From NCBI RefSeq assembly GCF_009733815.1, contig NZ_WNXY01000009.1:124001-188000 (forward strand): 64,000 bases of DNA. Reading direction: 5' to 3'. The DNA comes from Pseudactinotalea suaedae (GTDB lineage: Bacteria; Actinomycetota; Actinomycetes; Actinomycetales; Beutenbergiaceae). The notes under the pieces were generated by a model. That model saw nothing but the letters and a program-made list of their open reading frames with translations, had not been told where the DNA came from and made no database searches. This document shows, one piece after another, positions 1 through 64,000 of this stretch; the stretch's first letter is position 1, and every line of letters starts with the position of its first letter. The position numbers and the translations under genes were made by a program.

Positions 1-357
1 CAGCACCGCGGCCGCCAGCGCGATGAACACGCTGTTGCCGATCCAGTTGAGCAACGGGAGCTCGTCGAAGACCTTGGCGTAGTTCGCGGGCTGCCAGGTG
101 AGCGGGATCAGGCGGTTGTCGAACACCTGCCCGCGCGGCTTGAAGCTCGCGGCGAGCAGCCACAGGAACGGGTACATGAACATGAAGGTGATCCCGATGA
201 GCAGGATCCACCGCACCACCTGACCGACCTTGCCGCCCGTGCTCAGCGGGGCGTCGTCACCGCGGGCGATCCGTCGGCGGCGCCCCGGTGGCGGCGGCGG
301 CGCCGGTTCGGTCAGCGACCCGACGACGGCCGGCACGCGATCCTTCGTGGTGACCAT
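1..357 (-). CDS. Carbohydrate ABC transporter permease (MalG type), partial at the window edge
   Basis: Inner-membrane permease of a CUT1-type sugar importer. Only the first 119 codons are present; the gene continues beyond position 1. The visible protein has a proline- and arginine-rich cytoplasmic start (PAPPPPPGRRRR), a first membrane segment with IGITFMFMYPFLWLLAASFK, and the stretch RLIPLTWQPANYAKVFDE typical of MalG-type permeases before the second segment. Its ATG (357-355) overlaps the stop codon of the upstream permease gene by four bases (ATGA), so the two are translationally coupled. A solute-binding protein gene is not visible and may lie further left or elsewhere. Family assignment is secure; the sugar is unknown. 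Confidence 0.93.
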   Translation of the reverse strand, partial: MVTTKDRVPAVVGSLTEPAPPPPPGRRRRIARGDDAPLSTGGKVGQVVRWILLIGITFMFMYPFLWLLAASFKPRGQVFDNRLIPLTWQPANYAKVFDELPLLNWIGNSVFIALAAAVL

Positions 358-1313
358 CAGCGCTCGCTCTCGTAGTACACGAACCTGTTGCTCAGCCGCA
401 CCTGGACCACGGAGATCACCATGATGATCACGAAGATCAGCCAGGCCATGGCGGAGGCGAACCCGAAGTTGAACTGCCGGAACGCCTGCTGGAACAGGTA
501 GACGCCGTAGAACAGCGACGCGTCCGGGGCCGCCGCGGTGTTGTCGCGGTAGAAGAGCAGGTACGCCTGGTCGAACACCTGCAGCGCGGCGATCGTCAGC
601 ACGATGAAGTTGAAGAACAGCGCGCCGGAGATCATCGGCGTCGTGATCGAGAAGAACTGCCGGACCTTGCCGGCGCCGTCCAGCTCGGCGACCTCGTACA
701 GCTCACGCGGGACGTTCTTGAGCGCGGCCAGGAAGATCACCATGGTCCCGCTGACCGCCCAGAGCGTCATCAGCACGATCGACGGCTTGATCCAGCCCGG
801 GTCGAGCAACCACTGGGGACCCTGGATGCCGAGCGCGGCGAGCCCCCTGTTGATGGCTCCCTGGTTGCCGTTGAGGAGCAGCAGGAAGACGGAGGCGGTC
901 GCGACCGCAGGCGTCATCTTGGGCAGGTAGAAGACCGTGCGGAAGAACCCTGACCCGAAGCGCACGCTGTTGAGCAGCAGCGCCAGCGACAGCGCCACGA
1001 TCAGCTCCAGCGGCACCGCGAGCACGGCGTAGAAGAGCGTGTTGCCGAGCGCGAGCATGACCTTGGGGTCCTCGAGCAGCAGCTCGTAGTTCGCGAACCC
1101 GGCAGGGTTGGCGGTGTTGGTCGCCAGGCTGTAGTACGTGAAGGAGATGTACAGGCTGTAGAGCATCGCGCCGAGCGTGAAGATCAGGAACCCGAGCAAC
1201 CAGGGCGAGATGAAGGCGAGGCCGGCGAGCGCCTCGCGCCTGTTGTACTTGCGCTGCTTGATGGGCGGCCGCGGTGCTTTCCGACGCGTGTCGCTGGCCG
1301 GGGAGGCGGTCAT
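357..1313 (-). CDS. Carbohydrate ABC transporter permease (MalF type)
   Basis: A 318-residue permease, first partner of a heterodimeric CUT1 sugar importer. It begins MTASPASDTRRKAPRPPIKQ, then six predicted membrane segments starting at ALAGLAFISPWLLGFLIF. The EAA-loop region for ATPase contact is in the C-terminal half (ELYEVAELDGAGKVRQFFSI). The ATG at 1313 is chosen because AGGA lies eight bases before it and the residues further upstream look non-coding. It overlaps the next permease gene by four bases. The divergent promoter region (1314-1516) carries two operator-like palindromes, so LacI control together with the aldolase gene is likely (inference). Confidence 0.93.
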   Translation of the reverse strand: MTASPASDTRRKAPRPPIKQRKYNRREALAGLAFISPWLLGFLIFTLGAMLYSLYISFTYYSLATNTANPAGFANYELLLEDPKVMLALGNTLFYAVLAVPLELIVALSLALLLNSVRFGSGFFRTVFYLPKMTPAVATASVFLLLLNGNQGAINRGLAALGIQGPQWLLDPGWIKPSIVLMTLWAVSGTMVIFLAALKNVPRELYEVAELDGAGKVRQFFSITTPMISGALFFNFIVLTIAALQVFDQAYLLFYRDNTAAAPDASLFYGVYLFQQAFRQFNFGFASAMAWLIFVIIMVISVVQVRLSNRFVYYESER

Positions 1314-1392
1314 CGTGATCCTGCGCGCTGTCGCAGGGGTCGCCTCTCGCTGCCGATCATCTGCCACCCTCCCTGGACTGCCTCGTCCGTGA

Positions 1393-1410
1393 TGTGGTAA
1401 CGATTCCACA
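1393..1410. promoter_or_regulatory. LacI-type operator candidate 1 (before the ABC permease operon)
   Basis: TGTGGTAACGATTCCACA is an imperfect palindrome, 14 of 18 positions symmetric, with the central CG usual in LacI-family operators. It lies about 80 bp upstream of the permease ATG. Two related sites occur at 1489-1502 and 2452-2465, and a LacI gene sits in the same cluster. Binding is inferred. Confidence 0.6.
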
Positions 1411-1488
1411 CATCGCTCGCCGACTATAAGCCCGGGGTTGGGGCGACGCAACCACTCCTCGGCCTCCCTGGTCCGGACGCCGTGGATG

Positions 1489-1502
1489 TGGGAACGTTGT
1501 CA
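1489..1502. promoter_or_regulatory. LacI-type operator candidate 2 (before the aldolase gene)
   Basis: TGGGAACGTTGTCA has the same central CG and TGG...CA ends as the site at 1395-1408 and differs at one position from the site at 2452-2465. It ends 14 bases before the aldolase ATG, overlapping the expected promoter start region, a position suited to repression. Confidence 0.6.
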
Positions 1503-1516
1503 CCCGGAGGCGAACG

Positions 1517-2398
1517 ATGACGACGACACTGCAGGCGATCGCCCGGCCCTCGGGTGGGCTGGCGATGGTGGCGATGGATCAGCGCGAGAGCCTTCGTCAC
1601 ATGTTCGACCAGGCCGGCGCAGGCCGTGTTCCCGACGGCGTTCTCACACAGTTCAAGCGGGACGTCGCGATCACGCTCGGCGAGCTCGCATCGGCCTTCC
1701 TCGTCGACCGCGATCTGGGCGGCCTGGAGATCCTGGCCGATCGGCTGCTCCCGCCCAGCTGCGGCTTCATCCTCGCGACCGACGCCCTCGAGCAGCGACC
1801 CGGCGGCCCGGTCGAGGACACGGCTCTCGACGACGGCGCGGTCGCGGCGGTCCGCGACGGGGTCGACGCGATCAAGCTGCTGCTGATCTGGCGGCGCGAC
1901 GAGCGCCGGGATGCGCGGATCGACCTCGCCCAGCGCTTCATCGCCGCGGCGCGCGAGCACGGCGTGCTCTCGGTCCTCGAGCCGGTCGTGCGTGCCGCAC
2001 CCGCCGAGGAGAGGGACGGCAGCTGGGACATGGACGTCGCGATCCGTGAGGCAGCCGCCGAGCTGAGCGCACTGAGGCCCTCGCTGACCAAGGTGCAGGT
2101 TCCGCTGGGCGGCGCGGGCGAGCCGGCCGAGCAGCAGGCTGCGAGCGACCGGCTGGCTGCGGTGATCACCGGACCATGGGTGGTGCTGTCGCAGGGCGTG
2201 CCCCAGAACCGGTTCGCGCCGGCCGTCGAGGCTGCGTGCCGGGCCGGCGCCAGCGGCTTCCTCGCCGGTCGCGCGCTGTGGAGCGACGTCGTCGGCGCCG
2301 CGGACGTGCCGACCGCGCTCGCCGAGCGCTCACGACCACGCCTGGAGCGGCTCACGGAGATCGTCGACACCTGTGCCCGGCCCTGGCAGGACGTCTGA
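1517..2398 (+). CDS. Class I aldolase of the sulfofructosephosphate aldolase (YihT)/LacD family
   Basis: A 293-residue TIM-barrel aldolase. It resembles E. coli YihT along its whole length: the opening RPSGGLAMVAMDQRESLRHM matches the YihT ASGGFAMLAVDQRE block, KLLLIWRRDE matches KLLVLWRSDE, and SLTKVQVPLGG holds the lysine expected to form the Schiff base. GASGFLAGRALWSDVVG keeps the arginine region near the C-terminus. YihT cleaves 6-deoxy-6-sulfofructose 1-phosphate to DHAP and sulfolactaldehyde; tagatose-bisphosphate aldolases are relatives, so the substrate is not proven. No sulfoquinovosidase, sulfosugar kinase or sulfolactaldehyde reductase is seen nearby. CCGGAGG is the ribosome binding site. 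The gene is first in a run with the MBL, LacI and mannosidase genes. Confidence 0.8.
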   Translation: MTTTLQAIARPSGGLAMVAMDQRESLRHMFDQAGAGRVPDGVLTQFKRDVAITLGELASAFLVDRDLGGLEILADRLLPPSCGFILATDALEQRPGGPVEDTALDDGAVAAVRDGVDAIKLLLIWRRDERRDARIDLAQRFIAAAREHGVLSVLEPVVRAAPAEERDGSWDMDVAIREAAAELSALRPSLTKVQVPLGGAGEPAEQQAASDRLAAVITGPWVVLSQGVPQNRFAPAVEAACRAGASGFLAGRALWSDVVGAADVPTALAERSRPRLERLTEIVDTCARPWQDV

Positions 2399-2755
2399 GC
2401 GGACCGGCGTCGCCGCCCGCGCCACCGAAGTGGCGCTCGACCCTCCGGACATGGGATCGTTGTCAGGCAAGGAGGAGGGATGTCCAGAAGGTGGCATCCG
2501 CCCGGACCTGCTGACGGTGTCGACCACGCCCTGCACGGTCCTGGTGAAGGAGCTTCGACGAGCCCACACGGCCGTCGGAGCGCCCTGTCACGCTCTCGCC
2601 ATCGCTCGCTCCGGCGTGCGTCCCGGCGCGGCCACGGCCGCGCTCGTGACCGCGCTCACCCCCGAGCGAGGAGTCCCCAGCGTGATCTTCGACAGCGCGG
2701 CGCCGCCCGCGCCGGCGCCATCCTGCAGCCGACCCGACAGCGGGCGGGTGGTGTC
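2399..2755 (+). other. Gap before the double-MBL gene: operator plus a doubtful small reading frame
   Basis: This 357-base gap holds the third operator-like site, then a strong ribosome binding site AAGGAGGAGGG directly before ATG 2480. That ATG is in frame with the MBL gene, but the 92 codons it would add have arginine/serine/histidine-rich, out-of-frame character. The other frame is open from before 2480 to TGA 2757-2759, has higher third-position GC, and its stop overlaps the MBL start codon as GTGA, like the other couplings in this cluster. A short coupled gene, a gene with a frameshift near 2480, or a relic would all fit. I do not recognise its product. Confidence 0.4.
2452..2465. promoter_or_regulatory. 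LacI-type operator candidate 3 (before the MBL-LacI-mannosidase unit)
   Basis: TGGGATCGTTGTCA matches the site at 1489-1502 in 13 of 14 positions. It lies just upstream of the AAGGAGG ribosome binding site at 2470-2476 and so probably controls the second transcription unit, including the LacI gene itself. Confidence 0.6.
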
Positions 2756-4606
2756 GTGATCGAGGTCGCCGAGGGCGTCTACCGGATCCCTGACACCTGC
2801 CACGTCTACCTGATCCGCAGCGAGACCGACCCGACGTCCGGCATCTGCATCGACTTCGGTGCCGGCGAGGTGCTCGACCACCTCGCCGAGGTGGGCATCG
2901 AACGCGTCACCGATGTGCTGATGACCCACCACCACCGCGACCAGGGTCAAGGGCTCCCACGCGCCGTCGCCCACGGCGCCCGCATCCACGTGCCGCCGGT
3001 CGAGGTCGAGCTGTTCGCCGCCGTCGAGGAGATGTGGCAGACCCGCCAGCTGGACAACGACGACAACCTGCGGCAGGACTGGTTCTCGCTCACGAGCTCG
3101 GTGCCGGTCGCCGGCACCGTTCCCGAGTACCGCACCGCCGACTTCGGCGGCACGGCGATCACCACGATCCCGACGCCGGGTCACACGGTCGGTTCCGTCG
3201 CCTACCTGCTGGAGCGCGGCGGACGGCGGCTGGCCTTCAGCGGTGACCTCATCCACAGCCCGGGCAAGGTCTGGTCGCTCGCGGCGACCCAGTGGACCTA
3301 CACCGGTCGCGAGGGACCCAGCTATCTGGCGGTCAGCGCGGTCCTGCTCGCCCGGCGTGAACCCGACCTGCTGCTGCCCTCGCACGGCGACCCGATGGAC
3401 GACCCGCGGGCGGCCCTGGGCCTGCTGGCCGAGCGGATCTCGGAGTACGCCGAGAGCCGCAGCGAGCACGCCTTCGACGGCCTCAGCAAGCTCGACGACC
3501 CGTTCGTGGTCGTCACCCCGCACCTGCTGCTCAACACCTCGTCCTGGATGTCGGCGAGCTACGTGCTGCTCTCGGAGACCGGGGAGGCGCTGCTGATCGA
3601 CTACGGCTACGACATGTTCTTCGGCTCGGCCTGGGGCAACGACCGCTCCTCCCGGCGTCCGTGGCTGGAGTCGCTGCCGGCGCTGCGCCGCCGTCATGGT
3701 GTGCGCCGTGTCAGCGTGGCGATCCCTACGCACTACCACGACGACCACGTCGCAGGCATGCCGCTGCTGCGCGACGTCGAGGGCACCGAGCTCTGGATCC
3801 CGGGGGCGGTGGCGGAGGTCCTCGCCGATCCGTGGGCGCACGACCTGCCGTGCCAGTGGTACGACCCGATCCCCGCCGACCGCGTGCTCCCCGACGACGG
3901 CACGTTCGAGTGGAACGAGTACACGATCGGCGTGCACCCCCAGCCGGGCCACACCATGTACGCCGTGGCCTACAGCCTGAGCGTCGACGGCATCGACGTG
4001 GTGTTCACCGGCGACCAGCAGGAAGGCATGGGCGGACCCGACGGCGCACGTGGCAGCCACGGCCGCGACGTCCTCAACTACCAGTACCGCAACCGGTTCA
4101 GGCTCGGTGACTACGTCGCGTCCGCACAGCTGTACCGTCGGCTGGCGCCGGGTCTGCTGGCGAGCGGGCACTGGCAGCCCCGCACGGTCACGGCCGCCTA
4201 TCTCGACTACCTCGCCGACGAGGGGCAGGCGCTGGATGCCCGCCACCGCGAGCTGCTGCCGCTGGACGACCTCGACCTGGGAGCCGACGGCGCGGCGGTG
4301 CGGCTCAGCCCGTACCGTGCCGCGATCGAGGTCGGGGAGGAGCTCACGATCACGGCGCGCGTGCGCAACCCGTTCTCGGACTGGGCCGCGGTGCTGGTAC
4401 GGGTGGTGCCGCCGCGGGGCTGGCACGTGGTCGACGGCGAGCGCAAGCTCGAGCTCGACGGGCACACCGAGGCCGAGACCGTGCTGACCGTGCGAGCGAG
4501 CACGGCGGGGCGCCGTCAGCCGGTCGCGGTCGACGTCACCGTGGGTGAGGTCAAGCTGGGGCAGCAGGCCCATGTCGTCGTCGATGTCTGGAAGGGGCAG
4601 CAGTGA
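2756..4606 (+). CDS. Protein with two metallo-beta-lactamase domains and a C-terminal NEW3-like beta domain
   Basis: A 616-residue protein if started at GTG 2756. The first MBL-fold domain (about residues 1-230) has a degenerate metal motif THHHRDQGQG, with Q where the second-metal histidine is usual, followed by SGDLIHSPG. The second (about 250-500) has the full motif THYHDDH near residue 325, then FTGDQQEGM and ASGHW. The last 100 residues (VGEELTITARVRNPFSDWAA) look like an NPCBM-associated NEW3 or similar Ig-like fold. MBL-fold hydrolases act on esters, lactones, thioesters or phosphodiesters; here a sugar lactone or sulfo/acyl sugar is possible but unproven. The stop overlaps the LacI GTG by four bases. 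The start is uncertain; ATG 2480 has the better ribosome binding site. Confidence 0.75.
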   Translation: MIEVAEGVYRIPDTCHVYLIRSETDPTSGICIDFGAGEVLDHLAEVGIERVTDVLMTHHHRDQGQGLPRAVAHGARIHVPPVEVELFAAVEEMWQTRQLDNDDNLRQDWFSLTSSVPVAGTVPEYRTADFGGTAITTIPTPGHTVGSVAYLLERGGRRLAFSGDLIHSPGKVWSLAATQWTYTGREGPSYLAVSAVLLARREPDLLLPSHGDPMDDPRAALGLLAERISEYAESRSEHAFDGLSKLDDPFVVVTPHLLLNTSSWMSASYVLLSETGEALLIDYGYDMFFGSAWGNDRSSRRPWLESLPALRRRHGVRRVSVAIPTHYHDDHVAGMPLLRDVEGTELWIPGAVAEVLADPWAHDLPCQWYDPIPADRVLPDDGTFEWNEYTIGVHPQPGHTMYAVAYSLSVDGIDVVFTGDQQEGMGGPDGARGSHGRDVLNYQYRNRFRLGDYVASAQLYRRLAPGLLASGHWQPRTVTAAYLDYLADEGQALDARHRELLPLDDLDLGADGAAVRLSPYRAAIEVGEELTITARVRNPFSDWAAVLVRVVPPRGWHVVDGERKLELDGHTEAETVLTVRASTAGRRQPVAVDVTVGEVKLGQQAHVVVDVWKGQQ

Positions 4607-5655
4607 GGAACGACGGAATCGGCGCCCGCCGGGCGACGATCAAGGAGGTCGCCGAGGCGGCCGGGGTCTCGCGCTCCACCGCTTCGCGCGCGCTGTCGGG
4701 CACCGGGTACGTCGCCGAGAACGTCCGCTCCCGGGTCCGGCTCGCTGCCGAGGAGCTGGGGTACGTGGTCGACGCGACGGCACGGAGCCTGAAGCAGCAG
4801 TCGAGCCGCCTGATCGGCGTGGTGGTGAGCGACCTGCGGAACGCCTTCTACTCGGCGCTCGCCGCGGGTGCGGCGCGCGCCTGCCGCAGCGCCGGCTATA
4901 CGATGGTGCTGCTGGACGACTGGGGCCACGAGGACGACGAGACCTCGGCGGCCGAGACGTTCGTCGCGCTGCGGGTCGCCGGCGTCGTGGCCACACCCGT
5001 GACGGCGACGCTCTCGCGGTATCTCGTGCGCCACCGCATCCCGGTGATCGAGGCGGACCGCCGGTTCTCGGAGGACACCGTCTCGGCGGTCGTCGTCGAC
5101 AACCGGGCGGCCGCGCGCGCCACGACCGAGCACCTGCTGGCACTGGGCCACCGCCGGATCGCGCTGCTGCTCGACGAGACCGAGTGGACCACCGGCAACG
5201 ACCGGCGCGAGGGCTACACCGACGCGCTGAGAGCCGGAGGACACGCGATCGACCCCCGGTTGGTGGTGCCCACCGGGTGGGACGCCGAGGCGGCTCGTCA
5301 GGCTGCGACCGAGCTCCTGCAACGGCCTGACCCGCCGACCGCGGTGTTCGCGGCGAACAACCTGCTCGCCGAGGGCGCCTGGCGCGCTGCCGCCGACCTC
5401 GGCATCGCCGTCCCGGACCGGCTCTCGCTGGTGGCGTTCGACGACGCGTCCTGGATGTCGATGGTGAGCCCCGGCGTCACCGCGGTGGTGCAGGACCCGG
5501 AGGCGATCGGCGCGCTCGCCGTCGGCGCGCTCATCGACGAGCTGCGCGGCGAGCAGGAGGCACCGCGGACCGTCGTCGTCCCGACCCGGATGATCCGGCG
5601 CGGCTCGACGGCGATCCCCGCGCTGCTGGACACGCGAGCCGGGGCGTCGGCATGA
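4603..5655 (+). CDS. LacI-family transcriptional regulator
   Basis: A 350-residue repressor-type regulator. The DNA-binding head is ATIKEVAEAAGVSRSTASRA, followed by the hinge helix region and a periplasmic-binding-protein-like sugar sensor (LIGVVVSDLRNAFYSALAAG to the C-terminus, including the FAANNLLAEGAWRAA and VAFDDASW blocks). Its GTG start overlaps the MBL stop, and its own stop overlaps the mannosidase ATG, so it is coupled on both sides. It is the obvious candidate to bind the three CG-centred palindromes at 1393-1410, 1489-1502 and 2452-2465, which would make it both cluster-specific and autoregulated. The inducer is presumably a sugar or sugar phosphate of this pathway (inference). 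Confidence 0.93.
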   Translation: MRNDGIGARRATIKEVAEAAGVSRSTASRALSGTGYVAENVRSRVRLAAEELGYVVDATARSLKQQSSRLIGVVVSDLRNAFYSALAAGAARACRSAGYTMVLLDDWGHEDDETSAAETFVALRVAGVVATPVTATLSRYLVRHRIPVIEADRRFSEDTVSAVVVDNRAAARATTEHLLALGHRRIALLLDETEWTTGNDRREGYTDALRAGGHAIDPRLVVPTGWDAEAARQAATELLQRPDPPTAVFAANNLLAEGAWRAAADLGIAVPDRLSLVAFDDASWMSMVSPGVTAVVQDPEAIGALAVGALIDELRGEQEAPRTVVVPTRMIRRGSTAIPALLDTRAGASA

Positions 5656-8192
5656 GTGGGGCACCGCTGTCGAACGCACCCTCCGGGCCGCAGCCGCGCG
5701 GCCTGCCGGCGGGTGTGCGCCCCGCGGCGACACCGGACCGCACCCTGCACATGGTCGGCAACGCGCACCTCGACCCGGTGTGGCTGTGGCCGTGGCAGGA
5801 GGGGTACGCCGAGGCGCGCGCGACCTTCGCCTCCGCGATCCAGCGGATGGAGGAGTACCCGGACTTCGTCTTCACGTGCGACCAGGTCGTGCTGCTGTCC
5901 TGGGTCGAGGAGTCCGACCCCGAGCTGTTCGAGCGCATCCGGGAGCGCGTCGCCGAGGGTCGCTGGGTCAACGTGGGCGGCTGGTGGGTGGAGCCCGACT
6001 GCAACATGCCGATGGGTGAGTCCTTCGCCCGGCAGGGCCTGATCGGCCAGCGCTACCTCGCCTCCCGGTTCGGCAGGATGGCCGACGTCGGGATGAACGT
6101 CGACCCGTTCGGTCACCACGCGATGCTCCCCCAGATCCTGCGGCTGCAGCGCATGGACAGCTACGTCTTCATGCGGCCCGGCCCGCACGAGGCCGACGGC
6201 TCGGCGCACACGCTGTTCTGGTGGGAGTCGCCGGACGGCTCACGCGTGCTCGGCTACCGGATCCCGTTCGAGTACTGCAGCCCGCCGGGCGACGTCTCCT
6301 GGCAGACCGAGAAGGCCATCGCCCAGCTCGACCGCGGGCTCGGCGAGGCGATGGTGTTCTACGGCGTCGGCAACCACGGCGGCGGACCCACCAAGGCCAA
6401 CATCGACTCGATCCACCGGTACGACCGGATGGGTTCGTTCGGGAGGATGCGGATGTCACACCCGCGCGCGTACGTCGACGAGATGACCGCCCGGGGCGAG
6501 CGGTTCCTGGACTCGCTGCCGGTGCGACGCGACGACCTCCAGCACCACGCGCCCGGCTGCTACTCGGCCCACTCGGGCATCAAGGCGTGGCAGCGCAAGG
6601 CGCAGCAGACACTGCTCTCGGCCGAGCGGTGGGCAGCGGTGGTCGCGTTCCACGACGGCCTGGACTACCCGCGGGACGAGCTCGAGCACGCCTGGAAGCA
6701 GGTGCTGTTCAACCAGTTCCACGACGTGCTGCCGGGCTCGGCGATCGAGTCCGCCTACGACGACGCCCGCGACCAGCTCGGTGAGGCGATCGCGATCTCC
6801 AAGCGGATCATCACCCGCGCCCACAACGTGCTGGCGCGGCAGATCCCGATCCCGCTGGTCGAGGGCACGCAGCCGGTGCTGGTCTTCAACCCGCACCCCT
6901 GGCCGGTCAGCGCCGACATCGAGCTGCAGTACGGCGTGCAGCCCACCGGGGTGCACCTGGTCCCTGAAGACGATGGCGCGCAGGTGCCGTCCCAGACCAC
7001 CCAGTCGGTGGCGACGACGTCCGACAAGGGGCGCGGCGCCGTCGTCTTCCGCGCGGAGGTGCCCGCGCTCGGGTACCGGACCTACCGGATGCTCTCCGGG
7101 CCGGGCGCCCCGCCGGCGACCGGGCCGCTCACGGTCACCGAGACCCTGCTGGAGAACGAGCATCTGCGGGTCGAGATCGACCCGACGACCGGCGACGTCG
7201 CCTCGCTGCTCGACAAGCGCACCGGGACCGACGTCGTCGGACGTCCCGAGCGCGCGCACACCCAGGTGTGCGAGGACCCGACCGACACCTGGGGCCACCG
7301 CGTGATCTCCTACGCGTGGGAGGGCGCGCCCATGCAGCTCGACCGCATCGTGGTGCGCGAGAGCGGGCCGCTGCGAGCACGCCTGCGGATCGAGCGGACC
7401 TGGGGCGCGTCCCGGCTGATCGAGGAGCTGCTGCTGGGCCACGACGCGACGACGCTGCGCGTGGACGTCACGCTCGACTGGCGCGAGCAGGCACACCTGC
7501 TCAAGCTCCGCTTCCCCACCGCGCTGACCGAGCCGCGGGCGACCTATGAGATCCCCTACGGCGAGCTCGAGCGGCCGGTCGACGGCGCCGAGGAACCCGC
7601 GCAGACCTGGGTCGACCTGACCGGCACCATCGGGGGCGCACCCGCCGGGCTCACGGTGATCGCGACCAACAAGCACGGCTGGGACGTCTCGCCGGACGCC
7701 TCGATCGGGATCACCGCGGTGCGCAGCCCGGTGTACTCCTGGCACGACCCGCGACTGCTCGACCCCGAGGGTCTGTACACCTTCCAGGACCAGGGCACGC
7801 AGCGCTTCAGCTACCTGATGGCGCCGCACGCGGGCGACCACCACGAGGTCGAGCCCACCCGTCGCGGGCAGGAGCTGGGTCAGGCGCCGCGCGCGATGCT
7901 GGAGTCCTCCCACGACGGTCACCTGCCGCTGACCCACTCCTTCGTGGACGATCGCGGTGGACCGGTCATGGTGACGGCGGTCAAGGGTGCCGAGGATCCC
8001 GGCGAGGCCGGCGACGACCTGATCGTGCGTGCGGTCGAGACCCGCGGGGCGAGCGCCCGGGCAAGCATCGCGCTCCCGCTGCTCGACCGCACGCTGGAGG
8101 CCGAGTGGGGTCCGTACCAGCTGAGGACCTTCCGCGTGCGCGCCGACGGGGAACCTGTCGAGGTCGACCTGCTCGAGCTGCCGCTGACCTGA
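5652..8192 (+). CDS. Alpha-mannosidase, glycoside hydrolase family 38
   Basis: An 846-residue retaining, zinc-dependent alpha-mannosidase. The GH38 catalytic domain starts with HMVGNAHLDPVWLWPW (predicted zinc ligands H39 and D41). The nucleophile aspartate, also a zinc ligand, is D151 in MNVDPFGHH, and the last zinc histidine is in FNQFHDVLPGSAI. The middle and C-terminal beta domains follow. There is no signal peptide, so it acts in the cytoplasm on an imported mannoside. The length fits bacterial GH38 enzymes such as mannosylglycerate hydrolases. Its ATG overlaps the LacI stop. With the ABC importer it suggests uptake and intracellular cleavage of a mannose-containing compound whose other half feeds the aldolase (inference). 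Confidence 0.92.
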   Translation: MSGAPLSNAPSGPQPRGLPAGVRPAATPDRTLHMVGNAHLDPVWLWPWQEGYAEARATFASAIQRMEEYPDFVFTCDQVVLLSWVEESDPELFERIRERVAEGRWVNVGGWWVEPDCNMPMGESFARQGLIGQRYLASRFGRMADVGMNVDPFGHHAMLPQILRLQRMDSYVFMRPGPHEADGSAHTLFWWESPDGSRVLGYRIPFEYCSPPGDVSWQTEKAIAQLDRGLGEAMVFYGVGNHGGGPTKANIDSIHRYDRMGSFGRMRMSHPRAYVDEMTARGERFLDSLPVRRDDLQHHAPGCYSAHSGIKAWQRKAQQTLLSAERWAAVVAFHDGLDYPRDELEHAWKQVLFNQFHDVLPGSAIESAYDDARDQLGEAIAISKRIITRAHNVLARQIPIPLVEGTQPVLVFNPHPWPVSADIELQYGVQPTGVHLVPEDDGAQVPSQTTQSVATTSDKGRGAVVFRAEVPALGYRTYRMLSGPGAPPATGPLTVTETLLENEHLRVEIDPTTGDVASLLDKRTGTDVVGRPERAHTQVCEDPTDTWGHRVISYAWEGAPMQLDRIVVRESGPLRARLRIERTWGASRLIEELLLGHDATTLRVDVTLDWREQAHLLKLRFPTALTEPRATYEIPYGELERPVDGAEEPAQTWVDLTGTIGGAPAGLTVIATNKHGWDVSPDASIGITAVRSPVYSWHDPRLLDPEGLYTFQDQGTQRFSYLMAPHAGDHHEVEPTRRGQELGQAPRAMLESSHDGHLPLTHSFVDDRGGPVMVTAVKGAEDPGEAGDDLIVRAVETRGASARASIALPLLDRTLEAEWGPYQLRTFRVRADGEPVEVDLLELPLT

Positions 8193-8307
8193 CCCGCGCG
8201 AGCCGCCAGCCGCCAGGGTTGTCCACCGGTGCGGCCCGATGCACCGTTGTCCACAGCAGGGTCCCGACTGCGGAGCGTGCGTCACCGGGATCTCCCACCA
8301 TCGTGGG

Positions 8308-9453
8308 ATGAGGGTGAGGGCGAGCGGGCTGGCCACGCTGGTGGTCGCCGTCGTGCTGGTCACCGCCGTGGTGTGCGTGGTCCCGCTGTGGTGGGCGCGG
8401 GTGCGGCCGGTGCCGCCGACACCGGTCGACGCCGACCGCGTGGCGGCCGCCGGGCTGGCGCTCACCACGGTGCGGGTCACCGAGCCGCTCCCGATCGAGG
8501 GGTACCAGCGGGAGTTCTTCGGGCAGCCGTGGGCGGACGTCGACGGGAACGGGTGCGACACCCGCAACGACGTGCTGGCGGCATGGCTGACCGACGTCAC
8601 GCGCGACCCGGCGCGACCGTGCCTGGTGGCGGCCGGGACGCTCCGCGACCCGTACACGGGGCACCTCGTGGACTTCCGGCGCGGCCCGGACACCAGCGCC
8701 GAGGTGCAGATCGACCACGTGGTGGCGCTCGCCGACGCCTGGCGCAAGGGCGGCGCCGCCTGGCCACCCCACCTCGCGCTGGCGTTCGCGAACGATCCCG
8801 CGAACCTCGTACCCACCGAGGGCGTGGTCAACCAGGACAAGAGCGCTGCCGATGCCGCCACCTGGATGCCGCCCAACACCGGCTACCACTGCGCGTACGC
8901 GGTGCAGCAGATCCTGGTCAAGACGACCTACGGGCTGGGCGTCACGAGCGAGGAGCACGCGGCGCTCGCGGCGGCGCTCGGGCGGTGCCCACCCGAACCC
9001 GGAGCAGCGCCGCTGTCAGACCCGCGGGCTAGCCTCGCCCTCGACACCCAGCCGCACCGGCTGAGCACGACGACGGAGAGGAGTGGCCGTGTTCGCACTC
9101 GAGCAGAGCGATGGCACCGTGGTGATCTCGGCCACCGACCTCACGGTCGCGCTCACCTGCGAGTACGCGTTGCTGCGTCGCGCCGACGAGGTTCTCGAGC
9201 GAGCGCCGCGGCTGGAGACCAGCGACCCGATGCGCGAGCGCGCGGCGGCGCTCGGGGACCTCCACGAGGAGCGCGTGCTCGATCGCTACCGAGCCGCGTT
9301 CGGCGATGGCGTGGTCGAGATCGCGCCGGTCGAGGAGTGGACGCGGGAGGCGCTGCAGCGCCAGCACGATGCCACGATCGCAGCGCTGGCGGCCGGTGCT
9401 CCGGTGGTCGCGCAGGGCGGGTTCTTCGACGGACGCTTCCACGGCCGTGCTGA
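8308..9453 (+). CDS. Secreted HNH endonuclease-like protein (DUF1524) reading through into the next gene
   Basis: An N-terminal membrane segment or signal (LATLVVAVVLVTAVVCVVPLWW) is followed by a DUF1524/HNH domain (about residues 60-230). It shows DVDGNGCDTRNDVLA, the metal/catalytic motif EVQIDHVVALADAWRKG, and PANLVPTEGVVNQDKS, as in actinobacterial secreted nuclease-like proteins. Family members usually end shortly after the block matching TSEEHAALAAALGRCP. Here no stop follows, and the frame stays open for about 150 codons across the start of the RecB/helicase gene. The tail (SGRVRTRAERWHRGD...) looks non-native, so the real stop has probably been lost by mutation or sequence error. The N-terminal assignment is firm; the C-terminus is not. 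Confidence 0.75.
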   Translation: MRVRASGLATLVVAVVLVTAVVCVVPLWWARVRPVPPTPVDADRVAAAGLALTTVRVTEPLPIEGYQREFFGQPWADVDGNGCDTRNDVLAAWLTDVTRDPARPCLVAAGTLRDPYTGHLVDFRRGPDTSAEVQIDHVVALADAWRKGGAAWPPHLALAFANDPANLVPTEGVVNQDKSAADAATWMPPNTGYHCAYAVQQILVKTTYGLGVTSEEHAALAAALGRCPPEPGAAPLSDPRASLALDTQPHRLSTTTERSGRVRTRAERWHRGDLGHRPHGRAHLRVRVAASRRRGSRASAAAGDQRPDARARGGARGPPRGARARSLPSRVRRWRGRDRAGRGVDAGGAAAPARCHDRSAGGRCSGGRAGRVLRRTLPRPC

Positions 9454-12400
9454 CTTCCTGGTCCGCGAGGACGCTGGCCAGGGTGGCGTCGAGGGCGGGC
9501 TCGAGGGGCGGCCGCGCTACGCCGTCGTCGATGCCAAGCTCGCCCGCCGCCCCCGCGGCACCGCGATCCTGCAGCTCGCGGCGTATGCCGACCAGCTGCA
9601 GCGGGCCGGGGTACCGCTCGCCGCGTCGACGCACCTGCACCTGGGCAACGACATCGTCACCGACCACAGCACGCACGACAGCCTGGCCGTGCTCGGCGAG
9701 GTGCGGCGCCGCGTCGACGAGCTCGTCGAGGAGCATGCCGCAGCCGATGAGCCGATCGCGTGGGGCGATGACCGGATCACGGCGTGCGGGTGGTGCGACT
9801 ACTGCCACGACGGGATCGAGCAGGCACGCGACGTCCGGCTCGTGTGGGGGCTCCGGGCCGGCACCCGCGAGGTGCTGCGCGCAGCGGGCCTGACCACGAT
9901 CGACGCGCTCGCCGACTCCCGGGGTCCCGTGCAGGGGCTCAACCCGGCCGCGCTCGAGCGCTACCGCACGCAGGCCCGGCTGCAGGTGCAGCAGGAGCGG
10001 GCCGAGGCTGCGGGGATCACGCCGGCGCTGGCGGCGCAGGTGCACTCGCTCGCGCCGCTGGATGCCCTGCCCGCTCCCGATCCGGGCGACCTGTTCTTCG
10101 ACTTCGAGGGCGACCCGCTCTGGGTGGACGAGAACCGCCACGAGTGGGGGCTGGAGTACCTGTTCGGGATCCTCGAGAGCCCGGTGGACCCGACCGATGA
10201 AGGCCGCTACGTCACCTTCTGGGCGCACGACCGGGCCTCGGAGAAGCAGGCGCTGATCGACTTCCTCGCCTACCTGCGTGAGCGGCGCGCCGCCCACCCG
10301 GGCATGCACGTCTACCACTACGCCTTCTACGAGCCGGCCGCGATGCGGACGCTCGCCGCGCGGCACCGGGTGCCGCGGGAGGAGGTCGAGGAGGCGCTCA
10401 CCGCGTTCGTCGACCTGTACGAGACGGTCAAGCGTGGCGTGCACGTCTCACAGCGGTCGTACTCGATCAAGAAGCTCGAACCCTTCTACATGGGCGAGCA
10501 CCTCCGCGATGCCGATGGCGTCACCGATGGCGGCGCATCGGTCGTGGCGTACGCCGAGGCGGTGCGGCTGCGCGATGCCGGCGACACCGAGGGCTGGCAG
10601 CAGCGGCTGCAAGCGCTCGCCGACTACAACCGCTACGACTGCGAGTCCACGCTGCGGCTGCGGGACTGGTTGCTGGAGCTGCGCGAGGGCGCCCACCGCG
10701 AGGACCTGCAGGCGGCGGTCGCGCACGCGGCTGCGGCGCTCGGCGGCGAGCCCGTCCTCGAGCTGGACCAGCTGGAGGAACCGGCGCTGCTGCCCGAACC
10801 CGAGCGCGGCGTGCGGCTGCGCGAGAACGATGTGCTGGCGCGGCGCGTCCAGGCCCGCACCCAGGACAACGACGACCCCGCGCTGCCGTTGCTCGCCGCC
10901 GCCCTGACCTACCACCGCCAGGAGGACGAGCCGTTCTGGAAGGCCCACCGCGCGCGGTTGGGTGCCGACGCGCCGGACTGGACCGACGAGCGCGACGTCC
11001 TCGACATCCATCGTGCCGAGGCCGGGCCGTGGGAGCAGGGCCAGACCGGGCGGTGGAGGCGCCGGCTGGTGCTCGAGGGCAGGCTCGGCGCCGGCAGCTC
11101 GATCGACGCCGGGTCCGAGGTGTTCTGCGTGTACCGGCCACCGCTGCCGTACGGGATGCGGACGCGCGCAGGGCAGGTCCGCGCGACCAGCTACGCGAGC
11201 CTGGTCTCGCGTGGCCGTTCCGACGCCGGCCTCGACGTCCTCGAGGTGCGCGAACGGTTGGACCAGGACGTGCCGCCGCACTCCTTGCTGCCGATGCTCG
11301 TGGTGCCCGGCGCACCGCCGCGCACGAGCACCCTGGTGGACGCGGTCAGCGCCGTCGCCCGCGGCGTTCTCGGGGACGCCGAGCCGGTCGCCGGTGCTGC
11401 GCTCGACCTGCTGCGCCGCACACCACCGCGGCAGCGCAGCGGCCGGCTGCCCGAGGCCGCGGGTCCGAGCACCGCCGACCGCGCGAGCGCGGTCACCGCC
11501 GCGCTCCTGGACTCCGACGACTCCTACGTGGCCGTGCAAGGGCCGCCCGGCACCGGGAAGACCCTGCTCGGTGCGGATGTGGTGTCGCGCCTCGTCCGCG
11601 ATCACGGCTGGCGGATCGGCATCGTGGCGCAGTCGCACGCCGTCGTCGAGCAGATGCTGATGCGGGTGCTGGCGGCCGGGGTGCCGGCCGATCTGGTGGC
11701 CAAGCGCGGTGGTGCGGGCGGCACCTGGCGCACGCTGAGCGGCGCCCGCCAGCTCGACTTCGTCAACGGCTCCACCGGTGGGTGCGTGCTCGGCGGCACC
11801 ACGTGGGACTTCGCCAACCGCAACCGCGTGCCCGCCGGAGCCCTCGACCTGCTCGTGGTCGAGGAAGCGGGGCAGTACGCGCTCGCGAACACGATCGCCG
11901 CGGCGACCGCGGCACGCCGGTTGCTGCTGCTCGGCGACCCGCAGCAGCTGCCCCAGGTCAGCCAGGGCCGGCACGCCGCGCCGGTCGACGCGTCGGCGCT
12001 GGGCTCGCTGATGGCGGGAGCCGATGTGCTGCCCGCCGAGCTCGGTTACTTCCTCGACCGCACCTGGCGTATGCACCCGGACCTGTGCCTCGCCGTGTCC
12101 GACCTCTCCTACGAGGGGCGGCTCCGCAGCGCCGAGCCGGCAGCGGCACGTCACCTCGAGGGAGTCGAACCAGGCGTCCACGAGATCCTCGTCGAGCACC
12201 GCGGCAACCATGCGCGCTCGGTCGAGGAAGCAGCCGAGGTGGTCGCTCAGATCGAGGCGCTGCTGGGTCGTACCTGGACCGATGAGCAGGGCCGGCGACC
12301 CCTCGCGGCGAGCGACGTGATCGTCGTCGCCGCCTACAACGCTCAGGTGCACACCATCCGTGAGCGCCTCGACCTGGCCGGGCTCACCGGGGTGCAGGTG

Positions 12401-12706
12401 GGCACGGTCGACCGGTTCCAGGGCCAGGAGGCCGTGGTGGCGGTGCTGTCGTTGGCGGCCTCGACCGCCAAGGACGCCGCCCGCGGGCTGGGCTTCCTGC
12501 TCGACCGCAACCGCATCAACGTGGCGCTCTCGCGCGGTCGCTGGGCCGCGTTGATCGTCCGCTCCCCCGCGCTGACGCGCACGATGCCGACCTCGGCCCG
12601 CGAGCTCGCCGATCTGGCGGCGTTCATCGAGGTCGGCCGGCGCGGGCAGCGAGCGCACGTGCGCGCATCGAGCGCTCGCGCGTCGGCGTCCTCGATACCT
12701 GCGTGA
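9089..12706 (+). CDS. TM0106-family RecB-like nuclease fused to a superfamily 1 helicase
   Basis: A 1205-residue nucleic acid processing protein. Residues 1-300 form a RecB-like PD-(D/E)XK nuclease with VVDAKLARRPRGTAILQLAA and a cysteine cluster (CEYALLR early, CGWCDYC near 235) that may hold an iron-sulfur cluster. Around 335-550 is a DEDD exonuclease-like domain (DLFFDFEGDPLW; YNRYDCESTLRLRDWLL). The C-terminal helicase has Walker A GPPGTGKT near 820, LLVVEEAGQ as motif II, LLLGDPQQLPQV, FQGQEAVVAVLS and NVALSRGRW. The architecture is common in actinobacteria; its repair or processing role is uncharacterised. GTG 9089 is preferred over GTG 9083 because of GGAGAGGAG about five bases before it. 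Confidence 0.9.
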   Translation: MFALEQSDGTVVISATDLTVALTCEYALLRRADEVLERAPRLETSDPMRERAAALGDLHEERVLDRYRAAFGDGVVEIAPVEEWTREALQRQHDATIAALAAGAPVVAQGGFFDGRFHGRADFLVREDAGQGGVEGGLEGRPRYAVVDAKLARRPRGTAILQLAAYADQLQRAGVPLAASTHLHLGNDIVTDHSTHDSLAVLGEVRRRVDELVEEHAAADEPIAWGDDRITACGWCDYCHDGIEQARDVRLVWGLRAGTREVLRAAGLTTIDALADSRGPVQGLNPAALERYRTQARLQVQQERAEAAGITPALAAQVHSLAPLDALPAPDPGDLFFDFEGDPLWVDENRHEWGLEYLFGILESPVDPTDEGRYVTFWAHDRASEKQALIDFLAYLRERRAAHPGMHVYHYAFYEPAAMRTLAARHRVPREEVEEALTAFVDLYETVKRGVHVSQRSYSIKKLEPFYMGEHLRDADGVTDGGASVVAYAEAVRLRDAGDTEGWQQRLQALADYNRYDCESTLRLRDWLLELREGAHREDLQAAVAHAAAALGGEPVLELDQLEEPALLPEPERGVRLRENDVLARRVQARTQDNDDPALPLLAAALTYHRQEDEPFWKAHRARLGADAPDWTDERDVLDIHRAEAGPWEQGQTGRWRRRLVLEGRLGAGSSIDAGSEVFCVYRPPLPYGMRTRAGQVRATSYASLVSRGRSDAGLDVLEVRERLDQDVPPHSLLPMLVVPGAPPRTSTLVDAVSAVARGVLGDAEPVAGAALDLLRRTPPRQRSGRLPEAAGPSTADRASAVTAALLDSDDSYVAVQGPPGTGKTLLGADVVSRLVRDHGWRIGIVAQSHAVVEQMLMRVLAAGVPADLVAKRGGAGGTWRTLSGARQLDFVNGSTGGCVLGGTTWDFANRNRVPAGALDLLVVEEAGQYALANTIAAATAARRLLLLGDPQQLPQVSQGRHAAPVDASALGSLMAGADVLPAELGYFLDRTWRMHPDLCLAVSDLSYEGRLRSAEPAAARHLEGVEPGVHEILVEHRGNHARSVEEAAEVVAQIEALLGRTWTDEQGRRPLAASDVIVVAAYNAQVHTIRERLDLAGLTGVQVGTVDRFQGQEAVVAVLSLAASTAKDAARGLGFLLDRNRINVALSRGRWAALIVRSPALTRTMPTSARELADLAAFIEVGRRGQRAHVRASSARASASSIPA

Positions 12707-12751
12707 ACGGCACGCACCCCGTACCGTGGTCTGACGAACCGAGGAGCGCCC

Positions 12752-13249
12752 ATGAGCAACGATCGCACCGTCGATGACAACCTGGTCGAGATCTACCTGA
12801 GCGACCACGCGGCCGCCGCAGCCGCGATGACGCGCAGGATCCGACGGATGGCTGCCGCGTACGACCGCGAGCTCGCCGCGGCGATGGCCGAGCTCGCCGA
12901 CGCCCTGGAGCGAGAGCGGAACTGGATCCTGTCGGTGATGGAAGGGCGACAGCTCACGCTCAGCCGCTGGAAGACCGCCGCCACCGTCGTGGGCGAGCGG
13001 ATCGGCCGGCTGAAGAGGAACGGACGCAGCTTCCAGCAGTCGCCGTTGTCACCGCTGCTCGAGCTCGAGCTGCTCGGCTCGGGTCTGCGGGGCAAGCGGT
13101 CGGGGTGGCGCACGCTGCTGGAGTGGTCGACCGAGCTGCAGATCGACACCGACGAGCTGAACGCGCTGCTGGCGGACGTCGAGCGTCAGATCGAGCAGGT
13201 CGAGGAGCTGCTCGTCATGCAGCGGCGCAAGGCTCTGCGGTCCACCTGA
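12752..13249 (+). CDS. Hypothetical all-helical protein
   Basis: A 165-residue soluble protein that I cannot assign to a named family. Nearly the whole chain is predicted helical, with long amphipathic stretches (AAAMTRRIRRMAAAYDRELA, AELADALERERNWILSVMEG, then IDTDELNALLADVERQIEQV at the end), suggesting a coiled-coil or bundle. The middle is basic (GERIGRLKRNGRSF). There is no signal peptide or membrane segment. GAGGAG precedes the ATG by seven bases, and codon use matches its neighbours, so it is probably real. It follows the RecB-helicase gene by 45 bases on the same strand and could be co-transcribed with it. Confidence 0.7.
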   Translation: MSNDRTVDDNLVEIYLSDHAAAAAAMTRRIRRMAAAYDRELAAAMAELADALERERNWILSVMEGRQLTLSRWKTAATVVGERIGRLKRNGRSFQQSPLSPLLELELLGSGLRGKRSGWRTLLEWSTELQIDTDELNALLADVERQIEQVEELLVMQRRKALRST

Positions 13250-13281
13250 CGGGATCCGCTGCGAGCGGCTGCAGCTCGACC

Positions 13282-14610
13282 TCAGCGGTCAGCGCGCTGA
13301 GGCGCCGGCGCGTTTCCCCGGGCCCGAGACATCACCAGGTAGATCACGACACCGACCGCGAGCAGCCCGCCCGCGAGCAACCAGACCGGGAGCGACTGCT
13401 GCGTCAGGAGCACGAGGCAGCTGAGCACGCCCAGCGCCGGAATCACGACCGGGACCCGGAAGTGCTCGTGCTCGACCTCGTCCTTGCGCAGGACCAGGGC
13501 CGCGACGTTGGTCGACAGGAACACGAACAGCAGGAACAGGACCACGGTCTCGGCGAGCATCTGCAGGCTCCCGAGCACGGCCAGCACGGCCGACAGACCG
13601 GTCGTCACCACGATGGCCACCCACGGTGTGCGGCGACCCGGCAGCAGTCGTGACAGCACCGGGGGGAGCAGGCCCTCCGTGGACATCCCGTAGGCCAGCC
13701 GCGAGCTCATGATCGACGTCAGCAGGGCGCCGTTCGCGATCGCGATCAGCGCCACCACGGCGAAGGCCCACCCGGGCAACGCCACCCCGGACGCCTGCAG
13801 CACGTCGAGCAGCGCTCCCGAGGACTCGGCGAGCTCGTCCGCGGGGAGCATCGCCGAGGACGCCACGGCCACCAGCAGGTAGATCGCACCCGCGGCCGCG
13901 AGCGCCCCGAACAGGGCTCGGGGATAGACCTTGGAGACGTCGCGGACCTCCTCGGCCACGTTGGCCGACGTCTCGAACCCGACGAAGCTGTAGAAGGCGA
14001 GCAGCGCCGCCCCGAGCAGCGCGGCGAACGGCGAGGCCGGTACCTCCACAGCCCGGCCGAGGTCGCCCGCACCTCCGGCGAGCGCCACCGCGACGGCCAC
14101 GACGATCAGGACCAGCCCGCTGACCTCGATCGCCGTCATCACCAGGTTCGAGCGGACCGACTCCTTGATGCCGCGCAGGTTGATCGCCGCGACGAGGCAG
14201 AGGAAGGCCGGCGCCACGACGGGGACCGGCAGCGCCACGAGCGTCGTCAGGTAGTCACCGGCGAAGGCGACCGCGAGCCCGGCCACGGACACGATCCCGG
14301 CGCACAGCATGGAGTAGCCGACGAGGAAGGCCACCAGCGGCTTGCGGAAGGCCCGCTGCGCGAACACCGCGGCACCGCCCGCCTTGGGGTACTTCGTGAC
14401 CAGCTCGGCGTAGGAGCCCGCGGTCAGCAGCGCCATCAGCAGGGCGATGAGGACCGGCACCCAGGTCATCCCCCCGGCCTCGGCGGCCAGCTCGCCCATC
14501 AGGGCGTAGACGCCGGCGCCGAGCACGTCACCGAGAATGAAGACGAACAGCAGCCCGCCTCCGATGCCACGGCGCAGCGTGACGCTCGCCGTTCCAGCTC
14601 CTTCGGTCAT
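13282..14610 (-). CDS. APC-family amino acid permease
   Basis: A 442-residue cytoplasmic membrane transporter of the amino acid-polyamine-organocation superfamily, with about 12 membrane segments. The conserved first helix GGGLLFVFILGDVLGAGVYA carries the unwound GxGxY-type substrate-binding stretch. SYAELVTKYPKAGGAAVFAQ is the typical TM2-TM3 motif, and FVGFETSANVAEEVRDVSKV is the TM6 to TM7 signature. The short C-terminal tail ends APAPQRADR. The substrate cannot be read from sequence; cationic amino acids or polyamines are common in this subgroup. It stands alone on the minus strand, converging with the helical-protein gene and 84 bases downstream of the FAD oxidase gene. Confidence 0.9.
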   Translation of the reverse strand: MTEGAGTASVTLRRGIGGGLLFVFILGDVLGAGVYALMGELAAEAGGMTWVPVLIALLMALLTAGSYAELVTKYPKAGGAAVFAQRAFRKPLVAFLVGYSMLCAGIVSVAGLAVAFAGDYLTTLVALPVPVVAPAFLCLVAAINLRGIKESVRSNLVMTAIEVSGLVLIVVAVAVALAGGAGDLGRAVEVPASPFAALLGAALLAFYSFVGFETSANVAEEVRDVSKVYPRALFGALAAAGAIYLLVAVASSAMLPADELAESSGALLDVLQASGVALPGWAFAVVALIAIANGALLTSIMSSRLAYGMSTEGLLPPVLSRLLPGRRTPWVAIVVTTGLSAVLAVLGSLQMLAETVVLFLLFVFLSTNVAALVLRKDEVEHEHFRVPVVIPALGVLSCLVLLTQQSLPVWLLAGGLLAVGVVIYLVMSRARGNAPAPQRADR

Positions 14611-14694
14611 CCCGGGCTCCTGTCGGCGGGTGCGGTGTCGTGCGATCGCGCCACCATTCTGGCGTGCACTCCGGCGCAGGAGCCGGACCTCACC

Positions 14695-16011
14695 TCACAG
14701 TCGTGTCGGCCGGATGACCGAGGCGCCGAGTCGCTCGCGCAACGCGTGCAGGGCGGCGAGGTCCTCCCCGGTGAGCACCCGGTCCAGCCGCTCCGTGCTC
14801 CCGAGGAACGTGGGCAGCCCGCCCGGCGCCACCCAGGGCGCGACGACCTCACCCAGCTGGGCCAGCGCGGCACGCGTGGCATCCGCTGCTCCTGGCGGCA
14901 TCGGGGCGATCGCGCTCATCAGCCACGTCGCGCCCCGGGTGCCGGCGATCGCCGGGCGTCCCGGCCGGTCGAGCGCTCCCCCGAGCCGGCGCACGCCGAG
15001 CAGGACCACCGCCGCTCCGGCATCGGTGCGATGCCACCCGAGCATCGCGTCGATCGCCTCGTCGGGAAGTCCCGTGAGCAGGACCGACAGCCCGGCGCTC
15101 GCGCCCGCGTCGCGCGGATCGTTGGTGAGGGCGGCGACGCCCTCAGGGCCGATCGGCCCGACCTGGTCCGACAGCGGGCTCGCCGCGGCACGCACGGCGT
15201 CGATCGCGGCCACCTGACCGTCGAGGGCCAGCGCCTGCACCCCGACCCAGCTCTTGCCGCGCACCTGCTCGGGCAGGAAGGGCGCATCGGGCATCCGCAT
15301 CGATGCCGCGAAGATCGACACCGCGTCATCGACCTCGGCATCGCGCATCGCGCGCCAGGCCGCCGGGCCGTCGGCCGGTGCGAACGTCAGCGAGCCGGCC
15401 ATGGCGCCCGGGGCGTGGACCAGGTCGAGCTCGATCGCCGTCACGACGCCGAGCACCCCGCCGGCGCCGCGGAGCACCCGCATCAGCTCGGGGTCGGAGG
15501 AGTCGTCGACCCAGCCGTGCTCGCCATCGGGACGGAGCAGCTCGACCCGCCGCACGGTCTGCGCCGATGTGCCGACCATGCGGCTGAGCCACGAGTGACC
15601 GCCGTTCAGCGTCAGGCCCACCAGGGAGACGTCCGGGCTGGTGCCGGTCGCGGCGAACAGCGCGGTCCCGGCGAGCGCGGTGGCGAGCGCCTCCGCTCGC
15701 ACGCCGGCGCCCACGACGGCGCGCCGACCCTGCTCGTCCACGGTGAGCTGGTCGAAGGAGTCCATCCGGACGAGCACCGAACCGGCGAGATCCTCGCTGG
15801 CCCCGTGACCGCCGGCCTGCACCGCGAGCGTCAGCCCTGCCTCGCGCACCGCCTCCAGCACGGCCCGCAGGTCCTCGACGTCCGTGGGGATCGCCACCGC
15901 TTCCGGGCTCTGCTGAACCGCGAGCTGGTGCGGCTGCGCCGCCTTCTCGTAGTCCGGGTGGTCCTTCGTCCAGACCTGACCGCTGACACGCGAGAGATCG
16001 AGATGTCCCAT
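14695..16011 (-). CDS. FAD-binding oxidoreductase (berberine-bridge/6-hydroxynicotine oxidase type)
   Basis: A 438-residue flavoprotein of the VAO/PCMH superfamily. The FAD-binding domain carries LAVQAGGHGASEDLAGSV, where the histidine of GGH is the usual covalent FAD attachment. It also has AVVGAGVRAEALATAL and GLTLNGGHSWLSRMVG. The second attachment position, cysteine in bicovalent enzymes, reads SRMVGTSAQTV, so single covalent linkage is expected. The C-terminal substrate domain lacks the usual short BBE end motif. Oxidases of this type act on alcohols, sugars or amines and make hydrogen peroxide; the substrate is unknown. ATG 16011 is chosen since upstream residues are not conserved-looking. 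Confidence 0.87.
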   Translation of the reverse strand: MGHLDLSRVSGQVWTKDHPDYEKAAQPHQLAVQQSPEAVAIPTDVEDLRAVLEAVREAGLTLAVQAGGHGASEDLAGSVLVRMDSFDQLTVDEQGRRAVVGAGVRAEALATALAGTALFAATGTSPDVSLVGLTLNGGHSWLSRMVGTSAQTVRRVELLRPDGEHGWVDDSSDPELMRVLRGAGGVLGVVTAIELDLVHAPGAMAGSLTFAPADGPAAWRAMRDAEVDDAVSIFAASMRMPDAPFLPEQVRGKSWVGVQALALDGQVAAIDAVRAAASPLSDQVGPIGPEGVAALTNDPRDAGASAGLSVLLTGLPDEAIDAMLGWHRTDAGAAVVLLGVRRLGGALDRPGRPAIAGTRGATWLMSAIAPMPPGAADATRAALAQLGEVVAPWVAPGGLPTFLGSTERLDRVLTGEDLAALHALRERLGASVIRPTRL

Positions 16012-16080
16012 GCGGCTCACGTTAGAGCGGCACACCGACATCCGACCCGGTTTTTCCTCCGGGCTGGGAGGTCTCTCCGA

Positions 16081-16413
16081 TCAGCGCTGGGGGGTGTCCC
16101 AGGCGCTGGTCGGGCCGTTGGAGGTGTCGTCCGTGGCGTCCGTGGTGGCGCGGTGCGAGCTCGAGGACGACCCGGAGCCGCCCGTGAACCGCTCCTTGAC
16201 CATGTTCGCGACCTGGTCGGTGACCTTGCTGCCCTGCTCACGCACGACGTCGGAGATCGCGGTCTCGGCCTGGGCGACCTTGTCCTTGACAGCGGGGTGC
16301 TCAAGAGCGGACTTCGCGCTGGCCTTGATCTTCTCGAACTGCTCCCGGCCTGCACGGGTGCCGAGCAGATAGCCGACCCCTGCCCCGAGGATGAATGCCG
16401 CCTTGCCCTTCAT
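16081..16413 (-). CDS. YtxH-like small membrane-anchored protein
   Basis: A 110-residue protein. The N-terminus KGKAAFILGAGVGYLLGTRA is a short glycine-rich membrane segment followed by GREQFEKIKASAKSALEHP, the pattern of YtxH-domain and gas-vesicle/general-stress-like proteins. The middle is an amphipathic helix (VAQAETAISDVVREQGSKV) and the tail is serine- and threonine-rich, low complexity. Such proteins are abundant stress-associated envelope proteins with no known reaction. GGGAGG lies six bases before the ATG at 16413, which decides the start over the longer reading. It is a single gene between the FAD oxidase and metE. Confidence 0.82.
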   Translation of the reverse strand: MKGKAAFILGAGVGYLLGTRAGREQFEKIKASAKSALEHPAVKDKVAQAETAISDVVREQGSKVTDQVANMVKERFTGGSGSSSSSHRATTDATDDTSNGPTSAWDTPQR

Positions 16414-16458
16414 GCTGACCTCCCGATGTCGTGGCTCCGACGCCCAGTCTCGCACGGC

Positions 16459-18777
16459 TCACGGGGTTGGGGCAGTGACACCGCGGGCGGCTCTGGCCGC
16501 CGCGACCAGGTTCTCCAGGCTCGCGACGGTCTCCTCGTACCCGCGGGTCTTGAGGCCGCAGTCGGGGTTGACCCACAGCTGGCGGTCTCCGACCGAGCGC
16601 AGCGCCGAGACGAGCAGGTCGGTGATCTCCGCCGTCGAGGGCACCCGGGGCGAGTGGATGTCGTAGACGCCCGGGCCGATGCCGCGCGAGAAGCCTGACG
16701 CGGCGATGTCGGGAAGGATCTCCATCCGTGACCGCGCCGCCTCGATCGAGGTGACGTCCGCATCCAGACCGTCGATCGCGTCGATGATCTCGCCGAACTC
16801 GGAGTAGCACAGGTGCGTGTGGACCTGGGTGCTGTCGGCGACGCCCGCGGTCGCCAGCCGGAACGACCGCACCGCCCACGCGAGGTAGGCCGGCTGCTGC
16901 TCGCGGCGCAACGGCAGCAGCTCACGCAGCGCGGGCTCGTCGACCTGGATGATGCCGATGCCCGCCTCCTCCAGGTCGGCCATCTCGTCCCGCAGCGCGA
17001 GCGCGACCTGGTTCGCGGTCTCGGCCAGCGGCAGGTCGTCACGCACGAACGACCACGCGAGGATCGTCACCGGCCCGGTCAGCATGCCCTTGACCGGGGC
17101 GTCGGTCAGCGATGCCGCGTAGCGCGACCATCGAGGTGTGATCGGCGCCGGGCGCGAGACGTCGCCCCACAGGATCGACGGACGCGTGCACCGCGAACCG
17201 TAGGACTGCACCCACCCGTTCTGCGTGGTCGCGAACCCGTCGAGGTGCTCGGCGAAGTACTGCACCATGTCGTTGCGCTCCGGCTCGCCGTGCACGAGGA
17301 CGTCGAGCCCGAGCCGCTCCTGCAGCTCGATCACGGAGCGGATCTCGGCCTGCATCGCCTCGGCGTAGGTGGCGTCGTCGATCTCGCCCCGGCGCAGCTG
17401 TGCGCGGGCCCGGCGCAGCTCCGCGGTCTGCGGGAAGGAGCCGATCGTCGTGGTGGGGAGGCGTGGCAGGTCGAGAACGGCGGCCTGCGCGGCCTGCCGC
17501 GTCGGGTAGTCGCTGCGCGTGACGTCGCTCTCGGTCAGCGCCGCGGTGCGCTCGCGCACCGCCGGGATCGTGACGCCGACGGCGTTGCTCCGGCTGGTCA
17601 CGGCGGTGCGGCTGGTGCCGAACGCCTCAGGCGCCCCGGCCTCGCCGGCCGCGAGGGCGAGGACCTCGCCGACCTTCTCGTCCGCGAACGCGAGCCAGCT
17701 CAGCAGCTCGGCCGGCAGCTCGGGCTCGTCGGCTGTGGTGTGCGGGACGTGCAGCAGCGAGGTCGACGTCGCCACCGTGACGGGGGTGGACGCGGCCCGC
17801 CCCCGCAGCGCGTCGAGGGCGGCGGCGGCACCGTCGAGGTCCGTGCGCCAGATGTTGTGACCGTCGACGACGCCGGCCACCAGGGTCGGCCCGTCAGCAG
17901 GGATGGCGGTCGGTGCGACGCCGCGGACCAGGTCGAGCGCGACCGCGTCGACGCCGCCGGCGGCGAGCGCGGCCAGCCCGTCGTCGCCGAGCGACCCGTA
18001 CGGCGCGGACACGGCGATGCTCGGGCGGGTGGCGGCCGAGGTGAGCCTCGCGTAGGCGCGAGCGACGTCGTCGAGCAGCTCGGCCCGGGGAACCGACCAG
18101 GTGTCCGAGACGAGGGCGGGCTCGTCGAGCTGGATCCAGGTCGCGCCCGCCCGGGCGAACGCGGCGAGCCACTGCGCGTACGCGGTGACGAGGTCGTCCA
18201 GGCGGCTGAGCGGGTCGAAACCCTCGGGAGCGCCGTCGGCAGGCTTCGAGAGCAGCAGGAACGTGACGGGACCGACCAGGACGGGCCGCGTCAGCACGCC
18301 GTCGTCCAGGGCCTCGGCGAAGTACCGCACCGAGGCGTTCTCCACGAGCCGGAACTCGGTGTCCGGGCCGATCTCGGGGACGAGGTAGTGGTAGTTGGAG
18401 TCGAACCACTTGGTCATCTCCAGCGGTGCGCGATCACCCTCACCCCGCGCGACGGTGAAGTGTCCCGCGAGGTCGAGGGCTCCCTCGGTGTCGCGCAGGT
18501 GCTCGAAGCGCGGCGGGATCGCCCCGAGCTGGGCCGCGACCGACCACACCTGGTCGTAGAACGTGAAGTCGGAGGGGATCGAGGCGTCATCGGCCGGCAG
18601 CCCGAGCTCGGCGAGCCGCCGGCGGCTGCGGCGTCGGAGCCCGGCGGCGGCGCTCAGCAGGGTGCCCGCGTCGGACTCGCCCGCCCAGAACGACTCGACT
18701 GCGCGCTTCAGCTCGCGTCGTGGCCCGATGCGCGGGTAGCCGAGGATCGTGGCAGCGGGGAAGGGGGTGCGGGTCAT
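16459..18777 (-). CDS. metE: Cobalamin-independent methionine synthase MetE
   Basis: A 772-residue 5-methyltetrahydropteroyltriglutamate-homocysteine methyltransferase, the last step of methionine synthesis, in the cytoplasm. The N-terminal half begins ATILGYPRIGPRRELKRAVE. The C-terminal catalytic barrel has TTIGSFPQTAELRRARAQLR, and the zinc/homocysteine ligands are in HTHLCYSEF and NPDCGLKTRG. Length and both half-barrels are complete. It lies 116 bases downstream of metF on the same strand and is likely co-transcribed under the SAM-type riboswitch before metF. The spacer contains an inverted repeat at 18807-18844. ATG 18777 matches the usual MetE N-terminus. Confidence 0.97.
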   Translation of the reverse strand: MTRTPFPAATILGYPRIGPRRELKRAVESFWAGESDAGTLLSAAAGLRRRSRRRLAELGLPADDASIPSDFTFYDQVWSVAAQLGAIPPRFEHLRDTEGALDLAGHFTVARGEGDRAPLEMTKWFDSNYHYLVPEIGPDTEFRLVENASVRYFAEALDDGVLTRPVLVGPVTFLLLSKPADGAPEGFDPLSRLDDLVTAYAQWLAAFARAGATWIQLDEPALVSDTWSVPRAELLDDVARAYARLTSAATRPSIAVSAPYGSLGDDGLAALAAGGVDAVALDLVRGVAPTAIPADGPTLVAGVVDGHNIWRTDLDGAAAALDALRGRAASTPVTVATSTSLLHVPHTTADEPELPAELLSWLAFADEKVGEVLALAAGEAGAPEAFGTSRTAVTSRSNAVGVTIPAVRERTAALTESDVTRSDYPTRQAAQAAVLDLPRLPTTTIGSFPQTAELRRARAQLRRGEIDDATYAEAMQAEIRSVIELQERLGLDVLVHGEPERNDMVQYFAEHLDGFATTQNGWVQSYGSRCTRPSILWGDVSRPAPITPRWSRYAASLTDAPVKGMLTGPVTILAWSFVRDDLPLAETANQVALALRDEMADLEEAGIGIIQVDEPALRELLPLRREQQPAYLAWAVRSFRLATAGVADSTQVHTHLCYSEFGEIIDAIDGLDADVTSIEAARSRMEILPDIAASGFSRGIGPGVYDIHSPRVPSTAEITDLLVSALRSVGDRQLWVNPDCGLKTRGYEETVASLENLVAAARAARGVTAPTP

Positions 18778-18806
18778 GGGAGCTCTCTCTGTCTGGGCGA
18801 GCAGGG

Positions 18807-18844
18807 GGTTCTGGGCGCAAAGCGCACCGGTACCGCGCAGAACC
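18807..18844 (-). other. Inverted repeat in the metF-metE spacer
   Basis: Arms GGTTCTG (18807-18813) and CAGAACC (18838-18844) are perfectly complementary and enclose a smaller GCGC-AAA-GCGC hairpin. It lies about 30 bases before the metE ATG. It could limit readthrough or affect metE translation, but no uridine run follows, so the role is open. Confidence 0.35.
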
Positions 18845-18893
18845 ACCTGTTCGGGAGGGGGTACGACGGGACGGGGTTGGGGAGCCGGGTGGG

Positions 18894-19832
18894 TCAGCGA
18901 GACTCGACGGGAGCCGAGCGGAGCCCGGCTGCGGCCAGCAGGTCGAGCGCCGGCCCACGCGAGTTGAAGGTGTAGATGTGAAGGCCGGGTGCGCCGGCTT
19001 CGAGGACCCCCTGCACGAGGTCCACGCCGGCGGCGAGGCCGCGGCGGTAGCGCTCCTCCGGGTCGGGCGCCGACTCGAGGTGCTGCAGCAGCGACTCCGG
19101 CACCGGCACGCCGGTGAGCGACTCGAGCTTGCGGAGCCGCCTCGGGTCGGTGAGCGGGATGATGCCCGGCACGATCGGGATGTGGACGCCGGCTTCCCGG
19201 GCGGTGCGCACGAACCCCGCGTAGCTCGCCGGATCGAAGAAGACCTGCGTGATGGCGTAGTCCGCACCGGCGTCCTGCTTGGCTCGCAGGGCCTCGACGG
19301 TGCCGGGCTCGACCACGGGGTTGCCGTGCTCGTCGAAGCGACCGCCGGGGTAGGCGGCAACGGCGATGCTCAGCGGGCTCGCGGTGTCCGCCGAGCCGGC
19401 GAGCTCGCGCGCCTCGACCCGGCGCAGCAGGGTGACGAGCTCGCTCGCGGTCGTGAAGCCCTCCGGGTGCGGGCGCCAGTCCGGCTCCCCCTCCGGCGGG
19501 TCGCCGCGCAGCGCCAGGAAGTCGCGGACGCCGATCGCGATCAGCCCGGTGACGACCTCCTCGAGGTCGGCCTCGGACGCACCCACACAGGTCAGGTGCG
19601 CGATCGGGGCGACGTCGGTGTGCTCGATGATGTGCGCGAGCAGCGCTCCCGAGGTCTCCCGGGTACGGCCGCTGGCGCCGTAGGTCACGGAGAAGAAGTC
19701 GGGCTTGACGGACGCCAGCGCCGCGACGGTCGCGGGCAGTGCCGCGGCACCCTTCGGGGTGCGCGGCGGGTACAGCTCGAACGAGATCGTCGGGCTGGTG
19801 GCGGGCACGGAAAAGAGGCTAGCCGTGCTCAT
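18894..19832 (-). CDS. metF: Methylenetetrahydrofolate reductase MetF
   Basis: A 312-residue FAD-dependent TIM-barrel enzyme that reduces 5,10-methylene-THF to 5-methyl-THF, the methyl donor for MetE. The start PTISFELYPPRTPKGAAALP holds the catalytic glutamate of the SFE(L/F)xPP motif. Further blocks are DFFSVTYGASGRTRETS, HLTCVGASEADLEEVV, FLALRGDPPEG (FAD binding) and AITQVFFDPASYAGFV. The C-terminus is complete (LHIYTFNSRGPALDLL). ATG 19832 is chosen from the family N-terminus. The 5' leader contains a SAM-type riboswitch, so expression should fall when SAM is plentiful. It is the first gene of the metF-metE unit. Confidence 0.96.
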   Translation of the reverse strand: MSTASLFSVPATSPTISFELYPPRTPKGAAALPATVAALASVKPDFFSVTYGASGRTRETSGALLAHIIEHTDVAPIAHLTCVGASEADLEEVVTGLIAIGVRDFLALRGDPPEGEPDWRPHPEGFTTASELVTLLRRVEARELAGSADTASPLSIAVAAYPGGRFDEHGNPVVEPGTVEALRAKQDAGADYAITQVFFDPASYAGFVRTAREAGVHIPIVPGIIPLTDPRRLRKLESLTGVPVPESLLQHLESAPDPEERYRRGLAAGVDLVQGVLEAGAPGLHIYTFNSRGPALDLLAAAGLRSAPVESR

Positions 19833-19864
19833 CGTGCACGCTCGAGGACGAGGTGGTGGTTGGT

Positions 19865-19970
19865 GGCCAAGAGAAGCTCCATCGAACCTGGCGTGAGCAC
19901 CCTTCCCTCGGCAGGCCTGCCACTGGGGGTTGCTGCGGCGTCGACGAGCCAGGACTCTCGGCCGCTCTGG
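19865..19970 (-). ncRNA. SAM-sensing riboswitch (SAM-I/SAM-IV clan) in the metF leader
   Basis: On the minus strand the leader shows the S-box order of elements. The closing stem is CCAGAG paired with CTC(T)TGG. Then come GAGAGTCCTGGC, a kink-turn-like CGTCGACG, the GCAACC core, a short GGCAGGCCTGCC hairpin, and GGGTGCT followed by GCCAGG, which pairs with CCTGGC. The position directly before metF-metE is the expected one for methionine genes. The 3' end lies about 30 bases from the metF ATG, with no clear terminator hairpin, so translational control is more likely than attenuation. A covariance-model search would settle the class. Confidence 0.68.
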
Positions 19971-20074
19971 ATGGGATGTGACAACCCTAGGAGGTGACCA
20001 CGTGATGGTCACGCGCTCTCGCCATGTGGACCACATGCCGGGACGCCGACGCGGAGCGGTGCTTGACTCGAGCG

Positions 20075-20635
20075 ATGACCGACCGCCTGGACGCCGTGTT
20101 CGCTGCCGCGCCGCGCACGTGGTTCCTGCCCGCGGGCGCGTGGGACCGTGCCGCCTTCGACGGGCCGATCCAGATCGGCCACGAGCAGACCTGCTCGCAG
20201 CCGCGCACCGTGCGTGCGATGCTCGAGCTGCTGGAGCCCCAGGCCGGCCATCACGTCCTCGACGTCGGCTCGGGCTCGGGATGGACGACGGCGTTGCTCG
20301 CCGAGCTCGTCGGCCCCGCCGGGCGGGTCCGGGGTGTCGAGATCGAGCCCGCGCTGGCGAGGTGGGGCGCGGAGAACCTCGCCCGCGGGTCGTGGCCGTG
20401 GGCCACGATCGAGCCCGCCCGGCCGGGCGTCGTCGGGCTGCCCGATCATGCTCCGTACGACCGGATCCTGGTGTCGGCCGACGCCCGGGAGATCCCGGGC
20501 GACCTGCTCGACGCCCTCGCCGACGACGCCCGGCTGGTGATTCCGGTGCGCGGCGCGATGACGCTCGTCGTGCGCCGCGACGCCGTCGACGAGGTCACCG
20601 AGCACGGTGGTTACCGGTTCGTGCCGCTGCGGTGA
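20075..20635 (+). CDS. Protein-L-isoaspartate O-methyltransferase-like SAM methyltransferase
   Basis: A 186-residue class I methyltransferase. The opening RTWFLPAGAW and the block GPIQIGHEQTCSQPRTVRAM match the PCMT substrate-loop motif (I-x-x-x-Q-T-x-SQP). SAM motif I is HVLDVGSGSGWTTALLAELV. PCMT enzymes repair isoaspartyl residues in aged proteins; shorter actinobacterial paralogs like this often have undefined substrates. ATG 20075 is preferred because the first 17 upstream codons are not protein-like. Its 3' end overlaps the convergent nitrilase-like gene by 25 bases. Family confidence is high; the exact substrate is uncertain. Confidence 0.87.
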   Translation: MTDRLDAVFAAAPRTWFLPAGAWDRAAFDGPIQIGHEQTCSQPRTVRAMLELLEPQAGHHVLDVGSGSGWTTALLAELVGPAGRVRGVEIEPALARWGAENLARGSWPWATIEPARPGVVGLPDHAPYDRILVSADAREIPGDLLDALADDARLVIPVRGAMTLVVRRDAVDEVTEHGGYRFVPLR

Positions 20636-21603
20636 GCCTCGAGCATCGCGCGGCGCCACTCGCGCGGGCCGCCCTCGGTGCGTCGCCCGACGTCGGCGAA
20701 CGCCAGCGCCGGCTCGGCGCTGCTCACGCAGCGTGCTGCCCAGCGGCCGTCGGGTGCCGCGATGCCGGCCGGGGCGTCGGGGGCCTTGTCGGCGTGGACG
20801 GCATAGCTGACCCACACCCCGTTCTGCCGGGCCGCGACCGCCGCTGACGAGGAGAGCGACTCCTCGGCGCCGGGGTCCGACGGTCCGGCGGTGGAGTAGA
20901 GGACGCCGTTGACACCCTCGGCCTCGTAGTCGCTGAACAGATCGCCGAACAGGCCTTCGAGCCCGCTGACGCAGCCGAAGGTGAGGCCGTCGATCGTGAA
21001 CGTCACGCCCTGCGACCCTGCCTCGTACATGTAGGTCTGCTTGGTGCGGGACAGCAGCCGCTCGTCGTAGCGGGCCGCGACGGCGCCGGTGGCATCGACC
21101 ACCAGCATGCTCAGCCGGGGACGTGCCGCGGGCGAGGCATCGGATGTGCGCGTCGGTGCACCGATCACGGTCCACAGCCCCAGCGCACGGGCATGAGCAC
21201 GGATCCCCGCGATCTCGGCGTCGTGCGTCCGGAAGTCGAACTGGGTCCAGTCGGACTCGGCGATCTCTCCAGGACGGCTCGACAGGAGCGTCTTGGAAGG
21301 GAAGCAGAGCGCTGCTTCCGGCAGATGCACGAGGCGAGCTCCGCCGTCGTGGGCGCGTTGCATGAGCGCGCGGATCTCGGCACCACGGGCACGCATGCCG
21401 GCGGAGTCGCGCGGGTCCTCCAGCGGTGTCGTCTGCGCGACGGCGAGGCGGAGAGTGGGGGTCTCGATCGGGTCGGTCGGTTCGGTGGTGGGCACAGTCG
21501 CTCCTCGGTGGGATCGGATGTGCCGGAGGGCAGCGGTGTAGGACTCGCCGGTCTGGGCCGCGCGAGCTCGGACGCGCTTCTTGAACGCGCGGTTGGCTGT
21601 CAT
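20611..21603 (-). CDS. Carbon-nitrogen hydrolase (nitrilase) family protein with altered active site
   Basis: A 330-residue protein. Residues 1-45 are a basic helical segment (FKKRVRARAAQTGESYTAAL) of a kind found at the front of various actinobacterial proteins. The rest follows the nitrilase fold: LRLAVAQTTPLEDP, E96 in HLPEAALCFPSK, and K188 in RLLSRTKQTYMYEAG. At the usual nucleophile position, IC(Y/H)(D/E), the sequence reads FGCVSGLEGLF. Aligning the flanking G and F residues puts glycine 214 where cysteine is expected, with C211 three residues earlier. It may be catalytically changed or inactive. It follows the TetR gene on the same strand after a terminator-like hairpin. Confidence 0.72.
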   Translation of the reverse strand: MTANRAFKKRVRARAAQTGESYTAALRHIRSHRGATVPTTEPTDPIETPTLRLAVAQTTPLEDPRDSAGMRARGAEIRALMQRAHDGGARLVHLPEAALCFPSKTLLSSRPGEIAESDWTQFDFRTHDAEIAGIRAHARALGLWTVIGAPTRTSDASPAARPRLSMLVVDATGAVAARYDERLLSRTKQTYMYEAGSQGVTFTIDGLTFGCVSGLEGLFGDLFSDYEAEGVNGVLYSTAGPSDPGAEESLSSSAAVAARQNGVWVSYAVHADKAPDAPAGIAAPDGRWAARCVSSAEPALAFADVGRRTEGGPREWRRAMLEAHRSGTNR

Positions 21604-21802
21604 CCGGACTCCTGCGCTGGCGTCGCGGTCCCCCAGCGACGCATCGACGTCAGCGCACGGTTCACGGACTGACCATCGACCTGAGACTGGACTCCCTCTG
21701 CCCCGACATCACCGGCCGCGAGGGCCGATGGTGGGCCGCGCTGGGGGCGGACCGATCGAGGTTCGGCGTAGGACCCGCCGTTGTCGGCGACGTTACCCGA
21801 CG

Positions 21803-21819
21803 GGTGCGACAGCCGCACC
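21803..21819 (-). terminator. Hairpin after the TetR gene
   Basis: GGTGCG and CGCACC form a perfect six-base stem around ACAGC, 13 bases past the TetR stop codon on the minus strand. No uridine run is seen, which is common for actinobacterial intrinsic terminators. Confidence 0.45.
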
Positions 21820-21831
21820 GTGCGACACGGG

Positions 21832-22407
21832 TCAGTCGGGCGCCCAGATCGCGCGGAGCGGTCCCATGCCCTCCTCGACGTACTCCGCGATCGGGCGGGT
21901 GCTGCCGTCCTCGAACCAGCGCTCGAGCGCCGCGAAGTAGCCGAACGCGAGTGCGTGCGTGACGACGTGTGCCTGGGTGGGGCCGAGCGTGCGCTCGTTC
22001 GCGAGCAGCGGGGCGAGGCGCTTGGCGGCGCGGTCGAGGGTGGCGAGCACGGCGGCTCGGACCGACGGCTCGCTGAAGAAGTAGCGCACCCGACGGCGAG
22101 AGGTCGGCTCCTCCGAGGCACCGGGGTCCTCGTACCGGAGCACCGACCCGAGCAGGCCGCCGATCGGGTCGGCCGGGTCGAACGTCGCCGCGAGCTGGTC
22201 GTCGGTCAGCGCGTCGAAGTCATCGGCGACCAGCAAGCCCTCCTTGGTGCCGAAGTAGCGGTAGACCGACGACGGCGACACCTCCGCCGCCGCCGCGACC
22301 TGCTCGATCGTGACCGCGTCGAAGCCGCGTTCGTCGAAGAGGTCCAGCGCCCGCTCCTGGATCGTGCGCATCGCGCTACGGCGCCACTGCTCGCGGAGTC
22401 CTGCCAT
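21832..22407 (-). CDS. TetR-family transcriptional regulator
   Basis: A 191-residue repressor. The helix-turn-helix is ALDLFDERGFDAVTIEQVAA followed by AEVSPSSVYRYFGTKEGLLV, and the C-terminal ligand-binding domain runs from about residue 60. It is divergent from a small membrane-protein gene. The 129 bases between the two start codons hold a 14-bp perfect inverted repeat pair at 22427-22440 and 22497-22510, and the second copy is itself palindromic. It should repress itself and the membrane protein. ATG 22407 is chosen because the HTH then starts about 13 residues in, as usual. The ligand is unknown. Confidence 0.92.
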   Translation of the reverse strand: MAGLREQWRRSAMRTIQERALDLFDERGFDAVTIEQVAAAAEVSPSSVYRYFGTKEGLLVADDFDALTDDQLAATFDPADPIGGLLGSVLRYEDPGASEEPTSRRRVRYFFSEPSVRAAVLATLDRAAKRLAPLLANERTLGPTQAHVVTHALAFGYFAALERWFEDGSTRPIAEYVEEGMGPLRAIWAPD

Positions 22408-22426
22408 GCCGACATCATATCCGCCT

Positions 22427-22510
22427 TTGAGACAGTGACTCGCAGATTGCTCTTGACTCGCTCGAACAGCGATGGCACAGTGCATGTCTTCCGGACAGTC
22501 ACTGTCTCAA
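22427..22510. promoter_or_regulatory. TetR operator pair between tetR and the membrane-protein gene
   Basis: TTGAGACAGTGACT (22427-22440) is the exact reverse complement of AGTCACTGTCTCAA (22497-22510). Within the second copy, GACAGTCACTGTC (22494-22506) is a palindrome around a central C. The region also holds TTGACT (22453-22458) as a possible -35 for the plus-strand gene. Placement between divergent genes fits TetR autoregulation. Confidence 0.65.
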
Positions 22511-22536
22511 CCTGAAACTCCAACCGGGAGGTCCGC

Positions 22537-23001
22537 ATGTCCACGACCACTCACACCGCTCCGGCACACCAGCGTCGGGCCCTGCCCACGCTGTGGATCG
22601 GGCTCGCGCTCACCCTGGCGGTCGGCGTCTGTGTCCTGCTCGACGGGTCGACGACCCAGGTGCTCGCCGATCATCTGCGAGCGACCTATCCCGCCTTCGG
22701 CGAGGAGGAGGTCGCGGCGGGCGCGCAGACGTACGTCGCGATCTTGCTCACCGTCACCGGGCTGGGAGCTGTCGGCTGGCTCAGCACGATCGGAGCGGCA
22801 CGGTCCGGAAAGACCTGGACCCGCTGGCTCGCGACGGCCGCGCTGGTGTTCGCCGTTGCGGTCGCGGCGGCGGGTCTGACCACGGTCGACACCTCGGGCG
22901 AGGTGGGACTGGCCCCCGCGATGGGCTGGCTGCTGCTGCTCCCGTGCCTCCCGGGCCTCGTCGCGGTCACCAAGCTCTGGCGAGGAGGCACCCGCCGCTG
23001 A
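22537..23001 (+). CDS. Small four-helix membrane protein controlled by the divergent TetR
   Basis: A 154-residue integral membrane protein with four predicted segments: LWIGLALTLAVGVCVLLDG, YVAILLTVTGLGAVGWLSTI, WLATAALVFAVAVAAAGLTT and MGWLLLLPCLPGLVAVTKLW. Between the first and second is an acidic extracytoplasmic loop (YPAFGEEEVAAGAQ). It ends in a basic tail. I do not recognise a named function; similar small proteins are often paired with TetR genes in actinobacteria. GGGAGG lies six bases before the ATG. The operator pair upstream suggests tight repression until the unknown TetR ligand is present. Confidence 0.82.
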   Translation: MSTTTHTAPAHQRRALPTLWIGLALTLAVGVCVLLDGSTTQVLADHLRATYPAFGEEEVAAGAQTYVAILLTVTGLGAVGWLSTIGAARSGKTWTRWLATAALVFAVAVAAAGLTTVDTSGEVGLAPAMGWLLLLPCLPGLVAVTKLWRGGTRR

Positions 23002-23024
23002 GCCGGCTCGGTGCGCCTGCTCGC

Positions 23025-23534
23025 TCAGCCGGACCAGCCTGTCCGCTCGAGGATCTCGGCGACGGACTCGGTGACCGTGGCGGGATGGGTGACCACCTGG
23101 AAGTGCCGGATCCGCTCAAGGTCGGACCGAGCGTGGTAGACGTCGATCCACGTGCGCAACGCGGCGGCCCACTCGTCGGTGGGCTCGCGTTCGGTGACCC
23201 GCTCCTTCAGCACCGCGATGGGTGCGGTCGTCTCGCAAATGATCAGGTCCGCCCCGGGCACGGCTGCGCGGAGGAGGTCGACCTCCTGCTCGTCGGCGAG
23301 CACCGTCGGGATGATCAGCTTGATGTCGGGGTGGGCGGCGACGTAGTTCGGCCAGATGGCACGGAGGTTCTCGCGCGAGAACGACCGGCCGGGGTGCGGG
23401 TGCACGAGCTCCAGCTCGTCCATGTCGATGACACCGTGCGGCACATCCGCAGGCCGAAGCACTTCGGACAGAGCTCGCGCCAGGGTGCTCTTCCCTGAGC
23501 CCGGAGAGCCGTGCAGCACCAGCACATCCGCCAT
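23025..23534 (-). CDS. P-loop NTPase, adenylate/shikimate-kinase-like small kinase
   Basis: A 169-residue ATP-binding protein. Walker A is HGSPGSGKSTLAR at residues 7-18. VIDMDELELVHPHPGRSFSR is a likely substrate/metal region, and LIICETTAPIAVLKERVTER looks like the lid region of nucleoside- or gluconate-kinase-like enzymes. HFQVVTHPATVTESVAEIL ends the fold. Proteins of this kind phosphorylate small molecules or act in tRNA/antibiotic modification; the substrate cannot be told. ATG 23534 is preferred to the ATG three codons earlier since it begins directly with the beta strand ADVLVLHG. No co-transcribed partner is evident: the next same-strand gene upstream is 293 bases away. Confidence 0.85.
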   Translation of the reverse strand: MADVLVLHGSPGSGKSTLARALSEVLRPADVPHGVIDMDELELVHPHPGRSFSRENLRAIWPNYVAAHPDIKLIIPTVLADEQEVDLLRAAVPGADLIICETTAPIAVLKERVTEREPTDEWAAALRTWIDVYHARSDLERIRHFQVVTHPATVTESVAEILERTGWSG

Positions 23535-23827
23535 GACCACCATTGTCCTGCCGCCGGCGGCGACCGAGGACGGCGTGCGTCAGCCGGTGTCGATGAACCC
23601 GTCGGTGACGTCGTACTCATCGGCCTCGAGTGGGTAGCCGGTCGGTATCCCGGCGGTCTTCGGGCCGCGGGCCTCGCCGGTTCCCGAGCACCGTGGCGGG
23701 TCACTGCCGGTGCCCGGCCCGCCAGGGCCGGCGTCCTCGGGCCGGGGTGGCGGTGCGTCACCACCGACCACTGACATCGCCCGATCACGCCGATCACCGC
23801 GGCTCGACGGTCCTCCACGACATCCGG

Positions 23828-24229
23828 TCAGGACCGGCTGAGCGCCTCGTACGCGGCGATCGGGACGACGCCGGACAACGACCGAGCGAGGTCGCCGTCG
23901 AGCGTCACGAAGGCATCGGCCTGGAGCCTCGTCACGGCGAGGTACTCGGCGAGCGGCGTGTCGTCCCACCCGAGCTCGGCGGCGATCTTCCACGCGGTCG
24001 CGCGGGAGACCCGGTCACCCAGCAGCCGCATCTTCATCGTCGTGACGTGATCGAGCACGGCGCGTGCCTCCGCCTCCTCGACCTTCCCCGCACGCACCGC
24101 CCGGTACATCTGGCTCAGCACCTGCGAGCGCAGCAGGTTCGGCGCGACGAGCTGATGCTGCCGATCCGGCCGCAAGCCCTCCCGGGCGAGTCGGATCGCG
24201 ACGTCGGCATCGATGACGTATCTGGCCAT
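23828..24229 (-). CDS. PIN-domain protein (VapC-like) without a visible antitoxin gene
   Basis: A 133-residue PIN-fold ribonuclease-like protein. It begins MARYVIDADVAIRLAREGL, with the first conserved acid at D7, and ends with the DDTPLAEYLAVTRLQADAFV and TLDGDLARSL acids. At the second acid position, usually an E in an S-E-(V/L/A) motif, the sequence reads LLRSQVLSQM, so Q replaces E. VapC toxins normally follow a VapB antitoxin gene, but the DNA directly upstream on this strand is occupied by the opposite-strand DUF998 gene. A solitary or weakened PIN protein is therefore likely. ATG 24229 is chosen by the family N-terminus; no strong ribosome binding site is seen. Confidence 0.83.
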   Translation of the reverse strand: MARYVIDADVAIRLAREGLRPDRQHQLVAPNLLRSQVLSQMYRAVRAGKVEEAEARAVLDHVTTMKMRLLGDRVSRATAWKIAAELGWDDTPLAEYLAVTRLQADAFVTLDGDLARSLSGVVPIAAYEALSRS

Positions 24230-24325
24230 CTCTGGATCGTGCCACTGCAAAAACGTCACCGCTCGTTCGTAGCAGGAGTGAATCGCCCCGGAGAAGCCGG
24301 GGTGACCCAGCCCCGGAGGCCTCGG

Positions 24326-25045
24326 ATGTCCAGCTCGACCCGCACCGCCCGCCCCCTCATCCCGACCCGCGCCGGCACCGTCAGCACCCCGCAGGAGCTG
24401 ACCGCCGACCGCGTCACGAAGTCCCTCCTCGGATACGGCGTCATCGCCGGTCCGATCTACGTCGTCACGTCCCTGGTCCAGGCCTCGTTGCGCGACGGGT
24501 TCGACCTCACCCGCCACGCGTGGAGCCAGCTCGCGCTCGGTGACCCGGGCTGGGTCCAGGTCGTCAACCTCGTGCTGACGGGCGCCATGCTGATCGCGTT
24601 CGCCGTCGGGCTCGCCCGCGCCCTGGTCACCGGGCCGGGCTCGCGCTGGTCACCGCTCCTGATCGGCGTGTTCGGTCTGAGCATGATCGTCTCGGGGATC
24701 TTCAAGGTCGACCCGGCGGGCGGCTTCCCTGACGGCCTTCCCACACCGGCGACGATCAGCACGAGCGGCCTCGTCCACCTGGGCGCGGGCGCGGTCGGCT
24801 TCACCTGCCTGACGGCAGGACTGCTCGTGCTCGCCCGCCGCCTCTCTCGTGAGGGCTTCTCGGCCCTGGCGGTCTGGACCAGGGTCGTCGCCGTCGCGTT
24901 CCTCGTGACGTTCGTCGGGATGGCCTCGACGGCGTCGGGCGGGGCAGGGATCATCGCGTTCGTCGTCGCCGTGGTCGCCGTGATGGCGCTGCTGTCGGTG
25001 CTGGCGGTGCACCGCTACCGCCAGATGCCCAACACCGATGGCTGA
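24326..25045 (+). CDS. DUF998 family membrane protein
   Basis: A 239-residue polytopic membrane protein with about six segments. After a 35-residue basic cytoplasmic start come YGVIAGPIYVVTSLVQASLR, DGFDLTRHAWSQLALGDPGW (the conserved DUF998 loop), VNLVLTGAMLIAFAVGLARA, LLIGVFGLSMIVSGIFKVDP and GGFPDGLPTPATIS, all typical of the family. DUF998 proteins have no established biochemical role. GGAGG lies six bases before ATG 24326. It is followed after 61 bases by the DGPF/ECF42 gene pair on the same strand and could be a target or partner of that sigma factor (inference). Confidence 0.87.
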   Translation: MSSSTRTARPLIPTRAGTVSTPQELTADRVTKSLLGYGVIAGPIYVVTSLVQASLRDGFDLTRHAWSQLALGDPGWVQVVNLVLTGAMLIAFAVGLARALVTGPGSRWSPLLIGVFGLSMIVSGIFKVDPAGGFPDGLPTPATISTSGLVHLGAGAVGFTCLTAGLLVLARRLSREGFSALAVWTRVVAVAFLVTFVGMASTASGGAGIIAFVVAVVAVMALLSVLAVHRYRQMPNTDG

Positions 25046-25106
25046 AACCCCACCCGCAGCATTCCCACCACCGACACAATCACACCGTTCGAAGGAGAAG
25101 AGAGAG

Positions 25107-25493
25107 ATGCGATACCTCGTCGTCCTGGAAGGCAACGCCCCCGCCACTCCCCCGCCCGCAGCGCTGATGGAAGGCATCATGAAGCTGGGCGAGGAGGCCG
25201 CCCGAGCAGGCGTCATGCTCGACAACGGTGGCCTGGCTCCCAGTGCCGCCGGGGCCCTCGTCAGCGCGGACGCCACCGGCGTCACCATCACCGACGGCCC
25301 CTTCGCCGAGTCGAAGGAGATGATCAGCTACAGCCTCTACGACACCCGCACCAAGGAGGAGGCGGTCGAGTGGACCCGGCGGTTCATGGCCCTGCACGCC
25401 GAGCACTGGCCGGAGTGGACCGGCGAGGCTCGGGTGCTCAAGGTCATGGGACCTGAGGACTTCGCCGCACCGCCGGCCGGCGTCCCGAGCTGA
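25107..25493 (+). CDS. YCII-related (DGPF domain) protein
   Basis: A 128-residue ferredoxin-like-fold protein with the hallmark ITDGPFAESKEMISYSLYD (DGPF motif) and an N-terminal MRYLVVLEGN strand. DGPF/YCII proteins are the conserved genomic partners of ECF42 sigma factors; YCII relatives have weak chlorohydrolase/dehydratase-like activity, but the role here is not known. AAGGAG precedes the ATG at 25107 by about ten bases. Its TGA is followed directly by the GTG of the sigma gene with no gap, so the two are translationally linked. It ends with a short flexible tail (DFAAPPAGVPS). Confidence 0.92.
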   Translation: MRYLVVLEGNAPATPPPAALMEGIMKLGEEAARAGVMLDNGGLAPSAAGALVSADATGVTITDGPFAESKEMISYSLYDTRTKEEAVEWTRRFMALHAEHWPEWTGEARVLKVMGPEDFAAPPAGVPS

Positions 25494-26771
25494 GTGACGC
25501 AGGCGAACCTGGCAGAGACCGGGCGAGCCGCCGTCGAGGCGATCTGGCGGATCGAGTCCGCCCGGTTGATCGCGGCGCTCGCCCGGTACACCGGTGACCT
25601 CTCGCTGGCGGAGGAGCTGGCTCAGGACGCCCTCGTCACCGCCCTCGAGCAGTGGCCCACCACAGGTCCGCCACCCAACCCCGGAGGTTGGCTCATGACC
25701 ACCGCGAAACGTCGCGCGATCGATCGGTTCCGCCGCGACGCCCTCCATCGTCGCGCCGTCGAGACCCTCGGCGGCCAGACCGACGAGCACACCGGGACCA
25801 CCGAGCACGACGACGTCGAGACCCGTCTGGACGACCCGGTCGGTGACGACGAGCTCGCACTGCTGTTCGCGGCCTGCCACCCCGACCTCACCCGCGAGTA
25901 CCGCGTCACCCTGACGCTGCGCTGCCTCGGCGGGCTGAGCACCGACGAGATCGGCCGCGCCTTCCTCATCCCCAGCAGCGCAGCCGGGCAGCGCGTCTCA
26001 CGCGCGAAGAAGGCCCTGCGCGATCGGGGGATCCAGCTCGACGCCCCCACCGCTGCCGAGCTGCCGCAGCGGCTCGACTCGGTGCTCGAGGTGATCTACC
26101 TCGTCTTCAACGAGGGCTACAGCGCCACCGCAGGCGACGACTGGATGCGGCCGGAGCTCAGCCGGGAGGCGTTGCGGCTGGCGCGTCGGACAGCGGCCCT
26201 GCTGCCGGACGTGGCCGAGGTGCACGGCCTGCTCGCGCTGCTGGAGCTCACCCAGGCGCGTGCGGCCGCTCGCACCGACGAGTCCGGCGCACCGGTCCTC
26301 CTGCAGGACCAGGACCGACGGCGGTGGGACCGTGGCCACATCACGCGCGGTCTCGCGTCGCTCGCCCGGGTCCACCGGCTCGGCACGGTGGGCCGCTACG
26401 GCGTGCAGGCGGCGATCGCCGGTGCTCACAGCACCGCGGTCAGCGCGGCGGAGACCGACTGGGTCCAGATCGCCGCGCTGTACGACGTGCTCGAGCAGCT
26501 CTGGAGCAACCCGGTCGTCACGCTCAACCGCGCGGTCGCGCACGGCCACGCGCACGGCGCGGAGGCGGGCCTCGCGATCCTGGCCACCCTCCCGGCCGAC
26601 AGGCTCGCCGACTATCCCCAGCGCTCCGCCGTCGAGGGTGAGCTGCTGCTCATGGCCGGTCGGCACCGCGACGCCGTCGCTGCGCTCGAACGCGCAGCCC
26701 GCGAGACCGGCAACGGTGCCGAGCGCGCGCTCCTCGAGCGCCGCGCGGCGCAGGCTTCTCGGCTAGGTTGA
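25494..26771 (+). CDS. ECF42-type extracytoplasmic-function sigma factor
   Basis: A 425-residue sigma factor. Region 2 is near the start ([20 protein letters not shown] then [20 protein letters not shown]), and region 4 includes [20 protein letters not shown] and [15 protein letters not shown]-terminal extension of about 220 residues contains [20 protein letters not shown] and helical repeat-like sequence. This long extension and the adjacent DGPF gene are the two features of group ECF42, which lacks a classical anti-sigma factor. The extension is needed for activity in studied members. The GTG start abuts the DGPF stop. Which genes it reads is unknown. The gene end overlaps the -10 region proposed for the mycothiol dehydrogenase gene. 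Confidence 0.92.
26764..26769 (+). promoter_or_regulatory. Putative -10 element for a leaderless mscR mRNA
   Basis: TAGGTT fits the actinobacterial TANNNT -10 consensus and ends six bases before the mscR ATG, so transcription would begin at or next to the start codon. No Shine-Dalgarno sequence is present. It overlaps the end of the sigma gene. Confidence 0.5.
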
Positions 26772-26775
26772 CGGC

Positions 26776-27873
26776 ATGCCACAGACTGTCCAGGGCGTCA
26801 TCGCCCGCAGCAAGGATGCCCCGGTCGAGGTCGTGCCGATCGTCGTCCCGGACCCGGGCCCAGGCGAGGTGATCGTGAAGGTGCAGGCGTGCGGCGTCTG
26901 CCACACCGACCTCCACTACCGCGACGGCGGGATCAACGACGACTTCCCGTTCCTGCTCGGCCACGAGGCCGCGGGCGTGGTGGAGACGATCGGCGACGGT
27001 GTCACCGAGGTCGCGGTGGGCGACTACGTGATCCTCAACTGGCGCGCGGTCTGCGGGCAGTGCCGCGCGTGCCTGCGCGGACGCCCCTGGTACTGCTTCA
27101 ACACGCACAACGCGGCGCAGAGGATGACGCTCGAGGACGGCACCGAGCTCTCCCCCGCGCTCGGGATCGGCGCCTTCATCGAGAAGACGCTCGTGCACGC
27201 GGGCCAGTGCACGAAGGTCGACCCCGAGGCGGCCCCCGAGGTCGCCGGGCTGCTCGGCTGCGGCGTGATGGCGGGCATCGGCGCCGCCATCAACACGGGC
27301 AACGTGGGCCGCGGCGACAGCGTGGCGGTCTTCGGCTGCGGCGGCGTCGGCGATGCCGCGATCATGGGCGCCCGGCTCGCGGGCGCGGCGACGATCATCG
27401 CCGTCGACCTCGACGACACCAAGCTCGAGTGGGCCACCGACATGGGCGCCACCCACACGATCAACTCCGGCCAGACCGATCCGGTCGAAGCCATCCAGGC
27501 CCTGACCGGTGGTCACGGCGCCGACGTGGTGATCGACGCCGTCGGCATCCCGAAGACCTACGAGCAGGCCTTCTACGCACGCGACCTGGCCGGCACCGTC
27601 GTGCTGGTCGGCGTGCCGAACCCGACGATGACGATCGAGCTGCCGCTGCTCGACGTGTTCGGTCGCGGCGGCTCCCTGAAGTCCTCCTGGTACGGCGACT
27701 GCCTGCCCAGCCGCGACTTCCCGATGCTCATCGACCTGTACCTGCAGGGTCGCCTCCCGCTCGAGAAGTTCGTGTCCGAGAAGATCGGGCTCGGTGACGT
27801 CGAGGCGGCCTTCACGAAGATGCACGACGGCGGCGTGCTCCGTTCCGTCGTGATGCTCGAGGAGGCGATCTGA
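26776..27873 (+). CDS. mscR: S-(hydroxymethyl)mycothiol dehydrogenase
   Basis: A 365-residue zinc-dependent medium-chain alcohol dehydrogenase that oxidises S-hydroxymethylmycothiol, the adduct of formaldehyde and mycothiol, with NAD. Catalytic zinc ligands are in [14 protein letters not shown] and GHEAAGVVE. Structural zinc cysteines are in [15 protein letters not shown]. The NAD fold is [20 protein letters not shown]. The [13 protein letters not shown] stretch is typical of the mycothiol-dependent enzymes rather than the glutathione ones. Its stop shares one base with the ATG of the MBL hydrolase that completes the pathway. The presence of this gene supports actinobacterial origin. Confidence 0.94.
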
Positions 27874-28499
27874 TGACGCTCCGAGTAGAGCGCGTGGTGA
27901 CGTCGGGGACGTTCTCGCTCGACGGCGGGACCTGGGACGTGGACAACAACGTCTGGGTCGTGGGTGATGAGACCGAGTGCGTCATCATCGACGCCGCTCA
28001 CGACGCGACGGCGATCCTCGCCGCCGTCGGGGACCGGGACGTGGTGGCGATCCTGCTGACCCACGCCCACGACGACCACATCGCTGCCGCCCTCGAGCTG
28101 GCGGAGACCACCGAGGCCGAGGTGTGGCTGCACCCCGAGGACCGGATGCTGTGGGACGTCGTGCACGACCGGGCTCCCGACGGCGAGCTCGCCGACGGCC
28201 AGCGGTTCGCCGTCGGCGGCGAGGACCTCGTGGTGCTGCACACGCCGGGCCACAGCCCCGGCGCGGTGTGCTTCTCGCTCCCCGGCCTGCACCGCGTCTT
28301 CACGGGAGACACGCTGTTCAACGGCGGTCCCGGCGCGACCGGCCGCTCCTACTCCGACTTCCCCACGATCGTGGACTCGATCACGGACAAGCTGCTCAGC
28401 CTGCCGCCCGAGACGACCGTCCACACCGGCCACGGCGACGACACCTCGATCGGCGCCGAGGCGCCGCACCGGCAGGAGTGGATCGACCGGGGCCACTGA
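27873..28499 (+). CDS. MBL-fold hydrolase of the mycothiol formaldehyde pathway
   Basis: A 208-residue metallo-beta-lactamase-fold hydrolase of the glyoxalase II type. Metal ligands are in LTHAHDDHIAAALEL (HxHxDH), HTPGHSPGAVCF, FTGDTLFNGGPGATGRSYSD and TGHGDDTSIG. Genes of this family sit next to mscR in many actinobacteria and are thought to hydrolyse S-formylmycothiol to formate and mycothiol; direct proof is limited. It is coupled to mscR by a one-base overlap of stop and start (TGATG). The protein ends PHRQEWIDRGH, complete. Confidence 0.88.
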   Translation: MTLRVERVVTSGTFSLDGGTWDVDNNVWVVGDETECVIIDAAHDATAILAAVGDRDVVAILLTHAHDDHIAAALELAETTEAEVWLHPEDRMLWDVVHDRAPDGELADGQRFAVGGEDLVVLHTPGHSPGAVCFSLPGLHRVFTGDTLFNGGPGATGRSYSDFPTIVDSITDKLLSLPPETTVHTGHGDDTSIGAEAPHRQEWIDRGH

Positions 28500-28523
28500 C
28501 GCCGTCGGGCACCCTCCCGGGCG

Positions 28524-29492
28524 CTACTCCCCGCCCGCGCCCCGGGCGGCGCGCCGGGCCTCCTGCCAGCGCCGTCGCATCTCCCCGAGGTCGCCGACCG
28601 GACCGAGGTGCGCGAGCTTCTCGGGTGAGGTGACCGACCGGATGCCGATGACCTGGCCGTCGAGGATCTCCAGCGACCAGGTGCCGAGCACCCGACCATC
28701 GACATCGAGGATCATCGCGCCCGGGTGCCCGTTGACCTCGCGCCGCCGCAGCGAGGCGCCCGCCGCGAGGAGGGACGGCACGGTCGCCAGCAGCAGGCGT
28801 GCGGCCTGCAGCGCACCGAAGGTCCCGCCGGTGCCGCCTGCCACGCCGCCGCTGTCGTTGACGGCGTGCACGTCCTCGGCCAGCAGCGACCGCAGCGCCT
28901 CCAGCTCGCCGCCGGCCAGCGCGTCGAAGAACCGGTCGGCGAGCTCCTCCCGCTTGCGGCGGTCGGCCTCGAAGCGGGTGCGGCCCTCCGCCATGTGCCG
29001 TCGGGCGCGTCCGCCGAGCTGACGGCAGGCCGCCTCCGAGCGACCCACCGCGGTGGCGACGTCGGCGTAGGAGAAGCCGAACACCTCGTGCATGACGAAC
29101 ACCGCACGCTCCAACGCGCTGAGCCGCTCGAGCAGCACCAGCGCGGCCATCGAGACCGAGTCGGCGAGCTCGGCCGCCCGGGCGGGGTCGCCCTCGAGAA
29201 CGGCGGGCTCCTCCTCCAGGCCGTCGGTGAGCAGCGGCTCGGGGAACCACGGTCCGACGTAGGACTCGCGCCGCACGCGCGCCGAGCGCAGCACGTCGAT
29301 CGAGATCCGCGTGACGACGGTCGCCAGGTAGGAGCGCAGCGACTCCGGCACGACATCGGCCGCCTCGTACCGCAGCCAGGTCTCCTGCACCGCGTCCTCG
29401 GCCTCGCTGACGCTGCCCAGGATCCGGTAGGAGATCGAGAACAGCAACCCTCGTAGCTCTTCGAAAGCCTCCACATCGGCGATCGTGACCAC
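28524..29492 (-). CDS. sigJ: ECF41-type sigma factor (SigJ-like) with SnoaL-like C-terminal domain
   Basis: A 322-residue sigma factor. Region 2 is FEELRGLLFSISYRILGSVS and EAEDAVQETWLRYEA; region 4 is FVMHEVFGFSYADVATAVGR and SEAACRQLGGRARRHM. After it comes a SnoaL_2/NTF2-like domain (FFDALAGGELEALRSLLAED to VTSPEKLAHL), the fused regulatory domain that replaces an anti-sigma factor in ECF41. Start choice: an ECF41-type promoter (TGTCACA, 16 bases, CGTC) lies at 29534-29508 on this strand, so the upstream GTG at 29549 would fall inside the promoter. GTG 29492, with a very short leader, fits. It is divergent from a DoxX gene that has a mirrored promoter. Confidence 0.87.
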   Translation of the reverse strand: MVTIADVEAFEELRGLLFSISYRILGSVSEAEDAVQETWLRYEAADVVPESLRSYLATVVTRISIDVLRSARVRRESYVGPWFPEPLLTDGLEEEPAVLEGDPARAAELADSVSMAALVLLERLSALERAVFVMHEVFGFSYADVATAVGRSEAACRQLGGRARRHMAEGRTRFEADRRKREELADRFFDALAGGELEALRSLLAEDVHAVNDSGGVAGGTGGTFGALQAARLLLATVPSLLAAGASLRRREVNGHPGAMILDVDGRVLGTWSLEILDGQVIGIRSVTSPEKLAHLGPVGDLGEMRRRWQEARRAARGAGGE

Positions 29493-29507
29493 CTCCTCGA
29501 CACCTGG

Positions 29508-29534
29508 GACGAGACAGCCCTCACGAGTGTGACA
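29508..29534 (-). promoter_or_regulatory. ECF41 promoter of the sigma gene (autoregulatory)
   Basis: Minus strand: -35 TGTCACA (29534-29528), spacer of exactly 16, -10 CGTC (29511-29508). This is the published ECF41 consensus TGTCACA-N16-CGTC. Transcription would start about eight bases before GTG 29492. Confidence 0.72.
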
Positions 29535-29543
29535 CGCGCCCCG

Positions 29544-29571
29544 TGTCACGTCGGGCGGGTGCTGTCTCGTC
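29544..29571 (+). promoter_or_regulatory. ECF41 promoter of the DoxX gene
   Basis: Plus strand: TGTCACG (29544-29550), spacer 17, CGTC (29568-29571). Together with the mirrored -35 on the other strand it forms a perfect 8-base inverted repeat, GTGACACG/CGTGTCAC, at 29529-29549. The repeat is therefore explained by two back-to-back -35 elements rather than by a repressor site. Confidence 0.65.
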
Positions 29572-29622
29572 CTCGATCACGGCACCAGCAGAGGGCTGGG
29601 TGCCTCGAGCGAAGGAGGACCT

Positions 29623-30006
29623 ATGAACACCGCCCTGTGGATCGTCACCGCGCTGCTGAGCCTGGGCTACGGAGTCGGCGGGCTGGCCATGCTCATCATG
29701 AGCCCCACGCGGTTCCGCAACATCTCGTCGGGCCAGCACTACGTGGACGACCTGCCCCGCAACGCGACCAAGGTCATCGGGGTCATGAAGCTGCTCGCGG
29801 TGGCGGGCATGCTGCTGCCGCCGCTGCTCGGCGTGGCGACGTGGCTGGTCCCGCTCGCCGCGCTCGGCCTGGTGCTGCTCATGACCGGTGCGGCGACCGT
29901 GCGCATGGTGCGCCGCGAGTGGGTGTCGTTCTTCGGTGACCTCGTGTACCTGTCTCTCGCCGCGTTCGTCGCCTGGGGGCGGTTCGTGGCGGTGCCGTTC
30001 GGCTGA
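29623..30006 (+). CDS. DoxX-family membrane protein
   Basis: A 127-residue protein with four predicted membrane helices (LWIVTALLSLGYGVGGLAML; VIGVMKLLAVAGMLLPPLLG; LVPLAALGLVLLMTGAATV; VYLSLAAFVAWGRFVAVPF). DoxX-like proteins are frequent partners of ECF41 sigma factors, along with carboxymuconolactone decarboxylases and oxidoreductases. They are linked to thiol and oxidant stress in mycobacteria. AAGGAGG is the ribosome binding site, seven bases before the ATG. The divergent ECF41 promoter upstream makes it the most likely direct sigma target in the window. Confidence 0.88.
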   Translation: MNTALWIVTALLSLGYGVGGLAMLIMSPTRFRNISSGQHYVDDLPRNATKVIGVMKLLAVAGMLLPPLLGVATWLVPLAALGLVLLMTGAATVRMVRREWVSFFGDLVYLSLAAFVAWGRFVAVPFG

Positions 30007-30080
30007 CGTTCGGCGCGCCGCATCCACAGACCACGATCGCATCGGCTGACACCGCGGCGAGGGCGCGCGACGATGGTGCG

Positions 30081-31544
30081 ATGAACCTCGTCGACTGGGC
30101 GAACGGCTGGTTCTGGGCCACCGACCACGAGGTCTCGAGGTTCGCGCTGCAGCGCGGGGTCGCGCTGCTGTACGCGATCGCCTTCATCGCGGTGCTGCGG
30201 CAGTTCACCCCGTTGCTCGGCGAGCGCGGGTTGCTGCCGGTGCCGGCCTACCTCGAGCGGGTCGGCAGCCGCGCCGGTCCGACACTGTTCCGATGGCGAT
30301 ACTCCGACCGGTTGCTGACGGCGGTGGCCTGGGTGGGGCTGCTCGTGGCGCTCGCGCTGGTGGCCGGGCTGCCGCAGCAGGGCCCGCCCTGGGTGCCGAT
30401 GCTGGCGTTCGCGGTGCTGTTCGGGCTGTACCTGTCGGTCGTCAACGTGGGGCAGGTCTTCTACGGCTTCGGCTGGGAGTCGCTGCTGCTCGAGGCGGGG
30501 TTCCTGGCCGCGTGCCTCGGATCGGACGCCGTGGCACCTCCCACTCTCGTGCTGCTCGCCTTCTGCTGGTTGCTGTTCCGGGTGGAGTTCGGCGCCGGGC
30601 TGATCAAGATGCGCGGCGACGCCTGCTGGCGAGACCTGACGTGCCTGTACTACCACCACGAGACGCAGCCGATGCCGGGGCCGCTCTCGCCCTACTTCCA
30701 CGCGCTGCCGAGGCCGCTGCACAAGGTCGAGGTGGCGGCCAACCACGTGGTCCAGCTCGCGGTGCCGTTCCTGCTGTTCGCACCGCAGCCGGTGGCGACG
30801 TGGGCCGCGACGCTCGTGATCCTCACGCAGCTGTGGCTCGTGGTGTCGGGGAACTTCGCGTGGTTGAACTGGTTGACGCTGCTGCTCGCCTTCGCCGCGG
30901 TGTCGGACGACGTCCTGGCACGCCTGCTGCCCGTCTCACCGGCCGAGGCCCCGCCGGGGCCGGTCTGGTTCGCTGTGGTCGTGCTCGTGATGGCGGGCGC
31001 CGTCGTCGTGCTCTCCTTCTGGCCGGTGCGGAACCTGCTGTCGCCGCGGCAGCAGATGAACGCCTCGTTCAACCGGTGGCACCTCGTCGGCGCGTACGGG
31101 GCGTTCGGGTCGATCACCCGGCGTCGCGACGAGGTGGTGGTCGAGGGATCGCTCGCCGCCGACCCGGAGGACGAGCGGGAGTGGCGCGAGTACGAGTTCA
31201 AGGGCAAGCCCGGTCCGGTCCACCGGCGCCCACGCCAGAGGGCGCCCTACCACCTGCGCCTGGACTGGGGGATGTGGTTCCTCGCGCTCGGCTCGCCGGC
31301 GCAGCACGTCTGGTTCCAGCGGTTCCTGCTGCGCCTGCTCGAGGCCGACCCGACGATCCTGCGGCTGCTCCACCACGACCCCTTCGACGGCGAACGACCC
31401 CGCTGGGTGCGTGCGCGCGTGTTCCGCTATCGGTACGCGAGCCGCGCCGAGCGCCGCCGCGACCGCGTCTGGTGGGTCCGCGAGGACCGGGGGCTGCTCG
31501 TCGATCCTGGGGCGCTCGACCGCCTCTACGAGGCCAGCCGCTGA
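30081..31544 (+). CDS. Lipase maturation factor family protein
   Basis: A 487-residue polytopic membrane protein homologous to eukaryotic LMF1. Signature stretches are LVDWANGWFWATDHEVSRFA, LLGERGLLPVPAYLERVGS, FGAGLIKMRGDACWRDLTCL followed by YYHHETQPMPGPLSPYFHAL, and NRWHLVGAYGAFGSITRRRD. The C-terminal third (YEFKGKPGPVHRRPRQRAPY, LDWGMWFLALGS) is a soluble conserved part. LMF1 helps dimeric lipases fold in the ER; the bacterial role is unknown. It starts with ATG 30081 with no clear ribosome binding site, and its 3' end overlaps the convergent XRE regulator gene by 19 bases. Family assignment is secure, function inferred only. Confidence 0.92.
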   Translation: MNLVDWANGWFWATDHEVSRFALQRGVALLYAIAFIAVLRQFTPLLGERGLLPVPAYLERVGSRAGPTLFRWRYSDRLLTAVAWVGLLVALALVAGLPQQGPPWVPMLAFAVLFGLYLSVVNVGQVFYGFGWESLLLEAGFLAACLGSDAVAPPTLVLLAFCWLLFRVEFGAGLIKMRGDACWRDLTCLYYHHETQPMPGPLSPYFHALPRPLHKVEVAANHVVQLAVPFLLFAPQPVATWAATLVILTQLWLVVSGNFAWLNWLTLLLAFAAVSDDVLARLLPVSPAEAPPGPVWFAVVVLVMAGAVVVLSFWPVRNLLSPRQQMNASFNRWHLVGAYGAFGSITRRRDEVVVEGSLAADPEDEREWREYEFKGKPGPVHRRPRQRAPYHLRLDWGMWFLALGSPAQHVWFQRFLLRLLEADPTILRLLHHDPFDGERPRWVRARVFRYRYASRAERRRDRVWWVREDRGLLVDPGALDRLYEASR

Positions 31545-31816
31545 CCGGGGCCGCGGGGCTTCTCCGCGGTCGCCGTCTCGGTGATCTCCGTCCACACCGC
31601 GTCGAGAGACAGGCCGAGGACCGCGGCGATGGCGGCGATCGTCGGGAAGGCGGGGGTGGCGACGCGTCCCGACTCGATCTTGCGGAGCGTCTCCGGGGAC
31701 ACCTCGGCGTCGAGGGCGACCTCGAGCATCGTGCGCTCACCCCGCGCGCGGCGCAGCAGGGCGCCGAGGCGCGCACCGCGCTCGAGCTCGGCAGGGGTCA
31801 GCGGAAGTCGAACCAT
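31526..31816 (-). CDS. XRE-family helix-turn-helix regulator
   Basis: A 96-residue protein made almost entirely of a Cro/CI-type HTH: LGALLRRARGERTMLEVALD, AEVSPETLRKIESGRVATP and FPTIAAIAAVLGLSLDAVW. A polar tail follows. It is divergent from a methionine aminopeptidase gene only 47 bases away. That interval is a near-symmetric inverted repeat (31821-31862) with a -10-like hexamer in each arm, so the regulator probably represses both promoters. The predicted transcription start coincides with the ATG, so its mRNA is likely leaderless. It overlaps the lipase maturation factor gene tail to tail. Confidence 0.9.
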   Translation of the reverse strand: MVRLPLTPAELERGARLGALLRRARGERTMLEVALDAEVSPETLRKIESGRVATPAFPTIAAIAAVLGLSLDAVWTEITETATAEKPRGPGQRLAS

Positions 31817-31820
31817 GGGG

Positions 31821-31862
31821 CCGATAGTAATACCGGGATGATATGGCCGGTATAGTTATTGG
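31821..31862. promoter_or_regulatory. Symmetric divergent promoter/operator between the XRE gene and map
   Basis: Arms CCGATAGTAATACCGG (31821-31836) and CCGGTATAGTTATTGG (31847-31862) are complementary at 12 of 16 positions around a 10-base centre. TATAGT (31851-31856, plus) and TACTAT (31829-31824, minus) are -10 elements placed seven or eight bases before the two ATG codons, so both mRNAs would be leaderless. This is an ideal XRE operator. Confidence 0.65.
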
Positions 31863-31863
31863 C

Positions 31864-32637
31864 ATGATCGAGATCCTTACCACCCCCGAGGTGGCTCGAG
31901 CGCGCGAGACCGGCAGGCTGGTGGCCGAGATCCTGCAGAGCCTGACGAGCCGCTGCGGTGTCGGCACCAACCTGCTGGAGATCGACCGCTGGACCGCGCA
32001 GATGATCGCCGACGCCGGAGCCCGGTCCTGCTACGTCGACTACGAGCCCTCCTTCGGGCGTGGTCCGTTCGGGCACCACATCTGCACGGCGGTCAACGAC
32101 GCCGTGCTCCACGGGAAGCCGCACGACCGCGTGCTCGCCGACGGCGACCTGCTCACCCTCGACCTCGCGGTCTCGCTCGGCGGCGTCGCGGCCGATGCGG
32201 CGGTCAGCGTCATCGTCGGCGCATCGAGGCCCGCCGAGAGCGTGGCGATGATCCGCGCGACCGAGAGCGCGTTGCAGGCGGGGATCGCCGCGGCGCGGCC
32301 GGGTGCACGCATCGGCGACCTCTCGCACGCCATCGGCTCGGTCCTCGGCGCAGCGGGCTACTCGATCAACACCGACTTCGGCGGGCACGGCATCGGGTCG
32401 CAGATGCACCAGGATCCCGCGGTGCCGAACACCGGGCGTCCCGGTCGAGGACTCACGCTCCGCCCCGGGCTGCTGCTCGCGCTGGAACCGTGGGTCATGG
32501 CCGACACCGATCAGCTCGTCACCGATCCCGACGGCTGGACGCTGCGCAGCGCGACCGGTTGCCGGACCGCCCACAGCGAGCACACCATCGCCATCACCGA
32601 TGACGGCGCCGAGATCCTCACGCTCCCGGGACACTGA
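31864..32637 (+). CDS. map: Type I methionine aminopeptidase paired with an XRE regulator
   Basis: A 257-residue pita-bread-fold metallopeptidase that removes N-terminal methionine. Metal ligands and signatures are ICTAVNDAVLHGKPHDR, LLTLDLAVSLGGVAADAAVS, FGGHGIGSQMHQDPAVPN, LALEPWVMADTD and HSEHTIAITDDGAEIL. It lacks the N-terminal zinc-finger or SH3-binding extension, and it sits apart from the ribosomal protein genes where the housekeeping copy usually lies. It is therefore probably a second, regulated enzyme. ATG 31864 is chosen because the TATAGT -10 element then gives a leaderless start; ATG 31843 lies inside the operator. A strong hairpin terminator follows. Confidence 0.92.
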   Translation: MIEILTTPEVARARETGRLVAEILQSLTSRCGVGTNLLEIDRWTAQMIADAGARSCYVDYEPSFGRGPFGHHICTAVNDAVLHGKPHDRVLADGDLLTLDLAVSLGGVAADAAVSVIVGASRPAESVAMIRATESALQAGIAAARPGARIGDLSHAIGSVLGAAGYSINTDFGGHGIGSQMHQDPAVPNTGRPGRGLTLRPGLLLALEPWVMADTDQLVTDPDGWTLRSATGCRTAHSEHTIAITDDGAEILTLPGH

Positions 32638-32643
32638 CTTCCT

Positions 32644-32707
32644 CGGCAGGCGCCGGATACGCCGATCGGTGCGGCCGCGACGGCCGCACCGATCGAGAGT
32701 CCTGCCG
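32644..32707. terminator. Bidirectional terminator between map and the EthD gene
   Basis: A perfect 14-base stem, GATCGGTGCGGCCG with its complement around a three-base loop (32664-32694), is extended by outer arms CGGCAGG (32644-32650) and CCTGCCG (32701-32707). It lies directly between the stops of two convergent genes and should end transcription from both sides. Confidence 0.85.
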
Positions 32708-33013
32708 TCAGCTCTGCTCGACGTCCGAGAACAGTCCGGTGAAGGAGGTGCCGGAGCCGACGAGCCGCTGGAAGAACGCACCACCGGCGGGTGTCGCGAC
32801 CGCGGCGGAGGCGTCCTCGTAGCTGTCGAAGTAGAGGTCGAGAGTGCGGTACGCGGGGGTCGGCGTGCCGTCCTCCTTGGGCCAGACCTTCGCCGCCTCG
32901 AACCGACGCAGCTGCGGGAGCTGTCGGGCGTGCGCCGCGATCTCGGTGTAGTCGTTCTCGAACGACGGCGGGTCGGTGGGGTTGTCGATGATGATGGTGA
33001 TCTTGGTGGCCAT
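32708..33013 (-). CDS. EthD-family protein
   Basis: A 101-residue dimeric alpha/beta-barrel type protein: ITIIIDNPTDPPSFENDYTE, then AHARQLPQLRRFEAAKVWPK and a C-terminal PAGGAFFQRLVGSGTSFTGL. EthD-domain proteins are small accessory proteins of oxidative catabolic operons, first seen with the ethyl tert-butyl ether cytochrome P450 system; their reaction is undefined. AAGGAACATCCTC precedes the ATG. It is the last gene of a three-gene minus-strand operon with a flavoprotein reductase and a membrane protein, under a TetR-type operator. The gap to the reductase stop is 82 bases. Confidence 0.83.
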   Translation of the reverse strand: MATKITIIIDNPTDPPSFENDYTEIAAHARQLPQLRRFEAAKVWPKEDGTPTPAYRTLDLYFDSYEDASAAVATPAGGAFFQRLVGSGTSFTGLFSDVEQS

Positions 33014-33095
33014 GAGGATGTTCCTTGTCTGTGGATCGGTGGATGGGCGGCGCCGGTGAGGGCGCCCGGCGGTCCCGGCAGGTGCCGGGCCGGAG

Positions 33096-34517
33096 CTAGG
33101 GGCGGCCGTACTCCTCGAGGAGGCGGAGCCAGACCTCGCCGATGGTGGGATAGGACGGGACCGCGTGCCACAGCCGCGGCAGCGGGACCTCTCCGACGAT
33201 CGCGACGGTGGCCGAGTGGAGCAGCTCGGCCACGTCCTGGCCGACGAAGGTCGCACCGACGATGACCTGCCGGTCCTCGTCGACGACGAGCTTCGCGCGA
33301 CCCTGGTAGCCGTCGGCGTGCAGCTTGGCACCGGCGACCCAGCCGAGCTCGTACTCGACGACACGCACCGGGATCCCCTGGGCGCGGGCCTGCGCCTCGG
33401 TGAGCCCGGCACGGGCCACCTCGGGGTCGGTGAAGATCACGTGCGGCACCGCCGCGTGGTCGGCGGTGGCGGCGTGGGCGCCCCACGGCTCGGCGGCGAC
33501 GGGAGTGCCGGTGAGGCGGGCGGCGATCACCTCGCCGGCGGCACGTGCCTGGTACTTGCCCTGGTGGGTGAGCAGGGCGCGGCCGTTCACGTCGCCGACC
33601 GCGTAGAGCCAGTCGGTCCCGCTCACGAGCATGGTGTCGTCGACCCGCAGCCAGTCTCCCGGTGTCAGCCCCACGGTCTCGACGCCGAGGTCGAGCGTGT
33701 GCGGGCGGCGACCCGTGGCGATCAGGATCTCCTCGGAGACGACCGTGGTGCCGTCGTCGAGCGCGGTGGTGACGACGCCCGCCTGGTCGCGGTCGACGCG
33801 CGTGGGAGAGGCACCGATCCGCACGTCGACGCCGATCTGCGCCAGCGCCTGGGCGACGAGCTCCCCCGCGAACGGTTCCTCACGCTCCAGCAGCCCGTCC
33901 CGGGCGACCAGGGTCACCGCGGAGCCGAGGGAGGCCCAGGCGGTGGCGAGCTCGGTCCCGGCGACACCGCCACCGACCACGAGCAACCGCGACGGCACGC
34001 TCGAGGCGCTCGTCGCCTCCCGGGTGCCCCACGGACCCACGTCGCGCAGACCCGGGATGTCGGGGAGCACGGGGACCGACCCGGTCGCGACCGCGACCGC
34101 TCGCGCGGTGTAGGTGCGGCCACCGACGTCGACCGTGCGGGGACCGGTGAGGCGAGCGTGGCCGCGGATCAGGTCGATCCCGGCCGAGCTCAGCCACTCG
34201 ACCTGGCCGTCGTCCTTCCAGTCGCTGGCGAATGCATCCCGGCGGGCGAGCACAGCCGACGCGTCCAACCGCCCGGCGATCGCCTGTCGTGCGCCTCCGA
34301 GTCGTTCGGCGGCGCGGAGGGCGTGGCCGCTGCGGAGCAACGCCTTCGACGGCATGCACGCCCAGTACGAGCACTCCCCGCCCACGAGCTCGGACTCGAC
34401 CACCGCGACCCGGATACCGCGCTTCACGGCGTAGTCGGCGACGTTCTCCCCGACGGGCCCCGCGCCGATCACGATGAGGTCGTAGTCGGGTTCCTGCTCG
34501 TTCTGCGCGGCGGTCAT
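33096..34517 (-). CDS. Pyridine nucleotide-disulfide oxidoreductase (Lpd/mercuric-reductase type)
   Basis: A 473-residue FAD- and NAD(P)-dependent enzyme. The FAD fold is YDLIVIGAGPVGENVADYAV. The redox-active cysteine pair is GGECSYWACMPSKALLR, a C-x4-C spacing as in dihydrolipoamide dehydrogenase and mercuric reductase. The NAD(P) fold is LLVVGGGVAGTELATAWASL, and LYAVGDVNGRALLTHQGKYQ is the second FAD motif. The C-terminal dimerisation domain ends with HAVPSYPTIGEVWLRLLEEY, where the H-x4-(E/P) catalytic histidine region lies. Its substrate is not clear; such stand-alone members reduce quinones, disulfides or metals. The ATG overlaps the membrane-protein stop by four bases. Confidence 0.92.
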   Translation of the reverse strand: MTAAQNEQEPDYDLIVIGAGPVGENVADYAVKRGIRVAVVESELVGGECSYWACMPSKALLRSGHALRAAERLGGARQAIAGRLDASAVLARRDAFASDWKDDGQVEWLSSAGIDLIRGHARLTGPRTVDVGGRTYTARAVAVATGSVPVLPDIPGLRDVGPWGTREATSASSVPSRLLVVGGGVAGTELATAWASLGSAVTLVARDGLLEREEPFAGELVAQALAQIGVDVRIGASPTRVDRDQAGVVTTALDDGTTVVSEEILIATGRRPHTLDLGVETVGLTPGDWLRVDDTMLVSGTDWLYAVGDVNGRALLTHQGKYQARAAGEVIAARLTGTPVAAEPWGAHAATADHAAVPHVIFTDPEVARAGLTEAQARAQGIPVRVVEYELGWVAGAKLHADGYQGRAKLVVDEDRQVIVGATFVGQDVAELLHSATVAIVGEVPLPRLWHAVPSYPTIGEVWLRLLEEYGRP

Positions 34518-35074
34518 GAGATCCGCGCCGATCGGGCGAGACGGATCGCGGAGACGAGGAACAGCAGGCCGCCGAGGGTTGCGTACCCCGCCACCGAGAC
34601 GACGCTGTCCACGCCCTGGAGCCCCTGCGCGAGGAAGGCCGCACCGGCGAGGGTCGAGACGCCGCCGCTGACGATCAGCGGCCACTGACCGCCGAGGCGC
34701 CGCCGGCTCACGCCGGTCAGCAGCTGGGTGGCACCGGAGAGCACCGCCCAGACGCCCCAGGTCGCCAGCACGGCGCTGAGCGAGGCCGTCGAGGCCCATC
34801 CGAGGGCGATCGCGGCCAGGACGCTGATGAAGATGTTCGCCCTCGCACTGAGGCGAGAGCCGGACGAGGCATCCGAGCCTCGCAGCTCCACGAGCACCGC
34901 GGCGGCGTCCACCAGCGGGTACAGGACGAGGAGCACGGTCAGGAGGGGGCCGCCGCCGGGAGCGACGGCGGCCAGCAGCAGGGCCCAGACGACGGCGAAG
35001 CCGAAGCGGGCGAAGTAGAGCCGCCGCAACGTCCTCGCCAGCGGCACAGCGGCCGGGGCATCGATCGTGGTCAA
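34514..35074 (-). CDS. HdeD/DUF308-like membrane protein
   Basis: A 186-residue membrane protein with six predicted helices (FGFAVVWALLLAAVAPGGG; LLTVLLVLYPLVDAAAVLVE; NIFISVLAAIALGWASTASL; AVLATWGVWAVLSGATQLLT; LIVSGGVSTLAGAAFLAQGL; VAGYATLGGLLFLVSAIRLA). The repeated pattern of paired helices is that of DUF308/HdeD acid-stress proteins, with no known chemistry. It is the first gene of the operon with the flavoprotein reductase and the EthD gene. A 22-base TetR-like palindrome is located 21 bases upstream of the ATG. GGAGACTC precedes the start. Confidence 0.8.
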   Translation of the reverse strand: MTTIDAPAAVPLARTLRRLYFARFGFAVVWALLLAAVAPGGGPLLTVLLVLYPLVDAAAVLVELRGSDASSGSRLSARANIFISVLAAIALGWASTASLSAVLATWGVWAVLSGATQLLTGVSRRRLGGQWPLIVSGGVSTLAGAAFLAQGLQGVDSVVSVAGYATLGGLLFLVSAIRLARSARIS

Positions 35075-35095
35075 GAGAGTCTCCGTTCGAATGAG

Positions 35096-35117
35096 GTAGA
35101 CGAACTAGTACGTCTAC
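35096..35117. promoter_or_regulatory. TetR-type palindrome before the membrane protein-reductase-EthD operon
   Basis: GTAGACG and CGTCTAC flank ACTAGT, separated on each side by an A. The 22-base element is symmetric except for one base pair. Size, arm sequence and position fit a TetR-family operator, but no regulator gene lies next to it; the TetR genes at 21832 and 49095 have different operator sequences. Confidence 0.68.
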
Positions 35118-35287
35118 ATCGATGACACTAGAACCGCGACGGTCGTGCGCGCAACCCGCAGACGACCAAGCCCGCCCGACTGTGACCGACACCACCCGGC
35201 CGACGGAGGCCTGAGCGGCGACGACCCGCCTTGGTGAAGCCGCGGCGGGTGTGGAAGGGTCGCTCGGGTGAGCGCGGACGGTCCTGC

Positions 35288-36829
35288 ATGAGGGTGGACG
35301 TGCTGCTGCGCGGCGGCACCGTCGTCGACGGCACCGGTGCGGTGCCCGCGCCGGGCGACGTCGCGATCCTCGACGGCGAGATCACCGCCGTCGGGCACCT
35401 CGACGGCGTCGAGGCGCGCGAGATCGTGGACGCCGCCGGCCGCATCGTGATGCCGGGCTTCGTCGACGCCCACTCCCACACCGACGTCCACGTGGTCGAC
35501 CCAGCGGTCCAGCACGCGCTGCTGCGGCAGGGTGTCACCACCGTGATCACCGGCCAGGACGGCCTCTCGCACGCCGGTGCCGGGCCCGACGGCGGCACGT
35601 GGGGCTCGCGATACTTCGCCGGTATCAACGGGGTCGCCGAGGCGGTACCGACGCTCGCCGAGTACCGCGAGCAGCTCGCCGGAGCGTTGCGCGTCAACAC
35701 CGCCCATCTGCTCCCCCACGGCGCGATGCGCTACCAGCGCGCGGGGCTGCGGGAACGGCTGGACGCCGAGGAGCTCACCGCCCTCCGTGGTGACGTCGAG
35801 GCCGGGCTCGCCGACGGCGCGGTGGGCCTGTCCACCGGACTCCACTACATCCCCGGCGTGCTCGCGGACACCGCCGAGCTCACCGCGCTCGCGCGGCCGG
35901 TGGCCGCGGCCGGCCGGCCGTACGTGACCCACATGCGCGGCTACGAGGCGGAGTCACCGGTCGGCATGGCGGAGGTCGTCGCGATCGCGCGGGGCAGCGG
36001 CGCCGCCGTGCACGTCTCCCACCTGCACGGGCCTGCCGCCGTGGTGCTGACCGAGATCGCCGCCGCCGAGACCGCCGGCGTGGACCTGACCTTCGACTCC
36101 TACCCCTATCTGTCCGGGTTCAGTCTGCTGACCGTTCCGCTGCTGCCCTGGCACCTGCTGCGGCTACCACCGGAGCTGCTCGCGGAGCGGCTCTCCGCGC
36201 CCCACGCCCTGGCGGGCATGCCGGCCGGCTGGGGCGACGCCGTCGAGCTCGAGCTGGACCGCATCAGGCTGGCCGGGGTGCCGAGCCGGCCCGAGCTGGA
36301 GGGCTTGACGCTGCGGGCGGCCGCCGTCGCGCTCGGGCGCAGCGGACCGGCCGCGGTGCTCGACCTGATCGCCTCCACGGTCGGCGCGGTCACGGCCGTG
36401 TTCCAGCAGCCCGCCACCAGCACCGAGAGCGACGTGCGTGCGCTGCTGCGGCACCCGGCGCACATGGGCGGGTCCGACGGCATCGTCGTGGGTGGCCACC
36501 CGCACCCGCGCGCATGGGGAACCTTCGCGCGCTACCTGTCCCGTCACGTCCGGGAGCTCGGCGACTGGGACTGGGCGCAGGCGGCGGTCCACCTCGCGGC
36601 CGCACCTGGCCAGCGGTTCGGGCTCGGCGGCCGAGGCCGCGTGGCGACCGGTGCGCCCGCCGACCTGCTGCTGGTGGACCCCGCCCGCATCGAGGATGTC
36701 GCCACCTACGACGACCCGCGCCGGCTGTCGGTGGGGATCGACGACGTCTGGGTGGCCGGCACCCGGGTGCTGCGTGGCGGCGCGCTGACCGAGGACCGCC
36801 CCGGTCGTGCGCTGACCTGGCAGGACTGA
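35288..36829 (+). CDS. N-acyl-D-amino-acid deacylase family amidohydrolase
   Basis: A 513-residue metal-dependent hydrolase of the D-aminoacylase group. The composite beta domain and barrel start is GRIVMPGFVDAHSHTDVHV, giving metal histidines H62 and H64. GLSTGLHYIPGVLADTAELT, YVTHMRGYEAESPVGMAEVV and HVSHLHGPAAVVL supply the remaining barrel ligands, and HMGGSDGIVVGGHPHPRAWG is the family C-terminal signature. The metal cysteine of classical D-aminoacylase (GNCGFS) is replaced by aspartate here (GQDGLSHA), so substrate or metal use may differ. It begins an operon with RidA, a D-serine-dehydratase-like enzyme and an SDR, which supports release of a D-amino acid for breakdown. Confidence 0.88.
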   Translation: MRVDVLLRGGTVVDGTGAVPAPGDVAILDGEITAVGHLDGVEAREIVDAAGRIVMPGFVDAHSHTDVHVVDPAVQHALLRQGVTTVITGQDGLSHAGAGPDGGTWGSRYFAGINGVAEAVPTLAEYREQLAGALRVNTAHLLPHGAMRYQRAGLRERLDAEELTALRGDVEAGLADGAVGLSTGLHYIPGVLADTAELTALARPVAAAGRPYVTHMRGYEAESPVGMAEVVAIARGSGAAVHVSHLHGPAAVVLTEIAAAETAGVDLTFDSYPYLSGFSLLTVPLLPWHLLRLPPELLAERLSAPHALAGMPAGWGDAVELELDRIRLAGVPSRPELEGLTLRAAAVALGRSGPAAVLDLIASTVGAVTAVFQQPATSTESDVRALLRHPAHMGGSDGIVVGGHPHPRAWGTFARYLSRHVRELGDWDWAQAAVHLAAAPGQRFGLGGRGRVATGAPADLLLVDPARIEDVATYDDPRRLSVGIDDVWVAGTRVLRGGALTEDRPGRALTWQD

Positions 36830-36884
36830 GCGGCCAGACTGACCCGTACGACCGACCGATGACCCCGACCGAGAGGTGAGCACC

Positions 36885-37262
36885 ATGCCGAACACCCAGA
36901 TCAGCCCCGACCTGCCTGCACCCGCCGGCCCCTACTCGCACGTCGCCGCCGCGCACGGGCTGGTGTGGACCGCGGGCTTCGGCCCCCAGGACCCGGCCAC
37001 CGGCGCGGTCCCCGAGGGCGTCGAGGCCCAGACGGCGGCGACGCTCGACAACGTGGAGCGAGCCCTCGCCGTCGTCGGCCTCGACCTGAGCGACGTGGTC
37101 AAGGTGACCGTGCACCTCGAGCACCTCAAGCGCGACTTCGCCGCCTTCAACGGCGTCTACGCCACGCGGTTCGGCGACCACCGCCCGGTGCGGACGACGG
37201 TGGGCTCCGACCTCATGGACATCCTCGTCGAGATCGACGTCGTCGCCGCCGAGCGGGCATGA
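36885..37262 (+). CDS. RidA-family enamine/imine deaminase
   Basis: A 125-residue trimeric protein of the YjgF/YER057c/UK114 family. It shows PAPAGPYSHVAAAHGLVWTA, AATLDNVERALAVVGLDLSD and the C-terminal RPVRTTVGSDLMDILVEIDV, including the arginine that binds the substrate carboxylate. RidA hydrolyses the reactive enamines made by PLP-dependent dehydratases. Its position between a D-aminoacylase-like gene and a PLP D-amino acid dehydratase-like gene fits that role exactly. GAGAGGTGAG precedes ATG 36885, which is preferred to GTG 36876. Its stop overlaps the next ATG by four bases. Confidence 0.93.
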   Translation: MPNTQISPDLPAPAGPYSHVAAAHGLVWTAGFGPQDPATGAVPEGVEAQTAATLDNVERALAVVGLDLSDVVKVTVHLEHLKRDFAAFNGVYATRFGDHRPVRTTVGSDLMDILVEIDVVAAERA

Positions 37263-38512
37263 CCACCTGGACGATCGGCTGGGAGCACAAGGGCTTCCCG
37301 TCGGCGGCCCACGGCCGGGAGCCGCACGGGCTCGCCGGGCTGGGGCTGCGGGTCCCCGACGACGTCAGCACCCCGTTCGCGGTGCTGCGTGAGGCCGAGC
37401 TGCGGCACAACCTCGACGCCATGTCGGCGTGGTGCCGCGAGCGTGACGTCGAGCTGGCACCGCACGTGAAGACGACGATGTCGCCCGAGCTCATGCGGAT
37501 GCAGCTCGAGGCGGGCGCGTGGGCCACGACCGCGGCCACCGCCTGGCAGGCGCGCGTGCAGATCGAGCACGGCGCCCGCCGGGTGCTGATCGCGAACGAG
37601 TCTCTCGACAGGCCGGGTTTGCGCTGGCTGGCCGAGCGGATGCGCGCGGACGCCGACCTGGAGGTGCTGCTGCTCGTCGACTCCCGTGCCGGGCTCGAGA
37701 CGCTGCGCGACGTCGTCACCGGTGTCGACGGCGCCCCGCCGGTCGGCGTGCTCGTGGACCTGGGCCACCCCGGTGGGCGGGCTGGTGTGCGCAGCCACAC
37801 CGACGCCGTGCGGCTGGCCGAGCAGGTCGCCGCCACCGACGGCACGGTGCTCGCCGGCGTCGCGGGGTACGAGGGCGTGATCGCGGGCGACCGCACCCTC
37901 GAGGGCGTGGCCGCCGTCCGCGGGTACCTGCGCAGGCTGCACGATCTCGCCGTGGCGGTGCAGCCCCTGGTGCAGCGTCCCGAGGGCGGCATCGCGAGCG
38001 CGGGCGGCAGCCTGTTCTACGACCTGGTCGCCGACGAGCTGGCGGGGATCGCGGGGATGCGCACCGTGATCCGGCCCGGCTGCTACCTGGTGCACGACCA
38101 CGGCGTCTACGCCCGCAACACCGACGACGCCGACCCCTCGCGCCCGCGGCTGCTCGCGGCCATGGAGGTCTGGGCGAGGGTGATCTCGGCGCCCGAGCCC
38201 GGGCTCGCGCTCGCCGACGCCGGTCGCCGCGACGTCTCGAGCGACGCCGGCATGCCGACCGTGCTCGCGGTCGTCCGCGACGGTCGGCGCCAGCCGCCCG
38301 ACCCGGGCGTCGCCGTCACCGGGTTCAACGACCAGCACACCTACTTGTCGCTGCCGCTCGACGGCTCGGCGACCGGGGGGCTCGTCCCGCAGATCGGCGA
38401 CGCGCTCGTGCTGGGCATCTCGCACCCGTGCACCACCATCGACAAGTGGCGCGCGATCGCCCTGACCGACGAGCACGGCACGGTCACCGGCGCCGTCCGC
38501 ACGGCCTTCTGA
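37259..38512 (+). CDS. D-serine dehydratase-like/D-threonine aldolase-like PLP enzyme
   Basis: A 417-residue fold-type III PLP enzyme (alanine racemase N-terminal domain). The PLP lysine is K71 in APHVKTTMSPEL. GVLVDLGHPGGRAGVRSHT and SAGGSLFYDLVA are barrel motifs, and the C-terminal GISHPCTTIDKW contains the His and Cys that bind zinc in eukaryotic-type D-serine dehydratases (DSD). The family either dehydrates D-serine or related 3-hydroxy-D-amino acids to 2-oxo acids plus ammonia, or cleaves D-threonine. With RidA and the acylase it completes conversion of N-acyl-D-hydroxyamino acids (inference). It is coupled to ridA by ATGA overlap. Confidence 0.9.
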   Translation: MTTWTIGWEHKGFPSAAHGREPHGLAGLGLRVPDDVSTPFAVLREAELRHNLDAMSAWCRERDVELAPHVKTTMSPELMRMQLEAGAWATTAATAWQARVQIEHGARRVLIANESLDRPGLRWLAERMRADADLEVLLLVDSRAGLETLRDVVTGVDGAPPVGVLVDLGHPGGRAGVRSHTDAVRLAEQVAATDGTVLAGVAGYEGVIAGDRTLEGVAAVRGYLRRLHDLAVAVQPLVQRPEGGIASAGGSLFYDLVADELAGIAGMRTVIRPGCYLVHDHGVYARNTDDADPSRPRLLAAMEVWARVISAPEPGLALADAGRRDVSSDAGMPTVLAVVRDGRRQPPDPGVAVTGFNDQHTYLSLPLDGSATGGLVPQIGDALVLGISHPCTTIDKWRAIALTDEHGTVTGAVRTAF

Positions 38513-38527
38513 GGAGCTGAGTCCGAC

Positions 38528-39316
38528 ATGAGCCAGTCCCCGGACCGGGTGGTCCTCATCACCGGAGCGGCCGGCGGCATCGGGCAGGCCCTGTCCCGCC
38601 GCTTCCGCGAGCCTGGCACCGCGCTGGTGCTCGTCGACCGTGACGGTGACCGCCTCACGGCGCTCGCGGAGCGTCTCGGCGACGGGGCGCCCGTGTTGGC
38701 CGAGGTGCTCGACATCACCGACGAGAACGCGGTCGAGGACCTGGTGGGGCGCGTCGAGGACCGTTGGGACGCCGTCGGCGTGCTGGTCAACAACGCCGCG
38801 TACGCCTACGACGAGGACCTGATCGGGACCACGCCCGAGCGCTGGGACGAGCAGGTGGCGATCGGGCTCCGAGCCCCGTACCTGTGCAGCCGCGCGGTGC
38901 TCCCGGGCATGCGGCGAGCCGGCGCCGGCGTCATTCTCACGATGGCGTCGGTCAACGCGCACCAGTACCTGGGCAACGAGGCCTACAGCGCCGCCAAGGC
39001 GGGCGTCGAGTCGCTCACGCGCAGCATCGCGGTCCGGTACGGGCCCGACGGCGTCCGGTCCGTCGCGCTCGGGATCGGGACCGTGCTCACCCCGGGCGCC
39101 TGGGACGCGCGCATCGAGCGCGACCCCGACATCGTCGAGCGACTGACGCGCTGGTACCCGACCGGGCGACTCGGCTCGCCCGAGGACGTCGCCGAGCTCA
39201 GCCACTTCCTCGCGTCCGACCGTGCCTCGTGGATCACCGGCACCACGATCATGATCGACGGCGGTCTGACGGCCGGGAACCCTCGGCTCGCCGAGGACGT
39301 GGTCGGCGAGGTCTGA
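38528..39316 (+). CDS. Short-chain dehydrogenase/reductase
   Basis: A 262-residue SDR of the classical type. The dinucleotide fold is VVLITGAAGGIGQALSRRF (TGxxxGIG). DGDRLTALAE follows the second strand, whose VDRD acid suggests NAD preference. NNAAYAYDEDL is the NNAG-type motif, and the catalytic region is MASVNAHQYLGNEAYSAAKA (Ser, then Y-x3-K). The C-terminus GTTIMIDGGLTAG is complete. It is the last gene of the D-amino acid operon, 15 bases after the PLP enzyme, and could act on the 2-oxo or hydroxy product; its substrate is not evident. It converges with the pirin gene. Confidence 0.92.
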   Translation: MSQSPDRVVLITGAAGGIGQALSRRFREPGTALVLVDRDGDRLTALAERLGDGAPVLAEVLDITDENAVEDLVGRVEDRWDAVGVLVNNAAYAYDEDLIGTTPERWDEQVAIGLRAPYLCSRAVLPGMRRAGAGVILTMASVNAHQYLGNEAYSAAKAGVESLTRSIAVRYGPDGVRSVALGIGTVLTPGAWDARIERDPDIVERLTRWYPTGRLGSPEDVAELSHFLASDRASWITGTTIMIDGGLTAGNPRLAEDVVGEV

Positions 39317-39329
39317 CCGGGACGAGACG

Positions 39330-40325
39330 TCACTCGCGCGGCCGCAGCCTCACGGTCGGCAGCGGCGGCGCGGGCAGCGGTCGCGGCTGGCCCGGTGGGA
39401 AGGTCCCGAACAGGTCGGGCGCGCCCGCGTCCCTCGGGTCGGCCGGCTCGAACCCCAGCTCGGCCTGGTAGCGGCGGCGGAACTCGGCGATCTCGTCGTG
39501 GTCGCGCCCCACGAAGTTCCACCACATCACGATCTGCTCGCCCAGCGGGACTCCTCCCAGCAGGATCACGCGGACGGGCGCGGTGCTCGCTGCGATGATC
39601 AGCGTCCCGGACCCCGGTGGCACGTAGGCGAGCGACCGGTGCTCGACCACGGCCGCGTTCACCAGGACCTGGTCGCTCTCGGCGAGCACCGCGTGCTCGA
39701 AGTCGGCTCGCACGTCCAGCTGCACCGAGGCGCCCGGCTCCAGCACCAGCTCCGCTCCGAGCAGGTCGGGTGTGCGGGTGTCGACCGGGGATGACGAGCC
39801 GAGGAGCTCGCCGATGAAGACGCGTGCGACCACCCCGGGGAGCCTCACCTGCTCCGGGACGTGGTGCACGAACGCGTTGTCGCCGAAGCGGGTCGCCTCC
39901 GGCAGCGCGTACCAGAGCTGCACGCCGTGCAGGGTGCTGCTCTGGGGGTTGCTCAGCTCCTGGTGGGTGATGCCTCGACCCGCGATCATGAGGTTGAGCT
40001 CTCCCGGCACGACCGAGGCCGCGTTGCCACCGGAGTCGAGGTGCTCGACGCGCCCGCTGAACAGCCAGGACACCGTGGCGAGACCGGTGTGCGGGTGCCG
40101 CGGGACCTGCATCCCACCGGTGGCCGCGACGTCGTCGGGACCGTAGTGGTCCAGGAAGCACCACGCGCCCACCAGCGACCTCGCCCGCTGCGGCAGCGTG
40201 CGGTGCACCGTCATGTCGCGCGGGCCACCGAGAGGGACTAGACGCGGCTCGAGGTGCTGCACGGCCGTGCACGGCTGCCCGGGCTCCAGCACTTCCAGGT
40301 CCGGCCGCCGGTCGAGGTTCGTCAC
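39330..40325 (-). CDS. Pirin-family protein
   Basis: A 331-residue bicupin of the pirin family. The N-terminal cupin carries the metal ligands in PRHPHTGLATVSWLFSGRVE (H-x-H) and GITHQELSNPQSSTLHGVQL (H, E, H). The C-terminal part has MWWNFVGRDHDEIAEFRRRY, the typical end motif. Pirins act as iron-dependent quercetin dioxygenase-like enzymes or redox-linked regulators. GTG 40325 is chosen because it overlaps the stop of the AhpD-like gene as GTGA, showing coupling; upstream codons belong to that gene. It shares the MerR-type promoter at 40877-40907. Confidence 0.93.
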   Translation of the reverse strand: MTNLDRRPDLEVLEPGQPCTAVQHLEPRLVPLGGPRDMTVHRTLPQRARSLVGAWCFLDHYGPDDVAATGGMQVPRHPHTGLATVSWLFSGRVEHLDSGGNAASVVPGELNLMIAGRGITHQELSNPQSSTLHGVQLWYALPEATRFGDNAFVHHVPEQVRLPGVVARVFIGELLGSSSPVDTRTPDLLGAELVLEPGASVQLDVRADFEHAVLAESDQVLVNAAVVEHRSLAYVPPGSGTLIIAASTAPVRVILLGGVPLGEQIVMWWNFVGRDHDEIAEFRRRYQAELGFEPADPRDAGAPDLFGTFPPGQPRPLPAPPLPTVRLRPRE

Positions 40326-40870
40326 CGGAGCAGTCTCCCCTCGATGTCCCGCGGCCGCACCGGATGTCCGCTCAGGATCGAGAGCCGGTTGAACGCGTTG
40401 ATCGCGACCGCGACCCACTCGGCCGCCACGAAGGCCTCCTCACCGAGCACCGATCGTGCCGCCGACAGATCGGCAGCGGACCCCTCGCTGAGCGGGAGCA
40501 CGGTGGCCGCCTCGGCGACCGCGAGCACCGCTCGCTCGCGCTGGTCGAACAGCGTGGTCTCCCGCCAGGCCGGCAGCATGTCGAGCTGCTGCTGCCGGAC
40601 CCCGATCCGTCGCGCCTCACGACCGTGCAGGTCCAGGCAGAAGGCGCAGCCGTTGAGCTGCGACGCACGCACCTTGATGAGCTCGGACTCCTGCACCGAC
40701 AGCCCTCGTTGCGTGGCGGCCGCCCGGAGCTCCGTGGAGACCGTGAGCAGCGCCTGCCAGACCTCCGGCATGACCTTGTCCATGAACGGACGCCGCTCGC
40801 GACCGCCCTTTGCAGGCACGCTTCGGGGCGCGGGCCCGGGGTCACGCACGAGCGTCGACGAGGAATCCAT
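40322..40870 (-). CDS. Carboxymuconolactone decarboxylase family protein (AhpD-like)
   Basis: A 182-residue AhpD-like protein. The peroxidatic-type motif QLNGCAFCLDLHGREARR has the C-x2-C-x3-H arrangement of AhpD disulfide reductases, and ELIKVRASQ precedes it. It should form helical oligomers and reduce peroxides or partner thiols. The promoter proposed at 40877-40907 predicts transcription to begin at ATG 40870, giving a leaderless mRNA; an internal ATG 29 codons later is an alternative. The stop overlaps the pirin GTG. Together they form a two-gene redox operon. Confidence 0.9.
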   Translation of the reverse strand: MDSSSTLVRDPGPAPRSVPAKGGRERRPFMDKVMPEVWQALLTVSTELRAAATQRGLSVQESELIKVRASQLNGCAFCLDLHGREARRIGVRQQQLDMLPAWRETTLFDQRERAVLAVAEAATVLPLSEGSAADLSAARSVLGEEAFVAAEWVAVAINAFNRLSILSGHPVRPRDIEGRLLR

Positions 40871-40876
40871 GGCTCC

Positions 40877-40907
40877 ATGAAAGACCGTGTTCCCAGCACA
40901 CGGTCAA
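40877..40907 (-). promoter_or_regulatory. MerR-type promoter of the AhpD-like/pirin operon
   Basis: Minus strand: TTGACC (40907-40902), a 19-base spacer, and TTTCAT (40882-40877) as -10. The spacer region carries the inverted repeat GACCGTGT...ACACGGTC. The over-long 19-base spacer with an internal dyad is the hallmark of promoters activated by MerR-family regulators. The same layout occurs at 40947-40977 (plus) and 47199-47229 (minus). Confidence 0.6.
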
Positions 40908-40946
40908 GCTCTGCCGCAGGTCGCGTCGACCATCGCGCCACGAGGC

Positions 40947-40977
40947 TTGACCCTGTTCCGGGAACAGGCCGTTGACT
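40947..40977 (+). promoter_or_regulatory. MerR-type promoter of the esterase gene
   Basis: TTGACC (40947-40952), 19-base spacer with the dyad CCTGTTC/GAACAGG, then TTGACT (40972-40977) as -10. The strand CTTGACCNTGTNCNGGGAACA is shared with the promoter at 40877-40907 on the other strand, 40 bases away. Confidence 0.55.
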
Positions 40978-41045
40978 CGGTGCCGGCGGGACGTGGCCGA
41001 CCAGGTGATGCCCGCCGGACAGACCACCGAGGGCAGGAGCGAGGC

Positions 41046-42935
41046 GTGACGATCATGCAGGGACGCTCGGACGGCGGACCACGGACCATGCCTGCACGTC
41101 GAGGCTCTCGACGGCTCGTCCGGCCGCTGGTCCAGGGGGTCCTGCTGCTGCTGACGACCACCGCCGCGCTCACGCTCGTCTGGCTCAACCGGGGCCCGTG
41201 GTGGGGGTGGGCGCTGGTCCTGGTGCTGCTCGCGGGTCTCGCTGTGGGCGTGCACAGGCTGCAGGGGCGGCGGGCGTTGCTGCGGGCCGGGGCGTGGCTG
41301 CTGGGCACGGCCCTGGTCTGCACGACGGCCGTGGTCGCCTATCCGCCCGCAGGCACGCGACCGGCGGGCGGCAGCGATCCCGCGCCCACGGGCCAGGTCG
41401 CCACGCAGGAGGGTCCCGTGCGGGGTGTTCTCAACGACGCCCGCACCGTGGAGATCTTCGCGGGCATCCCGTACGCCGAGCCGCCGGTCGGAGACCTGCG
41501 GTGGCGCGCACCCGAGCCGCTCGAGGCGCGCGAGGGGGTGTTCGTCGCCGACCGGTTCTCGGCGGTGCCGGTCCAGGCGAGGTCCACCTTCGCCAGCCGG
41601 GCTCTCTCCCGGCTCGTGGCCGTGCCCCTCGAGGAGACGTTGCTCAACCCCTACCAGGTGAGCGAGGACAGTCTCACGCTCAACATCTGGCGGAGCACGG
41701 CCCCGCACTCCGACGCTCTTCCTGTGCTCGTGTACATCCCCGGTGGGGGCTTCGCCACGGGGTCGGGCGCGCTGCCCCTGTACGACGGCGAGGCGCTCGC
41801 CTCTCGGGGCGACGTCGTCACGGTCACCCTCAACTACCGGCTCGGTGTGCTCGGGTTCCTCACCCATCCCGAGCTGGCGGAGGAGTCCGACCATGCGGCG
41901 TCGGGGAACTACGGGATCCTCGATCAGATCGCCGCGCTGAGGTGGGTACGGGACAACATCGCGTCCTTCGGCGGCGACCCCGACCGGGTGACGATCGCGG
42001 GCGAGTCAGCGGGCGGTGAGAGCGTCTGCATCCTGGGTGCGACGCCGCTCGCCGCCGGTCTGCTCGACGGCATCATCGCGGGCAGCGGCGCGTGCATGGG
42101 CACGACCGGTGACACCGAGGACGGTGACCAGTTCGACACCCGCGAGGCGGCGGAGGACGCCGGCCGCCGGCTGAGCGAGGAGCTCGGGGGCGCCACGATC
42201 GAGGAGATGCGTGTCATGCCCGTCGAACGCATCCTCGAGGCCTCGGGCGGGCTCGCCTCGCACTGGCGGCCTGCCATCGACGGCCACGTCCTGCCCACCC
42301 TGCCCGCGGAGATCTACGCCGCCGGGGACCAGCACGACGTGCCGATCCTCGTCGGCAGCAACGCCGACGAGGCCTCGCTCGCGCTCGCGCTCCCCCCGGA
42401 CCTGGATGTCGAGGAGTACCGGTCGTCGGCTCAGGAGACCTACGGAGAGCTGGCCGACCGGTTCCTGGAGCTCTATCCCGGCGATACGGCGGACCAGGCA
42501 CTGACGTCCTCGCTGCAGGCCCAGACGGACAGGGTCATGACCCGCGCGATGTTCCGGTGGGCACACCTGCAGACACAGTCCGGAGACGCCGACGCCTACC
42601 TGTACTTCTTCTCGCACACCCCGCCCGAGGCCGGGCTCGAGATGTACGGCGCCTACCACGGCGCCGAGGTCGCCTACGCCTACGACAACCTCGGGGCCGA
42701 CAGCGACGCGGCCTACACCGAGGCCGACTACCGCCTGCGTGACCAGATGAGCGGGTACTGGGTGGCGTTCGCGGTCACCGGAGACCCGAACGGATCGGGC
42801 CTGCCGCTCTGGCCGACCATCGAGAGCGCACCCGACCAGGTCATGGAGTTCCTCGCTACCGGCGGCGAGACGAGACCGCGCCCGCGTGCCGACGCCATCG
42901 ACTTCTGGATGGCCTACGAAGGCCCGATCCCGTGA
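41046..42935 (+). CDS. Membrane-anchored carboxylesterase (type B)
   Basis: A 629-residue protein. Three membrane helices come first (LVQGVLLLLTTTAALTLVWL; GWALVLVLLAGLAVGVHRL; GAWLLGTALVCTTAVVAYPP). Then comes an extracytoplasmic alpha/beta hydrolase of the carboxylesterase/para-nitrobenzyl esterase family, with IFAGIPYAEPPVGDLRWRAP, the oxyanion region PVLVYIPGGGFATGSG, nucleophile elbow TIAGESAGGESV, an acid in GSNADEASL and the catalytic histidine in MYGAYHGAEVAYAY. It cleaves esters at the cell surface; the substrate is unknown. GTG 41046 has AGGAG six bases upstream. The three-helix anchor is unusual for this family. Its promoter resembles the MerR-type elements nearby. Confidence 0.9.
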   Translation: MTIMQGRSDGGPRTMPARRGSRRLVRPLVQGVLLLLTTTAALTLVWLNRGPWWGWALVLVLLAGLAVGVHRLQGRRALLRAGAWLLGTALVCTTAVVAYPPAGTRPAGGSDPAPTGQVATQEGPVRGVLNDARTVEIFAGIPYAEPPVGDLRWRAPEPLEAREGVFVADRFSAVPVQARSTFASRALSRLVAVPLEETLLNPYQVSEDSLTLNIWRSTAPHSDALPVLVYIPGGGFATGSGALPLYDGEALASRGDVVTVTLNYRLGVLGFLTHPELAEESDHAASGNYGILDQIAALRWVRDNIASFGGDPDRVTIAGESAGGESVCILGATPLAAGLLDGIIAGSGACMGTTGDTEDGDQFDTREAAEDAGRRLSEELGGATIEEMRVMPVERILEASGGLASHWRPAIDGHVLPTLPAEIYAAGDQHDVPILVGSNADEASLALALPPDLDVEEYRSSAQETYGELADRFLELYPGDTADQALTSSLQAQTDRVMTRAMFRWAHLQTQSGDADAYLYFFSHTPPEAGLEMYGAYHGAEVAYAYDNLGADSDAAYTEADYRLRDQMSGYWVAFAVTGDPNGSGLPLWPTIESAPDQVMEFLATGGETRPRPRADAIDFWMAYEGPIP

Positions 42936-43015
42936 CCGTTTACGGTCGTACCGGCCTGCGCGCCTCCGATGTCGTCAGCGGCGGCGCGCACGCTCGTGCA
43001 CGACAACCAGAATAG
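42932..43015 (+). pseudogene. 27-codon remnant resembling an aldo/keto reductase N-terminus
   Basis: A reading frame begins with a GTG that overlaps the esterase stop (GTGA) and encodes VTVYGRTGLRASDVVSGGAH before a nearby TAG. The segment YGRTGLRASD resembles the conserved start of aldo/keto reductases (LGRTGLRVS). The rest of such a gene is missing; the quinone oxidoreductase gene begins 12 bases later. It may be the scar of a deletion that joined the two flanking genes. GACCGTTTACGGTC at 42934-42947 is also an inverted repeat. Confidence 0.4.
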
Positions 43016-43027
43016 GGAAGGAAGCAC

Positions 43028-43960
43028 ATGCTGGGATGGTCGACGGCGCCTGGCGCGTCAGGCGGACTGAGCCTTCGCGAGCTCCCCGAGCCCGCCCCGC
43101 TCCCCCACGAGGCGTTGGTGCGCGTCGAGGCGTTCGCCCCCAACCCTGGGGACCTCGAAGGCTTGGCGGCTTCTCCCGCCGGCGCGGTGCCCGGGTGGGA
43201 CGGAAGTGGTGTCGTGCTGGCCCCGGCCGCCGACGGTCACGGGCCGGAGGCGGGCGAACGCGTCCTGTTCCTCGGGCTCGCCGGCGGCTGGGCGCAGCGT
43301 CGTGCGGTACCGCACACGATGACCGCCACGGCCCCCGCCGATGCCCCGTGGGAACGGCTCGCGGTGCTGCCGGTTCCCGCAACCAGCGCCCTGCGGGCGT
43401 TGCGGCGCCTCGGCTCGGTCCTCGGGCGGCGCGTGCTGGTCGTGGGTGCGACCAGCGCGGTCGGCAGCATGGCCGTGCAGCTCGCCGCCCGATCGGGCGC
43501 ACGTGTCATCGCGATCGCACGGGACCACGCGCAGCACGAGGCTCTGCGTCAGCTCGGTGCGAGCGAGGTCCACACCACGCTGGCCACCGTGACGTCGCGC
43601 GTGCACGGCGCGATCGACATGATCGGTGGCGAGCACCTCGTGGACGCCTACGCGCTGCTCCAGCCGGGAGGAACGGTCATCGCGCTCGGACATGCCGCCG
43701 GTGCGGACGAGATCTTCCGGTACGGAGCCTTCGTCGCCGACCCCACGACGGCGGATCGCTCCATCACGAGCTTCTTCCTGGGGTCGGAGCCCGACCTGGA
43801 CTCCGAGATGGGCTACCTGGCCGCGCTCCCCGACCTGGAGGTCGGCGAGATCGAGGTTCGGCCCTGGACCGAGCTCGCGACCTGGATCGACGCCGGGGCT
43901 CCGCGTCGATCAGGTCGGGTCGTCTTCCGCGTGGACCAGAGCGCTTCGCCACCGCTCTGA
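43028..43960 (+). CDS. Zinc-binding-dehydrogenase/quinone oxidoreductase family protein
   Basis: A 310-residue medium-chain dehydrogenase/reductase without the zinc ligand set, as in QOR-type enzymes. The N-terminal GroES-like domain includes RELPEPAPLPHEALVRVEAF and WDGSGVVLAPAADGHGPEAG. The NADPH fold is VLVVGATSAVGSMAVQLAAR, followed by GARVIAIARDHAQHEALRQL. Enzymes of this type reduce quinones or enones with NADPH. GGGAAGGAA is the ribosome binding site. It lies 92 bases after the esterase and is probably in the same transcription unit. A weak GCGACG/CGTCGC hairpin (43968-43991) separates it from the convergent DUF2252 gene. Confidence 0.9.
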   Translation: MLGWSTAPGASGGLSLRELPEPAPLPHEALVRVEAFAPNPGDLEGLAASPAGAVPGWDGSGVVLAPAADGHGPEAGERVLFLGLAGGWAQRRAVPHTMTATAPADAPWERLAVLPVPATSALRALRRLGSVLGRRVLVVGATSAVGSMAVQLAARSGARVIAIARDHAQHEALRQLGASEVHTTLATVTSRVHGAIDMIGGEHLVDAYALLQPGGTVIALGHAAGADEIFRYGAFVADPTTADRSITSFFLGSEPDLDSEMGYLAALPDLEVGEIEVRPWTELATWIDAGAPRRSGRVVFRVDQSASPPL

Positions 43961-43991
43961 CGGCCGGGCGACGGGTTACCTGAGTCGTCGC

Positions 43992-45368
43992 TCACCACGC
44001 TCGTTCAGCAGCGGTGATCTCGCCGCCCGCGATCGAGGTGCGCAGCTCGGCGTGATCAGTGAGGGTCTGCTGGGCGTAGGCGCGGCCGGACCGGAGGATG
44101 CCGTCAGCGAAGGCGTGGCCCTTGCCGATGTAGGCGGCGATCGCCTGGGGGTCACCGCTGCGCGCATGCGACTTCGCCAGTGCGTGACCGCACGCCGCCG
44201 CGAACTGGGGCAGGTACCCGGAGACCTGCTTGCCGTTCGCGATGACCTTCATGTCGCGGAACTGCCGGACGTAGTAGTCGAAGCCGTCGACGCGCATGTG
44301 GCCGAGGAAGATGTCGCTCGCTGTCTGCATCAGGCGTTGCCCGACCACCACGCGTTCCCCGTGGTGCGAGAACTCGCTGGGACCGAGGAACTCCTCGTAC
44401 ACCGATGCGGTCGCCTGCTTCACCTGCGAGAACAGCGGCTGGTGCCCGCTGTCACCCTCGAGGAGGTGCAGCCACACCCGCATGCCGACGCTCCCGACGC
44501 CGACGATCTGCCGGACCGAGTCGATGCGGGTGAACCTGTCGACGAGTCGACGCAGATGGGCCGGGATGGAGGCGAGATACGTGTCGAAGACCTGCTCGTA
44601 GGCCCGGACCTTCTGCTCGTCGCTCACACCCTCGTCGACCCGCTTCATCGGGTCCAAGGTGATCCGGCGTCGCCCGTTCTCCTCGCTGACGAGCTGCCGC
44701 GCCGCACCGTGATGGGTCCGCTTCCTCGACTGCTTCTCGATCGCGCGAGCGGTGGCTTCGGCGAACTCCGAGCTCAGCCCCCGCAGGGGCACGTCGGCGG
44801 TGATCTGGTCGTACCAGACGTCCAGCTCCCCCATGCGGGCGTACCGGCGCATCGCGCTGCGATAGCCCTCGAGCACGGCGCTCGCGGCATCCTCGGCGCA
44901 CGCGGCGCCGAGTCGCTCCGCGTCGGCCAGCACGTTGACGCTCGTCACCAACCGCTTCAGGTCCCACTCGAAGGGCCCCGGGAGGGTCTCGTCGAAGTCT
45001 CTCGCGTCGAAGAGCAGGCGCCGCTCGGGCGAGGCCCAGAACCCGAAGTTGAGGACGTGCGCGTCGCCGCACATCTGCACGGTCAGACCCGAGTGCGGCG
45101 CGGAAGCGAGGTCGGCGGCCATGACGGCGGCCGCGCCCCGCAGGTAGGCCCATGACGAGGACGCCATGCGCGCGTATCTCAGCGGCAACAGCTGGGGGTC
45201 GCGAACGGCCTCCTGCGCGCGCAGGCGGTCGACGGCTCGCGCGCTCCGGGTGCGGGGGTCCCACGCCGAACCGCGCCGCGGCGCCCGACGACGAGCATCT
45301 CGACCTGCCTGGGCGTCCGCGCTGACGTTCTCCGACGCGCGCACTCGTGGCAGCCGTTCGGTGCTCAT
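43992..45368 (-). CDS. DUF2252 domain-containing protein
   Basis: A 458-residue protein of the DUF2252 family, distantly related to aminoglycoside-phosphotransferase/protein-kinase-like folds. Diagnostic stretches are LLPLRYARMASSSWAYLRGA, LTVQMCGDAHVLNFGFWASP (GDAHxxNFG), FDARDFDETLPGPFEWDLKR and DYYVRQFRDMKVIANGKQVS near the C-terminus. The GDAHxxNFG and DFDE motifs match the catalytic loop and metal-binding acid of kinase-like proteins, so a small-molecule kinase activity is possible but unproven. Its ATG overlaps the glutaminase stop by four bases, placing it as third gene of the GNAT-glutaminase-DUF2252 operon. Confidence 0.9.
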   Translation of the reverse strand: MSTERLPRVRASENVSADAQAGRDARRRAPRRGSAWDPRTRSARAVDRLRAQEAVRDPQLLPLRYARMASSSWAYLRGAAAVMAADLASAPHSGLTVQMCGDAHVLNFGFWASPERRLLFDARDFDETLPGPFEWDLKRLVTSVNVLADAERLGAACAEDAASAVLEGYRSAMRRYARMGELDVWYDQITADVPLRGLSSEFAEATARAIEKQSRKRTHHGAARQLVSEENGRRRITLDPMKRVDEGVSDEQKVRAYEQVFDTYLASIPAHLRRLVDRFTRIDSVRQIVGVGSVGMRVWLHLLEGDSGHQPLFSQVKQATASVYEEFLGPSEFSHHGERVVVGQRLMQTASDIFLGHMRVDGFDYYVRQFRDMKVIANGKQVSGYLPQFAAACGHALAKSHARSGDPQAIAAYIGKGHAFADGILRSGRAYAQQTLTDHAELRTSIAGGEITAAERAW

Positions 45369-46693
45369 GCGTTCCTCGCGGAGGTGGACGCGCCCCGGTG
45401 CTCGGCCGCGCCGTGACGCGACCCGACGACCTGCTCGAGCTCGTCGACGACGGTGAGCCGACCGCCGTCGCCGGGGTCGGGCTCCGGGATGATCGCCTCC
45501 GGGTCCACGAGGTAGACCTCGTGACCGTCGAGCGTCAGCCGACGCGCGACCTCGAGGAGCATGCGTCGCGCCACGTCGTCGATCGAGTGGACCAGCGAGA
45601 CGTCGAGCACCACCCGGGGCTCCACGGGGGCGGTCTCGAGCACCTCGCGAACGACCCGCTCGGCGCCGGCGAAGCGGATCCCACCCTGCAGCCGCAGCAC
45701 CCAGGTCGCGTCATCGCCGACGCCGCGGACCTTGGCGCACCGCACGACCGCACGCGTCGTGGGCGGGACCTCCATCACGTGCAGTCCCATGTCGGAGGTG
45801 AACCGCTCGAACAGGGACACGCCGCGCACGCTGTTCCCGTGCACGTCCAGCCGAGGCGAGAAGGTCGCGATGCCCAGCTGGCCGGGCAGCGCTCCGATCA
45901 ACCCGCCGGCCACCCCGCTCTTCGCCGGTATCCCGACGTGGGTGGCCCAGTCGCCCGCCGCGTCGTACATCCCGCAGGTGGCCATGACGCTCAGCACCTG
46001 ACGCACCACGGCGTGGTCGACGACCTGCTCGTTCGTGAGCGGATTCACGCCGCGATTGGCCAGCGTGGCCGCCATCATCGCCAGGTCCCGCGCGGTCACG
46101 AGCACCGAGCACTGCCGCGTGTAGCCATCGACGACGTCCACGGGGTCTTCCGTGATGATGCCGTGGCTGCGGAGCATGTGCGCGATCGCGAGGTTGCGGT
46201 GCGCGTGCGTCATCTCCGAGGCGTGCACCACCTCGTCGACCCTGAGACGACGACCCGCGAACGCCGACAGCCCCGCGAGCACGCGTTCCACCCGCTCGGC
46301 GGCATCCAGGTGCTCCGGGCCGGCCAGCGCGTGGGTGGTGATCGCCCCGGCGTTGATCATGGGGTTGAGCGGTCGCCCGGTCCCGCGCTCGAGCGAGATC
46401 TGGTTGAACGCCTCGCCCGACGGCTCGACGCCCACTTTCGCGAGCACCGGGTCGACACCGCGATCCGCGAGGGCCAGGGCGTACGTGAACGGTTTCGAGA
46501 TCGACTGGATCGTGAGCTCGACATCGACATCCCCGGAGCCGTAGACCTCGCCGTCGACCGTCGCGAAGACCGCGGCCAGCCGGTGGGGATCCGCCGCGGC
46601 GAGCTCGGGGATGTAGCCCGCCGTCTCACCGGAGACGTCCGCGCGGACGTCGGCGAGCACCTCGTCCAGGTAGTCCGGGATCACTGACCGCAC
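45365..46693 (-). CDS. glsA: Glutaminase with C-terminal STAS domain
   Basis: A 442-residue enzyme that hydrolyses glutamine to glutamate and ammonia. The serine-lysine catalytic motif of the beta-lactamase-like fold is LTIQSISKPFTYALALADRG (S-x-x-K). NPMINAGAITTHALAG, ERVLAGLSAFAGRRL and VGIPAKSGVAGGLIGALPGQ are further GlsA signatures. After residue 310 a STAS domain (VVLDVSLVHSIDDVARRMLL) follows, as in glutaminases that polymerise or sense partners. Start GTG 46693 is chosen from GGAGGA six bases upstream. The operon order GNAT-glutaminase-DUF2252 suggests a joint stress role, such as acid resistance by ammonia release (inference). Confidence 0.93.
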   Translation of the reverse strand: MRSVIPDYLDEVLADVRADVSGETAGYIPELAAADPHRLAAVFATVDGEVYGSGDVDVELTIQSISKPFTYALALADRGVDPVLAKVGVEPSGEAFNQISLERGTGRPLNPMINAGAITTHALAGPEHLDAAERVERVLAGLSAFAGRRLRVDEVVHASEMTHAHRNLAIAHMLRSHGIITEDPVDVVDGYTRQCSVLVTARDLAMMAATLANRGVNPLTNEQVVDHAVVRQVLSVMATCGMYDAAGDWATHVGIPAKSGVAGGLIGALPGQLGIATFSPRLDVHGNSVRGVSLFERFTSDMGLHVMEVPPTTRAVVRCAKVRGVGDDATWVLRLQGGIRFAGAERVVREVLETAPVEPRVVLDVSLVHSIDDVARRMLLEVARRLTLDGHEVYLVDPEAIIPEPDPGDGGRLTVVDELEQVVGSRHGAAEHRGASTSARNA

Positions 46694-46715
46694 GAGCTGT
46701 CCTCCGCCGGTGAGG

Positions 46716-47132
46716 TCAGGAACGGTGTCGGGTGAGGCGGCCGACCAGGACGATGTCCTCGCGCGTGGACGTCCGGAACACACCCCCTGCGGCGACGAAC
46801 TCGGCGCCGTGCCGCTCGAGGTGACGGGCGAACAACGGGCACAGCGGCACGACCACCTGTCCTAGCCGGATGCTGTCCGCGAGCGCCTCCTCCACCAGCA
46901 GCTTCGCCAACCCCCGGCCACCGAAGGCCGACTGCACCTCGGTGTGGAAGAAGATCCGCTCGCCCTCGGCCCCCGGCGGGTCGACGTACTCGGCCCGGCC
47001 GACCGGAGCTCCGCCGTCGACGGCGACCGTGTAGGCGCCGACCGGGTCGGCGGCCTCGACGGCCACCGTCACACTCGCGCCGCGGTTGTCGGTCAGCGCG
47101 TCAGCCAGGCGGCTGGCGTCGTCATCGATCAT
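46716..47132 (-). CDS. GNAT-family N-acetyltransferase (YjdJ/COG2388 type)
   Basis: A 138-residue small acetyltransferase. Conserved parts are GGAPVGRAEYVDPPGAEGER, IFFHTEVQSAFGGRGLAKLL (the GNAT acetyl-CoA loop, here GGRGLAK) and VVPLCPLFARHLERHGAEFV. Members acetylate amino groups of proteins or metabolites; the target here is unknown. ATG 47132 has GGAG eight bases before it, and the MerR-type promoter predicts transcription from about 47192, which rules out the far-upstream GTG 47207. It is the first gene of the operon, 22 bases before glutaminase. Confidence 0.87.
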   Translation of the reverse strand: MIDDDASRLADALTDNRGASVTVAVEAADPVGAYTVAVDGGAPVGRAEYVDPPGAEGERIFFHTEVQSAFGGRGLAKLLVEEALADSIRLGQVVVPLCPLFARHLERHGAEFVAAGGVFRTSTREDIVLVGRLTRHRS

Positions 47133-47198
47133 GAGATGCACTCCAGGTGCTCGTGCGTCGCCTCGATCCGGTGACGCTGTCGGATATCGCTTCGCGTC

Positions 47199-47229
47199 AG
47201 TGGACACCGTGTTCTCGGCACACGGTCAA
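47199..47229 (-). promoter_or_regulatory. MerR-type promoter of the GNAT-glutaminase-DUF2252 operon
   Basis: Minus strand: TTGACC (47229-47224), 19-base spacer holding the dyad ACCGTGT/ACACGGT, TCCACT (47204-47199) as -10. The 25 bases at 47206-47230 match 40884-40908 at all but two positions although the sites are 6.3 kb apart. It overlaps the stop codon of the upstream reductase gene. Confidence 0.6.
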
Positions 47230-47900
47230 GCCGGGCCCCCTGAGGTGGCGCGCACGGCGCCGTCCGGCGTGACCGCGTCGATGGTCAGCAGACGAAGCCG
47301 GTCGGCGTCGACGTTCGCGCCGAAGGCGGGCGTCCCGGGCTCGAGCCGACGGCCCGCGGCGAGACCGCCGATCACGACCGGCTCGAGCCCCAGCACCTCG
47401 ATCAGCTCCGAGACGACTGCGACATCCGCGGGCTCGTCACCGGCGACGGCGATCGCCTTGCGTCCCCGGCCGCCGTCGGGGCGCGCCACGTCCTCGAGAT
47501 CGTGATAGCCCATGTGGTTGAACGCCTTCACCACGCGCGCCCCCTCCAGGTGCTGCTGCACGAGCTCGCTCGAGGAGACCTCGGGAGGGACGAGCCTCTC
47601 GCGTGGGCCGTCGACCTCCCACCAGTGGTTCATCGCATCCACCACGATCTTTCCCCGCAGCTGCGGAGCCGGCAGCTCGCGGTACCGGCTGAGCGGCAGC
47701 GCGAGGATGACCACGTCCGCTGCCTCGGCGGCCTCGGCGGGCCGCACCGCGGTCGCGCCCGGCGTGAGCACCTCGGTGGTCAGGGCGATCCGGGCGGGAT
47801 CACCCGAGCCCGAGACCAGCACGCGGTAGCCGGCCGCGACCGCCATCCGCGCCAGGACGGTGCCGAGCTTGCCCGCGCCCAGGATCCCGATCGTCGTCAT
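47226..47900 (-). CDS. NADPH-dependent F420 reductase-like NAD(P)-binding protein
   Basis: A 224-residue Rossmann-fold protein. The N-terminus [20 protein letters not shown] and VLVSGSGDP (a serine/glycine-rich phosphate-binding loop after strand 2, suggesting NADPH) match the F420-dependent NADP reductase and Npd/YqcA-like family. [20 protein letters not shown] and [20 protein letters not shown] are also typical. It may transfer hydride between NADPH and F420 or reduce another small substrate. Its ATG overlaps the stop of the LLM flavin oxidoreductase gene, an F420- or FMN-type enzyme, which supports a functional pair. The 3' end overlaps the MerR-type promoter. Confidence 0.83.
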
Positions 47901-48964
47901 CGGCCGACCGCCGCCAGGGTGGGCTGCTCGGCGAGCAGCTCCCGGACCCGAGGGATGACCTGCGTGCCGTAGAGCTCGATCGAGCGCAGCCGCGCCGTGG
48001 CGGAGACCGCCCCGGCGGCCGAGTAGATCATGTCGAACCGGCCTGCCCCCAGCGTCCGGATCGCGTGGGCGATCTTCGCCGCGACGGTCGAGACCGATCC
48101 CACGTACAGCGAACCGTGCTCCACCTCGGCCTCGAACTCCTCCGGGCGGAGCGGCGGCCAGCCGCGCTGCGCCCCGATCCGGTCACGGATCACCTTGTAG
48201 CCGGGGTAGAACGTCGCCCGAGCCTCGTCGTCGGTGGCGGCGATGAATCCGGGTGAGTGCATGCCGACCGGTTGCGCCGTCGTGCCGAGCTGCTCGCTCG
48301 CGCGCCGGTACAGCTCGACGTACGGTGCGAACCGGTCGGGTGCACCGCCGATGATGGCGAGCATGAGCCCGAATCCGTAGCGGGCGGTACGGATCACCGA
48401 CTGCGGCGACCCGCCGACGCCCACCCAGGTGCGCAGCCGCCCCGAGTCGGTCTTCGGGTACACGTCCGTCTCGTGCAGGGCGGCGCGGGTGGTGCCCTCC
48501 CAGGTGACCGGACCCTCCTCGAGCAACCGGTGGAAGAGGTCGATCTTCTCCTCGAACAGCACGTCGTAGTCCTTCAGGTCGTAACCGAACAGCGGGAAAG
48601 ACTCGGTGAACGAGCCTCGTCCGAGGATCACCTCGGCGCGTCCGTCCGAGAGCGCGTCGACGGTGGCGAAGCGTTGGAACACGCGCACCGGGTCGTCCGA
48701 GGACAGCACGGTCACGCCCGAGGCGAGCCGGATGCGCTCGGTCGCGGTCGCGATGCCGGCCAGCACCGTCTCCGGGGTGGAGATCGCGAACTCCGGCCGG
48801 TGGTGCTCGCCGAGCGCGATCACGTCGACGCCGATCTGGTCGGCCAGCACCGCCTCGGTCACGGTCGCGCGGATCGCCTGCGCGTGCGAGACGATCTCAC
48901 CTCGATCGTCACGGGGCAGGTCGCCGAAGCTGTCGATACCGAACTCGATCTGGGAAACATCCAT
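47897..48964 (-). CDS. LLM-class flavin-dependent oxidoreductase
   Basis: A 355-residue luciferase-like TIM-barrel monooxygenase/reductase. Signature blocks are [80 protein letters not shown] and the C-terminal [19 protein letters not shown]. It uses FMN or F420; substrates in this group are varied. The start [13 protein letters not shown] at ATG 48964 is complete. It leads a two-gene operon with the NADPH-dependent reductase-like gene. A terminator hairpin separates it from the TetR gene upstream on the same strand. Confidence 0.9.
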
Positions 48965-49001
48965 GTCGTGCGGCTCCTCTCGAGCCAGGCTGGGGTCGGC
49001 G

Positions 49002-49038
49002 ACGACAGCGGTTCGGCAGGTGCCGTCACCGCTGTCGT
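49002..49038 (-). terminator. Terminator hairpin of the hydrolase-TetR operon
   Basis: ACGACAGCGGT (49002-49012) and ACCGCTGTCGT (49028-49038) form a perfect 11-base stem, and CGGC/GCCG inside the loop extends it. It begins 57 bases past the TetR stop codon. Confidence 0.75.
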
Positions 49039-49094
49039 GCCGTGGAAGGTGTGTGCTCCCCTGCGAACCACGGGAGCGGGGTCGGTCGGGCCGG

Positions 49095-49670
49095 TCAGCG
49101 GTGGTCGGTGCGCCCAGCCATCGCGACGTCGATCAGCACCTCGGCCGCGGCCCGCGCGGACAGCGCCGCATCGGGAGCCCCGGAGATCGCCGCGGAGGTC
49201 TGCGCGCCCTCGGCGAGGATGGCCAGCTGCGGGCCGAGCGAGGTCGGTGCTCCGATCTCGCCGACGAGGGCGTCCACGTACCGCTGGAAGGACGCCTTGT
49301 GGTCGCGCACCGCCTCCGCGACCCGAGTGCTGTCGGCACCGAGCTCGGCGAACGCGTTGATGAAGCCGCAGCCGCGGAAGTCGTCCTCGTCGAACCAGTC
49401 GGCGAGATAGTCGTAGACGGCGAGGAGACGCTCGCGCGGCTCCGCGATCCCGGCCATGGCGCTCTCCAGGCCCGACGTCCAGAGCTGGTGTCGGTGCTCC
49501 AGCACCGCGATCACGAGATCCTCCTTGGAGGGGAACTCCCGGTAGATCGCCTTGAGCGAGGCACCCGCCGCGTCGCGCACCGCGTCCATCCCGACCCGGC
49601 CGATCCCGTGGCCGTAGAACAGCCGGTCGGCTGCCTCCACGACCCGGGTGCGCACGTCCTTGTCGGTCAT
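49095..49670 (-). CDS. TetR-family transcriptional regulator
   Basis: A 191-residue regulator with HTH VVEAADRLFYGHGIGRVGMD, then AVRDAAGASLKAIYREFPSK. The C-terminal domain is of the type with FRGCGFINAFAELG (TetR_C_11-like). It follows the alpha/beta hydrolase gene by 31 bases and is in the same operon. Two similar elements, GAGAACGAAGGTCCTC (50571-50586) and GAGAACGAACGTTCTC (50607-50622), lie upstream of the hydrolase and are the likely operators, giving autoregulation. ATG 49670 is selected by the normal distance to the HTH. Confidence 0.92.
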   Translation of the reverse strand: MTDKDVRTRVVEAADRLFYGHGIGRVGMDAVRDAAGASLKAIYREFPSKEDLVIAVLEHRHQLWTSGLESAMAGIAEPRERLLAVYDYLADWFDEDDFRGCGFINAFAELGADSTRVAEAVRDHKASFQRYVDALVGEIGAPTSLGPQLAILAEGAQTSAAISGAPDAALSARAAAEVLIDVAMAGRTDHR

Positions 49671-49701
49671 CGCCTCACCGTACCCGCGGCTGCGCAACCG
49701 G

Positions 49702-50655
<954 letters not shown>

Positions 50656-51873
50656 TCACCAGCCCGGGTCGGCCGGCCCGTCGCCGAGGTCAGGGATGTC
50701 GAGGCGGACCCCGCCCTGCTTGGCGGACTCGTAGGCGATCACGCCGGGAAGCGTGAAGCGCGCAGCCTTCCAGGCGTTGACCGGGGGCTGGGTGCCTGTG
50801 GTGACGGCGCGGACGAAGTCGTCGGCGAGGAAGTGGTGCGCGCCCTCGTGACCGTTGTGGGCGCCGTCGAACTCCTTCGGCAGCCGCGACTTGTCGTGGA
50901 CCTTGGCCAGCCCGGAGGAGAAGCTCTGCATCAGGGCCGGGTCGACGTCGCCGAACTCCTCGGGCAGCTGTCCCGCCTTGGTGTAGAAGAGGTCGCTGAT
51001 GTCGAGGGTCGCACCCTTGGCGTAGTCCTCTCCCTCGGTCTTGACGCTCAGCGTGGCGCCCTCGCCGGTCTGCTCCATGACGGCCTCGGTGCCGTAGAAG
51101 CGGAAGCGCGACTCGTGACCCTTCCAGTACCCCACGCGACGGAACTCGTTGGTGCGCATCGCTCCGCCGTCGGCCAGCTGGAAGAGGGCGCTCATGTTCG
51201 AGAACGTGTTGCCCCACGCCGAGACCTCGGCGTCGAAGACGCCGTCACCCCGGTCGTCCTCGATGCCGATGCAGCTCACGCTCGTGGCGTAGGTGGGCAG
51301 GGCGCCCAGCACGCCGCCGATCGCGTGCGTGGGGTAGAGCATCGGGGGGTAGCTGGCGGTGGACTTCCAGCTCTCGCCGCCGCTGTAGCGGTAGGCGGCG
51401 TAGAAGCCGTTGTCCATGTCGTGCACGTAGTCGCCCTCGGAGTAGAAGACGCGGCCGAGCTCGCCGGCGGCCACCTTCTTCCGCGCCCACACCACGGCCG
51501 GGTTGTAGTAGCTGGTCTCGCCCATCATGTAGATGAGCCCGGTCTCCTCGACCGTGCGGACGATCTCGGTGATCTCCTCGGCGGTCATCGCCATCGGCAC
51601 CGACGAGTAGACGTTCTTGCCGGCCTTGAGGGCCTTCAGCACCATCTCGCCGTGGGTCCAGCGCTGGGTCATGACGGCGACGGAGTCGACGTCGGAGGCC
51701 AACAGCTCCTCGGCCGTGGCGAACGAGCCCGCCAGCCCGTACTTCTCCACGTGCTCAGCGGCCCGCTCCGGCACGAGGTCGCAGACGTACACCGCCTCGA
51801 CGTCGGGGTGGAGCTGCCACAAGGAGATGAAGCTGCGCGCGAACTGACCTGTTCCGATGACACCGATCTTCAT
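50656..51873 (-). CDS. Gfo/Idh/MocA-family protein lacking the EKP motif
   Basis: A 405-residue protein. The NAD(P) fold is MKIGVIGTGQFARSFISLWQ, and the C-terminal beta-sheet domain runs from about residue 125 (VWARKKVAAGELGRVFYSEG). In ordinary family members the strand after AGKHV reads CEKP, with the lysine acting in catalysis; here it reads AGKNVYSSVPMAMT, so both E and K are gone. TSYYNPAVVW and SYPPMLYPTHAIGGVLG keep the substrate-side histidine. It may be a non-oxidative family member (some act as hydrolases or lyases) or use another residue. It is coupled to a LacI regulator by ATGA overlap, which suggests a sugar-related substrate. Confidence 0.86.
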   Translation of the reverse strand: MKIGVIGTGQFARSFISLWQLHPDVEAVYVCDLVPERAAEHVEKYGLAGSFATAEELLASDVDSVAVMTQRWTHGEMVLKALKAGKNVYSSVPMAMTAEEITEIVRTVEETGLIYMMGETSYYNPAVVWARKKVAAGELGRVFYSEGDYVHDMDNGFYAAYRYSGGESWKSTASYPPMLYPTHAIGGVLGALPTYATSVSCIGIEDDRGDGVFDAEVSAWGNTFSNMSALFQLADGGAMRTNEFRRVGYWKGHESRFRFYGTEAVMEQTGEGATLSVKTEGEDYAKGATLDISDLFYTKAGQLPEEFGDVDPALMQSFSSGLAKVHDKSRLPKEFDGAHNGHEGAHHFLADDFVRAVTTGTQPPVNAWKAARFTLPGVIAYESAKQGGVRLDIPDLGDGPADPGW

Positions 51874-52898
51874 GACGGAAACCCTACTAGATCTCCGTGG
51901 TTACTCGTGTCACCTCGTGGCGAGCATCCGCAGCTGCGCCGGATCACCAGCGTGGTCGCGAGCTCGGCGAACCCTGGTTCCGCGTTGAGCATCCGGTCGA
52001 CCGCCAGGCCCACCATCGCCTCGAGCGGCTGCGCCACGGTGGTCAGCGGCGGCCAGCAGTACGCGGCCTCCTGCGAGCCGTCGAAGGAGACGATGGCGAT
52101 GTCGTCCGGCACCCGCACGCCGGCCTCGTGGAGCGCCAGCAGCACGCCGATCGACTGCTCGTCGGAGCTGATGAACACCGCGGTCGGCCGGTCGCGCATC
52201 TCCGCGAGCGCCCGCCCCGCGCGGTAGCCCTGCTCGCGGCTGAAGTCGGTCGGCAGCAGCGGGCCGGGCGGGCAGCCGGCCTCGGCGAGCACGTCCTCCC
52301 ACGCGCGGCGGCGCCGTCCCTCGAACGCCGGTCCCACGAACCCGATCCGCCGGTGCCCGTGCCCCACGAGGTGCTCGACCGCCAGCCGCCCGCCCTGGTA
52401 ACGGTCGGAGTCGACGCTCGCGACGCCGTCGAGCCTGGTGGTCAGGGTGCCGACCGGGATGCCGGATGCCCGCAACGGGGCCAGGTCGTCCGGCTCCACG
52501 CGCACGGCGAGCAGCACGCCGTCCACCTGCCGTGCGGCGAGCTGCTGCACCGCGACGGCGACACCCTGGCGAGCGCTGGTGACCACGAGGGCGAGCCCGC
52601 GCGCCGCCGCCGCCAGCTCGGCACGGTCGGTGATCTCGGCGAAGAACCGGTTGAGCACCCCCGGGACCACCAGGCCGAGCTGCGCCGTGCTGCCGAGCTT
52701 GAGCGCCCGCGCGGCCTGGTTGGGCTGGTAGCCGAGGGTCGCCGCCGCGTCGAGCACCCGCGCCCGGGTGGCGTCCGAGACCTTCGTGGACGCGTCGTTG
52801 AGCGCGTAGCTCACGGCTGCCGTGCTGACACCGGCCAGGCGTGCCACGTCCGCGCGGGTGACGCGGCGTCGCGCACCGCCCGGCGGAACAGGTTCCAT
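51870..52898 (-). CDS. LacI-family transcriptional regulator
   Basis: A 342-residue regulator. The DNA-binding head is VTRADVARLAGVSTAAVSYA, and the sensor domain includes LGLVVPGVLNRFFAEITDRA, IVSFDGSQEAAYCWPPLTTV and a C-terminal VIRRSCGCSPRG, typical of the family end (RxSC). It is coupled to the Gfo/Idh-like gene and most likely controls it. CAGCGCTG at 52913-52920, just upstream of its ATG, is a possible operator core but too short to be sure. ATG 52898 has AGGA eight bases before it; ATG 52907 is the alternative. Confidence 0.9.
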   Translation of the reverse strand: MEPVPPGGARRRVTRADVARLAGVSTAAVSYALNDASTKVSDATRARVLDAAATLGYQPNQAARALKLGSTAQLGLVVPGVLNRFFAEITDRAELAAAARGLALVVTSARQGVAVAVQQLAARQVDGVLLAVRVEPDDLAPLRASGIPVGTLTTRLDGVASVDSDRYQGGRLAVEHLVGHGHRRIGFVGPAFEGRRRRAWEDVLAEAGCPPGPLLPTDFSREQGYRAGRALAEMRDRPTAVFISSDEQSIGVLLALHEAGVRVPDDIAIVSFDGSQEAAYCWPPLTTVAQPLEAMVGLAVDRMLNAEPGFAELATTLVIRRSCGCSPRGDTSNHGDLVGFPS

Positions 52899-52980
52899 GC
52901 CGGTCATCCTGTCAGCGCTGGAGCTAGCACGCCCATCGCCGTCGCCGAGCTGACCTCCGTGACGGGGTGGACGGCCGAGA

Positions 52981-54174
52981 TCACGCACTCCCCCGCAGGT
53001 ACCTCCCGAAGTGCGGCACGGTGAACGCGATCTTGCCGCGCTCGCCGGAGTAGATCAGGCCCTTCTTGAGCAGCGCGTCGCGCGCGGGCGAGAGCGACTG
53101 CGGGGTCCGGTCGAGCAGCTTGGCGACGGCGGCGGTCGGCACCGCTTCCACGTCACCGTCTCCGTCGCCCTCGGCGGCGACGTCGGCCATCGCGCGGAGG
53201 TACTCCCGCTCGGCCGGGGTCGCGCGCTCGTAGCGGGAGCCGAAGAACCCGACCGCCAGCTCGGCCTCGGCCTCGGGAGCGCCGACACGGACGTCGTCGG
53301 CGCTGATCGGCGAGCGCGGGGCGACGTCCCACGCCACCTTGCCGTACGCCTGCACGAAGTAGGGATAGCCGGCGGTGAGCTCGTAGAGGGCCGCGAGCGC
53401 GTCGTCGTCGAACCCCGCCCCTTCCTCCGAGGCCGGCACGCTGAGCGCGAGGTCGGCGGCAGCCCGGTCGAGCCGGTCGATACGGGTGTAGCGGAACAGC
53501 CGCTCGCTGTAGGACTTCGACGCCGAGAGCACCGCCGGCAGGTGCGGCAGCCCGGCACCGACGACGATCAGCGGCAGCCCCGACTGCGAGATCTCGTGGC
53601 AGGCGGCGCAGAGCGCCGAGATGTCCTCGGGCTCCAGGTCCTGCATCTCGTCGATGAAGATCGCGACGCCGGAGCCAGCGTCCGCGGCCAGCCCGCCGAC
53701 GTCGGTGAGCAGCTCGACGAGGTCGATCTCGATGTCGCCCGAGTCGGCACGCCCGGTCGTGGCGGGGACGTCGATGCCCGGGTTCCACCGGTCGCGCAGG
53801 TTCGCCTTCGGAGGTGCGGCTCGCAGGGCGAACGCCTTGATGGTGCCCAGGACCGCGTCGGAGTCTCCCGGACGGCCGAGCTCACGGACCGCGGTGTGCA
53901 GCGCGGCCGACAGCGGGCGCCGCAACGACTGGTCGGGGCGCGCCTCCAGCTTGCCGGTCCCCCACCGCGCCCGCACGGCCGCGGACCGCAGCGCGTTGAG
54001 CAGCACGGTCTTGCCGACACCGCGCAGCCCCGTCAGCACGATCGAGCGCTCGGGTCTTCCCCGGGCGACGCGCTCGAGCACGACGTCGAAGGCGTCCAGC
54101 TCGGCGTCGCGGCCGGCGAGCTCGGGCGGGCGCTGCCCCGCGCCGGGGGCGTACGGGTTCCTGATCGGGTCCAC
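52981..54174 (-). CDS. AAA-family ATPase with C-terminal winged-helix domain
   Basis: A 397-residue ATP-binding protein of the archaeal-ATPase/Orc1-like type. Residues 1-40 contain ELAGRDAELDAFDVVLERVA. Walker A is IVLTGLRGVGKTVLLNAL, Walker B is VAIFIDEMQDLEPEDISALC, and sensor-like LIVVGAGLPHLPAVLSASKS follows. The C-terminal third has LYELTAGYPYFVQAYGKVAW and a winged-helix end (AVAKLLDRTPQSLSPARDAL then IAFTVPHFGRYLRGS). Proteins of this build occur singly in many actinobacteria; their role is not established. It stands alone, with no nuclease or transposase partner, and could be regulatory or DNA-associated. Confidence 0.87.
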   Translation of the reverse strand: MDPIRNPYAPGAGQRPPELAGRDAELDAFDVVLERVARGRPERSIVLTGLRGVGKTVLLNALRSAAVRARWGTGKLEARPDQSLRRPLSAALHTAVRELGRPGDSDAVLGTIKAFALRAAPPKANLRDRWNPGIDVPATTGRADSGDIEIDLVELLTDVGGLAADAGSGVAIFIDEMQDLEPEDISALCAACHEISQSGLPLIVVGAGLPHLPAVLSASKSYSERLFRYTRIDRLDRAAADLALSVPASEEGAGFDDDALAALYELTAGYPYFVQAYGKVAWDVAPRSPISADDVRVGAPEAEAELAVGFFGSRYERATPAEREYLRAMADVAAEGDGDGDVEAVPTAAVAKLLDRTPQSLSPARDALLKKGLIYSGERGKIAFTVPHFGRYLRGSA

Positions 54175-54220
54175 GATCGGACCGTATCGGACTCTCTAGC
54201 GGAAACGGCAGACTCGCCCG

Positions 54221-54255
54221 ACGGTGGGGCCGCCGTGTCGCCTCGGCCCCACCGT
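54221..54255 (-). terminator. Terminator of the Tat-exported protein gene
   Basis: ACGGTGGGGCCG (54221-54232) and CGGCCCCACCGT (54244-54255) form a perfect 12-base stem with an 11-base loop, starting 11 bases after the stop codon on the minus strand. Confidence 0.85.
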
Positions 54256-54265
54256 TCGAACCTGA

Positions 54266-55219
54266 TCAGACGCTGCGGGCCTCACGAGCGCGGTCGACCA
54301 GCGCGGGATAGTCGGGGGCCGCTCGTCGAGCGGCGACCTCCATGAGCGTCGGCGCGGTGACCAGGTAGCTGACGACACCGTCGGCCGTCCCGCCCGTGAT
54401 CGTCAGCTGGCCGCTCTCGGACACCGTGGCCCAGAGGTTCGGCATCGGGCCGCTGTTGGGCGTCACCACGACAGACGCGGCGGACAAGTCCAGCGCGTCG
54501 GCGGTGTCAGGATCCAAGGCGAAGGAGGCACCACCGGCTGTCAACGTGGCGTTGCCCGAGAACTGAACGGTCGGCGACCCGGCGCTCGACGCCCCGAAGA
54601 CGGGAACGACGCCCGCGACGAACGAGATGAGCCCGCTCGGATCGGCGACGATCACGGGACCGAGGGCGACCAGTGCCCCGGACGACGCGATCGCGGGCAC
54701 GTCGTCGGCATCGGTCGACGCGACGAGGCCCACCCCGGTACCGCCGTCGGCCAGGACGGCGCCGGCGGACCCCAGCTGGGTGGACAAGTTGGCGGCGCGG
54801 ATCGCGTACTTGTCAGCGTTCGCCGTGTTGACGATGACGCCGGCGTTGCGGTTGCCCGACGCTGCCACTGCTGCACCGTTGCCCGGCGCGGTGGCGGTGT
54901 TGGAGGCCGACAGCCCGTACCGGTCCGGCGCCTTCGTCCCACCGGCAAACCCGTTGCTCGTCGTCGACTGGAACGAGGCAGCGGCCCCCGAACCCGTGTT
55001 GCGGCCCACCAAGGTCGGCTGCGCCCCGGAACTGGTGATCACGGTCGACGTCGATGCTGCGTTGTTGGTACGGCCCTGCAGAACGGCCTGCCCGGGGGCG
55101 GCGTCCGCCGCCGGCGCGGACGCTATCGCGCCAGCGGCGACCACTCCTGCCACGGCACCGGCACGAAGCAGATGGCGACGACTGGCGTCCTGGTCTGAGA
55201 TCTCGATGTTCTTGGACAC
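54266..55219 (-). CDS. Tat-exported protein of unknown function
   Basis: A 317-residue protein with a twin-arginine signal: ASRRHLLRAGAVAGVVAAGA, ending in an alanine-rich cleavage region near residue 40 (ASAPAADAAPG). The mature part is rich in Ala, Gly, Ser, Thr and Asn with repeated short beta-like units (TSTVITSSGAQPTLVGRNTG; NAGVIVNTANADKYAIRAAN; TVQFSGNATLTAGGASFALD), suggesting a beta-helix or fibre-like surface protein. No cysteines or catalytic motifs are seen. GGAGGGG precedes GTG 55219, which also places the signal correctly. The Tat route implies folding before export. Function is not assigned. A clear terminator follows it. Confidence 0.82.
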   Translation of the reverse strand: MSKNIEISDQDASRRHLLRAGAVAGVVAAGAIASAPAADAAPGQAVLQGRTNNAASTSTVITSSGAQPTLVGRNTGSGAAASFQSTTSNGFAGGTKAPDRYGLSASNTATAPGNGAAVAASGNRNAGVIVNTANADKYAIRAANLSTQLGSAGAVLADGGTGVGLVASTDADDVPAIASSGALVALGPVIVADPSGLISFVAGVVPVFGASSAGSPTVQFSGNATLTAGGASFALDPDTADALDLSAASVVVTPNSGPMPNLWATVSESGQLTITGGTADGVVSYLVTAPTLMEVAARRAAPDYPALVDRAREARSV

Positions 55220-55419
55220 GTGATGCCCCTCCGACGGGCGCTCGACGTCGAGCGCTTGACCGGCAGTGCCGGGCCGCTTCGCTGCGGCGGCACAACGTAG
55301 CGAGTAGCGGGGCCGAACTGCAACAGGACACGCACCCAACTCTGGGGGTCGGGCGACGATGCCGTCATATCCATCCGTCTAAGCCACGCGCAAGAGAGGG
55401 CTATAGCCCCCGATCGCAG

Positions 55420-55791
55420 CTACTGCAGGTGAGCGCCGCCGCCCACGGCGTACGCCTCCGCGATCCACCCGGCCAGCTCCTCGTCGAGGTCGTCGAGGGA
55501 GGTCAGGGTGAGCTGGTGGACGAACAGGCGTGACGTGTACGGGCTGACGTTGCGGACCCGCGGGCTCTCGAGCGGGCGCATCAGGTCGAGATAGACGTGC
55601 AGACCCTGCGGTGTGGGGCGCGCGCCGGCGAAGCCACGGCGGGTCCCCTTGAACGTGACAGTGGTCTTGCTCGGAGAGACCTCGTACGGGCCGCAGGCTG
55701 CCACCAGCTCGACGAAGCGGTGGAACATCGCGACGCTCTGCTCCGGCTTGCCGTCGAGGTGGTCCGCCACGGTCCACGCCCTCTCGCCCAT
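55420..55791 (-). CDS. DUF5655 domain-containing protein
   Basis: A 123-residue small protein of the DUF5655 family, often found alone or at the end of DNA-modification-related proteins. It shows WTVADHLDGKPEQSVAMFHR, FVELVAACGPYEVSPSKTTV, TFKGTRRGFAGARPTPQGLH and VYLDLMRPLESPRVRNVSPY, a compact alpha/beta domain. No catalytic role has been described. It carries neither signal nor membrane segment. It sits 36 bases before the L7/L12-like gene's stop, both on the minus strand; whether they share an mRNA is unclear. Confidence 0.83.
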   Translation of the reverse strand: MGERAWTVADHLDGKPEQSVAMFHRFVELVAACGPYEVSPSKTTVTFKGTRRGFAGARPTPQGLHVYLDLMRPLESPRVRNVSPYTSRLFVHQLTLTSLDDLDEELAGWIAEAYAVGGGAHLQ

Positions 55792-55827
55792 GCACCGATG
55801 CTGCCAGGCGAGAGGAAGGCCCGTGGG

Positions 55828-56154
55828 TCATCCGCCGATGCGGCGCTCGACCTCCTCGACGGCGTCCTTGGCCTCCTTGAGGCCGACGCTGAAGTACTGG
55901 CGATAGACCTTGATGGCTTCGATCTTCTGCCCCGCCTGGATCAGCTGCACGATCTGCGGCCACGGCGCCACCGACCAGGGGTCCACCGCGTCAGCCGGCT
56001 GCTGCGCGCCGTAGGGGGCGGTTGCCCCCGCGCCGCCCCCCGCCTCCTCGAGCGCCGTCAACCGGCGTTGCAGGTCGGCCACGGTGGCCTCGAGCGCGGC
56101 GATGCGCTCGCGCTCGTCGGGCTGGGAGCTACCGCTGTCAGAGGTCCACACCAT
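55828..56154 (-). CDS. Coiled-coil protein with a ribosomal L7/L12 C-terminal-like domain
   Basis: A 108-residue protein. Residues 10-40 form a coiled coil (DERERIAALEATVADLQRRL). A proline-rich linker follows, then VQLIQAGQKIEAIKVYRQYF plus VGLKEAKDAVEEVERR, which resembles the factor-binding C-terminal domain of ribosomal protein bL12 (KIxVIKxVRxxTGLGLKEAKxxVE). The true L12 N-terminal dimerisation domain is absent, so it is not the ribosomal stalk protein. Similar small proteins are widespread in actinobacteria without known role. The start ATG 56154 has no strong ribosome binding site. Confidence 0.83.
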   Translation of the reverse strand: MVWTSDSGSSQPDERERIAALEATVADLQRRLTALEEAGGGAGATAPYGAQQPADAVDPWSVAPWPQIVQLIQAGQKIEAIKVYRQYFSVGLKEAKDAVEEVERRIGG

Positions 56155-56189
56155 GGCCCATTCCTACCCCACGGATAGGGCGGCCCGGC

Positions 56190-57164
56190 CTAGCCGGCCG
56201 GTGCGATCCGCACCAGCACCGCGCGGTGGTCGCCGCCGTCCGGAGCCTCGAGCACCCGCGAGGCGATCGGCTGCCAGACGTCGGGGTCCATCAGCACGTG
56301 GTCGATCGGGGTGCCGAGCAGCGGCGAGCGGGTGCTCGGCCAGGTGCCGTGACCCCCGGTGCCGACCGCACCGTCCAGGCACGTCGAGTCCCGCAGCGGT
56401 GCGTGGTCGACGGTCGCGTTGAAGTCGCCTGCCAGCACCACGCCCTCGACCCGCGCGCACAGCCCGGTGAGCGCTGCCAGCTCGGACCGCCACGTGGGCA
56501 CGTCGCCCGGGACCGGCGGCACCGGGTGGACGGACAACAGCTCGGGACCCACGCCCTCGACCGGCCTGGCCCAGACCCCGCCGAACGTCGTGGCCGGGGC
56601 GTCGGTCTGCCGGTACGCACCGAGATCGGTCGAGACGAGCAGCGCCGTCGCCTGCACCGGCTGCGGGCCGGTCGTCGCCGTGAACACCTGGTAGGCCGGG
56701 CCCACCTGCGCCGCGATCCGCTCCGCGTCCTCGGCCGGCGTCTCCTGCAGCGCGACGACGTCGGGGGCCAGCTCGTCGATCAGGGCGCTCAGCCCGTCGA
56801 GTCCTCCGGCACCGCCGAGGGTGTTGACCGTGAGCACGTCGATCGCGCCGTCGGGCGCCACACCGAACGCCGTGCCCGGCGCCGTCCCGCGCTCGAGCAC
56901 CACCCCGATGTGGCCGACGCCCACCACGAGCGCGGCCAGCCCGACGACGAGCAGCCGCCGCCCTCTGCCCTCGGTCCTGCGCAGCAGCAGCGAGACCAGC
57001 ACGGTGGTCACACCGAGCGCGAGCGCCCCGACCGCCAGCAGCCCGCGCAGCGCGATGCCCTGCAGCACCGGCGTCACCGTGGACAACCCCACGATCGCGG
57101 GGTCCAGGGTCAGCACCCCGACCACCACGACCGCGGCGGTGACGACCCATCCGAGCACCTTCAC
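56190..57164 (-). CDS. Membrane-anchored endonuclease/exonuclease/phosphatase family protein
   Basis: A 324-residue protein. Three membrane helices (VLGWVVTAAVVVVGVLTLDP; LRGLLAVGALALGVTTVLVS; LLVVGLAALVVGVGHIGVVL) precede an extracytoplasmic EEP-fold domain. Its motifs are IDVLTVNTLGG, VVALQET (metal glutamate), LLSVHPVPPVPGD, VVLAGDFNATVDHAPLRDS (catalytic D and N), IDHVLM and DHRAVLVRI (catalytic DH). The fold cleaves phosphodiesters or sphingomyelin-like lipids, or DNA; the substrate here is unknown. GTG 57164 is chosen as it starts directly before the first helix. It is divergent from hrpA with a 59-base gap. Confidence 0.87.
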   Translation of the reverse strand: MKVLGWVVTAAVVVVGVLTLDPAIVGLSTVTPVLQGIALRGLLAVGALALGVTTVLVSLLLRRTEGRGRRLLVVGLAALVVGVGHIGVVLERGTAPGTAFGVAPDGAIDVLTVNTLGGAGGLDGLSALIDELAPDVVALQETPAEDAERIAAQVGPAYQVFTATTGPQPVQATALLVSTDLGAYRQTDAPATTFGGVWARPVEGVGPELLSVHPVPPVPGDVPTWRSELAALTGLCARVEGVVLAGDFNATVDHAPLRDSTCLDGAVGTGGHGTWPSTRSPLLGTPIDHVLMDPDVWQPIASRVLEAPDGGDHRAVLVRIAPAG

Positions 57165-57223
57165 GCGCCTAGCCTCGCACCCGCGTGAATTCGGGCTGGA
57201 CGGCTCGGGGACAATGGTGGGTC

Positions 57224-60200
57224 GTGACCGCCAACACCCCGACGCCGCAGGCCGAGCCCGGCCGCGGGTCCGGCGACCCCGCATCGCGTGGTCGGGGTCG
57301 ACGACGGCGGAGCGGGTCTCGGCGCCCGAGCGGGCCCCGCCGGGATGGCTGGGTCGCGCCGTCGGAGGAGCTGCTGGCGAAGCGGCGCGCGGCGGTGCCG
57401 ACGATCACCTACCCCGAGCAGCTGCCGGTCTCGGCGCGCCGGGACGACATCGCGGCGGCGATCCGCGACCACCAGGTCGTCATCGTCGCCGGCGAGACCG
57501 GCTCGGGCAAGACCACCCAGATCCCGAAGATCTGCCTGGAGCTGGGCTACGGCGTCGAGGGCTCGATCGGGCACACACAACCGCGCCGCATCGCGGCGCG
57601 CACGGTCGCCGAGCGGATCGCCGACGAGCTGAGCGTGACGATGGGCTCGGCGGTCGGCTACCAGGTGCGCTTCACCGATCACGTCAGCGAGACCACCCTC
57701 GTCAAGCTGATGACCGACGGCATCCTGCTCGCCGAGATCCAGCGCGACCCGCTGCTGCGCCGCTACCAGGTGATCATCGTCGACGAGGCGCACGAGCGCT
57801 CGCTCAACATCGACTTCATCCTCGGCTATCTGCGGCGGCTGCTCCCCCGGCGCCCCGACCTCAAGGTCGTCATCACCTCCGCGACGATCGACTCCGCGCG
57901 GTTCGCCGAGCACTTCGGTACCGAGCAGGCACCCGCGCCGGTCATCGAGGTCACCGGCCGCACCTACCCGGTCGAGATCCGGTACCGCCCGCTGGTCCCC
58001 GACGTCGGCGAGGACGAGGACGAGGAGTCCTCCCCGCCGCCCCGCCGCGAGGAGGCGATCGACCAGGCGACCGGCATCGTGCAGGCGTGCGACGAGCTGA
58101 TGGCGCAAGGGCCGGGCGACATCCTCGTGTTCTGCTCCGGCGAGCGGGAGATCAAGGACGCCACCGAGGCGATCGCCGAGCACCTCGGCGGGCGCTACGC
58201 CCGGCCGGGTGAACGCAGCACGGTGCCCGGCGCCGTCGAGGTGCTGCCCTTGTACGCGCGGCTGTCGGCGGCCGAGCAGCACCGGGTGTTCGAGTCGCAC
58301 TCGACCCGGCGGATCGTGCTGGCGACCAACGTGGCCGAGACCTCGCTGACCGTGCCGGGCATCCGGTACGTGGTCGATCCCGGGACCGCGCGCATCTCGC
58401 GCTACTCCAACCGGACCAAGGTGCAGCGGCTGCCGATCGAGGCCGTCTCGCAGGCGAGCGCGAACCAACGGGCGGGCCGCTGCGGCCGCGTGGCCGACGG
58501 GATCTGCATCCGTCTGTACTCCGCGCGTGACTTCGAGTCGCGGCCGGAGTTCACCGAGCCCGAGATCCTGCGCACCTCGCTCGCGAGCGTGATTTTGCAG
58601 ATGACGGCCCTGGGTCTGGGCGACGTGGCCGCGTTCCCGTTCGTGGACGCGCCGGACTCGCGCGCCATCCGGGACGGCATGCAGCTGCTCACCGAGCTGA
58701 ACGCGTTGGACGTCACGGCTGCGGCACGGCGCGGCGGCGACGCGTCGGGGAACCGGCTGACCGACGTCGGGCGCCAGCTTGCTCAGCTCCCGATCGACCC
58801 CCGGCTGGGCCGCATGCTCGTGGAGGCCGAGCGGCTCGGCTGCGTGCGCGAGGTGATGGTGATCGTGGCGGCGCTGAGCGTGCAGGACGTGCGCGAGCGT
58901 CCCGCCGACGCCCAGCAGCAGGCCGACGAGAAGCACCGCCGCTTCGCCGACCCCACCTCCGACTTCCTGAGCCTGCTCAAGCTGTGGGACTACCTGCGCG
59001 AGCAGCAGAACGAGCTCTCCGGCAGCGCGTTCCGCCGGCTGTGCAAGTCCGAGTTCCTCCACTACCTGCGGGTGCGTGAGTGGCAGGACGTGCACAGCCA
59101 GCTGCGCCAGCTCGCGAAGCCGCTCGGCATGCACGTCAACCCGCCCGACCGCGGGGCCACCGACCCCGACCGCGTGCACCAGGCGGTGCTGGCCGGGCTG
59201 CTGTCCCACATCGGCGCCTACGACGAGCGCAAGCGCGACTACCTCGGGGCGCGCGGCACCCGATTCGTGGTGTTCCCGGGCAGCGGGCTGGCGAAGAAGC
59301 CGCCCGCGTGGGTGATGGCGGCCGAGCTGGTGGAGACCTCCCGCCTGTTCGCCCGCACGGTCGCGCGGATCCAGCCCGAGTGGGTCGAGCCGCTCGCCGA
59401 GCACCTGATCAAGCGCACCTACTCCGAGCCGCACTGGTCCGGCAAGCAGGGCGCGGCCATGGTCAAGGAAAAGGTGCTGCTCTACGGGATCCCGATCATC
59501 GCCGACCGCGCGGTCCCGTACGCGCGGGTCGACCCGGCCGACGCCCGCGAGCTCTTCATCCGGCACGCCCTCGTGGAGGGCGACTGGCGCACGCACCACC
59601 GCTTCGTCAAGGACAACGAGGCGGTGCGCGCCGAGGCGGAGGAGCTCGAGGCGCGCTCCCGCCGTCGGGACCTGATGGTCGACGACGAGACGCTGGTCGC
59701 GTTCTACGACGCGCGGCTGCCCGCCTCGGTCACCGGGGCACGCGCCTTCGACGCGTGGTGGAAGCAGGCGCGGCACGAGACACCCGACCTGCTGACGCTC
59801 ACGATCGCGGACCTGGTCCCGGACGCCGGGGCGGCTGCAGATTCCAGCCTGTTCCCGGACACCTGGCGGCAGGGCGACCTGGAGCTGCCGCTCACCTACC
59901 AGTTCGCGCCGGGGGACGACGCCGACGGCGTCACCGTGCACGTGCCGATCGCGGTGCTGCCGCGGCTGCGCCCCGCCGGCTTCGACTGGCTCGTCCCCGG
60001 CCTGGCGGAGGAGCTCGCGGTCGCGACCATCCGGGCGTTCCCCAAGCCTGTCCGGGTGCAGCTCGTGCCGGCGCCGGACGTCGCCGCCTCGATCCAGACC
60101 CGGCTGCCCGCCTGGGCGAGCGTGGCACCGGCACCGGACGGGGCGCCGTCGTACGCCGAGGCGTTCAGCGATGCCGCGCGGCGGCTGCGCGACGTCGAGA

Positions 60201-61291
60201 TCCCCGCCGAGGCGTGGGACCCGACCAAGCTCCCGGCTCATCTACGCATGACGTTCCGCGTCCACGGTGAGCGTGGCGCGGTGCTGGGCGAGGGCAAGGA
60301 CCTCGCCGCACTGCAGCGGCAGCTGGCGCGGCACTCGGGCGAGGCTGTCCAGCAGGCCGTGCGCGCGGCTGTCCGGAAGGCTCAGCAACCGGCCGAGCCG
60401 GGTGGGTCGGGCGCACGCGCCGCCGACTCCGCCCCGAAGGCGTTGACCGGCGACTGGGTGGTCGAGCCCTCGGTCGGCGGCCGCTCCCAGGGACACGACG
60501 TCGTCGGGTACCCCGCCCTCGTGGTCGACGGCGGCGCCGTCACCATCCGGGTGCTCGCGACCGCGGAGGAGCAGGCCGACCAGCATCACCGCGGGGTGCT
60601 GCGGCTGGTCACCGACGCGCTCGCGCTGCCGGTCGGTCGGGTCACCAGCCGCTGGTCGACGGCGGAGACCCTCGCGCTGGCGGCCAGCCCGTACCGCAGC
60701 ACCGAGGCGCTGGTCGCCGACATCCAGCTCGCGGCCGCTTCCCTGCTGACGGCGGAACGCGACCTGGGGGCGATCCGCGGCCGCCGCGAGGTGGAGGCGT
60801 TGGCGACGGAGCTGCGTGGGCGGTTCGAGGACACCGTCCTGCAGGTCTCGCGGCAGGCTGCCGCCACGCTGACCGCCTCCCGCGAGGTCGACGCCGAGGT
60901 GCGGCGAGCGACGTCGATGGCCCTGCTCGCCACGCTGGAGGACGTCCGGGCGCACCAGGCCTCCCTCGTCGGCGACGGCTTCATCTCACGCACCCCGGCA
61001 GACCAGCTCGCGCACCTGCCCCGTTACCTGAAGGGTGACGTGGTCCGCATCGGCAAGGCCGAGGCCAACCCCGGACGCGACGCGCAGCTCGCCTGGCAGA
61101 TCCGCGAGCTCACCGACGCCTGGTGGGCGGCGACCACGGCGGCCGAGCACGGACCGCCGGCGCGCCGTACCGCCCTCGCGCGCGTGCGCTGGCTCATCGA
61201 GGAGCTGCGGGTCAGCCTGTTCGCGCAACAGCTCGGCACCGCTGTGACCGTCAGCGAGAAGCGGATCCGCAAGGCGCTCGCGGAGGCATGA
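57224..61291 (+). CDS. hrpA: ATP-dependent RNA helicase HrpA
   Basis: A 1355-residue DEAH-box helicase. After a basic, low-complexity start, motif I is VIVAGETGSGKTTQIPKI, motif II IIVDEAHERSLN, motif III ITSATID, motif V NVAETSLTVPGIRYVVD and motif VI NQRAGRCGRVADG. The helicase-associated region, OB-fold domain and the long DUF3418 C-terminus typical of HrpA follow (ADLVPDAGAAADSSLFPDTW; TLPLTYQF-type region ELPLTYQFAPGDD). It rescues stalled translating ribosomes in E. coli. Length is normal. GTG 57224 is preceded by GACAAT at a -10 distance, so the mRNA may be nearly leaderless. A hairpin terminator follows at 61365-61391. Confidence 0.95.
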   Translation: MTANTPTPQAEPGRGSGDPASRGRGRRRRSGSRRPSGPRRDGWVAPSEELLAKRRAAVPTITYPEQLPVSARRDDIAAAIRDHQVVIVAGETGSGKTTQIPKICLELGYGVEGSIGHTQPRRIAARTVAERIADELSVTMGSAVGYQVRFTDHVSETTLVKLMTDGILLAEIQRDPLLRRYQVIIVDEAHERSLNIDFILGYLRRLLPRRPDLKVVITSATIDSARFAEHFGTEQAPAPVIEVTGRTYPVEIRYRPLVPDVGEDEDEESSPPPRREEAIDQATGIVQACDELMAQGPGDILVFCSGEREIKDATEAIAEHLGGRYARPGERSTVPGAVEVLPLYARLSAAEQHRVFESHSTRRIVLATNVAETSLTVPGIRYVVDPGTARISRYSNRTKVQRLPIEAVSQASANQRAGRCGRVADGICIRLYSARDFESRPEFTEPEILRTSLASVILQMTALGLGDVAAFPFVDAPDSRAIRDGMQLLTELNALDVTAAARRGGDASGNRLTDVGRQLAQLPIDPRLGRMLVEAERLGCVREVMVIVAALSVQDVRERPADAQQQADEKHRRFADPTSDFLSLLKLWDYLREQQNELSGSAFRRLCKSEFLHYLRVREWQDVHSQLRQLAKPLGMHVNPPDRGATDPDRVHQAVLAGLLSHIGAYDERKRDYLGARGTRFVVFPGSGLAKKPPAWVMAAELVETSRLFARTVARIQPEWVEPLAEHLIKRTYSEPHWSGKQGAAMVKEKVLLYGIPIIADRAVPYARVDPADARELFIRHALVEGDWRTHHRFVKDNEAVRAEAEELEARSRRRDLMVDDETLVAFYDARLPASVTGARAFDAWWKQARHETPDLLTLTIADLVPDAGAAADSSLFPDTWRQGDLELPLTYQFAPGDDADGVTVHVPIAVLPRLRPAGFDWLVPGLAEELAVATIRAFPKPVRVQLVPAPDVAASIQTRLPAWASVAPAPDGAPSYAEAFSDAARRLRDVEIPAEAWDPTKLPAHLRMTFRVHGERGAVLGEGKDLAALQRQLARHSGEAVQQAVRAAVRKAQQPAEPGGSGARAADSAPKALTGDWVVEPSVGGRSQGHDVVGYPALVVDGGAVTIRVLATAEEQADQHHRGVLRLVTDALALPVGRVTSRWSTAETLALAASPYRSTEALVADIQLAAASLLTAERDLGAIRGRREVEALATELRGRFEDTVLQVSRQAAATLTASREVDAEVRRATSMALLATLEDVRAHQASLVGDGFISRTPADQLAHLPRYLKGDVVRIGKAEANPGRDAQLAWQIRELTDAWWAATTAAEHGPPARRTALARVRWLIEELRVSLFAQQLGTAVTVSEKRIRKALAEA

Positions 61292-61364
61292 TCGCTGACG
61301 GGGTTGTCGGGAGGACGCGAACGACCGGGCCTGCCCCTGCGACGTCGACCGCCGCTACCCTGCC

Positions 61365-61391
61365 CAGAAGCCCTGCGAACAGGTGCTTCTG
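61365..61391 (+). terminator. Terminator hairpin after hrpA
   Basis: CAGAAGC+CCTG pairs with CAGG+(T)+GCTTCTG around CGAA: 11 paired bases with a single bulge, 73 bases after the hrpA stop. It lies upstream of the tandem repeats. Confidence 0.65.
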
Positions 61392-61412
61392 AGCCGTCAG
61401 AACGCCGATAGC

Positions 61413-61532
61413 GGGCAGAAGCCCCTGGTCGGCGGCGGACACTGGGCAGAAGCCCCTGGTCGGCGGCGGACACCGGGCAGAAGCCCCTGGTCGGCGGCCG
61501 GCTGGGCAGAAGCCCCTGGTCGGCGGCGGGCT
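61413..61532. repeat. Four-copy tandem repeat between hrpA and the aminotransferase gene
   Basis: Units start GGGCAGAAGCCCCTGGTCGG at 61413, 61444, 61475 and 61504, with lengths 31, 31, 29 and 29. The first two end in GGACAC(T/C), the last two in (C/G)GGCT. Each unit can form the small hairpin GGGC-AGAA-GCCC. The array lies in the gap between two convergent genes and ends 17 bases before the aminotransferase stop codon. A variable-number repeat or multi-hairpin transcription barrier is possible. Confidence 0.9.
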
Positions 61533-61549
61533 GGGACGCGAGGCTCGCC

Positions 61550-63049
61550 CTACGCCGCGTCGACCGCCGCCTGGCGGGGACCCTCGAGGACCGCGCGCCC
61601 GACGAGGGAGACGATCAGGTCGATCTCCGCCTCGTCGGCCTCGAAGCGCGGCGTGAAGCGGAGCGAGTTCTCGCCGCCGTGGATCACGCCGAGGCCGTGC
61701 TCGCGCAGCCACTCCTCGGTGGAGCCGGCGCCGTAGCCCTTGAGCTGCGGGTCCAGCTCGCACGAGAACAGCAGGCCGGTGCCCTGGACCTGGGTGATCA
61801 GGCCGCCGAGCTCGGCCTTCAGCTTCTCGAGGCGCTCGACGGCGTAGCGCCCCTGGGTCCGGATGTTCTCGCGGATCTCGGGGGTGAGCAGGCCCAGCAC
61901 CGCGGTGGCGACGTCGAGCGCGCGCGGGTTGGCCGTCATGGTGTTGCCGTACGTGCCGCGGCGGTAGATCGCCGCCGCTCGCTCGGTCACGGCGAGCACC
62001 GACAACGGGTACTGACCGGCGTTGAGCGCCTTGGAATAGGTCTCCATGTCCGGTGCGGCGAGGCCGTCGAAGCCTGGGTAGTCGACGATCGAGAGGGTTC
62101 CGGTCGCACGCAGGCCGGCCTGGATCGAGTCGACCAGCAGCAGCGAGCCGTGCGCCGCGGTGAGCTCGCGCGCGAGGGCGTAGAACTCCACCGGCACGCT
62201 GCGGCCGGGGTCGCCCTCCCCCATGACGGGTTCGAGGAACATCGCCTCGATGAACCAGTCGTTGCGCTCGGCCGCGGCGAAGACCTGGGCCAGCTCGGTG
62301 ACGTCGTAGGGCTCGACGGCGATCACCGAGTCCTCGCCGCGGAAGCTCGCCAGCATCTCGGTGTAGGTCGCGCGGCTGGAGTCGGAGAGCAGCGCGGGCT
62401 TCTCGGTGCGGCCGTGGAAGCTGCCCTTGACGACCACGCGCTTGACGGTGCGTCCGGCGTACCTACCGCCGGGGTCGGTCATGGTCTTGGTGTGGGTGTC
62501 GGCGATCCGGGCCGCCAGCGACACCGACTCCGACCCGGAGTTCAGGCACATGAAGCTCGCGTACGGGCACGCGTCCCGCGTGTGCCCGATCTCCGACCGC
62601 AGCGCGCGCTCCGCACGGAGCTGGGACAGGCTCGCCGTCATGATGTTGGCCATCGCCTGCGGCTTGGCCATCGCGTCGAGGACGGCCTGCGGTGCGTGGC
62701 CGAAGCCGAGCATCCCGTAGCCGCCGGTGTCGTAGAGCACGGCGCCGTTGAGCGTGACGATCCACGGTCCGCGCGCCGCGAGCGCGACGTAGGGGTTGAC
62801 GCCGTCCTGGGGGTAGAAGTTGACGTACCCGGCCTGCACGGCGGCGACCTGGTCGTCCTCGTCGAGATCGAGCAGGTCGGGGAAGGCGCTCCGGACGTCC
62901 TCGTGCTCCAGGACCGCAGCGTCCACGGCGGCGACCAGCTCGGGATGCGTGCCGGCGAAGCGCACCAGGGTCGCGTCGTCGAGACCACGGGTGCGCCGCG
63001 CACCCCGGTGGGCGCGGAGCGGCGCGAGCTTGTCGGTCAGAGTGCGCAT
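61550..63049 (-). CDS. Class III PLP-dependent aminotransferase
   Basis: A 499-residue aminotransferase of the ornithine/lysine aminotransferase class. GPWIVTLNGAVLYDTGGYGM, FMCLNSGSESVSLAARIADT, KGSFHGRTEKPALLSDSSRA and FLEPVMGEGDPGRSVPVEFY are class motifs. LLVDSIQAGLRATG replaces the usual (D/E)E(V/I)QxGxGRTG stretch and keeps an aspartate and glutamine. The PLP lysine is expected in DMETYSKALNAGQYPLSVLA. The unusual SIQAGLRATG and METYSKAL blocks mark a subgroup apart from standard lysine 6-aminotransferases. It is divergent from an Lrp/AsnC regulator 95 bases away, suggesting an amino acid substrate. Confidence 0.9.
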   Translation of the reverse strand: MRTLTDKLAPLRAHRGARRTRGLDDATLVRFAGTHPELVAAVDAAVLEHEDVRSAFPDLLDLDEDDQVAAVQAGYVNFYPQDGVNPYVALAARGPWIVTLNGAVLYDTGGYGMLGFGHAPQAVLDAMAKPQAMANIMTASLSQLRAERALRSEIGHTRDACPYASFMCLNSGSESVSLAARIADTHTKTMTDPGGRYAGRTVKRVVVKGSFHGRTEKPALLSDSSRATYTEMLASFRGEDSVIAVEPYDVTELAQVFAAAERNDWFIEAMFLEPVMGEGDPGRSVPVEFYALARELTAAHGSLLLVDSIQAGLRATGTLSIVDYPGFDGLAAPDMETYSKALNAGQYPLSVLAVTERAAAIYRRGTYGNTMTANPRALDVATAVLGLLTPEIRENIRTQGRYAVERLEKLKAELGGLITQVQGTGLLFSCELDPQLKGYGAGSTEEWLREHGLGVIHGGENSLRFTPRFEADEAEIDLIVSLVGRAVLEGPRQAAVDAA

Positions 63050-63144
63050 GTGTCCATGATGCGGGACGGCGTCGGCGATTAGCATGGTCGAAGTGCGCAA
63101 CTTCGCGCCCGAGTTCGGCGATCCGCCGAGAACTGGAGTCAGGG

Positions 63145-63576
63145 ATGCGCGTGTCCTCGGCCGACGAGCGGCTGCTGTCGATCCTGCGCGAGGACGCCCG
63201 CACCTCCACGGCGGAGATCGCCCGACGACTGGGGCTCTCGCGCACCACGGTCCAGAGCCGGATCCAGCGGCTGGAGCGCGACGGGGTGATCCGCGGCTAC
63301 ACCGTGCGGGTGGCGGAGGAGGTCGAGCAGGACCGGCTGCGGGCACACATCCTCATCACCGTGGGACCGAAGCGATCCGCCGCGGTGGTGCGCGCGCTGC
63401 ACCAGCTGCCCGAGGTGCGCAGCCTCCACTCGGTGAGCGGCACGCACGACCTGGTGGCCATCGCCGTCGCGACGGGCGTGCAGGACATGGACTGGCTGAC
63501 GGACCGTATCGGTGGGCTCGACGGCGTCGAACGCACCACGACCTCGATCATCCTGTCGACGAAGTTCGAGCGCTGA
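63145..63576 (+). CDS. Lrp/AsnC-family transcriptional regulator
   Basis: A 143-residue amino acid-responsive regulator. The N-terminal winged HTH is ADERLLSILREDARTSTAEI plus ARRLGLSRTTVQSRIQRLER, and the C-terminal RAM domain is LRAHILITVGPKRSAAVVRA followed by VRSLHSVSGTHDLVAIAVAT. It sits divergent to the class III aminotransferase gene and most likely controls it in response to that enzyme's amino acid. GGAGTCAGGG precedes ATG 63145. The chain is complete and typical in length. Confidence 0.94.
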   Translation: MRVSSADERLLSILREDARTSTAEIARRLGLSRTTVQSRIQRLERDGVIRGYTVRVAEEVEQDRLRAHILITVGPKRSAAVVRALHQLPEVRSLHSVSGTHDLVAIAVATGVQDMDWLTDRIGGLDGVERTTTSIILSTKFER

Positions 63577-63592
63577 CCTCCCGGCACCGGGC

Positions 63593-63826
63593 TCAGGTGG
63601 GCGCCGGCGGGTCGGTCGGGCGGTTCTGCTCGCGGAACTGCTGCGAGTCGTCGATCGACCGCGGCGGCTCCTGCTGGGGTCGGGGCTGCGGCTGCGGAGG
63701 TCGGGGGTCCCCGGCCCAGTCGGTCTGATCGCGCCGCCCCACGCGGACGATCAGCGCGATCACGATACCGATCACGACGATCGCGGCGATGACGATGAAC
63801 GCGGTGGAGCCGAAGACCAAGGACAT
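63593..63826 (-). CDS. Small single-pass membrane protein with a proline/glutamine-rich tail
   Basis: A 77-residue protein: one N-terminal membrane helix (FIVIAAIVVIGIVIALIVRV) followed by a polar tail rich in P, Q and R (PPQPQPRPQQEPPRS). It has no recognised domain. Codon use fits its neighbours, and GAGGAGGCAGC lies just before ATG 63826, supporting translation from that start rather than the longer frame. It converges with the Lrp gene, with 16 bases between the stops. Function unknown. Confidence 0.7.
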   Translation of the reverse strand: MSLVFGSTAFIVIAAIVVIGIVIALIVRVGRRDQTDWAGDPRPPQPQPRPQQEPPRSIDDSQQFREQNRPTDPPAPT

Positions 63827-63955
63827 GAGCGCTGCCTCCTCGTCGAGTGGTTCACCATCGTAGGCACGTGCCGTCCGGGTGCGGTGGCCCACCCGTTCAT
63901 CTTCCGGTCACGCACCGGTCGCCGGCCGGCCGCCCGGCCTTCCTAGGGTCCGTTC

Positions 63956-64000
63956 GTGCTGACCACCATCTCTCCCGCTCGTGCTCGGGCCGCCCGTCGC
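63956..64000 (+). CDS. Possible gene start at the right window edge (partial)
   Basis: GTG 63956 opens a frame (MLTTISPARARAARR) that runs off the window. TAGGGT at 63944-63949 is a TANNNT -10 element seven bases before it, as for a leaderless actinobacterial mRNA. Only 15 codons are visible, so no product can be named. Confidence 0.35.
   Translation, partial: MLTTISPARARAARR

Follow-up and report, generated by a model that had tools for sequence, protein, structure and literature searches.

Divergent ECF41 loci and DoxX proteins

The ECF41 sigma factors, which have their largest share in the actinobacteria, carry two hallmark motifs, YVGPWLPEP in the linker and NPDKL in the distal part. In ECF41 members other than the one presented here, the C-terminal domain limits the activity of the sigma factor. 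For the homolog of B. licheniformis, removal of the whole extension did not leave an effective sigma factor (Wecke et al., 2012, as summarized in a citing paper).

Divergent loci of the type <ECF< >COE>, where COE stands for carboxymuconolactone decarboxylase, oxidoreductase and epimerase, were described by Wecke et al. (2012; PMC3426412). The sections of that paper considered here list 55 such loci, with the motif present before the ECF gene in 36 and before the COE gene in 41. They further give the consensus TGTCACA-16±1-CGTC, supported by 5′-RACE in two organisms, and name the COE genes as the only detectable ECF41 targets. A divergent ECF41 double-promoter layout is therefore not new.

DoxX proteins are known from operons under the control of other ECF groups, namely RpoE2 of H. 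influenzae, SigE of N. meningitidis and sigma F of C. crescentus (PMC7907618, PMC3511200). Their likeness to the sigJ locus presented here lies in a DoxX-like membrane protein as ECF-controlled output, there of oxidative or metal stress. They differ from it in the ECF group and in their four-gene operons with DUF692/DUF2063 proteins, and a SnoaL extension is not reported for their sigma factors in these papers. In M. tuberculosis, DoxX has been linked to thiol/mycothiol redox homeostasis, as cited in PMC7907618.

Here, a stretch of 64,000 nucleotides from Pseudactinotalea suaedae (the window) was analyzed, in which sigJ lies divergent to doxX. This locus shares the sigma group, the −35/−10 consensus and the spacing with the published ECF41 loci, where the motif also often precedes both divergent genes. 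In contrast, the predicted target is a DoxX_2 protein instead of a COE enzyme, and neither DoxX nor an extended −10 element appears in the sections of PMC3426412 considered. What is added to the known layout are the DoxX target class, the extended −10 element and a corrected start codon.

The sigma factor and its gene neighborhood

The two genes and the region between them are:

28524-29483, minus strand: sigJ, ECF41-type sigma factor with a C-terminal SnoaL/NTF2-like extension (Pfam, NCBIfam, homology)
29484-29622: intergenic region between the leftward sigJ and the rightward doxX
29614-29618, plus strand: ribosome-binding site GGAGG of doxX (sequence)
29623-30006, plus strand: doxX, DoxX_2-family small membrane protein of 127 aa (Pfam PF13564, E 7.5e-17)

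The sigJ product contains sigma2 and sigma4 domains and no sigma3 domain (Pfam PF04542, PF08281). It scores above the cut-off of the NCBIfam SigJ model NF007214 and below that of the SigX4 model (306 vs. 323). It is homologous over its full length, including the C-terminal SnoaL-like domain, to SigJ of M. tuberculosis, whose structure (PDB 5xe7) aligns with residues 3-291 at an E-value of 8.7e-45. The extension was assigned from this alignment together with NF007214; the Pfam SnoaL_2 model does not match the sigJ product and gives a sub-threshold match in a 61-62% relative. The linker motif reads YVGPWFPEP instead of YVGPWLPEP, and SPEKL replaces the distal NPDKL. Judged by these matches, the product is an ECF41/SigJ sigma factor.

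A gene for an anti-sigma factor is absent beside sigJ, its neighbors being a metallo-hydrolase gene and doxX. The partner is thus not a COE gene but belongs to the DoxX_2 family (PF13564, 61.8 bits at a gathering cut-off of 26.3). Since about one third of the ECF41 genes have no COE partner (PMC3426412), such a partner is not a strict hallmark of the group.

The genes for an S-(hydroxymethyl)mycothiol dehydrogenase and the metallo-hydrolase lie next to sigJ at 26776-28499 of the window and are kept beside sigJ and doxX in the congener G002, not in the congener G001. This neighborhood possibly represents a mycothiol link to DoxX. A second self-regulated ECF system is located 2 kb from sigJ at 25038-26771, where the gene for a YCII/DGPF-like protein precedes that for a DUF6596-containing ECF sigma factor (ECF42 type).

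The predicted divergent promoter pair

Two predicted ECF41 promoters are found in the intergenic region, one for each gene. Their elements and the repeats that they form are:

29534-29508, minus strand: sigJ promoter TGTCACA-N16-CGTC (sequence)
29528-29534, minus strand: −35 element TGTCACA of the sigJ promoter
29508-29511, minus strand: −10 element CGTC of the sigJ promoter; extended form GGCTGTCTCGTC at 29508-29519
29535-29543, no strand: 9-bp linker between both −35 elements, not conserved in length (6-73 bp among relatives) or sequence
29544-29571, plus strand: doxX promoter TGTCACG-N17-CGTC (sequence)
29544-29550, plus strand: −35 element TGTCACG of the doxX promoter
29561-29571, plus strand: extended −10 element GCTGTCTCGTC of the doxX promoter, with CGTC at 29568-29571
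29529-29536 and 29542-29549: perfect inverted repeat of 8 bases, GTGACACG / CGTGTCAC, its halves separated by 5 bases
29507-29518 and 29561-29572: 12-base perfect inverted repeat GGACGAGACAGC / GCTGTCTCGTCC, 12 of 12 bases

Both motifs are present at the positions and with the spacers proposed in the initial annotation. The sigJ side fits the consensus exactly, and the doxX side deviates by the final G of the −35 element and a spacer of 17 bp. That annotation had taken CGTC as the whole −10 element; CGTC is present on both sides, and the element is longer, extending to GCTGTCTCGTC, a form that recurs in actinobacterial ECF41 promoters. Likewise, the 8-base inverted repeat was correctly recognized, while the larger 12-base repeat had been missed. 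The former arises because the −35 elements stand back to back, 9 bp apart; the latter is due to GCTGTCTCGTCC, or an equivalent of it, being found in each of the −10 regions.

It is highly probable that the ECF41-type sigma factor has a pair of divergent promoters in this region, of which the leftward one would mediate autoregulation and the rightward one the expression of DoxX, with the SnoaL-like extension holding the activity down. RNA polymerase carrying the sigma factor would read leftward from TGTCACA-N16-CGTC to yield more sigma factor, and rightward from TGTCACG-N17-CGTC to yield DoxX. The sigma factor would presumably be held down by its own C-terminal extension until a signal releases it. 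Transcription is predicted to begin roughly 5-9 bases beyond CGTC, at around 29503-29499 on the minus and 29576-29580 on the plus strand. Autoregulation and direct control of doxX would both follow from this layout. The sites, their conservation, the sigma family and the gene association are observed; promoter activity, autoregulation, the signal and the role of DoxX are inferred. Other sigma factors of the genome could also use both sites.

The start codon of sigJ

The start of sigJ had previously been moved to GTG 29492. This correction is not supported, since the ribosome-binding stretch GAGGAGGTG has that GTG as its final codon and the conserved start maps to ATC 29483. The ribosome-binding site GAGGAGGT (29491-29498, minus strand, from sequence) overlaps GTG 29492 and is conserved before an ATG in the relative L014. 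In the closest relative (90% identity), the GAGGAGGTG stretch is followed by ATG 6 bases on, where the window has ATC at 29483-29481. In 48 of the 60 relatives that have a good ribosome-binding site, the gene starts at the position of ATC 29483, and an equivalent of GTG 29492 was not found among the best-supported starts. Comparison with these relatives makes ATC 29483 the most likely start, the alternatives being GTG 29474 and GTG 29492. ATC is a rare start codon, and a base error or the use of GTG 29474 is possible. If the sigJ transcript starts near 29501, its leader would comprise about 19 nt, which is close to the 22-23 nt of the leaders mapped in two ECF41 targets.

Occurrence in the genome and in relatives

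Single TGTCAC..CGTC matches are not significant in the 64-kb window (2 found, 1.87 expected). The back-to-back pair is significant, with no occurrence in 300 dinucleotide shuffles of the window. In the whole genome, TGTCACR-N16/17-CGTC matches 11 times. Seven of these matches lie within long reading frames, e.g., of atpD-like and rpoB-like genes, and the other four make up one promoter pair at sigJ and another at a paralog on contig 14, both sigma genes being of the ECF41 type. Matches at promoter positions are thus confined to ECF41-type genes, and within this genome the back-to-back layout is unique to sigJ-doxX. On contig 14 (135955-136016; L001, 3456-3517), the paralog (36% identity) is divergent to a NAD-epimerase-type gene, and the geometry is the opposite one: the sites face each other with the −10 elements 8 bp apart, and one −35 element overlaps the sigma start codon.

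The layout is kept in two congeners, in which the sigma gene shows 90 and 75% and doxX 80 and 64% identity. An alignment of the three loci shows conservation of both −35 and both −10 elements but not of the linker (9, 11, and 10 bp). As an alternative, the site on the sigma side might be the only functional one, with a decayed or chance copy on the doxX side and another promoter for doxX. The terminal G of the doxX-side −35 element, its 17-bp spacer and the sequence CGTCACA at this −35 element in the congener G001 would fit such a decay. However, the doxX-side −10 and −35 elements are conserved in both congeners as well as in a Georgenia MAG, and better copies of the motif are found at doxX genes elsewhere, which makes a nonfunctional doxX-side site quite unlikely.

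The pair was also searched as bare DNA, with a gap of 0-30, across the phylum (396 genomes) and the class (394 genomes). In these ~790 genomes the back-to-back pattern occurs at 18 distinct places, and the reversed control at none. At 17 of the 18 places an ECF41-type sigma gene lies at most 0.8 kb away, which argues that the palindrome represents two promoters rather than a repressor site. The partner genes encode epimerases, dehydrogenases and DoxX as well as, in one Micromonospora-like genus, MMPL-family proteins. In the six genomes of this genus (L113-L118), the MMPL-family gene lies divergent to an ECF41-type gene, and the distance between the −35 elements is 6 bp in five of them and 23 bp in the other.

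The perfect 8-base repeat, whose halves are separated by 5 bases and which is centered between two divergent genes, could also be read as the operator of a dimeric repressor or activator of the TetR, MarR or CRP type that controls both genes. However, the half-sites have no fixed distance in relatives, with values of 6 to 73 bp, whereas the spacing between TGTCAC and CGTC is constant at 16-17. In addition, single half-sites with a full promoter occur where the genes are not divergent (Nocardioides L029-L031; the stand-alone doxX genes L130 and L148), and the sites are found at ECF41 genes, not at repressor genes. Because of the variable distance and the single sites the operator is rejected; it is largely refuted and can hardly be correct. 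The view of the initial annotation that the repeat is a by-product of two −35 elements is thereby upheld. Separately, a CRP/FNR-type site (TGTGA-N6-TCACA) was ruled out, as its spacing does not fit.

Within the divergent-promoter explanation, a competition for polymerase can be considered. At a distance of 9 bp between the −35 elements there would be room for a single holoenzyme, so that the layout would set the ratio of sigma factor to DoxX. This geometry and the linkers of 6-12 bp in many relatives speak for it, but linkers of 20-73 bp are equally common, and helical phasing of the linkers (6-73 bp) was not significant (R 0.34, p 0.12). No fixed coupling therefore appears to have been selected. 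Such competition, a refinement of the two-promoter explanation and not an alternative to it, is conceivable yet rather doubtful.

The extended −10 element

A set of 58 sites before ECF41-type genes or their divergent neighbors was compiled. Position 7 of the −35 element is A or G in 57 of them, with the G of the doxX side being less usual (10 of 58). A 17-bp spacer, as on the doxX side, occurs in four of these sites, two of which are the sigJ-doxX locus and its nearest relative. Before CGTC, columns outside the selection are conserved as well, with G, C, and T at −7, −6, and −5 (0.5, 0.7, and 1.2 bits) and T at −1 (1.6 bits).

The pattern TGTCACN-N9/10-GCTGTCTCGTC yields 49 matches in 41 of 394 genomes and one in the control. 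The downstream genes of 30 loci were inspected, with representative members tested in Pfam and the others assigned from sequence likeness: 14 are of the epimerase or NAD-binding type, seven of the carboxymuconolactone-decarboxylase type, three encode DoxX and two sigma factors. The remaining four comprise one short-chain dehydrogenase, one pyridine-nucleotide oxidoreductase and two without assignment. At least three further matches outside these 30 loci also precede doxX.

DoxX_2 genes as predicted ECF41 targets

DoxX homologs (n = 29) were gathered by protein similarity alone. Seven of them have the strict motif at most 150 bp upstream, with ~0.0007 expected per gene (p ~1e-16), and nine if CGTCAC is allowed. 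The positions cluster 61-66 bp before the start codon. Together with the conservation in the congeners and the genome-wide pair searches, these upstream sites back the proposed ECF41 promoters facing sigJ and doxX.

Eight doxX loci were taken with 14 kb. An ECF41-type gene is missing within ~7 kb in seven of them (e.g., L153, L154, L156, L157) and is present elsewhere in all eight genomes. Therefore, stand-alone doxX genes carrying the motif are likely to be under ECF41 control in trans. A quick tree of 123 sigma factors places the doxX-linked ones at scattered positions, requiring 10 changes by parsimony, of which at least six are forced by well supported branches. Motif and gene context thus predict that, in addition to the known COE enzymes, actinobacterial ECF41 sigma factors have DoxX_2 proteins as a recurrent output. 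DoxX seems not to have been described before as an ECF41 target: a literature search, whose scope ended before the context tables of the 2021 ECF re-classification paper, found no publication naming both ECF41 and DoxX.

Other arrangements are also found upstream of doxX, which is placed under several kinds of regulator in different loci. In several actinobacteria of the families f22 and f24 (L124-L129, L144), the gene divergent to doxX (44-52% identical) encodes a SnoaL-bearing ECF sigma factor from a different group, which shows 34-37% identity and is devoid of the YVGPW motif. Here, two facing GGTTAC-N17-CGTCAT sites with the −10 elements inside lie 100-130 bp upstream of doxX, a different promoter type at the same gene pair. 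At L160 (6588-6650) and L155 (7290-7380), doxX and a second gene, which in L160 is enoyl-CoA-hydratase-like, are separated by back-to-back ECF41-type sites, and no sigma gene is located within 7 kb, so that both represent target-target pairs. Upstream of doxX in L136, L141, L146, L149, and L152, TTGA-N-TTCAA-type palindromes are present instead, as for MarR or ArsR-like regulators.

Implications

It appears fairly probable that DoxX_2 constitutes a general target class of actinobacterial ECF41 sigma factors, in divergent position and in trans, with the extended −10 element GCTGTCTCGTC, and that SnoaL-type sigma factors and DoxX form a stress module that has been reinvented repeatedly, including a sister group of SnoaL-bearing ECF sigma factors that came to lie divergent to doxX independently and has its own inverted promoter pair. 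For the regulon, the extended −10 element offers a sharper search pattern, as seen from 49 matches in 394 genomes vs. one in the control. Should DoxX prove to be a genuine and recurrent output, the view in the literature that the control exerted by an ECF41 factor is limited to a COE gene would need to be widened. In that case, the link of DoxX to thiol/mycothiol redox homeostasis would provide a testable lead to the signal.
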